Under the pieces are notes generated by a model. That model was not told the origin of the DNA, ran no database searches, and saw only the letters and a list, made by a program, of their open reading frames with translations. From Prochlorococcaceae cyanobacterium jk18x1bzbins.87 (GTDB taxonomy: Bacteria; Cyanobacteriota; Cyanobacteriia; PCC-6307; Cyanobiaceae), in NCBI GenBank assembly GCA_022826535.1, contig JAJDUS010000051.1:1-33480 (forward strand): DNA of 33,480 nucleotides. The letters are read 5' to 3'. This document shows positions 1 through 33,480 of this stretch, in pieces (within the stretch, counting starts at the first letter, position 1; the number at the start of each line of letters is the position of its first letter). A program made the position numbers and the translations under genes.

Positions 1-557
1 CCCAAGAGAGCACCAGGAGGAGATGGGTGATGGCCCAGTTGTTGGGGCTCAGCGCAGAGCAGGTTGATGGCATCCGCCCTTTGTTTCCCAAGGAACGGGG
101 TGGGAAGCGGGTGGAGGACAGGAAGGTGTTAAGCGGCATCATCCCTGTCATTCAGAAGGGGCTGCGCTGGGTGGATGCCCCCGGCCGCCTATGGCCCCCA
201 CAAAACCCTCTACAACCGTTTTCGCCGCTGGTCAGACAAGGGTATTTTTGATCTGATCTTTGACCTGCCGCCTGCGGCCACGGTGATCGGGGATCAAGGG
301 TATGACAGGGACAAAATCCGTCAGATGCTGTCCCAGCAGGGCATCACGCTTTGCATCCCGCCCCGTCGCTGCCGCAGGAAACCAGTGCATTACAGCAAGA
401 GATTGTATCGCAAGCGTCATAAAATTCGAGAATCTTTTTTCCCCACTGTAAAGACTGGCGGCCCATTGCAACCCGCTGCGACCGCTGCGCCCACGCCTTC
501 CATTCTGCCATCCTCCTGGCCGCCACTGTCCTCTTCTGGTGATGAGTCCTGGCCCTA
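1..557 (+). mobile_element. Decayed IS427-type (IS5 family) element, left tip cut off by window edge
   Basis: Remnant of an IS5-family (IS427-like) transposase element. The first reading frame starts at position 27 and carries the family N-terminal helix-turn-helix part (GIRPLFPKERG, then RKVLSGIIPVIQKGLRW). It then breaks; the continuation in another frame (YGPHKTLYNRF, then IGDQGYDRDKIR) follows near 180-330. The central DDE section is missing: sequence before the first catalytic Asp is joined directly to the GDQGYD block near 264-270. The right terminus is the sequence reading CCCTAG at 553-558. The left terminus lies about 50 bases outside the window, judged from the copy at 29087. With frameshifts and a missing catalytic segment, it cannot make transposase. 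Confidence 0.85.
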
Positions 558-568
558 GGGGGTGTGGA

Positions 569-802
569 TCAACCAGGCTCAAGGCGAACAGCGTACCACT
601 GCACCCGCTGGCCAGGAGCCACTTCCAGTTCACAAGCGGTATCCAAAAGATGGGCAGCCCGGGTTAAGGCATCGTGAAGGTGGTCAAGGCCAGCAGGAAC
701 ATGGTCCATTGCAGCAAGGGTCCGTGCCAGCCAAGCGGCGGTTTCCGCCTGATCAGCCATCCACTCCGCTTTGCCGGGCTCCAGGATCACATAGTGGTCC
801 AT
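569..802 (-). CDS. Small conserved cyanobacterial protein of unknown function (77 aa)
   Basis: Short soluble acidic protein beginning MDHYVILEPGKAEW and ending CELEVAPGQRVQWYAVRLEPG. The clean frame directly downstream of the glutathione S-transferase gene, on the same strand, supports a real gene; I recognise the overall look as a conserved hypothetical of marine picocyanobacteria but cannot name a family. An alternative ATG at 826 would add eight residues (MADPIIWA) and overlap the end of the upstream gene by a few bases, which would imply translational coupling. No strong ribosome binding site separates the two choices. The 3' end lies 11 bases from the right end of the IS remnant at 1-557, so the IS inserted just downstream and left the gene intact. 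Confidence 0.6.
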   Translation of the reverse strand: MDHYVILEPGKAEWMADQAETAAWLARTLAAMDHVPAGLDHLHDALTRAAHLLDTACELEVAPGQRVQWYAVRLEPG

Positions 803-818
803 GGCCCAAATGATGGGA

Positions 819-1538
819 TCAGCCATCACGCCCCACAGCCCCATAGAGCTGATCCCGCCAGGCAAACAGGGGTTCAAACAAGGGATGATCGGCGATGCCG
901 GAAACACCGCGGCCTGCCAGATCGGTGCCGGCCGTGGCGGGAAACTTCAGCCCATAGAGTTGGGCCGCCACAGCCAGATCGGCCACACAGTTCTGTGGGC
1001 CAACCAGGGGCCCACCACTGGCCACAAGCGTTGTCAGTTGCTCCAAGGCGTGCTTGAGTTGTTGAAGACCTGCATGGTGAAGCAGATGGCTGACACCCGA
1101 CACCATGCCCCCCGGAAGCGCCCCCAGCACATCCCGCAAGGGACCCGGCGTGGCCTGGGGGAGGAGGGCTTTGCGCAGGTGGTTGTCCTGGCTGATGGCC
1201 TGGAGAAGGGCGATGCGGGCCCCGTGGGCCAAGGTTGTATCGGCCCAGTTCTCCCACAGCAGGGCCCGGGCGCGCTCCTGGGGGTCTTCAGGAAGCAGAG
1301 GGGGCTCAGGAGCCTTGTTGTCCAGGTGACGGGCGATGGCCGCGGACCCTGCCACCAACACATCTCCATCTTGCAGCACCGGAACTTGTCGCTGCCCGGA
1401 GCGGCGAAAGAGATCCACTTGGCCCACCCCAGGGGTCACCTCTTCCATGACGTAAGGAATTCCCTTGGCATTCAGCAACAGCCGGGCTTTTTCACAAAAT
1501 GGGGAGTGACGGAATTGAAAAAGTTTCACAGGAGGCAT
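819..1538 (-). CDS. Glutathione S-transferase family protein
   Basis: A 239-aa protein with the two-part GST plan. Residues 1-75 form a thioredoxin-like domain (KLFQFRHSPFCEKARLLLN, then the cis-Pro segment RQVPVLQDGD at about 49-58 and the glutathione-contacting GSAAIARHL). The rest is the helical C-terminal domain, ending PLFAWRDQLY. The single Cys in SPFCEKAR resembles Cys-type bacterial GSTs or glutaredoxin-like GSTs rather than Ser/Tyr classes. Expected to conjugate or reduce substrates with glutathione in the cytosol; the substrate cannot be inferred. It is divergent from the DUF751-rbfA pair, with about 60 bases between the starts, and is followed by the 77-aa gene at 569-802. Confidence 0.85.
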   Translation of the reverse strand: MPPVKLFQFRHSPFCEKARLLLNAKGIPYVMEEVTPGVGQVDLFRRSGQRQVPVLQDGDVLVAGSAAIARHLDNKAPEPPLLPEDPQERARALLWENWADTTLAHGARIALLQAISQDNHLRKALLPQATPGPLRDVLGALPGGMVSGVSHLLHHAGLQQLKHALEQLTTLVASGGPLVGPQNCVADLAVAAQLYGLKFPATAGTDLAGRGVSGIADHPLFEPLFAWRDQLYGAVGRDG

Positions 1539-1598
1539 TGATGATTTGGCAAAGTCTTTCCCATGCTCGCGGGCAAACCACAGTTTTGGGATGATGCC

Positions 1599-1808
1599 AT
1601 GGGAAATCTGCTCGCCACCCTGACCAAGTACCCCCGCTTTCTGCTGGGATTTATCCTGGGAATCTTTCTCTCTGCCGTCAAGCCCTTTCTGGCTTGGGGG
1701 CGGCGCAGTCCCATTGCGGCCGTGGCCCTGATGGGTGCCGTCATCAGTGGCTTGATCTGTCTCGTGCAGATTCTGGATGCCATGCTTGTGGTTTCAGGAG
1801 AGGCCTGA
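1599..1808 (+). CDS. DUF751 family small membrane protein
   Basis: Small two-helix membrane protein of the cyanobacterial/plastid DUF751 family. The start at 1599 gives MGNLLATLTKYPRFLLGF, the typical opening. Two hydrophobic stretches follow (about residues 13-28 and 40-64), separated by a short basic loop (WGRRSP). A start at 1563 would add twelve residues with no family match. It lies 3 bases before rbfA, an arrangement I recall as common in cyanobacteria, so the two are probably one transcript. Function unknown. Confidence 0.75.
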   Translation: MGNLLATLTKYPRFLLGFILGIFLSAVKPFLAWGRRSPIAAVALMGAVISGLICLVQILDAMLVVSGEA

Positions 1809-1811
1809 GCC

Positions 1812-2189
1812 ATGGCGCAAGGGCGACGGGTCACGCGGGTGGCGGCCCTGATCAAGCGGGAGCTGGGTCAGATGCTGGGGGGGCAACTGAGGGATGAGCG
1901 GTTGACCCGCTCCATCATCACCATCACCACTGTGGACGTGAGTGGGGATCTGCAGCATTGCAAGGTGTTTGTCAGTCTCTATGGAGAGGAGGCGGGACAG
2001 GAGGCGGCTCTCAATGGTCTGAAGGCCGCCAGCGGCTTCCTGCGGACCCAGTTGAGCCGCCGTCTGGAGTTGAGGCGGTGTCCCAAGATCTGGTTTTACC
2101 AGGACAAGGGAATGGCAGCCGCCACAACCGTGCTCAACCTTCTTGAGAAACTCCGGCAGCAGAAGCCTTCAGGGGGACCTGAAAGCTGA
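1812..2189 (+). CDS. rbfA: Ribosome-binding factor A
   Basis: RbfA, a KH-fold protein that binds the 30S subunit during late 16S rRNA maturation and is needed for growth at low temperature. The 125-aa length fits the family (about 110-135 aa). The N-terminus has the expected RVTRVAALIKRELGQML, then DERLTRSIITITTVDVSGDL with the family's T-V-x-V-S-x-D-L strand, then the strand CKVFVSLYG and the conserved L-R-x-x-L-x-x-R-L-x-L-R-x-x-P helix (FLRTQLSRRLELRRCP). The C-terminus is short and somewhat divergent: WFYQDKGMAAATTVLNLLEKL lacks the usual Asp-rich turn before the last helix. It follows DUF751 by 3 bases. Confidence 0.92.
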   Translation: MAQGRRVTRVAALIKRELGQMLGGQLRDERLTRSIITITTVDVSGDLQHCKVFVSLYGEEAGQEAALNGLKAASGFLRTQLSRRLELRRCPKIWFYQDKGMAAATTVLNLLEKLRQQKPSGGPES

Positions 2190-2342
2190 TGAACAAGCAG
2201 GCCTGTGGCTGGGCTCACGCTTGCTGGCTCCCTCATGCTGACCCAGGGTCAGCAGGTTGAGGAGAGCTTGGCGATCCTCTTGGTCAAGCTCCCCGTGGCA
2301 ATCCCAATCGAGCGTGAACAGTGTGGAGTCAAGGAGCAGCAT
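2169..2342 (-). CDS. Possible small protein (57 aa), unknown
   Basis: A short minus-strand frame that encodes MLLLDSTLFTLDWDCHGELD and then QEDRQALLNLLTLGQ, followed by a polar tail. The first 36 residues look like a folded acidic peptide with amphipathic periodicity, not like a chance frame. The frame opens only a few codons before the ATG. It overlaps the 3' end of rbfA tail to tail by 21 bases. There is no convincing ribosome binding site. I cannot name a family. Otherwise the stretch between rbfA and the antiporter (2190-2528) has only AT-richer sequence near 2380-2440, which could hold the antiporter promoter. Confidence 0.35.
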   Translation of the reverse strand: MLLLDSTLFTLDWDCHGELDQEDRQALLNLLTLGQHEGASKREPSHRPACSSAFRSP

Positions 2343-2528
2343 GAGGGGGGCGGAGCCTTCCGAATCTGATCAAATTATTCCCTGGAAAGGAAAAGATTCT
2401 CCGTGAGTTCAGAATCATTTAAGATATGAACGGCATTGTACTAGTGTGCCCCCTGGCCGTGGTGGGTAGTGGGCAATACTGGTGTTCGGCAAGATAAGCA
2501 CTACTTTTGCTGGAGCGCCTCAGCGTTG

Positions 2529-3428
2529 ATGTCCCGTGATCTTGGCTTTGCACTGCTGAAACTCTTGCTGTCCATCGGTCTCACCATTGCTGCGGTGAGA
2601 CTGCTGGTCATCAACGGCCTGGAGAGGCTTGCCCAGACTCTGGGGTGGTCAGCCAAAACCAAGGGACAGATCCTGGGCTATGCCACCAGCCTGCCGGAGT
2701 TGGTGGCGGTGTTGGCCACAGCGGTCAATGGCAGGGAGAGCTTGGCGGGAGGCTTTTGGAATATCGCCTCCAGCAACGTGATCAATCTGGTGCTGTTTCT
2801 GACCGCCGTGGTATTTTACCTGCGCCACTGGGAGCTGTTTAACCCTCGCTTCATTGAGGAAATCAGCTTTTGTGCATTTTCTGTACTGTTGCCCCTGGTG
2901 CTGGCCGCCACCGGCGTCCCCCCTTCTCTGGTGCTAGGACTGGCTTTGCTGAGCTGCTTTCTGGGCTATCAGCTCCTGGACCATAATCTGGCGGAATTGC
3001 AGGGGAAGCGGGGCCAGGAGGCCAATGCCCAGGCCCCCGGTGGCGCCCAAGAGATGGCAATGGAGCAGACGCCACCCAACCAGGGGACAGCCCTTGTCCT
3101 GTTGCTGATGGGAATTGTGGCCCTCGCCGTCACTGGCCACAGCTTGGGGAACAGTGCCGAATTGCTCATTGAGGCCATCCAATTGCCTGCCTGGCTGGTG
3201 GGCTGTTGCCTGGGTCTGGTCACGTCACTTCCGGAACTCACATCCTTCTTTGATCTCTACGGCCGTAGTACAGGCCAGGCGGAGACCCGCAGGCTTGAGG
3301 CCACCCAGGCCAATCTGGACACCCTGGTGAGTTCCAACATGGCCAATATCGGTCTCATCTACCCCTTGGGGTTGGTGGCCTTTCAACTGAGTGAGTGGCT
3401 GGGGCTGGACGGGCTGATTGGGGCTTAG
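2529..3428 (+). CDS. Sodium/calcium exchanger family (Na_Ca_ex) membrane protein
   Basis: A 299-aa integral membrane protein of the Ca2+/cation antiporter superfamily. It has the internal duplication of the family: an alpha-1 repeat (GYATSLPELVAVLATAVNG, about residues 50-68 from this start) and an alpha-2 repeat (LVTSLPELTSFFDLYG, about 230-245), each with the Pro-Glu used in ion binding. A hydrophilic loop at about 155-185 separates the halves. The start at 2529 gives MSRDLGFALLKLL; a frame start at 2469 would add 20 polar residues before the first helix. The stop codon TAG (3426-3428) is formed by the TA target of the adjacent IS remnant plus its terminal G. Exchanged ion not determinable. 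Confidence 0.85.
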   Translation: MSRDLGFALLKLLLSIGLTIAAVRLLVINGLERLAQTLGWSAKTKGQILGYATSLPELVAVLATAVNGRESLAGGFWNIASSNVINLVLFLTAVVFYLRHWELFNPRFIEEISFCAFSVLLPLVLAATGVPPSLVLGLALLSCFLGYQLLDHNLAELQGKRGQEANAQAPGGAQEMAMEQTPPNQGTALVLLLMGIVALAVTGHSLGNSAELLIEAIQLPAWLVGCCLGLVTSLPELTSFFDLYGRSTGQAETRRLEATQANLDTLVSSNMANIGLIYPLGLVAFQLSEWLGLDGLIGA

Positions 3429-4329
3429 GGTCAGGCCTCATCACCAGAAGAGGACGGTAGCGGCAGGAGGATGGCAGAATGGAAGATGTGGGCGCAGCCG
3501 CCGTAGCGGGTTGCAATGGGCCGCCAGTCCTTCTGTCGGGAAAAGAGATTCTCGATTTTGTGATCCTTGCGATCCAGCCTCTTGCTGTAATGCACTGGTT
3601 TCTTGCGGCAGCAACCGGGCGTGATGCAAGGCGTGATGCCCTGCTGGACCAGCATCTTACGGATTTTGTTCCTGTCATCCCCTTGATCGCCCATCACCGT
3701 GGCCGTAGGCGGCAGGTCCTCAGCACCAGTGAAGTCACTGCATTGCCCCTCACGCATTTGATCCGATCTTTTCTGAGTTGTCAGCATCCGACTCCGCAGA
3801 GCCGCCTGATGCCCCAGAGCCAGAGGTGCTGATGATTGACGCCACTGGTCTCAAAGCCCGTCCCACGGCGTCCAGCCTCAACAAACGGGGGGTGCCCCCC
3901 GCCTGATTGGTGGCACCAAGGGGGGCATGACCAGCAAGCTCCATGAGGTCTGTGACAGCAAAGGTGGTCCCCTGCGACTCCACCTGCGGAGGGGCAATGC
4001 AGTGGCTTCACCGGTGCCGATGTGGTGCTCAAAGACCTGCCGCCTGCGGCCACGGTGATGGGGGATCAAGGGGATGACAGGGACAAAATCCGTAAGATGC
4101 TGTCCCAGCAGGGCATCACGCCTTGCATTCTGCCCGGTCGCTGCCGCAAGAAATCCAGTATATTACAGCAAGAGATTATATCGTAAGCGTCATAAAATCG
4201 AGAATCTTTTTTCCCGACTGAAAGACTGGCGGCCCATTGCAACCCGCTACGACCGCTGCGCCAACGCCTTCCATTCTGCCATCCTCCTGGCGGCCACTGT
4301 CCTCTTCTGGTTGATGAGTCCTAACCCTA
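3426..4329. mobile_element. Rearranged IS427-type locus: two right halves in inverted orientation
   Basis: Both ends of this locus match the right end of the IS427-type element. From 3428 to about 3753 the sequence reads as the minus-strand 3' half (on the minus strand: GDQGDDRNKIRKM, then KDWRPIATRYG, then the right terminus). From about 3754 to 4327 a second copy reads on the plus strand, containing the first catalytic block (MIDATGLKAR-like, near 3833), the GDQGDDRDKIRKM block (near 4063-4100), KDWRPIATRYDRC and the right terminus. No N-terminal half is present. Both parts carry frameshifts. An inversion or a recombination between two copies explains the layout. TA dinucleotides flank both ends (3426-3427, 4328-4329). 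Confidence 0.8.
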
Positions 4330-4335
4330 GGACAC

Positions 4336-5589
4336 TTAGGGACGCAGAGGGATGCGGCGCCAGTAGGTGCCATCCTCCACGGCCCTGCTCCGTTGTTGCA
4401 GCGCGGCCATATCTGCTGGAATGACAGTGATCTGCTGCTCCCGTCCTTGCTGCCAGACGGTCAGCCTCAGCCGGCCCCCCACCCCCGCAGCCTCCACGGC
4501 CTTGAGCAACTCCTCCGACTGGGTCACACGGGTTCCCCCCACTGCAAGGATCACATCCCCGGCGCGAAGTCCCGCCTGCTCGGCAGGGCTCAAGGCTAGC
4601 ACATTGAGGACCAGCACCCCTTGACGTTCTGGCAGTTGGAAGCCCCTGTCACTGTTCCGATTGAATTCACGGGCCATCTCAGGCGTCAGGGGACGTAGGC
4701 CGATCCCCACCATGGCATGGCTCACCTTGCCCGTTTGGATCAACTCTTTGGCAATACTGCGGGCCCGATTGATGGGAATGGCGAAGCCCAGGCCAGCCCC
4801 CGGTCCACTGCGGACCAGGGTGTTGATGCCAACCACCTCGCCAGCCGCATTCAGAAGGGGACCACCGGAATTGCCAGGATTGATGGCCGCGTCGGTCTGG
4901 ATCAACTCCAGCCGCTTGTCGGTAATACCCAGCTTGCTGATATTGCGGTTGAGACTGCTGATAATGCCCATGGTGACGGTGTTATCCAGCCCAAAGGGAT
5001 TGCCCACCGCAATGGCCCAGTCCCCCACCTCCATGGCGTCGGAATCCCCCAAGGGGGCCACCGGCAAGGGGGTGGGGGACATCACCCTCACCACTGCCAG
5101 ATCGGTCACGGAGTCCAGGCCCACAACAGCGCCAGTCAAGGTGCGACCATCCGTCAGGCTCACCTCCACCTGATCGCTTCGTTCCACCACATGGGCATTG
5201 GTCAGGATCAAACCTTCCTCGGCAAAGATGACCCCTGTTCCCTGCTCCCGTTGGGTGCGTTGGGTGGGGGGCAGGCCATTCTCAAAGAACTGGTTAAAAA
5301 ACTGATCAAAGAATGGTCCCCCCATGCCCTGGGGGGGCAAGCGGCCAGTGGTCACAGTGCGCACGGTATCAATGCGGACCACAGCGGGACCAACACGGCG
5401 CGCAGCTTGTGTGACAAAAGACTCGGGTGTGATGGGTTCCCGCTGCGCAAACCCTGTGGGGACCACCACCAGCGAGCCAAGCGCCAGACCCAGGGCCAAA
5501 ACGCCAGCACGGCAGCCGAGGTGCGGGAAAGACCGACCCCATGCCGATGGTCGTGGTGCTGGCGTCAGTGGAGGAGATGGAAGTGCCAT
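4336..5589 (-). CDS. HtrA/Deg-type trypsin-like serine protease with one PDZ domain
   Basis: Envelope protease/chaperone of the DegP/HtrA family, 417 aa. A signal peptide or anchor covers about residues 27-48 ([20 protein letters not shown]). The chymotrypsin-fold domain carries the full triad: His133 (ILTNAHVV), Asp163 (SVTDLAVV) and Ser241 (NPGNSGGP). One PDZ domain follows at about 300-400 ([18 protein letters not shown]). The insert [10 protein letters not shown] before the protease domain is typical of cyanobacterial HhoA/HhoB/HtrA. Likely degrades or holds damaged proteins in the periplasm or thylakoid lumen; which of the three Deg paralogues it is cannot be settled from here. The stop lies 7 bases from the IS right end at 4329. 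It is divergent from the DUF2973 gene, with only 26 bases between the starts as given. Confidence 0.93.
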
Positions 5590-5615
5590 GATCGTGTAGC
5601 GCGTGTAAGCTAGCC

Positions 5616-5891
5616 ATGAGCCAAATCATCCCCATACTCTACGGACTCTGCTTTGTCTTGCTGTTGGTCCAGGCCATGCGCCTTATGGGGCGCGGTTTTA
5701 GTGCGACCAGCGGCAAGAAAGACCACGCCTCCGCCAGGTCGGTCACCGTTCATCCCGAGTTGCTCGACCAGGAGGGCAATCTCCTGGAGGATGAGTTGCT
5801 CACGGTGCGCTTCACTGGGGATAACGAACCACCAGCAACTACCAGCCCAGGTCAACAGCCGGATGATTCTCCCCCCTTGGCCCCCCGCTAA
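5616..5891 (+). CDS. DUF2973 family small membrane protein
   Basis: A 91-aa cyanobacterial protein: one N-terminal transmembrane helix ([20 protein letters not shown], about residues 4-23), then a soluble part with the family block [20 protein letters not shown], then a Pro/Ser-rich tail. This matches my recollection of DUF2973, known only from oxygenic phototrophs and uncharacterised. It faces away from the htrA gene, and the two probably share a short control region that may extend into one of the reading frames. Confidence 0.72.
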
Positions 5892-5937
5892 AGGTTGAGA
5901 TGGCCATGGCTGTGTCCTGGTCTTTTCCCGGTGTTCC

Positions 5938-6381
5938 ATGCTGAATGAATGCCCCACAAAGGCCCCCTTGGGGTTTCTCACCAATGCACCAGACCCCGTG
6001 AACAAGAGAATGCGAACCGTTGCTGCGGTCTTGAAAGGCCTGAAGCTCCCCCCTCGCTTCCAGCTTCGGCAGGTGAAGGAAAATCCGATTCGCCTTGAGT
6101 TGACGCTGACCCCTGCCTATGGCAAGGCCCCCATCCTGGTGGGCCTGGTGGAGTCCCAGGATCTGGTCACATGGCGTGATCGGGACGGACGGGCCCCCCG
6201 TGACCTGCAAGGCACCTGGGACTGGACTGTTCGCCACGGCGCCGTGAGTACAGGGGGCTGGAATCCCTACTTGAAGGAAGCGCTCCAAACCATGTTTGAG
6301 ACAGGGCTCCCCGCCTATCTCTATGAGGAGGTCACAGGGGAGACCTATCACCCTGTGGATGGGGCCCGGCACGTGCGCTAG
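5938..6381 (+). CDS. Conserved cyanobacterial protein, unknown function (147 aa)
   Basis: Soluble protein with no signal peptide or membrane helix. It opens MLNECPTKAPLGFLTNAP and contains the blocks LKLPPRFQLRQVKENPIRLE, GLVESQDLVTWRDRDGRAPR, TWDWTVRHGAVSTGGWNPYL and VTGETYHPVDGARHVR. Well-behaved codon use and lack of internal breaks show it is a real gene. I recognise no enzyme motif. It follows the DUF2973 gene on the same strand after 46 bases. The stop codon TAG (6379-6381) is built from the TA target of the IS copy at 6379-7259 plus the element's first G, so the insertion left the protein intact. Confidence 0.7.
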   Translation: MLNECPTKAPLGFLTNAPDPVNKRMRTVAAVLKGLKLPPRFQLRQVKENPIRLELTLTPAYGKAPILVGLVESQDLVTWRDRDGRAPRDLQGTWDWTVRHGAVSTGGWNPYLKEALQTMFETGLPAYLYEEVTGETYHPVDGARHVR

Positions 6382-7259
6382 GGTCAGGACCCAGTAATGT
6401 GAGGAGTAGCCCCCTGAGGGTGCCCCAAGGGAGCACCAGGAGGATGGGTGATGGCCTGGTTGTTTGGGCTGAGCCAGGGGCAGGTTGCAGGTATCCGCCC
6501 CTTGTTGCCCAAGGAACGGGTTGTGAAGCGGGTCGATGACAGAAAGGTATTGAGCGGCATCTTCTACGTGACCCGGAGGGATCTGTGCGGGTGGATGCCC
6601 CGGCGGCCGATGGCCCCCACAATCCTCTACAACTGTTGCCGCCGCTCCTCAGACAAGGATATTTTTGATCTGACCTTTTCCGGGTTGCCACCATCCGATC
6701 CGTCAGAACCATCCGATGCCATAGGGCCACCCGATTCCGCAGAGCCGTGCGATGTACCGGAGCCAAAGGTGCTGATGATTGAGGCCACCAATCTCAAGGC
6801 CCATCCCACGGCATCCAGCCTCAGCAAGGGGGGCTGAATCCCGTCTGATGGACGCACCAAGGGGTGCATGACCAGCAAGCTCATGGGGTCTGCGACAGCA
6901 AAGGTCCTCCTCTGCGGCTGGACCTGAGGGAAGGGCAATGGAGTGACTTCACTGGTGCTGATGGCTGCCGCCTGCTGCCGCGGTGATGGGGGATCAAGGG
7001 GATGACAGGGACAAAATCCGCAAGATGCTGGCCCAGCAGGGCACCACGTCTTGCATCCCGTCCCGTCGCTGCCGCAAGCAGCCAGTCCATGACCACAAGA
7101 AAGTCTACCGCAGGTGTCACAAAATCGAGACGCTCTTTTCCCGGCAGAAGGACTGGCGGGCGGCCCATTGCAACCCGCTACCACCGTTGCGTCCACGTCT
7201 TCCCCTCTGCCATCCTCCTGGTCGCCATTGGCCTCTTCTGGTGATGAGGCCTGACCCTA
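6379..7259 (+). mobile_element. Near full-length but dead IS427-type (IS5 family) element
   Basis: The most complete copy in the window, 881 bases with the flanking TA. The left end begins with the G-G-G-T-C-A-G-G-A terminus right after TA at 6379-6380, and the right end mirrors it (C-C-T-G-A-C-C-C, then TA at 7258-7259). The transposase starts near 6448 (MMAWLFGLSQGQVAGIRPLL), keeps the first DDE block (LMIEATNLKAHPTASSL, near 6772-6825; the usual Asp reads Glu), and later GDQGDDRDKIRKM (near 6988-7028). There are stops and frameshifts, including TGA at about 6836. It separates an intact hypothetical gene from the trpD pseudogene. Confidence 0.87.
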
Positions 7260-7274
7260 GGCCGTCCGATCCTG

Positions 7275-7972
7275 GTGAATGACGAGATGCACCGGCAGTG
7301 GTTCTGGCCCAGTGTGCTGGAGCAGTTGTTGCTGCCGCAGCCGCTGCAGCAGGGGCACGCCCAGGCGCTGATGGGGGCTTGGCGATGGGAGGAGTTGGCG
7401 CCGGTGTCGCTGGATTTGCTGCCCCCGGTACTGCAAGGGGGAGGTGTTGGATACCTGCGACACAGGGGGGGACGACGCCGGTACATTACAACACTTCTAC
7501 GGCTGTGGCCGTGACCGCTGCGGCACGTGGGGTCCCCATCGCCAAACATGGCAACAGGAGCCGCCTCAGGCAAGGTGGGGTCAGCCGATGTTCTGGAAGC
7601 CTGGTGGGGGTCAATCTCAAGGCCCCGCCAGCCGCCAGCCTCAATGCTTTGGCACAGGGATGGGGCTCTGTTTTCTCTTCGCCCCGGGATGGCATCCTGA
7701 CCTTGCCAAGCTGGCCCCGTTGCGGCGCAGCCTGGGGATCAGAAGCGTACCGTATTTAACCTTTTGGGGTCATTGGTCAATCCCCCAAGCCCGCCGATCA
7801 GGTGTTGGGTGTTGCGGATGCCGCCCTGTTGAACCCCATGGCCCCGGCCCTGGCCCAGTTGGGGGTGTAGTGCGCCGTTGCGATCCATGGCCATGGGGGG
7901 TTGGACGAAGCGGACCGGATCGGACCCAGGCCGATGGTCCATGTGGTGGCGTTGGCATATCCCACGGGCAAG
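7275..7972 (+). pseudogene. trpD: Anthranilate phosphoribosyltransferase pseudogene
   Basis: Broken trpD, whose product would join phosphoribosyl diphosphate to anthranilate in tryptophan synthesis. Pieces of the family lie in order but in different frames: an N-terminal helical part ([20 protein letters not shown]), the PRPP-binding glycine loop as [10 protein letters not shown] at about 7447 (normally D-T-C-G-T-G-G-D-G), [20 protein letters not shown] followed by GNRS at about 7541-7561 in a second frame, then [20 protein letters not shown] in the first frame again, then [20 protein letters not shown], an in-frame TAG at 7868-7870, and [15 protein letters not shown]. About 40 residues between the helical part and the glycine loop are deleted. 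It starts 16 bases from the right end of the dead IS copy. Confidence 0.85.
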
Positions 7973-8317
7973 AGTAAAGACGAAGACCAGCTACACCAGG
8001 AGCACCAACAGGTAACGCACTGGGATGGGAATGAATTTCAGGTCAGTGATTCAGGCGACGGGGAAAGGTGTGGGGTGTTTAGCTACCGATTGCGACGGCC
8101 TCGGTTGCCCGAGTTTGAGGGATGGGAGAAATGGGTCTGTCTCTGGGAACCCACCCTGACGCTGAGCTGATGAAACACCCTGGGGCCAGAATTGGTTTGC
8201 AAGACGCCAAGTGACGGTCACAGTCCCGCAAGGGCTGACGGTAGAGAGGCAACAACAGGAATGGTCGGTTTTTCAGCTTCGGCACTTTGCGCTGTAAGTC
8301 TCCAAGCAAAACAATTT
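7973..8317. other. Unassigned degenerate sequence
   Basis: No intact gene. A reading frame continues out of the trpD remnant to 8170 and ends in FEGWEKWVCLWEPTLTLS, which resembles a real C-terminal peptide but not TrpD. A second coherent piece near 8190-8297 reads NWFARRQVTVTVPQ and later EWSVFQLRHFAL before a stop. These may be remnants of another gene that followed trpD; I could not identify it. Confidence 0.4.
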
Positions 8318-8349
8318 CCAGGGTTTACAGCGGAGGCTGCGAACCCTGG
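8318..8349 (-). terminator. Hairpin downstream of psaK, probable terminator
   Basis: Two 14-base arms (8318-8331 and 8336-8349) pair with one mismatch and one G-T wobble around a 4-base loop. Read on the minus strand, the hairpin lies 47 bases after the psaK stop and is followed by a moderately T-rich run (AAATTGTTTTG). The position and strand fit a Rho-independent terminator for the minus-strand psaK operon, although the T-run is interrupted. Confidence 0.65.
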
Positions 8350-8396
8350 AAACTAAAGACGTGAACGCGGACAGGTGGGTGTGGGCAGGGATCAGA

Positions 8397-8657
8397 TCAG
8401 AGCAGCCCCTGGGCGGCCAGGCCCTGGATGGCGCCAATGCCAAACACGTGACCAAGGCTGGTGGTCCCTAGCACAGCGCCAGCGCTGAAGCCACCAAAAA
8501 ACTTGGCGTCACCGGGCATGGCTGGGCCTACACCGGGTTGCTGAATGGTGGCTTTCCCAATGGCAATGGCTGCCACATTGCATGCCAGCATCACCATGCC
8601 GACCGCAGGAGTCCAGGTGACGGTGGCAGGGGTCAGAGCAAAGAGTGATTCAATCAA
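8397..8657 (-). CDS. psaK: Photosystem I reaction centre subunit PsaK
   Basis: PsaK, a two-helix peripheral subunit of photosystem I in the thylakoid membrane. The sequence has the family blocks ALTPATVTWTPAVGMVMLAC, NVAAIAIGKATI (first helix into the loop) and FFGGFSAGAVLGTTSLGHVF followed by GIGAIQGL (second helix). The frame is open to an ATG at 8702, but that adds 15 residues unlike any PsaK. I place the start at TTG 8657: it gives 86 aa, the usual PsaK length, and GGAGGA lies seven bases upstream of it. It is the last gene of a minus-strand run with DUF2499 and DUF3593. A hairpin terminator follows at 8318-8349. Confidence 0.87.
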   Translation of the reverse strand: MIESLFALTPATVTWTPAVGMVMLACNVAAIAIGKATIQQPGVGPAMPGDAKFFGGFSAGAVLGTTSLGHVFGIGAIQGLAAQGLL

Positions 8658-8758
8658 AATCCTGGTCCTCCAACAAGGTGTGGGCACAAAGTGCGGTGAC
8701 ATTTTTGCCGATCACCCCCAGCCAAACTTGACGTTCCGGGGACACCTGTAAGACTTTT

Positions 8759-9079
8759 TCACTTTCTGTCCAGATCCTTCCCGGCCCCTTGCCGCTGGCG
8801 CCCGGCCTGGGCAAAACCCAGGGCAACCAGCAGGTTGCTGGCGGTCAGGAAAGCCTCGGCACCCCCATGGAGGGGGTCCACATTCGCCAACTGCTGCCCA
8901 AAGCGCAACTGGGCAATTGCCCCAGCCACCACGGTGATCAGGACAAAAACAAGGGTGGCGGCAAATCCCCACCAAGCCAGTGGCGGGAATCGCTGGCTCC
9001 GCCCGGCATACCACAAAAAGACCAAAAAGGGAATGAGGGACAGGGCAAACAGATTGGAGGCCGACAGCAGCGACGCCAT
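8759..9079 (-). CDS. DUF3593 family membrane protein
   Basis: A 106-aa protein with three hydrophobic stretches: LFALSLIPFLVFLWYAG, AWWGFAATLVFVLITVVAG and FLTASNLLVALGF. The order, the Trp-Trp-Gly block and the LANVDPLHGGAEAFLTASN segment match my memory of DUF3593, found in cyanobacteria and plants next to DUF2499. A frame start at 9193 would overlap the DUF2499 gene by 109 bases and adds junk, so I use ATG 9079, five bases after the DUF2499 stop. The pairing with DUF2499 and the location before psaK suggest a thylakoid-membrane role; function is not known. Confidence 0.77.
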   Translation of the reverse strand: MASLLSASNLFALSLIPFLVFLWYAGRSQRFPPLAWWGFAATLVFVLITVVAGAIAQLRFGQQLANVDPLHGGAEAFLTASNLLVALGFAQAGRQRQGAGKDLDRK

Positions 9080-9084
9080 GGGGA

Positions 9085-9396
9085 TCAGGGGGAAGTGTCG
9101 CGGGAGGGGGCCTGCTGCCACAGCCACCAGGCCGCCAAGGCCAAGGCGCTGTTGCCCAGCAAGGTGGCTGCGGCTTGCATGGTGACCAGCCACTGGAGGC
9201 TGCTGGCATTATCAAACACATGCCATGTGCAGGCGCAGAGGGCGCTCACCAGGGCTGGGGTCATGGCCATGGCCAACCAACACCAGTCCGACTCCCCCCG
9301 TAGTCGCCCGTAGCGCACCACCAGCCCCATGGCCAGGCACCACTCCAGCACGGAGCTGATGTGGATCCACCAAGTGGGGAGGGACAAGGCATGCAT
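9085..9396 (-). CDS. DUF2499 family membrane protein
   Basis: A 103-aa protein that opens MHALSLPTWWIHISSVLEWC, a hallmark start of DUF2499, and contains MTPALVSALCACTWHVFDN, a conserved Trp-His block, and LVTMQAAATLLGNSALALAA. Three transmembrane helices are likely. Homologues are restricted to cyanobacteria and plastid-bearing eukaryotes. It starts 26 bases after the pyrB stop and ends five bases before DUF3593, so all three genes are probably co-transcribed. Confidence 0.8.
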   Translation of the reverse strand: MHALSLPTWWIHISSVLEWCLAMGLVVRYGRLRGESDWCWLAMAMTPALVSALCACTWHVFDNASSLQWLVTMQAAATLLGNSALALAAWWLWQQAPSRDTSP

Positions 9397-9422
9397 GGGG
9401 AATGCTGGACTGGCCCCTCAGT

Positions 9423-10445
9423 TTAGGGCTCCAGTGCGGTGGCCAAGAGGTAGAGCAAGGCCATGCGGATGGGGATGCCATGGCTCACTTGCCGGTTCAC
9501 GAGGCAACGCTGTGGGTCAGCCAACAACTGGCTGCTCAGCTCCACATCCCGATTCACCGGACCGGGGTGGAGTACTGGCGCCCCGGGGCGGCAACGTTCC
9601 AGGCGCCCATGGGTGATGCCATAGGCAAGGTGGTAATCCTCCAGATTGGTAATCAGGTGGCGCTGGGCCCGCTCTTTCTGTAGCCGCAGGGTGATGACGG
9701 CATCCACGTCCGTCAAGGCCTCGTCCAGATTACGGAACAGGTGAACCGTTCCCCGCCGGGAGATGGGATCCCTGTCGCAGCCTGGGGGCATGGCCGCTAG
9801 GAAATCGGCAAAACAACTGGGCAAAAGGGCGCTAGGTCCGCAGAGGTGGATGGTGGCGCCCGCTGCGCTCAGTGCCCAAAGATTGGAGCGGGCCACCCGG
9901 GAATGGAGGATGTCGCCCACAATGGCAATGGTGCGGCCAGTCAGGGCCTCCATGGTGGGCTGCTGGGGGGCGAAGTGACGGGCCAGAGTGAACAGGTCCA
10001 GCAAGGCCTGGCTGGGGTGACTGTGGAGGCCGTCCCCTGCGTTCAGGACTGCAACCCTGTGACCCATGGCCTCCAGCTTCTGGGCCACGGCGCCGGGGAC
10101 ACCGCTGCCGCTGTGGCGGATCACCAGCAATTCAGCCCCCATGGCCGCATAGGTGAGGGCCGTATCCAGGAGGGTCTCCCCCTTCGCCACGGCGCTGGAG
10201 GCTGGCGCAAAGCTGGCAACATCAGCCGAGAGCCGTCGGGCGGCCAGTTCAAAGCTATTGCGGGTGCGGGTGCTGGGTTCAAAGAACAATGTGGCCACCA
10301 GCCGCCCTTGCAAAGCTGGCAGCCGCCGTGGTCCCCCGCTGGGGATGGCCCGGAAACGCTCCGCCAGCTCAAGCACCAACGCAAAATCCTGCTGTCCCAG
10401 ACCGGCAAGATCCAGCAGATGTCGGTGACTCCAGTGGTTGTTCAG
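9423..10445 (-). CDS. pyrB: Aspartate carbamoyltransferase catalytic subunit
   Basis: PyrB, which makes N-carbamoyl-aspartate from carbamoyl phosphate and aspartate in pyrimidine synthesis. Carbamoyl-phosphate binding is shown by [16 protein letters not shown] and later [10 protein letters not shown]; the C-terminal aspartate-side motif is [11 protein letters not shown]. The first standard start codon, TTG at 10379, would cut into the family's first helix. The frame is open upstream and encodes [20 protein letters not shown], a normal PyrB N-terminus. The only plausible start there is CTG at 10443-10445, which overlaps the stop of the upstream glycosylase gene as CTGA and gives 340 aa, the usual length. 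That coupling is inference. Confidence 0.9.
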
Positions 10446-11104
10446 GGCTTCAAAAGCTGGGCGCTGCTCCAGCAGTGTGCTTGATGGGGGCGTTGATCCC
10501 CTGGAATACGGCGGCTGATGCTGCGGCTGACCCCCAGATACCAGCGCCAGGCCAACCCCTTCCCGCGGGAGATGCCAATCCGCTGACCATGGCGCAGATC
10601 CATGGCACCGCTGGCCAGGGCTGTCGCCAGGGCTGGGGGGCGTTGAGTGAGCCAGAGCCCTGCCGTGGAATCGGTGGCCAGTTGGCCATCAAAGGAGCGG
10701 TCAATGCCGAGGCAACGGCAGAGGAGGCCAGGTCCTGCCGCCCGCCGCTCGTGCTGCACACCCAAGGGAAGATCCAACGCCCGCAGCAAAACGCCACTGG
10801 CCCAATCGGGGCGATCCGTCACCACGTTACAGCAGTGATGTACACCGTAACTGGTGTAGACATAAAAGTGCCCCGGCACGCCAAAAAGGGTTTCATTGCT
10901 GGGGGTGCGGCGGTGGTGCCCATGGCAGGCGGGTTCGCTTTGGCAATAGGCTTCCGTTTCCACAACCACCCCCCAGCGCAACTGCTCCCGGTGGCGGCGC
11001 ACCAATAGGCAGCCCAGTAAGTCAGGGGCCACGGCGGCGGCGGGGCGGTGGAATGTCTCCAACGGCAGAGACGACACACCGCCAGGGGCACTGTCCCCAA
11101 CCAT
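10442..11104 (-). CDS. 3-methyladenine DNA glycosylase (Mpg/AAG family)
   Basis: Base-excision repair glycosylase of the alkyladenine (AAG/MPG) fold, which removes 3-methyladenine and other damaged purines. Family blocks seen: [30 protein letters not shown] (with the catalytic Glu in V-E-T-E-A-Y), [20 protein letters not shown] (the Tyr-rich base-flipping strand), VLLRALDL, and [20 protein letters not shown] with the P-G-x-L-x-x-x-L-G signature. The frame runs up to 11221; ATG 11104 or ATG 11158 are possible, the latter sharing its CATG with the 45-aa gene on the other strand. I use 11104. First gene of a minus-strand run into pyrB; its stop overlaps the probable pyrB start. Confidence 0.88.
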
Positions 11105-11156
11105 GGTTGGCGAAATGGGCAGAGGGGGCCAAACTGGTTCTGCTGCTGTTTGTCCC

Positions 11157-11294
11157 ATGGACGCCTCTGTCCCTGATTTTAGTCGCCTGTTGTTGCTGGC
11201 CTCCATCCTTTTCGTGGCCACGGCCCTCTACTTCGGAACCCAGGGAGGGTTCTATGACAGTGACGACTACCATGGCAACGGCTCGGCCCACTGA
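11157..11294 (+). CDS. Small single-helix membrane protein (45 aa)
   Basis: A short frame encoding MDASVPDFSRLLLLASILFV, continuing ATALYFGTQGGFYDSDDYHG and ending NGSAH. One transmembrane helix (about residues 9-27) is followed by a Gly/Tyr/Asp-rich tail that looks strongly conserved in kind. The size and plan resemble small thylakoid subunits, but I cannot assign it to a named one. Divergent from the glycosylase gene; the ATG shares a CATG palindrome with an alternative start of that gene. Confidence 0.65.
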   Translation: MDASVPDFSRLLLLASILFVATALYFGTQGGFYDSDDYHGNGSAH

Positions 11295-11324
11295 CCGGCG
11301 CCATGGGGCCAACACGGGCCAACA

Positions 11325-11654
11325 TCATGGGGTGGTGGTCTCACCGGAGCTGTCGTGGCTCCCCTGGCTGATCTGCTCCTCCATGGGGCAATCCTCAGCG
11401 GTGGGGAGATCTTCACTTCCCCCGTTGCGGGGCAGGCTGGAGAGACGACTCATCACCGAGCCCACGGAATTCAGCCGCACCATTTCCTGCCAGGCTTGCA
11501 ACTCGCCGTCCTCGTCGGTTTCATAGCGCAGGGTCACCACCCCGCCACTCACCTCCACCACCTGAGCTTGCTCAATCCAGCGCTGCTGGTCCGAGAGAAA
11601 TACCCAGACGGGGCGACCCTCACACTGGGCCTCATAAAGCTTGCGGTCGAACAT
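11325..11654 (-). CDS. DUF6679-like conserved cyanobacterial protein
   Basis: A 109-aa soluble protein beginning MFDRKLYEAQCEGRPVWVFL, then DQQRWIEQAQVVEV, VTLRYETDEDGELQAWQEMV and RLNSVGSVMSRLSSLPR; the tail is acidic and low in complexity. The core fits a small family found across cyanobacteria (as I recall, DUF6679) with no known function. The frame opens at 11729, but ATG 11654 has a GGGAG ribosome binding site and matches the family start. It converges with the 45-aa gene at 11157 and is divergent from the creatininase-family gene. Confidence 0.7.
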   Translation of the reverse strand: MFDRKLYEAQCEGRPVWVFLSDQQRWIEQAQVVEVSGGVVTLRYETDEDGELQAWQEMVRLNSVGSVMSRLSSLPRNGGSEDLPTAEDCPMEEQISQGSHDSSGETTTP

Positions 11655-11745
11655 GGGACTCCCATTAATCACCCGGTCGCCAACCGCCTGCCGGTGATTG
11701 GAGACAATGTAGGGCCATGACGCTTCCAATGAGGCTGTATCCGCA

Positions 11746-12519
11746 ATGAGAATTCCCTCTGAATCCCCAAGCTGGCAACTCCAGCTTTGGACATGGCCTG
11801 AGGTGGAACACTATCTGGAGCATAACAAAGGCGTGATCCTGCCCCTGGGCTCTACCGAGCAGCATGGCCCTACAGGAGCTATTGGTACGGATGCCCTCAC
11901 AGCGGATGCCGTGGCCCAGGCGGTGGCGGAGCGAAGCCATGTGGTGGTGGCTCCTCCCCAGGCGTTTGGCATGGCTGAACATCACTTGGGATTTCCGGGC
12001 ACCATCAGCCTTCAGCCCAGCACCCTTCTGGCCCTGTTGCGGGATGTGGTGGTTTCCCTGGCCCGCCATGGCTTTGAGCGGATTTATGTGGTCAATGGTC
12101 ATGGGGGGAACATGGCCACCGCCCGGGCCGCATTTAGCGAGGCCTACGACCGGGCGGCCAGTTTGGGCCTGGCCAGTGCGCCACGGCTGCGCTGCAAGCT
12201 GGCCAACTGGTTTTTGGCCCCGGCGGTGATGGCCCATGCCCGTCAACTCTATGGGGCGCGGGAAGGCCAGCACGCCACCCCCAGCGAGATCGCTGTGACA
12301 CTCCATCTCCATCCCCACCTGGCCCGGAAACTCAGGCCCCTACCTGAACCTGCCCCCGCGGGTCCCATCCATGGGTGGGAGGATTTTCGTCGCCGCTACC
12401 CCGATGGCCGCATGGGCTCCGACCCCTCCCTGGCCACGGCGGCAGCGGGGCAGGACTTTTTGGAACGGGCGGCCACAGCCCTGAGTGAGGATCTGCAGCG
12501 TTTCTTGCAGACTCCTTGA
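11746..12519 (+). CDS. Creatininase family protein (amidohydrolase)
   Basis: A 257-aa protein with the complete metal-site pattern of the creatininase/ArfB family: ILPLGSTEQHGP (Glu38, His40), a downstream Asp49 in GTDAL, VVNGHGGN (His119) and HATPSE (His176, Glu181). The family includes creatininase, MftE peptidase and FAPy deformylase; in cyanobacteria the substrate is usually unknown, so I give no gene symbol. Complete, no signal peptide, cytosolic. A GAGG motif lies about 11 bases before the start. No functional link with its neighbours is visible. Confidence 0.87.
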   Translation: MRIPSESPSWQLQLWTWPEVEHYLEHNKGVILPLGSTEQHGPTGAIGTDALTADAVAQAVAERSHVVVAPPQAFGMAEHHLGFPGTISLQPSTLLALLRDVVVSLARHGFERIYVVNGHGGNMATARAAFSEAYDRAASLGLASAPRLRCKLANWFLAPAVMAHARQLYGAREGQHATPSEIAVTLHLHPHLARKLRPLPEPAPAGPIHGWEDFRRRYPDGRMGSDPSLATAAAGQDFLERAATALSEDLQRFLQTP

Positions 12520-12635
12520 GGTATCGGGGGGCTAGCGTTGGCTTTGGAACTCGGTTTTGGGCTTGGCAGCCATGACAAGGTAGGGCACATTGCTCTTCAA
12601 GCCAAGCAACGCACCAATTCCCTACAAACACAGTA

Positions 12636-13019
12636 ATGACTCTTTCTAAAGCCAAGAGGCGCGCCTACGAGCTTCGGCAGAAAGACACCGGATGGGGGCG
12701 GGTCATCGCCCATTTCATCCCCTATTATGGGCTCTACTACGCCATTAGCCGACGCACCATCACGCCGCTTTTCTACGCCCTCATCGCCTTCGGCATCATC
12801 ATCCTCATCCTCATCATCATCGAGTCGTTGAACTTGTTATCTCTGGAGCCAACCACTGAGTGGGCAGAGGGGGTAGCAGGTTTCATGGTGCTCGCCGCAA
12901 ACACCGCACAGACCATCGGAGTGAAGCTTGGGATCAATAAGGCCCGCAAGTACGCTCGTATTATTCTGGAGACGGAAGGCTGGAACCAAAGAACCACACC
13001 AACTTCTATACTCGTATGA
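12636..13019 (+). CDS. Unknown small membrane protein (127 aa)
   Basis: A basic N-terminal segment ([20 protein letters not shown]) precedes a strongly hydrophobic helix (residues about 45-63, [20 protein letters not shown]), then a weaker second stretch near residues 80-98 and a basic Tyr/Arg C-terminus. No family recognised. The stretch is richer in AT than its neighbours, with repeated ATC codons in the helix, and there is no obvious ribosome binding site before the ATG. Low-GC composition may mark transfer or just the helix. It lies between creatininase and gatC on the same strand. Confidence 0.55.
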
Positions 13020-13078
13020 TTCTTGACGGTCTGCCACCCTTGAAGCCAGGCTATGGTGCAGGCCATTGTGAGGACACC

Positions 13079-13372
13079 ATGGGCTCAATCAGCAGGGATG
13101 ATGTGCGCCATGTGGCCCGGCTGGCCCGGCTGGCCTTGCCGGAGGAGCGTATCGCCACCATCACCAGCCAGTTGGAACCCATCCTGGACTATGTGTCCCA
13201 TTTACAGTCCATTGACACCAACGGGGTTCCACCCACTACCCGGGCGGTGGAGGTGGTGAATGTGACGCGAGGGGACCAGGTGCAACCCGGCACTGTGCGG
13301 GATGAACTGCTCGATCAAGCCCCCCAGCGGGAGGGTGACCTGCTGGTGGTGCCCCGCATTCTGGCGGAGTAG
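13079..13372 (+). CDS. gatC: Aspartyl/glutamyl-tRNA(Asn/Gln) amidotransferase subunit C
   Basis: GatC, the small scaffold subunit of the GatCAB amidotransferase that converts Glu-tRNA(Gln) and Asp-tRNA(Asn) to the amidated forms. The 97-aa product fits the family: [20 protein letters not shown], then a helix with [26 protein letters not shown], and the C-terminal [10 protein letters not shown]. The frame is open from 13016, but ATG 13079 has a GAGG site six bases upstream and gives the family start. It is not adjacent to gatA or gatB, as is usual in cyanobacteria. The 3' end converges with crtR with 17 bases between stops. Confidence 0.92.
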
Positions 13373-13389
13373 GGGAACCTTCCCCTGGG

Positions 13390-14436
13390 TTAGGACCGGC
13401 GTGGCAAGGGGGTCACAGCCGTGCGATGGAGGATGTGCAACAACTGGCGACAGGCCCAACGGCTGGGCACAATGCGCGCCAAGTTGCGTAGACGGCTGCG
13501 ACTGCGCTTGTGGCTACGGATACCCAGAAAGACATCATAGAGAAAATTCAGCAGATCCCCGCGGGACTCGTAAATCCCCAGCCGCTGGGGTGAACCCTTG
13601 GCATCCAGAAGCGGCTTCACAGCCTCATAGGCGGGCTTGTAGTCAAACCAGGGGATGGAGGGCCAGAGGTGGTGGACCAGGTGATAGTTCTGCCCCATGA
13701 TCAGCCAGTTCATGGTCTTGCCGGGGTAGATCCGGGCATTGTGCCAACGGTTCCGTTCCGTGAAGGGGCGATGGGGAAGGTAGTCGAAAAACAACCCCAA
13801 GGTGACCCCCACCAGCAGTGCCGGGGCGAACCAGCAGTTGAATAGAAACGTTAAGAACCCCTGGTGGGCTGCGACCGCCACAATGGCCAGGAAGAGGCCA
13901 CGGGCAATGCCCCATTCCAATAACTCATGGCGGCGCCAGAGCCGACGACGGAAGAAGAAATACTCGTGGTAGAAGAAGCGTGGCGCAATGAGCCACAGGG
14001 GACCAAAGGTGGACACCGTGTGGTCCGGATCCTTCTCCGGATCGTTGACATGGGCGTGGTGTTCCAGGTGAACCCTCGTAAACACCGGATAGCTGAACCC
14101 CAGCAGCATGGCGGCCCCATGGCCCATGAAGGCGTTCCAGAAACGGTGGGGATGGGCAGCGCGGTGACAGGCGTCATGGATGACAGTACCCTGCAGATGG
14201 AGGGCCAGAAATCCTGTGGCCACCAGCAGGGGCAGGGGCCAGTGGCCCACAAACCATCCCCAGATGGTCAATCCTGCCAACAGGTAACCGCCCAAAAACA
14301 GGCCCACCGTCGGGTTCCATGGTTTTGGCGGCCTGAGGAAGCGCCGTGGCACGGAGCGACAGCGGTCTGTTGCCGTGGCCACGGCAACAGGGGAAGGCGC
14401 TTCTATCGAGGCAGGAATCACTGAGCGGGTCATCAC
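13390..14436 (-). CDS. crtR: Beta-carotene hydroxylase (CrtR type)
   Basis: CrtR, a membrane di-iron hydroxylase of the fatty-acid-desaturase superfamily that adds hydroxyl groups to the rings of beta-carotene to give zeaxanthin. All three histidine boxes are present: HDACH (residues 87-91), HLEHH (123-127) and HLVHH (252-256), followed by LWPSIPWFDYKPAY. Hydrophobic helices flank the boxes. The 348-aa length includes a basic C-terminal tail rich in Arg/Ser. Zeaxanthin is the main photoprotective xanthophyll of marine Synechococcus. Divergent from the bicA-like gene with about 185 bases between the starts, where the promoters must lie. Confidence 0.93.
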   Translation of the reverse strand: MMTRSVIPASIEAPSPVAVATATDRCRSVPRRFLRPPKPWNPTVGLFLGGYLLAGLTIWGWFVGHWPLPLLVATGFLALHLQGTVIHDACHRAAHPHRFWNAFMGHGAAMLLGFSYPVFTRVHLEHHAHVNDPEKDPDHTVSTFGPLWLIAPRFFYHEYFFFRRRLWRRHELLEWGIARGLFLAIVAVAAHQGFLTFLFNCWFAPALLVGVTLGLFFDYLPHRPFTERNRWHNARIYPGKTMNWLIMGQNYHLVHHLWPSIPWFDYKPAYEAVKPLLDAKGSPQRLGIYESRGDLLNFLYDVFLGIRSHKRSRSRLRNLARIVPSRWACRQLLHILHRTAVTPLPRRS

Positions 14437-14621
14437 CGGGGCTGCTTACCCGTCGGGCCCATGGTCCTTGGGCAGGTCCCTGGGTAATGGATGGGAGCCA
14501 CTTTAGGGAAGGATCGAACAAGCTGCTGAATGACCCGTCACCCGATCCTGCAGGTATGGCATGACACCTTGACCCAGTGGGTTGCGCCTACAGTTCGCCT
14601 GGCTCTTCGCCAGCGCGGCCC

Positions 14622-16304
14622 ATGGCCAACTTGAAACTCTTGGCACCCCATGGCTTTCATGGGCAAAATCTCCGCGGAGACCTGTTGGGGGGAATCACCG
14701 CTGCTGTGGTGGCCCTGCCCCTGGCTCTGGCCTTCGGCAATGCTGCCCTGGGGGAGGGTGGCGCTGTCTATGGCCTCTATGGAGCCGTGGTGGTGGGGTT
14801 CTTTGCAGCCCTGTTTGGCGGCACGCCATCCCAGGTGTCCGGCCCCACAGGACCCATGAGTGTTGCGGTGGCCGGTGTGGTGGCCACACTGGCGGAGCTG
14901 GGGGTCAACCAGGATGTGGCAGCCGGTGAGCTGCTGCCCCTGGTGATGGGGGCTGTGGTGCTGGGGGGACTCTTCCAGATCCTTTTTGGCCTCTTGCGGC
15001 TGGGACGCTACGTGACCCTGGTGCCCTATTCCGTGGTCTCGGGCTTCATGTCCGGGGTGGGGGTGATCATCCTGCTGCTGCAAATGGGACCTTTCATGGG
15101 CATCAGCACCAGGGGGGGGGTTGTGACCTCGCTCACCCAACTGCACCAGCACTTCACCACAGGCGGCGGCCCCAACCTGGCGGCAACCGGCATTGGGGTG
15201 ATGACTGTGGCCGTGGTCTTTCTGACGCCCAAACGCATTGCCCAACTCCTCCCCTCGCCCCTGTTGGCCCTGCTGACCATCACGCCCATCTCCTTGATTT
15301 GGGGGGAGCAGGTTCCCCGAATCGGTGCCATTCCCGAGGGGGGTCTGAGTCTGAGCCTGCCCGCCATGGGAGACCACTGGATTGCGTTGGTGCAGGCGGG
15401 GTTGATTCTCGCAGTTCTTGGCTCGATTGATTCCCTACTCACCTCGCTGGTGGCGGACAGTCTCACCCAAACCCAGCATTGGTCCGACCGTGAACTCATC
15501 GGCCAGGGCATTGGCAACAGCCTGGCGGGCCTGTTCTCCGGCTTGCCGGGCGCTGGCGCCACCATGCGCACGGTCATCAATGTGAAGTCCGGCGGCAAAA
15601 CGCCCCTGTCCGGGATGGTTCATTCCCTTGTCCTGCTCCTGGTTCTCATGGGCGCCGGTCCCATGGCTGCCCAGATTCCCAATGCCCTGCTGGCGGGCAT
15701 CCTGACCAAGGTGGGCATTGACATCATTGACTGGAACTTCCTGTTACGGGCACACCGCATCTCCACCAAAACCGCAGGGGTCATGTATGGAGTGTTGCTG
15801 ATTACGGTGTTCTGGGATCTGATCTGGGCTGTGCTGATCGGGGTCTTCGTGGCCAATCTCATGACCATTGAGAGCATCACGGCCTACCAGTTGGAGGGGA
15901 TGGAGACGCAGGACAACATGATGGCCAGCCCCGACTTGCCTGAAGATGAAAAGGCACTGGTGGATTCCTGTGGCGGTCATGTCATGGTGTTCCGTCTCAG
16001 TGGCCCCCTCAGCTTTGGGGCTGCCAAAGGGATCAGCGACCGCATGTCCCTGGTGCGCAATTACAAGGTCCTGATCCTGGATCTCTCCGCTGTGGCGCGC
16101 CTCGGAGTGACGGCTGCGCTGGCCATTGAATCCATGCTCAACGCAGCGGTGGGCCATGAACGTCATGTGTTTCTGATTGCGCCGGAGGGGCGGGTGCGGG
16201 AAAGGCTTGAGCGGCTCAGCCTCCAGGATCGGATCACCGGAGACCTGAGCATCAGCCGTAAGGCGGCCTTGCAGCGGGCGGTGGAGCTTTGCCGTTCCTC
16301 CTGA
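14622..16304 (+). CDS. SulP family anion transporter, BicA-like
   Basis: A 560-aa SulP protein: a membrane domain followed by a C-terminal STAS domain (about residue 440 onward, with HVMVFRLSGPLSFGAAKGIS and the loop VLILDLSAVARLGVTAALAI). The N-terminal blocks NLRGDLLGGITAAVVALPLA, GLYGAVVVGFFAALFGGTPS and QVSGPTGPMSVAVAG are close in style to BicA, the low-affinity Na+-dependent bicarbonate transporter of Synechococcus PCC 7002. SulP proteins also carry sulfate, so the substrate is inference. I use ATG 14622; a GTG at 14577 would add 15 polar residues. Single gene, followed by a terminator on the opposite strand for the next gene. Confidence 0.88.
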   Translation: MANLKLLAPHGFHGQNLRGDLLGGITAAVVALPLALAFGNAALGEGGAVYGLYGAVVVGFFAALFGGTPSQVSGPTGPMSVAVAGVVATLAELGVNQDVAAGELLPLVMGAVVLGGLFQILFGLLRLGRYVTLVPYSVVSGFMSGVGVIILLLQMGPFMGISTRGGVVTSLTQLHQHFTTGGGPNLAATGIGVMTVAVVFLTPKRIAQLLPSPLLALLTITPISLIWGEQVPRIGAIPEGGLSLSLPAMGDHWIALVQAGLILAVLGSIDSLLTSLVADSLTQTQHWSDRELIGQGIGNSLAGLFSGLPGAGATMRTVINVKSGGKTPLSGMVHSLVLLLVLMGAGPMAAQIPNALLAGILTKVGIDIIDWNFLLRAHRISTKTAGVMYGVLLITVFWDLIWAVLIGVFVANLMTIESITAYQLEGMETQDNMMASPDLPEDEKALVDSCGGHVMVFRLSGPLSFGAAKGISDRMSLVRNYKVLILDLSAVARLGVTAALAIESMLNAAVGHERHVFLIAPEGRVRERLERLSLQDRITGDLSISRKAALQRAVELCRSS

Positions 16305-16345
16305 GTGGGGCAGCAGGTGTGTGGAGAGAACAGTGGTGGTGAAAA

Positions 16346-16368
16346 AAAGGCAGCCCCCCCGGCTGCCT
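16346..16368 (-). terminator. Rho-independent terminator of the GIY-YIG gene
   Basis: A GC-rich inverted repeat with arms AGGCAGCC and GGCTGCCT around a short C-rich loop. On the minus strand it is followed immediately by a run of seven T. It lies about 50 bases after the stop of the minus-strand gene at 16419-16865, in the right orientation to end its transcript, and could also block read-through from it into the bicA-like gene. Confidence 0.8.
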
Positions 16369-16418
16369 CGACGCACTTTCCACAACCCAATCCAACTCCT
16401 TCCTCCAGCGGGCTGTGG

Positions 16419-16865
16419 TTACCGTTCATACGGAAACAAAACTTTTTGTGGGGCTGTGGGGGGCACGGGCGCTTCTCCTGGTTGCCGGTTCGGTCGGGGC
16501 TGGGTGATCAAAACAGCGGCCACACCAACAGCCAGGCCAAGACCACAGATCCCCAGGACCACACCGGGGCTCACCCAATGGGCGTTGGCAGGGGCCTGAT
16601 CGGGGAACCAAGCCGTCTCCCCAGCCCGCCTGGCCAGGCTGCAAGCCCTTCTGCGCTCAGCCCAGCTCAGGGAAAAGTACTCCGATCCGTGCAGGCGCTT
16701 GTCCGCAAACAGTCGGTGCAACTGTTTTTCCAGATCCCTCTCCCTGGGTAGCTTCACAACCTGGCAGACCCTATCCGGCTTGAGTTCTTTCATGCGCCGC
16801 CGAATGTCAACGGTGATGCCGATCTTGGTTAGTCCCCTGTTTTTGATGATGTAAAGAAATCCCAT
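16419..16865 (-). CDS. GIY-YIG (T5orf172-like) domain protein with C-terminal membrane helix
   Basis: A 148-aa protein. Residues 1-75 resemble the T5orf172/Mug113 branch of the GIY-YIG nuclease superfamily: FLYIIKNRGLTKIGITVDIR gives the paired motif strands (YII and KIGIT), followed by Arg-rich RRRM, and DLEKQLHRLFADKRLHGSEY carries the Glu of the metal-binding helix and the terminal SEYF block. A single hydrophobic helix (about residues 98-120, VVLGICGLGLAVGVAAVLIT) and a Pro-rich tail follow, so the domain is probably tethered to a membrane. The frame is open to 16925, inside the tRNA gene; ATG 16865 gives the domain start. It begins 32 bases after the 3' end of tRNA-Leu and may be co-transcribed with it. 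Confidence 0.8.
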   Translation of the reverse strand: MGFLYIIKNRGLTKIGITVDIRRRMKELKPDRVCQVVKLPRERDLEKQLHRLFADKRLHGSEYFSLSWAERRRACSLARRAGETAWFPDQAPANAHWVSPGVVLGICGLGLAVGVAAVLITQPRPNRQPGEAPVPPTAPQKVLFPYER

Positions 16866-16896
16866 GGGCGCTGGTGGGCATAGGCATGAAGAGAAG

Positions 16897-16978
16897 TGCC
16901 CACCGCGGGACTTGAACCCGCACAACCGAAGTCACTGGTACCTAAAACCAGCGCGTCTACCAATTCCGCCAGGTGGGC
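16897..16978 (-). tRNA. tRNA-Leu (anticodon UAG)
   Basis: An 82-nt class II tRNA. On the minus strand it opens GCCCACC and closes GGTGGGC plus discriminator A. The D arm (GGCGGAATTGGTAGACGC), anticodon arm CTGGT-TTTAGGT-ACCAG with UAG as the anticodon, a short variable arm, and T arm with GGTTCAAGTCC are all present. UAG reads CUA/CUN leucine codons. No CCA is encoded. Confidence 0.95.
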
Positions 16979-17077
16979 TGTTTGCTGACACCCACACAAC
17001 TTAAATCAAGAAGCAGGGAGCTTGGCCAGTGCCCCTGGGCAGATCTGTCAGAATCCATGGCGCAGCAGTCATTGTGA

Positions 17078-18640
17078 ATGATGGATCCTGGGCATCCTGA
17101 ATATGGCCTTCTGGGGATTGTCTCCCTTGTCATCCTGGAAGGATGGCAACATACGGTGAATCCTGTGCTGAATACGCTCTTGGCCTTCTCCGGGCTGTCC
17201 CTTGTCCTGGGGTATGGAGTTCTGGCTCTGTCCCTGCCCTTGTTGCTGCTGCCCATTGCCTTCCCGGAACTCTCCCGTCCTCGCGATGCGGTCTGGTCCC
17301 TGGTGCTGGCGATCCTGGCGCCTTTGCTGCTGCTGAACCCCTTACCTGTCTTCAGCAGCGCTGGCTTCGGCGAGTTGATTGCCACGGTGCTGATAGGGCG
17401 TCTTGCTGCCGAGGTGGGACAAGGACGCTGGGAGTCTCTCACCCCGGACCAGAGAACCGCCCTGGGCCACCTGCCCCGGTGGCGTCGCGCTGGCGCTGAT
17501 TTGGTCACTGCTGTTGTGCAGGCAGCGAAGGCCGCCTGGAATGCCACTGCCCAGGCGACAAAGGCCACCTGGGCTGCAGTGTTGGACATCAAAAGCCCTG
17601 TTGAGCAACCCCAGGCTGAAAAATCTGCCCAAGAATCTCGCCAGAAGCCTGCCCGCAAACAGTGGATCCGTCCTGAATCGTCGGATGGGGGCCAGGTTGA
17701 CCAGGATGGTGGAACCAGTTCCGAAGTCCCGGACGTGGCTCCTGAAGTGGTGACCAGCGTGGTTGCAGCTAACACTGCCCTCGATGCTGAATCCGCTCAA
17801 CCGGTTGATGGTGAGGACGGTGATCCCGATGGAGCGCCAGCAGATGGGGCAGCAGCAGTTGTTGAGGGCCATGCCCAGACCCCAGAGCCCGCAGCGCAAC
17901 CATCTGAAGGGATTATAGCCGCTGCTGTTGGCCATGGGCCAGAGGCTGGGGAGGGTGGACCTGAAGAGCCAAGCTCTCCTGAGCCTGTTGTGCTTACCGA
18001 AGGCGCCCAACCCGCTCAATCGGTTGATGGTGGAGATGGTGATGCCATAGGCGCCCATGGCGGGTCAGGAGATGGAGCGCCAGCAGTTGTTGATCCCCCG
18101 GAGCCAGCAGCCCAATCTTCTGAAGGGAGTGTAACCGCTGCTGCTGGCCGTGGGCCAGAGCCTGGGGAGGGTGGACCTGAAGAGCCCAGCCCCCCTGAGC
18201 CTGTTGTGCTTGCCGAAGGCACCCAGCCCCCCCAGTCGGTTGGTGGTGGTGGAGATGGTGATGCCATAGGCGCCCATGGCGGGTCAGGAGATGGAGCGCC
18301 AGCAGTTGTTGAGGGCCATGCCCAGACCCCGGAGCAGCCCGCGACGCAACCATCTGAGGGGGGGGGTGTAACCACTGCTGCTGGCCGTGGGCCAGAGCCT
18401 GGGGAGAGTGGGCCTGAAGCGCCACCCCCCCCCGAGCCTATTCAGCTTGCGGAAGATGCCCAGCCCCCTGAACCCCTTGATGATGGTGGGGATAACCCTG
18501 GGGCCAGAGAAGCCCATGGGTCACTCCAGGATGCGGTCAACAGTCCATCCGTGGGCGTGGTGGCGCTGGAAAGCAGTCCGGGGGATAAGGGATGGTGGGG
18601 GGTGGTCGACAGTCTTGATGGAGTGGATCGGCAACTGTGA
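17078..18640 (+). CDS. Membrane protein with long acidic Pro/Gly/Glu repeat tail
   Basis: A 520-aa protein in two unlike parts. Residues 1-100 are hydrophobic, with helices around 45-70 (VLALSLPLLLLPIAFPEL) and 72-88 (VWSLVLAILAPLLLLNP), then a conserved-looking amphipathic block, TVLIGRLAAEVGQGRWESLT. From about residue 165 the chain is low in complexity and acidic, rich in Pro, Glu, Gly and Ala. Residues 240-465 consist of three imperfect 73-78-residue repeats (219, 219 and 235 bases) carrying GGDGDAIGAHGGSGDGAPAV and AAGRGPEPGEGGPEEPSPPE. I do not recognise a family with confidence. The tail is probably unstructured. ATG at 17078 or 17081. Confidence 0.7.
   Translation: MMDPGHPEYGLLGIVSLVILEGWQHTVNPVLNTLLAFSGLSLVLGYGVLALSLPLLLLPIAFPELSRPRDAVWSLVLAILAPLLLLNPLPVFSSAGFGELIATVLIGRLAAEVGQGRWESLTPDQRTALGHLPRWRRAGADLVTAVVQAAKAAWNATAQATKATWAAVLDIKSPVEQPQAEKSAQESRQKPARKQWIRPESSDGGQVDQDGGTSSEVPDVAPEVVTSVVAANTALDAESAQPVDGEDGDPDGAPADGAAAVVEGHAQTPEPAAQPSEGIIAAAVGHGPEAGEGGPEEPSSPEPVVLTEGAQPAQSVDGGDGDAIGAHGGSGDGAPAVVDPPEPAAQSSEGSVTAAAGRGPEPGEGGPEEPSPPEPVVLAEGTQPPQSVGGGGDGDAIGAHGGSGDGAPAVVEGHAQTPEQPATQPSEGGGVTTAAGRGPEPGESGPEAPPPPEPIQLAEDAQPPEPLDDGGDNPGAREAHGSLQDAVNSPSVGVVALESSPGDKGWWGVVDSLDGVDRQL
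17795..18467 (+). repeat. In-frame tandem repeat, three imperfect units of 219, 219 and 235 bp
   Basis: Units start near 17795, 18014 and 18233, aligned on the CGGTTGATGGTGG-like block, with a partial fourth copy from about 18468. Long parts of units two and three are identical, for example the segment encoding DGDAIGAHGGSGDGAPAV, so these two copies are the most recent duplication. Unit lengths 219 and 219 keep the frame; the 235-bp unit with its flanks still reads through, thanks to variation in G and C runs. Confidence 0.85.
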
Positions 18641-18789
18641 AGCTCCAGTTAAGTGACCATCTGATCCGGGGGACAACACAGGCCTTGGGGTGGTGGTCAT
18701 CGCACCGGTTGTTGTTCCCCGATTCCTACAGCTTGGATGTGGTGGCTCTGATTTGATGGATACCCACGGGACCTACAGTAACCCCAGTT

Positions 18790-19618
18790 CCAGATAAGGG
18801 GCCATCAGGGAGGGTCGAGTTCCGGTGTGCGGCATCGCTGTGTCGGTTTTGTCGTAACGGGTGGTCCGCCCCGGTACTCCTTGGTGCTGGCAAAGACATT
18901 CTCCATCAGATGGCGCCCCTTGTCGGCTTCCCTGTCGCAGGCCCTCTGGTGTTTGCGGCTGGCCCTTGGAAGGATACCTGCTGTTGCTCCACGGGCATCC
19001 AGCTTGGTGAGCAACCCATTGGTGTCAAATGCTTTGTCCGCCAGCAGAGCGCCAAAAGGCACAGTCTTGAGCAGTGGCGCTACTCCCTTGCTGCTGTAGG
19101 TCTGTCCTGGAAGCAGGGGGAAGCCAAAGCCAATGAGAGTTGCCCAGCCCGCCACCAATGTCACCATCTTTGTGGTCAGCCCGCCGCGGGATCAGCCAAT
19201 GGACTGATGCTGAGTCCCCTTTTGTGCCAGTGGCCTTCTGGTGAACCGGGACAATAGCGCCGTCGATGAGCACAGACTCCAAGGTCGGGATGGCCACTGA
19301 GGGCTTGTACAATCGCTGCAATACCCTGCTGGTGGTCCATCGTCAGAAGTGGCGGAACTGGTTGTTCCACTTTGTCAAAGCCAGGCGGTAGACCCGTCAA
19401 GGGGCACCGGTTCTCACTCTCCAGAAGACGGCTTCGAGAAACAGGCAGTTGTCCCCTGCTGTAACGCCCCGATCCGGGGCCTTGCCCGGTAGCAGTGGGG
19501 CAATACGCCGCCAGAGCCGATCACTGATGACAAAACGGTGGTGGATCATGTCCAACCTCCTTGCTCAAGGTTCAAGCACACCTCCACTAGCCGGGCAATC
19601 CCTTTTGTCCACAGGCCC
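18790..19618 (-). mobile_element. Decayed IS5-family (IS1031-like) element
   Basis: A second type of IS5-family element, unrelated in sequence to the IS427-type copies. The left end on the minus strand begins near 19618 with GGGCCTGTGGACAAAA. A perfect ribosome binding site (AAGGAGG) precedes an ATG at 19549, which opens MIHHRFVISDRLWRRIAPLL followed by PGKAPDRGVTAGDN. The catalytic blocks are spread over frames: the first Asp in ESVLIDGAIVPVHQKATGTK, the second in ALLADKAFDTNGLLTKLDAR, and the Glu block in GRHLMENVFASTKEYRG. The region between Arg-Thr-Gly-Ala-Pro and Phe-Asp-Lys has a stop and a frameshift, so it is dead. The right end near 18790 is not clear. The 150 bases between it and the upstream gene show nothing recognisable. 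Confidence 0.8.
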
Positions 19619-19710
19619 TAACTCAAGGCCAACATCGGCACAGTCCCCATCGCTAATCTCTCTTCACCTTATCCAGAATTGGGATAAACTAGGGTGTCCA
19701 GTCTGGTTGG

Positions 19711-19872
19711 TCATTGGTGCCTCACCATACTTTGCACCGAACCAGCCACCAACACCGGCGCCGGTGCCAGTCCGGAGCGGTGATCCAGAAGGAGCACCAA
19801 TGCCAGATAGAGCAATGCCAAGGCAATGGAGAGGATACCTGTAATCAAGGCCACCAACTTGGGGCGATCCAT
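19711..19872 (-). CDS. Small conserved single-helix membrane protein (53 aa)
   Basis: A short gene encoding MDRPKLVALITGILSIALAL and then LYLALVLLLDHRSGLAPAPV, ending MVRHQ. The N-terminal basic residues followed by one long helix with the Asp-His-Arg end are typical of a small protein I recall next to metabolic genes in marine Synechococcus; no function is known. It starts 11 bases after the stop of the PLP decarboxylase on the same strand, so the two are likely co-transcribed. The last ten residues differ in character from the rest and might reflect a shifted natural stop. Confidence 0.62.
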   Translation of the reverse strand: MDRPKLVALITGILSIALALLYLALVLLLDHRSGLAPAPVLVAGSVQSMVRHQ

Positions 19873-19883
19873 GGCTTGATGGT

Positions 19884-21266
19884 TTAACGGGATAGGCTTG
19901 CAGAGATGGTGTCCACCACTGTGGCAATCTGCTCCACCCCGGTGAAGGGATTGCCCAACACGGCTTTTAGATAACGTTCACCACGATAGAGGGGGCGGGA
20001 GAGCATGAGTCCTTGATCCAGGAGGAGTTCCCGGGTGCGGCGGCTCCAGGCCCCACTGCTCTCCCTGCTGCCGGCCATGTCGGGGCGGAAGCACACCATG
20101 TGCAGATCTCCAGACGGCATGACCAGGGGCAGGGGAGCCAGGGCTTGACGCAGCGCCTGGGCACGTTGTAAGGCCCCATCCAGCAAGTCGTCAATGCCAT
20201 GCTGCCCCAGTTGACGCAGACCCAGCCAAAGCTTCAACACCTCTGCCGGGCGGGTTCCCTGGAGGCCAGAGTCTCCACCGTGGGCCACACGGGCGGGCTC
20301 CATGTAGGCCAGGGGTACGGCAAAGGTATCCGTCAATCCCTGGGGTTGGCGCAGCAACACCATGGCGGAAGCCTTGGCAATGCCCAGCCATTTTTGGGGA
20401 TTCATGGTGAGGGAGTCGGCCCAGCCAAGGTGGGCGACCCGCCCTTGGTGATGCTGACCAAGGCCACAGACGGCGCCAATGGCCCCATCCACGTGGAGCC
20501 AGAGACCACGGCGGCGGCAGACATCCGCAATGGGACCGATGGGATCAACAGCGCCGCGGATGGTGGTGCCGGCAGTGGCCACCACCGCCAGGACCGGTTC
20601 CTTTTCCTGTTGCAGGGCGTCATCCAACAGATTGGGTTCCAGGCGTCCCATGGCATCGGTGGGCACCAGACGCAGGGCCGTGGCAGGCAAACCCATCACC
20701 CGCAAGGCCTTGGCCAAGGAGTTGTGGCAATCGACGCTAGCATAGAGGCAGGCCTGTTGGCCATCCAGCCCCCGCTGATGCCGGGCCGTGACCAGGGCGG
20801 TGATGGTGCAAATGGTTCCCCCGCTGCCCATGATGCCCCCAGCATCCCCCCCCAGGCCCAAACGCTGGGCAATCCAGCGCAGCAGGTGCTGCTCCAACTG
20901 GCTGAGCAGTGGTGAAAGCTCTTCAGCCAGCATGTTGTTATTGAGCCAGGCACAGACCAACTCCCCCACCACTGAGGCTGGATTGGGTGGGGGGTCCAAA
21001 TGGGCCATGGCCCCAGGATGCCAAGGGTTGTAGGAGCCACGCACCACCGGGTCCAGATCCTCCATGAGGCTGGCGCCATCCAACCCCCACAGCCCTGGCG
21101 CCACAGGGGGCAGGGCAACTGGACTGGGCAAGGGTGGGCGCCTCTGGGCGTCCTCCTGCCACCGCTCCAACCACGTCATTGCCTGACGGATCAGGGCCAT
21201 CATGGTGTGGCTGTGCTGGCCAGGGGGCAAACTGCTGGGGAAGGTGTCCAGGTCTGTTAATTGCAC
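19884..21266 (-). CDS. Pyridoxal-phosphate-dependent decarboxylase (group II family)
   Basis: A fold-type I PLP enzyme of the glutamate/aromatic/diaminobutyrate decarboxylase group, 460 aa from GTG 21266. PLP-site residues: HVDGAIGAV (Asp260 binds the pyridine nitrogen) and MNPQKWLGIAKA (Lys292 Schiff base). The block HPGAMAHLDPPPNPASVVGE near residue 83 and NNNMLAEELSPLLSQLE near 110 are typical of this family. Substrate not determinable; glutamate, aspartate and diaminobutyrate are candidates. ATG 21203 is an alternative start that leaves space for a promoter: with the GTG start, only three bases separate this gene from divergent tadA. Followed by the 53-aa gene. Confidence 0.85.
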   Translation of the reverse strand: MQLTDLDTFPSSLPPGQHSHTMMALIRQAMTWLERWQEDAQRRPPLPSPVALPPVAPGLWGLDGASLMEDLDPVVRGSYNPWHPGAMAHLDPPPNPASVVGELVCAWLNNNMLAEELSPLLSQLEQHLLRWIAQRLGLGGDAGGIMGSGGTICTITALVTARHQRGLDGQQACLYASVDCHNSLAKALRVMGLPATALRLVPTDAMGRLEPNLLDDALQQEKEPVLAVVATAGTTIRGAVDPIGPIADVCRRRGLWLHVDGAIGAVCGLGQHHQGRVAHLGWADSLTMNPQKWLGIAKASAMVLLRQPQGLTDTFAVPLAYMEPARVAHGGDSGLQGTRPAEVLKLWLGLRQLGQHGIDDLLDGALQRAQALRQALAPLPLVMPSGDLHMVCFRPDMAGSRESSGAWSRRTRELLLDQGLMLSRPLYRGERYLKAVLGNPFTGVEQIATVVDTISASLSR

Positions 21267-21269
21267 AGA

Positions 21270-21932
21270 ATGATGGAGTCAAGCTGGGATCACGATCTCG
21301 CCGCCATGTGGATGGGGCGCCTGCTGCGCTGGGCAGCCATGGTGGGAAGGGCCGGGGAGATTCCGGTGGCTGCGGTCATTCTGGATGGTGGCGGGCGCAG
21401 TATTGGTTGGGGCGGCAACCAGCGGGAACGGGACGCGGATCCCCTCGGTCATGGGGAACTGGTGGCCCTGCGGCAGGCGGCAGCCTTGCGGGGAGACTGG
21501 CGATTTAATGATTGCACCCTCCTGGTCACCCTGGAGCCATGCATCATGTGTGCCGCCGCCCTGACTCAAGCGCGCATGGGGTGTGTGGTTTTTGGCGCAG
21601 CCGACGGGAAGCGGGGGGGACTGGGGGGGGCTCTGGATCTGAGCAAAAGCCCTGCTGCCCACCATCACATGGTGTGTCGGGGTGGAATCCTGGCCAAGGA
21701 ATGCAGTGCGCTGTTGCAGGACTGGTTCAGACAGAGGCGGAAAGACGCTGGCGCAGCAGGCCGAGCAGCCGTTCCACATTCTCCGCTGCGCTGTTCTGAC
21801 CCATCAGCCCAATGCGCCACACCTTGCCAGCAAAGTCACCCAGTCCACAGCCAATCTCAACCCCTTCTTCATCCAGGAGGGATCGGGCAAATCCCTTCCC
21901 ATCCACACCTTCAGGAATATAAACCGTGGTGA
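21270..21932 (+). CDS. tadA: tRNA-specific adenosine deaminase, with abnormal C-terminal extension
   Basis: TadA deaminates A34 of tRNA-Arg(ACG) to inosine. The zinc site is complete: His61-Gly-Glu63 (the family usually has His-Ala-Glu) and PCIMC (Cys91, Cys94), with the flanking VTLEPCIMCAAALTQARMG and FGAADGKRGGLGGALDL. Normal TadA would end around DWFRQRRKDAG (about residue 160). Here the frame runs 60 residues further into low-sense sequence, overlapping the end of the opposite-strand aminotransferase gene by 206 bases. The original stop codon has probably been lost. Starts at 21270 or 21273; TTG 21261 is also open. Confidence 0.87.
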   Translation: MMESSWDHDLAAMWMGRLLRWAAMVGRAGEIPVAAVILDGGGRSIGWGGNQRERDADPLGHGELVALRQAAALRGDWRFNDCTLLVTLEPCIMCAAALTQARMGCVVFGAADGKRGGLGGALDLSKSPAAHHHMVCRGGILAKECSALLQDWFRQRRKDAGAAGRAAVPHSPLRCSDPSAQCATPCQQSHPVHSQSQPLLHPGGIGQIPSHPHLQEYKPW

Positions 21933-22899
21933 GGGTGGGTAGGCGAAGATGCTCCTCCACCGCCAGCTTCAGGCCAAGGGACTGCAGGCCTTCCCACAGC
22001 AATTCAGCGTTGCGGCGGTGGCGCTGCCAGGCGGCTTCCAGTCCCTCCACCGCCAGCAGCCGCAACGCTTCCCGCAGACCGTAATTCATGTTCACCGGCG
22101 CCGTGTGGTGATAGACCCGGTCACTGCCCCAGTATTGACTCAGGAGGGTGACATCCAGGTACCAGTTGGGAACTTTGCCACGGCGGGATTTAAGGCGTTC
22201 TTCCGCCCGTGGTCCGATGGTCACCGGCCCCAGGCCCGGTGGGCAACTCAGGCACTTCTGGCTGCAACTGTAGGACATATCCACGCCCCAATGGTCCAGG
22301 AACAGGGGGACTCCCCCCAGGGAGGTGACCGTATCCAGCAGGAGCAGGGTCCCATGCCGGCGGCAGGCCTCCCCCACACCATCCATGGGTTGCAGGACAC
22401 CAGCGGAGGTCTCGGCATGGATGAGGCCCAACAGTTTGGGCTGATGCTCTGCCAGGGCTGCTTCAATTTCCTCCAGGCTGAAGGCCTGCCCCATGGGCCT
22501 GTGGATGGTGACCACATTGGCCCCATAGCGGCTGGCCATATCCGCCATCCGATATCCGAAATACCCATTGATGGCCACCAGGAAGGTGTCGCCCCGCTCC
22601 ACGGTATTGGCAATGCAGGTTTCCCATGCGGCACTGCCCGTGGCGCTCACGGGGATGGTGAGCCGGTTGTCCGTCTGCCAGGCATAGCGCAGTAACGCCT
22701 GCACTTCCCCCATCAGGTGGAGGAAGGTGTGGTCCAGGTGGCCCACAGGGGGACGGGAGAGGGCCGCCAACACATCAGGGTGGGCATTGGAAGGACCAGG
22801 GCCAAGGAGCAGACGCTCCGGCATGGCGAGAGGGTCCAGGGAGAGACGATGCGCCTGGTGGACTGGGAACGCTGTGGGAGGGGGCAGAGTCTGGGTCAC
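21727..22899 (-). CDS. Class V aminotransferase (alanine/serine-glyoxylate type)
   Basis: A 390-aa PLP enzyme of the serine/alanine-glyoxylate aminotransferase family. Seen: LLLGPGPSNAHPDVLAALSR near the N-terminus, the cofactor Asp189 in LLLDTVTSLGGVPL, the Schiff-base Lys215 in SYSCSQKCLSCPPGLGP, YHHTAPVNMNYGLREAL, and the C-terminal WRIGLMGQNSA. The family handles photorespiratory glyoxylate; in cyanobacteria homologues are often labelled soluble hydrogenase 42-kDa subunit, a historic name. Same strand as apcF, starting 88 bases after it. The 3' end overlaps the tadA extension on the other strand. Confidence 0.88.
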   Translation of the reverse strand: MTQTLPPPTAFPVHQAHRLSLDPLAMPERLLLGPGPSNAHPDVLAALSRPPVGHLDHTFLHLMGEVQALLRYAWQTDNRLTIPVSATGSAAWETCIANTVERGDTFLVAINGYFGYRMADMASRYGANVVTIHRPMGQAFSLEEIEAALAEHQPKLLGLIHAETSAGVLQPMDGVGEACRRHGTLLLLDTVTSLGGVPLFLDHWGVDMSYSCSQKCLSCPPGLGPVTIGPRAEERLKSRRGKVPNWYLDVTLLSQYWGSDRVYHHTAPVNMNYGLREALRLLAVEGLEAAWQRHRRNAELLWEGLQSLGLKLAVEEHLRLPTLTTVYIPEGVDGKGFARSLLDEEGVEIGCGLGDFAGKVWRIGLMGQNSAAENVERLLGLLRQRLSASV

Positions 22900-22987
22900 G
22901 AAGGGCCGATACCGGAGGGGAGAGGGGAAAGGCTAAATCGCTGTGGGGTCAACCATGGACAACAGGTGTTATGGCAAGAAAAGGCGC

Positions 22988-23506
22988 TCAACGGTTGCGC
23001 ACATCCGCCTCCGCCAGGCCCCGGGCCAGATATTGAAAGGGGGCGCGCACCAGGGAGTCAGCGGGGATGCCGGCCTCCACAAGCATTTCCTCCACCACAT
23101 CGGCCATCAATGTGATGCTGCGGGCTGTGGGACCTGTGGGCACCCCCAGGGATTTATAGGTCTCGTTGAGTCCGCCGAGAACCCGCTCATCAAGGATCCG
23201 GTTATCGCCAGCCACCAACGCATAGCTGGCGTAGCGAAGGAAGTAGTCCATGTCCCGCAGGCAGGCGGAGAGGCGGCGGGTGGTGTAGGCATTGCCACCG
23301 GGATTGAGCAGGTCAGGCTCAGCGCGAAACAGGCGGGCGCTGGCCTCGCGGACGATGGTGCCAGCCGCGCCGCTAATCGTCTCCGCTGCCGCCAAGCGTT
23401 GCTCTGCCGCACTGAAATAATCACCAATCTGATCCGCAGCGTCCCGGTCCAGATGGCGACCGGTGAGGTCATACCGGCCGATCAGAGCAGCAAGCGCATC
23501 TGCCAT
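22988..23506 (-). CDS. apcF: Allophycocyanin beta-18 subunit (ApcF)
   Basis: A 172-aa phycobiliprotein of the phycobilisome core. It starts [20 protein letters not shown], the ApcF form of the N-terminus, rather than the ApcB form. Cys82 ([16 protein letters not shown]), the phycocyanobilin attachment site, and Asn72 ([11 protein letters not shown]), the site methylated in beta subunits, are both in place. [20 protein letters not shown] and [13 protein letters not shown] follow. ApcF lies in the basal core cylinders and takes part in energy transfer to the reaction centres. The frame is open to 23527, but ATG 23506 fits the family. Divergent from glnA, with 219 bases between the starts. Confidence 0.92.
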
Positions 23507-23644
23507 GGAACTCAATTGACGGTCCAACCCAGCGTATCACTGGCGTTTGACGGGTTGCCCCGGGGGCGCCAGGGCCGGGGAAAATTTGACAGAAATGGTT
23601 ACGCTTCTCCACGTTCCCTGGATTTGGACGGTCCAGGCGAAACT

Positions 23645-23686
23645 GTTACCCTCGCTACAAAAATCCACTTTACTGGTTCCTACAGT
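23645..23686 (+). promoter_or_regulatory. NtcA-type promoter of glnA
   Basis: The bases GTT at 23645-23647 and TAC at 23656-23658 are separated by eight bases, one mismatch from the NtcA consensus GTA-N8-TAC. Exactly 22 bases later comes TACAGT (23681-23686), which fits the TAN3T -10 element. This spacing is the canonical layout of NtcA-activated class II-type promoters in cyanobacteria, and glnA is a known NtcA target. The start codon is 40 bases downstream. Confidence 0.78.
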
Positions 23687-23725
23687 GGACCCTTGGGGTG
23701 TCTCCCCTTGTTTCTAGCCCGATCT

Positions 23726-25147
23726 ATGGCCAAAACTCCTCAGGACATTCTGGATCTGATCCGCAGGGAAAGCATTGAGCTGGTGGATCTGAAATTCGTC
23801 GATCTGCCAGGAATGTGGCAACACCTCACGGTCCATGCATCCCAGATCAATGAGGATGCCTTCCACGACGGTCTGGCTTTTGATGGGTCCTCCATTCGTG
23901 GCTGGAAGTCCATCAATGAGTCTGATATGGCCATGGTGCCCGATCCGGACGCTGCATGGATTGATCCCTTCTACCGGGACAACACCCTCAGCCTCATCTG
24001 CTCCATCAAGGAGCCCCGCTCAGGTGAACCCTATGAACGCTGTCCCCGCAGCCTGGCCCAAAAGACGGTGAGCTACCTGCGGGAGACCGGCATTGCAGAT
24101 CAGGCGTTCTTCGGCCCTGAGCCGGAATTCTTCATCTTTGATGATGTGCGCTACCAGTCTGGTGAAAGTGGTTGCTACTACAAGGTGGATTCCATCGAGG
24201 GCCAGTGGAATACGGGTCGGGAAGAAGAAGGGGGCAATCTGGGCTATAAGCCCCGCTATAAGGAGGGTTATTTCCCAGTGCCCCCCAGCGACAGCTTCCA
24301 GGACATCCGCAGCGAGATGTTGCTGACCATGTGCAAATTGGGCTTGTCCATGGAGAAACACCACCATGAGGTGGCCACCGCTGGACAGAACGAAATCAAC
24401 TTCAAGTTTGATGAGTTACTGGCCACCGCTGACAATGTGATGATTTATAAGTACGTCATCCGTAATGTGGCGCGGAAGTATGGAAAGACCGTCACGTTTA
24501 TGCCGAAGCCAATTTTCAATGACAATGGCACGGGAATGCATGTGCATCAAAGCCTCTGGAAAGACGGTGCTCCCCTGTTCTTTAGTGAAGCGGGCTATGC
24601 CAACCTTTCCCAGACGGCCCGCTGGTACATCGGGGGGATCCTCAAGCATGCCCCTGCATTTCTCGCCTTCACCAATCCCAGCACCAACAGCTATAAACGC
24701 CTGGTGCCAGGCTTCGAAGCGCCTGTAAACCTGGTTTATTCCCAGGGAAACCGTTCCGCGGCTGTGCGGATTCCCCTCACGGGTCCTGATCCCAGAGCCA
24801 AACGTCTGGAATTCCGCCCCGGTGACGCCTTGGCCAACCCCTATCTTGCCTTTAGCGCCATGGTGCTGGCGGGCCTGGATGGCATCAAGAACCAGATTGA
24901 CCCGGGCGAGGGGACGGAAATTGACCTGTTCGAGGCATCCGCTGAAGAGTTGTCACGGATTCCCACGGTCCCCGCTTCCCTCAATGGGGCCCTGGAGGCC
25001 TTGGAAAACGACAAGGACTTCCTCAAGCAAGGGGACGTCTTCACCGACGACTTCATTGAGAATTGGATTGCCTACAAGTATGAGGAGGTGCAGCAGTTGC
25101 GCCAACGGCCCCATCCCTACGAGTTCACCATGTACTACGACGGTTGA
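23726..25147 (+). CDS. glnA: Glutamine synthetase type I
   Basis: GlnA, ATP-dependent amidation of glutamate to glutamine, entry point of ammonium assimilation. The 473-aa length is typical for GSI. Family blocks: [19 protein letters not shown], the metal-ligand [46 protein letters not shown], and [15 protein letters not shown]. The position that carries the adenylylated Tyr in enterobacterial GS is Phe402 here ([12 protein letters not shown]), in line with the absence of adenylylation in cyanobacteria. An open frame extends 783 bases upstream, but that part runs antisense to apcF and is not coding. The 3' end overlaps the end of glmM by 13 bases. Confidence 0.95.
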
Positions 25148-26520
25148 AGCTCAGCCGCAGCCAGGGAGGCCAACTTCCGACACCACCGGTCCACCGCCGT
25201 TGTCTCCCTGGCTTCCACCATCACCCGCAACAGCGGCTCCGTGCCGCTGGCGCGAATCAAAACCCTGCCCTCTTGCCCCATGGCAGCCTCCGCAGCTGCA
25301 ATCCCGTCCCGCAGGCGGGAATTGTATCTCCATCCTTCTCTGGCCTGCTGGTCTATTATTCTCACATTAATCAATTTCTGGGGATAGGAGTAGAAACTTT
25401 CCCCAGCCAATGTCGCGAGGGAATGGCCGCTTTTAGCGGTCAGTTGTGTCAACTGCAGGGCCGTCATCAAGCCATCGCCAATGGAATGGTGTTGGCTCCA
25501 AAGCACATGGCCCGACTGCTCCCCACCCAGGGCGGCGCCAGTGCGTTCCATGGCGGCATAGACATGCTGGTCCCCTACTGGGGTTTCCTCCAACACCCCA
25601 CCCCGCCCCATCCATGCCCGCCGGAAGCCCAGATTGGCCATTTGGGTGATCACCAGGCGACGGTTCGGTAGCCCGCCCCGGTTATCCAGAACCCCACCCC
25701 AGAGATACAAAATATGGTCCCCATTGACAGGCTGACCACGGTGATCCACCGCCAGGCAGCGGTCCGCATCCCCATCAAAGGCAATGCCCAGATCCGCCCC
25801 CTGCTCCACCACGGCCTGCTGCAGAAGATCCAGGGCGGTGCTTCCACAACCCACATTGATCTGATTGCCATCCGGCTGGCCGTGGAGCACGGTCACCTGG
25901 GCGCCAAATCGCTCAAACAGACTGACTGCACAAGAGGCGGCTGCGCCCCAGCACAGATCCAGAACCACCCGCAAGCGTCGGTCCCCCCCAGGCTCCAACT
26001 GCTCCAGAAGTCCCTGTTCATAGACCTTGAGTAGATCATGACATTGGTGGCTGCTGCCCCCCGCATGGCGCCCCAGGGGCGCTGGACGTTTGAGCCACTC
26101 CTCCAGATTCCGCTGCTGCTGATGGGTCAGCTTGCACCCATCCTGGGCAAACACTTTGATGCCGTTATCTGCTGGAGGATTATGGCTGGCAGAAATCATC
26201 AGCCCCCCTGCCGCCTGCTGGTGGCGGGTCAACCAGGCCACTGCCGGGGTGGGACAGAGGCCCAGATCCCACACCTCCCGCCCGGCTGCCAAGAGACCTG
26301 CCTGGAGGGCAGCCATCAGCATGGGGCTGCTCTTGCGGGAATCCCGACCCAGCACCACAGGTGGTCCCTGGTTCAGCACATGGCCACAGCCGTAGCCCAG
26401 CCGTAGGGCTAGAGTGGGTGTCAGCTCTTCCCCCACCCGTCCACGGATGCCGTCAGTCCCAAAGACCGGTGCGGGAGGCTCCACAGCAAATCCGGTTTCA
26501 GCGAGAAGCAGGTGGCCCAT
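25135..26520 (-). CDS. glmM: Phosphoglucosamine mutase
   Basis: GlmM converts glucosamine-6-phosphate to glucosamine-1-phosphate for peptidoglycan and lipopolysaccharide precursors. 461 aa, close to the family size. Motifs: [11 protein letters not shown] (residues 20-30), the phosphoserine loop [13 protein letters not shown] (catalytic Ser112), the Mg2+ site AFDGDADRC (Asp249, 251, 253), the sugar-binding GGEQSGHV, and the phosphate-binding [14 protein letters not shown] near the C-terminus. The start is ATG 26520. Convergent with glnA, overlapping its stop by 13 bases, and divergent from the lytic transglycosylase gene. Confidence 0.94.
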
Positions 26521-26608
26521 AAAAGAATTCCCGTGGCTGGACCTTACCCAACAGAACCAGAGGGTTGCTAGTGGGTCTCCTCTTCAATCAGCAGCGCGGC
26601 GCGAAACA

Positions 26609-28513
26609 TTGCGGAGGGAATTGGCGGCACGGGTCAACCGTAGACGCTCCGGCTCCCCATCCCCCTTCCACAGCCGTTGGCATGGTTTGTGGCTGGGCAT
26701 GGCCCTATTGGGGGGCGTCAGCCTGTTGAGCTGGGTCCTGCTGGTGGCTGGGCGCAATGCTTTGGCCCAGCAACGCCCTTTCCTCAATCGCTGGAGTTCC
26801 ACGGTGCTCCTGCGGCGCACGGCCCGCTATAGCCCTGATCCTTCGCGACGGCGTCAGGCCCGCCTGGTGTTGGCGGCTGCATCGGACAGCCCCTCCGATC
26901 ACCTGTACTGGTTGACGGGGCAGGCCTGGGGTGAGCACCGTGGTCTGCGCACAGAGCCCTCTGTGGTGCTGGCCTTGTTGGCCATGGCGGAGCAGCGCCG
27001 TGGCCAGAAGGGGGCTGCAGAGCGCCATTGGCGCAATCTATTGGCCCGCTTTCCGGAAACCCCAGCCAGCGCCGATGCCCGTTACTGGCTGGGGGACCCT
27101 GGTGATGCCCTTCATCAGCAACTGCTGGAGCAGTTCCCGGCTCACCCGTCCAGCCTGGCCTCAGCCCTCACCATGGCCCAAACCGCCGGTCCTCACCAGT
27201 TGGACGGCGCTCTTCACCTAGCCCGTTGGGGACCACGGCAGGTGGGGAGTGAATACCTGCTGGCTAAACTCTGCTTCCAACAAGGGGGCCAACTTCCCGC
27301 CACCGCTGCCGCCACCCTGGCTGATGCCCTATTGCGGGTGGACAATCCCGCAGCAGCAGAGGCTTGTCAGCCCGGCATTGCCCAGCCCGGCAACGCCACG
27401 GAGGATCCATGGCCTGCCATCCGTGAGTTGCTACTGCAACGATCCTGGTCCCAGGCCCAAACGGCTCTGGCCACTGCGATCAAGAGCCCCCACCTCACCC
27501 TGGCCGAGGCCATCCGCCTTGACTTCTGGCATGGTTTTGTCCAGCAGCAACTGGGGCAGTTTGAGGAGGCCCAGCGCCTCTGGCATCGGGTGACCCAGCG
27601 GGCCCCATTGAGCTACTATGGCTGGCGCAGCCAGGTGCGCCTTGGGACGGCGGGTTGGCCGTCTCCCCTGCAGTGGCCCCCCACCCTCTCCCCGGCGGCA
27701 TCGTTGGGGCCCATCAGCAGGGACGATGCAGTGACATGGTTATGGAACACCGGCCTGGATGTATTGGCCTGGGAGCACTGGCGTCATTGGCGTAGCGCCA
27801 CGGCGCCTCAGGATCCTGACACATTCTGGATCGAAGGGCAACTCCGTCTGGCTGTCATGGATCCCTGGATGGGGCTGGAGCAGTTGGATGCCGCCAGTTG
27901 GAATCGCCCCGCCAGTGAAGGTCAGCTCCTGGCCCTTGAGCAGGCCCGTCACCCCATCTTCTATGGCCAGATCCTGGCGACCGCAGCCCAGCGTCACGGA
28001 CTGGATCCAGCATTGCTGCTGGCCACTGCACGCCAGGAAAGTCGTTTCCGGCCGGCCCAGCGCTCGGTTGTTGGCGCCCTGGGCCTGCTGCAACTCATGC
28101 CGACCACCGCAGCACAACTCATGGACAGCGCCTCGATCCCCACAGAGTTGGCAGACCAGGATCTGGAGACCCAACTCCTGGACGCGGAGACCAATGCAAA
28201 CTTGGGCGCCCGCTATTTGGCCCAGCAGTTACGGGATTGGCAACAGCAGCCCATTCTTGCCATTGCCAGCTATAATGCCGGGCCTGGGGCTGTTGCCAGT
28301 TGGGGCATGGATGGCCTGGAGGAGCAACCGGAGCTTTGGATTGAGGCCATCCCCTACGACGAGACGCGAATCTATGTCAAAACGGTTCTAGGATCCTGGT
28401 GGGCCTATAGCTGTCTCCACGGAACACCATGTCTTCAAACGGCAGAGGCGGAGATGGTCCAGGACGACAAACCCCAAGCGGGCCCCCAGGCTGGCGCGTG
28501 GCGTCACCCCTAG
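26609..28513 (+). CDS. Soluble lytic transglycosylase family protein
   Basis: Peptidoglycan lytic transglycosylase of the Slt70 type. A membrane anchor follows a basic N-terminus (WLGMALLGGVSLLSWVLLVA), then a long alpha-helical superhelix region with TPR-like periodicity (EAQRLWHRVTQRAPLSYYGW), then the C-terminal SLT domain: ATARQESRFRPAQRS with the catalytic Glu, GALGLLQLMPTTAAQLM and AIASYNAGPGAVASWG. The start is uncertain. The frame opens at 26414, inside glmM. TTG 26609 gives a basic n-region ahead of the helix; ATG 26699 would begin within the helix. The TAG stop shares a CTAG palindrome with the stop of the convergent NIL-ferredoxin gene. Confidence 0.88.
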   Translation: MRRELAARVNRRRSGSPSPFHSRWHGLWLGMALLGGVSLLSWVLLVAGRNALAQQRPFLNRWSSTVLLRRTARYSPDPSRRRQARLVLAAASDSPSDHLYWLTGQAWGEHRGLRTEPSVVLALLAMAEQRRGQKGAAERHWRNLLARFPETPASADARYWLGDPGDALHQQLLEQFPAHPSSLASALTMAQTAGPHQLDGALHLARWGPRQVGSEYLLAKLCFQQGGQLPATAAATLADALLRVDNPAAAEACQPGIAQPGNATEDPWPAIRELLLQRSWSQAQTALATAIKSPHLTLAEAIRLDFWHGFVQQQLGQFEEAQRLWHRVTQRAPLSYYGWRSQVRLGTAGWPSPLQWPPTLSPAASLGPISRDDAVTWLWNTGLDVLAWEHWRHWRSATAPQDPDTFWIEGQLRLAVMDPWMGLEQLDAASWNRPASEGQLLALEQARHPIFYGQILATAAQRHGLDPALLLATARQESRFRPAQRSVVGALGLLQLMPTTAAQLMDSASIPTELADQDLETQLLDAETNANLGARYLAQQLRDWQQQPILAIASYNAGPGAVASWGMDGLEEQPELWIEAIPYDETRIYVKTVLGSWWAYSCLHGTPCLQTAEAEMVQDDKPQAGPQAGAWRHP

Positions 28514-28947
28514 ACAGGGCGGGTCTTGCCGCCTGGCTGCGCTGGCAGATTCAGACTGATGGCCCCCAGGGGGCAACTGGGAATACACTGCTCGCACACC
28601 ACACAACGCCGGGCTTCAAAATGGAGGAGCCAACGGGGCCGTTCCATGTGCAGCGCCCCTGTGGGGCAGATTGTGGTGCAGATGCCGCAGTCCACACAGC
28701 GGTCCCGGTCAATGCTGAGTTGGCCCACTGCCGTGGTCACCACCAGCCCCTGGCGCCGCAGCCACGCCGTGGCTGCCGCCAGGTCATCAATATCCCCTGC
28801 CAACTCCACCACCATCACCCCCTCCTGGTTGGGGCCAATCTGGGCCCGAATGATTTTGGAGGCCACGTCATAGTCAATGGCCAGCCGGTAGGTGATGGGC
28901 TGGTTCAAAGCCTCCCGAGGCAAGCGCAACGTCAACCGCTGCTTCAT
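28510..28947 (-). CDS. NIL domain protein with two [4Fe-4S] ferredoxin motifs
   Basis: A 145-aa protein. Residues 1-75 form a NIL domain, a small ligand-binding fold also seen at the end of MetN-type ATPases (LTLRLPREALNQPITYRLAI, GVMVVELAGDIDDLAAATAW). Two ferredoxin motifs follow: CVDCGICTTICPTGAL and CVVCEQCIPSCPLGAI, all eight cysteines present. Proteins of this plan are widespread in cyanobacteria and in methionine-synthesis contexts; the specific redox partner is unknown. The frame opens at 29049, but ATG 28947 matches the domain start. Confidence 0.87.
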   Translation of the reverse strand: MKQRLTLRLPREALNQPITYRLAIDYDVASKIIRAQIGPNQEGVMVVELAGDIDDLAAATAWLRRQGLVVTTAVGQLSIDRDRCVDCGICTTICPTGALHMERPRWLLHFEARRCVVCEQCIPSCPLGAISLNLPAQPGGKTRPV

Positions 28948-29086
28948 GGCAAACCAGACGCTGGGGCCAGCGTAGCGGGTGAGAGTCCACCACCCCTTTG
29001 TCAAGATCAAACCTTGAACACCCTGCCTTGACCGCTTTCCATCTCCCACTCACGTTCAATCATTGAAGAGTCATGGATTCCCGCGT

Positions 29087-29624
29087 TAGGGTCAGGACTC
29101 ATAACATGAGGAATGATCCTCTCACCAGAGAGGGAGACCCAAGAGAGCACCAGGAGGAGATGGGTGATGGCCCAGTTGTTGGGGCTCAGCGCGGAGCAGG
29201 TTGCCCGTATCGGCCCCTTGTTTCCCAAGGAACGTAGGTGGGAAGCGGGTGGATGTCCCTGCTGCCTATAAGCCCCCATAAAACCCTCTACAACCGTTTT
29301 CGCCGCTGGTCAGACAAGGGTATTTTTGATCTGATCTTTGACCTGCCGCCTGCGGCCACGGTGATCGGTGATCAAGGGTATGACAGGGACAAAATCCGTA
29401 AGATGCTGTCCCGGCAGGGCATCACGTCTTGCATTCCGCCCCGTCGCTGCCGCAGGAAACCAGTCCATTAAGAGCAAGAGGCTGGATCGCGAGGGTCACA
29501 AAATCGAGAATCTTTTTCCCGACTGAAGGACTGGCGGCCCATTGCAACCTGCTACGGCCGCTGCGCCCATGTCTTCCGTTCTGCCATCCTCCTGGCTGCC
29601 ACTGTCTATGGGTCCCTGACCCTA
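29087..29624 (+). mobile_element. Internally deleted IS427-type element
   Basis: A 538-base remnant with both ends: left terminus GGGTCAGGAC after TA at 29087-29088, right terminus CCTGACCC before TA at 29623-29624. It has the same central deletion as the copy at 1-557: the transposase block FDLIFD is joined directly to LPPAATVIGDQGYDRDKIRK. It also lacks about 60 bases near 29249, where the copy at 1-557 has two GGGTGGA direct repeats (about 110 and 169) and this one has a single copy. Reading frames are broken. Confidence 0.85.
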
Positions 29625-30137
29625 GGGTTTGCTCCAGGTGCAGTCCCACGTGATAATGCCGGTGCTGGCGCTGAGATACCGGGTCTCATAGGAACATCGA
29701 CCAGCAATGTTGGCATATTTGCCTGTGCCGCCCACCAGGTTCACATGACCCATGCCCCCCCGGTTGGCGGCGCCTAGGTCTCCCTGCTCCCTGGTCAGAA
29801 GGGCAAACAGCTCATCCCCGCCATCCTCGTTTGATTCCATGAGTGTGCAAGGGGCCTTTACACTGAGATTACCGGCGGATTCTTCCGAGAACACCACGCA
29901 GGACCGGAGAAAACTTTGGCCTTCCGGGAAGAGGGGACCCTGGCCGCTGGAAACGATGACGCCACCCTCCAGACTGCCTGCTGTAAATGTTGTCCTGCCT
30001 TGTTGAATCTGATCGTAGGAGTAGGCGTAACTCCCTGTCAAGGCAAACTGACCACTGGTTTGGGCGAGAACAGGAGAGAGGGGGGCAGCCAGGCCAGCCA
30101 GGATCAGCCAGAGACTGGACCTGTGGAAGAAACGCAT
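29622..30137 (-). CDS. Secreted protein with allene oxide cyclase-like barrel
   Basis: A 171-aa protein with a signal peptide (MRFFHRSSLWLILAGLAAPL, cleavage probably after VLAQ). The mature part alternates beta-strands, with FALTGSYAYSYDQIQQGRTT, RSCVVFSEESAGNLSVKAPC, GAANRGGMGHVNLVGGTGKY and a final GIITWDCTW. The G-G-T-G-K-Y block and strand spacing suggest the calycin-like AOC/dirigent barrel, a fold assignment I make with moderate certainty. Three or more Cys suggest a disulfide. Ligand or role unknown. The stop codon TAG (29622-29624) includes the TA target of the neighbouring IS, whose terminal base makes TAG from an ancestral TAA. Alternative start 30164. Confidence 0.65.
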   Translation of the reverse strand: MRFFHRSSLWLILAGLAAPLSPVLAQTSGQFALTGSYAYSYDQIQQGRTTFTAGSLEGGVIVSSGQGPLFPEGQSFLRSCVVFSEESAGNLSVKAPCTLMESNEDGGDELFALLTREQGDLGAANRGGMGHVNLVGGTGKYANIAGRCSYETRYLSASTGIITWDCTWSKP

Positions 30138-30236
30138 GAACACCGGATCGCAAGACTCTTCCAAAGTATACTTTGAAGCGCCCCTTCAGCGTGCAATATG
30201 CAATTTGATGCCAGCAACACACCATTTTAAGCCAAG

Positions 30237-31313
30237 GTGTATCCCCATGGAGATGAGGAGGTTGTGCTTTGGCGCTTTATCTCCGGCTCCTGTTGCGGCA
30301 AACTAGGGTTCCCTGCCCCGCCTCAACTGAAGGTCTCCTTCAAGCAATGCCTGATACGCTCCTCGTGGCGCTGGCTGCTGCTGCCCCTGCTGGTGATGGT
30401 GTTCTGGGGAGGCCAGTTGGCCTTCTTCTCACCCGAAGTGCGCAACCGCTTCAGCCGTCCTGGCAATGTGGTGCTGCTGGGCATTGATCCCATTGGCGCC
30501 AATGCCGATGTGGTGCTTGCCGTTCGCTTGCAAGGTGAGCCGATGCGGATCACCCAGATCCCGCGTGACACCTTTACCTATAGCGAGGCTCTCGGCTCTT
30601 GGAAAATTGGCGAGCTTTACGGTCTGGCCGGCGCCGAGGCCATACAAGAGCAGGTCACCGCCCTTGTGGATGCTGATTTCCCCTACCTGGTGGTGGTGCA
30701 TGGGGGGGTTGTGGCTGCATTGGTGGATGCCCTCGGTGGCCTGACCGTCACGGTTCCCCAGCGGATGGTCTATAGCGACTGGAGTCAGGGCCTGTTCATT
30801 GACCTGCACCCAGGCCGGCAGCGGCTTGACGGCCAGCAGGTGGAGGACTTCATCCGCTGGCGTGGCTTTTACGGTGATATCGGGCGCCTGGAGCGGCGTC
30901 AGGAGGTGATCAATGCCTTGGACGACGCTTTTCAGAGGCCCACAATCTGGGCCCGCCTGCCCCTGCTGAAACAGGTTCTGGAAGATGAGGTGGGGGCGGG
31001 TCGTCTCGTCACCAATCTGGATCTACAAGCCCTTCCCGCCATTGCTAGGGGCTTCGCCAGCCGCGGCGTCACCATCGAAACTCTTCCAGGCAGGGAGGGC
31101 TCCTACAGGGGATTGAGCTACTGGTTTGCGGAGCAAGGCACATTGCCCCATGGATTGACATCCCCCCCGCAGGAAGACACCTTCCAGGAAGACCCTTTTC
31201 CACCTGGGGCTGCCCCTTCCCCGCAGCAAGGTCCCTTGCCGTTGAACATTCCCCCACCCCCCTCCATTCCCCCGTTTACGGAGCAGAACGACAATCCAAC
31301 GGGGGAATCCTGA
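30237..31313 (+). CDS. LytR-CpsA-Psr (LCP) family protein
   Basis: LCP proteins attach glycopolymers to the cell envelope, or cleave and transfer undecaprenyl-linked glycans. A membrane anchor lies at about residues 45-65 (WLLLPLLVMVFWGGQLAF). The LCP domain follows: NVVLLGIDPIGANADVVLAV (Asp91), the phosphate-binding QIPRDTFT (Arg110, Asp111), VHGGVVAALVDALGGLTVTV, LDGQQVEDFIRWRG and GRLERRQEVINAL. The C-terminal 45 residues are Pro-rich. In-frame start unclear: GTG 30237 opens the frame, and no good ribosome binding site precedes it. It leads an operon with a small membrane protein and three prepilin-like genes. Confidence 0.88.
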   Translation: MYPHGDEEVVLWRFISGSCCGKLGFPAPPQLKVSFKQCLIRSSWRWLLLPLLVMVFWGGQLAFFSPEVRNRFSRPGNVVLLGIDPIGANADVVLAVRLQGEPMRITQIPRDTFTYSEALGSWKIGELYGLAGAEAIQEQVTALVDADFPYLVVVHGGVVAALVDALGGLTVTVPQRMVYSDWSQGLFIDLHPGRQRLDGQQVEDFIRWRGFYGDIGRLERRQEVINALDDAFQRPTIWARLPLLKQVLEDEVGAGRLVTNLDLQALPAIARGFASRGVTIETLPGREGSYRGLSYWFAEQGTLPHGLTSPPQEDTFQEDPFPPGAAPSPQQGPLPLNIPPPPSIPPFTEQNDNPTGES

Positions 31314-31333
31314 GGAGCAGTTGCAGGGTTGCC

Positions 31334-31507
31334 GTGCTCCCTTTGGCTTTGATCACCGCCCTTGTGCTCTGGGGCACCATGGCGGCGGTGCAGACCTGGT
31401 CCCAGTTGCGCTACCAGCGGGTATTGCGCCAAGAGCAGGCCCAGCAACGGACCGATGCCGAACACAATGAACGCATGGGCCGACTCCAAGCCCAGGAGGG
31501 TTCATGA
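31334..31507 (+). CDS. Small membrane protein linking LCP and prepilin genes
   Basis: A 57-aa frame too short for routine calling, in the gap between the LCP gene and the first prepilin gene. It encodes VLPLALITALVLWGTMAAVQ (one helix), then TWSQLRYQRVLRQEQAQQRT and a basic/acidic coiled-coil-like tail. The stop (31505-31507) overlaps the next start by one base (TGATG), a sign of coupling. The start codon is uncertain: GTG 31334 is the first standard one, while GAGGAG at 31312-31317 suggests initiation somewhat earlier. Confidence 0.55.
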   Translation: MLPLALITALVLWGTMAAVQTWSQLRYQRVLRQEQAQQRTDAEHNERMGRLQAQEGS

Positions 31508-31992
31508 TGCCTGTCCTGGGAGGACCCTTGCTGTCCCTTGGCGCCTCCAAGGGCAAGGACCATGGCCTGCCGGGGTGGCGCCAGCGGATGATCTCCAGCG
31601 CCGGCTTCACCCTGGTGGAAGTGGTGGTGAGCAGCAGCATTCTTGCCTTCGCCTTGGCCGGCAGTTTCAGGGGGTGGAGCCAAGGCCAGAGCCTGGTGCA
31701 ACAGGCCAACCAACGGCAGATGCTCCTGGATGCCATTGCCCAGGATCTGGAACGACAACAGGGACTGGTGATCCAAACCCTCAGGACGACCTTGCCATGG
31801 ACTTGTGACGTAACCCTTTCTGCATTGCAACAGCAACTCCAGGCCCTCTCCCATGATCTGCCGGATACCGTGGAGCGCCAGTGGCTCATCCTGGGTAAGC
31901 CGCCCGCCCTGGCCATCCGTTACACGGCGCCCAATCTGCAAGTGCCCCGGGAACGTTTGCTGGCACTCAGTGGAGGTTCAGCGTGTGAATAA
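31507..31992 (+). CDS. Prepilin-type N-terminal methylation domain protein 1
   Basis: A 161-aa type IV prepilin-like protein. The class III signal is SAGFTLVEVVVSSSILAFAL: Gly before Phe, with Glu at mature position 5, then a hydrophobic stem. The leader of about 30 residues is long unless ATG 31588 is used. The globular part has no further recognisable motif. ATG 31507 sits seven bases after GGAGG and overlaps the stop of the upstream small gene. First of three prepilin genes; probably a minor pilin or pseudopilin of a type IV pilus or competence system. Confidence 0.8.
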   Translation: MPVLGGPLLSLGASKGKDHGLPGWRQRMISSAGFTLVEVVVSSSILAFALAGSFRGWSQGQSLVQQANQRQMLLDAIAQDLERQQGLVIQTLRTTLPWTCDVTLSALQQQLQALSHDLPDTVERQWLILGKPPALAIRYTAPNLQVPRERLLALSGGSACE

Positions 31993-32515
31993 GCCATGGC
32001 TGCCCGGATCACCGAGGCAAGCAAGGGCGCAGCAAGAGGGATTCAGCCTGGTGGAGCTGCTGATCACCGCTGTTCTTCTAGGCTTGTTGGCTGGTCTTGT
32101 GTTGCCCAGGGGCCAGAGCTGGCTGGCGCGGCAACGCCGTGATGGGGCCTTGCAGTCTTTATTCCATGGCCTGGAGGTGTCCCGGGCGGGGGCTGTGGGT
32201 AAGGGCAAAGCCTGCGCCATGGCGTTAACCCCATCTGGTTGGGCAGAGCCCCTCAGCAGTTCTTCACCCACCTGCTCCGGCATCAACGACATCACTGCGA
32301 ATGCGCCAGGCCTCCGCATCACAAGCAACATGACGGGAGATGTGGAGATTGGCCCCACGGGACTGCTCAGTGGGGCCGCTGGAACCGTGGTGGTGGGTCA
32401 CAAGGACCTGACCATGGAACGCTGCTTTGTGATGGCCCTGCCGCTGGGCACCCTCCGTACAGGCATTTACGACAACGACAGCAGGAAGTGCATCAAACAT
32501 GAGAAGAACAATTAA
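31985..32515 (+). CDS. Prepilin-like protein 2 (GspH/FimT-like)
   Basis: A prepilin-like protein with leader VNKPWLPGSPRQARAQQ and the processing motif EGFSLVELLITAVLLGLLAG (Glu at mature position 5). The following GQSWLARQRRDGALQSLFHG and C-terminal GTLRTGIYDNDSRKC suit the GspH/FimT minor pseudopilins. GTG 31985 is chosen: GGAGG lies eight bases upstream, and it overlaps the end of the preceding gene by eight bases. The frame is open from 31853, but that would run through the upstream gene. Confidence 0.8.
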   Translation: MNKPWLPGSPRQARAQQEGFSLVELLITAVLLGLLAGLVLPRGQSWLARQRRDGALQSLFHGLEVSRAGAVGKGKACAMALTPSGWAEPLSSSSPTCSGINDITANAPGLRITSNMTGDVEIGPTGLLSGAAGTVVVGHKDLTMERCFVMALPLGTLRTGIYDNDSRKCIKHEKNN

Positions 32516-33173
32516 GCCCCTGGCCCTGCGACCACACCCCAGACGACAGGGCGTTCATCCTGGCGGCGCCCGCGGCTTCACCTTGCTGGAGTTGCTCATT
32601 GTGTTGCTGCTGGCTTCCGGGTTGGCCATGGTTTGCTTCAATGCCCTGCTAACGGATGGGCAATTGGTGGGCCGCATGGTGGATGGTTGGCGGCAACGGC
32701 AAGAGCGGGAGCGGGCCCTGGATCTGATCCGCCACGACCTGATCCAGGGGGACGATGTATTGCTGAATCCACACCAGGCCCAGCACCGCTGCTCCATGAG
32801 CAAGCGGCAGCCAGTATTGGCAATTGTTACCAAGGCCGGGACGATCACCTACGCCATTGGTTCTCCCCCCTCCAATATCTGGGCCAGCCGTGTGCTGATG
32901 CGATGTGGGCCAGCCTTCACCAAATCGGGTGTTTGGAGCCAGAAGTCTTTTCAAAACAGGGTGCTCATTGATGGGCTCCAGCCTCCGGCAACACCGTGGC
33001 ACCAGTGCCCCGTGGCTGGGGGTGTGGAGGTGGGCAATTCCTTTGCCCTTCCCCTATCCATCTGCAAGGAGCATGCCACAGGAGTGGTGACGATTCGCCT
33101 AAGCCAAGGCCAGGAGGACTCCACCGCCAGCGCTGTGGTGGGCCTGAGCCATTTCACGGCGGCCACGCCTTGA
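32499..33173 (+). CDS. Prepilin-like protein 3 (PilW/GspJ-like)
   Basis: A 224-aa protein with a 26-residue basic leader (MRRTIKPLALRPHPRRQGVH and on) and the processing motif RGFTLLELLIVLLLASGLAM, Glu at mature position 5. After the stem comes WRQRQERERALDLIRHDLIQ, typical of larger pseudopilins (PilW/GspJ), and a Cys-containing beta-rich part. It overlaps the preceding gene by 17 bases. The C-terminus (TASAVVGLSHFTAATP) meets the region with the ycf66-like fragment on the other strand. Last gene of the LCP/pilin operon. Confidence 0.8.
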   Translation: MRRTIKPLALRPHPRRQGVHPGGARGFTLLELLIVLLLASGLAMVCFNALLTDGQLVGRMVDGWRQRQERERALDLIRHDLIQGDDVLLNPHQAQHRCSMSKRQPVLAIVTKAGTITYAIGSPPSNIWASRVLMRCGPAFTKSGVWSQKSFQNRVLIDGLQPPATPWHQCPVAGGVEVGNSFALPLSICKEHATGVVTIRLSQGQEDSTASAVVGLSHFTAATP

Positions 33174-33189
33174 GCCTGGTCACCGTCTT

Positions 33190-33332
33190 GCTCTACCTGT
33201 GCTGATGCGCCCGTCTGGTCCTCCACCACAGCGCCCAAGAATGGGACAATCACGGCAACAACGAGCAAGGAGCATGGGAACTGAAGGATTGGGTCAAGCC
33301 GCCAATCCTGGAAAAACAGGACTCCCCTAATT
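33190..33332 (-). pseudogene. ycf66: ycf66-like gene fragment
   Basis: On the minus strand the frame encodes RGVLFFQDWRLDPILQFPCS and then LLVVAVIVPFLGAVVEDQTG. The block F-F-Q-x-W-R-L-D-P-I-L-Q-F is a hallmark of the Ycf66 family of cyanobacteria and plastids (usually with Gly for Asp before Trp). The N-terminal two thirds of the domain, which should precede it, are missing: the sequence upstream (33339 onward) is a nested inverted repeat. The 3' side runs into the antisense of the prepilin gene. A truncated remnant is the best reading; the match rests on about 20 residues. Confidence 0.5.
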
Positions 33333-33338
33333 TTATCG

Positions 33339-33421
33339 AAGGCGTTTATCCCCTCACAGCAAGTACGTCTCAAGTCTGAGACGATTTTGATATTTACTTG
33401 CTGTAAGAAGACAAACGCCTT
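33339..33421. repeat. Three-level nested inverted repeat
   Basis: Three pairs of perfect inverted arms are nested in one another: AAGGCGTTT (33339-33347) with AAACGCCTT (33413-33421); CAGCAAGTA (33357-33365) with TACTTGCTG (33395-33403); and CGTCTCA (33366-33372) with TGAGACG (33377-33383) around a 4-base loop. The inner hairpin followed by ATTTTGATATTT resembles a terminator for the pilin operon on the plus strand, but the outer arms go beyond that need. The last 60 bases of the window are AT-rich with nothing recognisable. Confidence 0.7.
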
Positions 33422-33480
33422 ATTATTTGAATCAAAAGCAATCAATTCAACCAAGTGCTTGACAACTGCTCTAAGCCGTG

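Follow-up and report, generated by a model that had tools for sequence, protein, structure and literature searches.

Degenerate IS427-like elements lie at stop codons more often than matched target sites predict in a sponge-living cyanobacterium

Insertion sequences of the IS427 group are ~830-865 bp long, carry inverted repeats of 13-21 bp, duplicate 2 bp of their target and encode their transposase in two overlapping frames with a frameshift motif (PMC3281130). Stop-codon siting has, in the open papers searched, not been reported for this group. IS5 of Escherichia coli duplicates YTAR, and YTAR was already known as an IS5 target (PMC10359306). As far as the relevant passages of its description go, the nearest precedent in the open literature for a repeat that provides a gene's stop comes from pneumococcal BOX elements: 36 genes take their 3'-terminal stop codon from such a repeat, with truncation not clearly evident (PMC3049150). 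Unlike the element described below, BOX is presented there as a small modular repeat without a transposase, and nothing in the same passages ties the stop codon to a target core and an element end. They also report that pneumococcal SPRITE repeats are enriched near the 3' ends of convergent genes (PMC3049150). Copies at convergent gene 3' ends were found here too, although SPRITE, as characterized in those passages, is a small terminator-like repeat, whereas the element studied here is transposase-derived and has a TA target.

The stretch of DNA under study (33,480 nucleotides; hereafter the window) is contig C128 of the draft genome of a sponge-living cyanobacterium (2.49 Mb in 145 contigs), which was compared with relatives including Candidatus Synechococcus spongiarum genomes and their kin. 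Four copies of the element lie in the window (1-555, 3428-4327, 6381-7257 and 29089-29622). A consensus built from 40 aligned copies is 863 bp long, and both of its ends start with GGGTCAGGACTCATCA. When its frames are linked by X, the encoded transposase scores 220 bits against the IS5-family model NF033580, whose cut-off is 110, and PF01609 and PF13340 likewise score above their cut-offs. The consensus frame shifts near a run of G and also contains an internal stop. All copies are decayed, each diverging from the consensus by 6-20%. No transposase frame is open over its whole length in any aligned copy, the longest open stretch being 248 residues, and the burst therefore looks dead. Judged by its sequence, the element looks like an IS427-like member of the IS5 family: similar to IS1248, ISPpa6 and ISPam4 of Paracoccus, it combines a length of ~850 bp with short terminal inverted repeats, a 2-bp duplication and a possibly split transposase frame (PMC3281130). 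It differs from that group in that the copies are degenerate and numerous, with a large share in stop codons.

The target was read from 175 intact ends, where the base 5' of the TA is C or T in 164, position -2 is mostly C and position -3 is mostly C or G, giving SCYTARGS. TA flanks both sides of 34 paired copies, yet the left and right 4-mers are identical in only 17 of them, which rules out a four-base YTAR duplication as in IS5. The left 4-mer varies at its first base, its fourth always being the element's (G in 33/34), and the right 4-mer varies at its last base, its first always being C. The duplication is therefore limited to TA, with the outermost G and C being part of the element. This IS5-family element thus resembles E. 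coli IS5 in its YTAR-type target but duplicates TA alone rather than the four bases, the adjoining G and C being its own (PMC10359306). Decayed duplications in this genome, when read towards the element, give CA in 32 cases and TG in only 21. The possibility that insertion regenerates the target and thereby favors tandem copies was dropped, as only 2-3 abutting junctions were found, too few to support it.

Three gene stops in the window coincide exactly with element termini, as a sequence-only reading of this DNA had proposed. At site 1 (3426-3428, plus strand), the TAG of a sodium/calcium antiporter gene (2469-3428, plus strand; identified by PF01699 and relatives) consists of the duplicated TA at 3426-3427 and the element's G at 3428. 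The adjoining copy (3428-4327, with TA at 3426-3427 and 4328-4329) is composite: a right-end piece lies inverted at 3428-3756 and the right part continues directly oriented at 3757-4327, so that the copy has two right ends that are inverted relative to each other. At site 2, the TAG (6379-6381) of a hypothetical gene (5938-6381, plus strand) is formed by TA at 6379-6380 and the element's G at 6381, and the copy, with a degenerate transposase, occupies 6381-7257 on the plus strand (TA at 6379-6380 and 7258-7259). At site 3, on the minus strand, the TAG (29622-29624) of gene 29622-30164 is made up of TA at 29623-29624 and the element's end base at 29622, which is G on the strand of the gene, the copy here being internally deleted (29089-29622, plus strand; TA at 29087-29088 and 29623-29624). 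The label "AOC-like" previously given to this gene found no backing, with zero Pfam or NCBIfam matches. In all three cases the TA of the stop is the 2-bp target duplication and the first base of the element completes TAG. The insertion is silent, as had been argued, because TAR serves as target core and stop codon in one and the element contributes an initial G. The fourth copy is the right part of a further element cut by the contig start (1-555, plus strand; TA at 556-557), and its end at 557 is separated by 12 bases from a CRR7 stop codon (gene 569-907, minus strand). The end at 4329 lies 7 bases from the stop (4336-4338) of an HtrA-type protease gene (4336-5589, minus strand), and the earlier remark that both ends are close to gene ends thus holds. 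Elsewhere in the window, direct repeats of 69-165 bases with a spacing of ~220 bases (17797-18497) lie within a long frame (17078-18640) that possibly encodes a repetitive protein.

Comparison with relatives, which the sequence-only reading had suggested, places the native stops. Orthologues of the antiporter gene, the hypothetical gene and the minus-strand gene all have their stop, a TAG or TAA, at the matching codon (3/3 window sites), nearly always without the element; for the hypothetical gene, the position of the stop codon is the same in nine relatives. The element hence entered native stops and truncated nothing. Outside the window, 23 genes with stop-sited copies were searched for in three sister genomes, and for 14 of them, RsmH included, one or more relatives stop at the identical codon in TAA or TAG. 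In the other nine, which include a DnaA-like (C98) and a ThiS-like gene (C49), the stop is some codons off or the end has diverged. Some of these nine stops were possibly supplied by the element, which counts against the proposal that we develop below and could be taken to mean that copies landed in sense codons near gene ends, slightly truncating the products; the genes on C56 and C142, which end two codons and one codon, respectively, before relatives that end in TGA, point the same way. A YTAR in that frame is already a stop, however, and the same-codon stops of relatives in the window and at the 14 other genes refute element-supplied stops as a general explanation, which we consider highly improbable. 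At four further junctions (C4 ~1,147; C33 ~21,220; C82 ~7,650; C104 ~20,100), TA is now CA or TG and the flanking gene runs some codons into the element, typically stopping at GAGGAATGA in the left end, a configuration in which the former stop may have been lost and a short element-coded tail gained. In a sister genome from another species (G006), an element-like end also occupies this stop codon in the homologue of gene 29622-30164 (L182, near 1875), reflecting either an old insertion held in common or a repeated hit.

In relatives, the stops of the antiporter and HtrA-type genes overlap in one palindromic TTAG/CTAA, where ACTTAGGG reads TAG in one direction and TAA in the other. Common double stops are likewise seen in relatives for the C8/C78 genes (GGGGCTTAAGGAGC) and for RsmH and its neighbor (CGCGTCTAGGGGCT), so that insertion into a palindromic target can leave both genes of a pair unaffected. 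The HtrA gene of sister genome G005 also has an element end at its stop (L194). The two flanks of site 1 are adjacent in most relatives, and the right flank (4328-4340) contains ~9 extra bases (TAGGACACTTAGGG compared with ACTTAGGG in relatives) that separate the two otherwise overlapping stops, perhaps as a small tandem duplication of the stop region. At the other two sites, the right flank of site 2 (7258-8300), a decayed sequence related to PF00591 glycosyltransferases, and the left flank of site 3 (28500-29088) lie elsewhere in relatives where found and are not the ancestral neighbors. The picture recurs outside the window, where gene pairs that are adjacent and convergent in relatives (C8/C78; the C81 gene RsmH and its neighbor, found on C85) are split between separate copies of the element. 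The simplest reading is recombination between copies, which probably brought flanks of different origin together; assembly joins are a possible alternative source, but the copies diverge from their consensus by 6-20%. Joining the flanks across each copy had previously suggested ancestral stops of TAG, TAG and TAA. This approach stands at site 1 but fails at sites 2 and 3, where the flanks are non-contiguous in relatives, and at site 3 the aligned relatives have TAG instead of TAA. Joined flanks were therefore dropped as evidence for ancestral stops and replaced by one-sided junction tests and orthologues.

Stop siting was assessed in the stretches around located copies, which amount to 747 kb or 30% of the one draft genome. 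Genes were called with a home-made three-periodic Markov caller trained on these same stretches, and each junction was classed from its outer flank alone, so that rearrangement does not matter. Motif-weighted, matched half-sites processed with the same gene caller served as background. Of the 156 intact TA junctions, 26 coincided exactly with a stop, 128 were intergenic and only 2 lay within genes, compared with 2.9% stops, 24% coding and 73% intergenic among background sites (stops being 3.9% of non-coding sites). The target-matched background thus predicts 5-6 stop junctions against the 26 observed, and ~37 coding junctions against 2 (p ~3e-16, approximate). Outside the window, 23/149 junctions were on stops versus 2.9% of matched half-sites; tested against the 3.9% of non-coding sites, these 23 stops gave p ~1.5e-8 (approximate; junctions are not fully independent). 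The excess was unchanged across gene-caller thresholds of 3 to 20. Paired copies alone gave 11/52 junctions on stops and none in coding sequence, with 9.3% stops expected among non-coding sites (p = 0.007). Since the TA of a stop is kept by selection while other TAs decay, the 26/156 excess is biased upward and was recomputed with the 35 non-stop junctions that now read CA or TG; with decayed junctions included, 23/185 junctions outside the window (12.4%) were on stops versus 3.9%, a 3.2-fold excess (p ~1e-6, approximate). Related elements in sister genomes, judged against the background of the window's genome, had 7 of ~42 junctions at stops, a similar rate. A count against background sites, as the sequence-only reading had proposed, accordingly yields a real genome-wide stop excess that recurs in sister genomes. 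Several element ends in sister genomes (L326-L355; G002, G005 and G006) lie 11-50 bases upstream of predicted gene starts, a distance at which they could influence expression.

The pattern might be suspected to be an artefact, whether of the assembly, the gene calls or the choice of sample, as the assembly is a draft in 145 contigs, flanks are non-adjacent in relatives, the gene caller is home-made and the ascertainment bias (stop TAs being kept while others decay) is real. However, the one-sided junction test is independent of flank joining and its background passed through the same caller, thresholds of 3 to 20 agree, the p value outside the window remains at ~1e-6 after correction for decay, and native stops were confirmed in relatives. 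Divergence of 6-20% from the consensus also makes collapsed repeats unlikely, and we give this explanation almost no credence. What can be defended is that the copies that survive cluster at the 3' ends of genes, including the stop codon itself, and are depleted from coding sequence.

To explain this pattern, we think it probable that a SCYTARGS target with its TAR stop, an element that starts with G and selection against damage suffice, and that gene-end targeting is unneeded. The IS427-like IS5-family element enters the palindromic SCYTARGS and duplicates its central TA. With TAR being a stop on either strand, every gene end in Y-TAA or Y-TAG is a target, and a convergent gene pair can present one common double stop. 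As the element starts with G and ends with C, its insertion regenerates Y-TA-G at one junction and C-TA-R at the opposite one, and the gene keeps its stop at the original codon. Insertions within genes would be purged by selection while those in stops and other harmless places would stay, and the surviving copies would hence look as if aimed at stops. The data show the target motif, the TA duplication, the native position of the stops, their excess and the scarcity of copies in genes; from these we infer that the excess is due to differential survival and not to a choice made by the transposase. What speaks against this proposal is that equal safety of all non-coding SCYTARGS sites would give ~4% stops and not the observed 12-17%, such that survival must purge most other non-coding insertions too, or the caller missed many background genes.

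The same discrepancy, in which stops exceed the motif-matched expectation for all non-coding sites 3- to 4-fold, could alternatively arise if stops or 3' ends were actively favored beyond SCYTARGS, either by the transposase itself or by local DNA conditions where genes end (terminators or convergent transcription). The similar stop rate in sister genomes agrees with such targeting, as does a comparison restricted to intact TA junctions, in which stops outnumber sites 1-100 bases downstream by 23:9 (background 129:179, p = 0.0006). When decayed junctions are included, however, the excess over these nearby sites becomes 23:20 (background 42%) and is not significant (p = 0.08), and the near absence from coding sequence shows that selection acts with sufficient strength to shape the distribution. 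We regard this alternative as rather unlikely. In a more specific form, the insertion machinery would recognize gene 3' ends or convergent double stops beyond SCYTARGS; this is unlikely, and if true, the transposon would reach safe ground at stops by targeting and not by survival alone. The earlier suggestion of either a survival bias or a targeting preference is thus strongly supported for survival, given the depletion from coding sequence, but not for targeting beyond SCYTARGS.

What seems new is the quantified tie between target core, element end and stop codon, together with the double-stop case. The target core is a stop in one frame per strand and the element's first base completes the codon, which offers a concrete route by which a transposon can become abundant in a bacterium while its genes stay functional, and makes "safe insertion" countable. 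Old copies in stop codons appear to persist as harmless inserts that leave the protein unchanged and, as copies at gene ends seem to have recombined, the findings suggest that gene order could be reshuffled without breaking genes.
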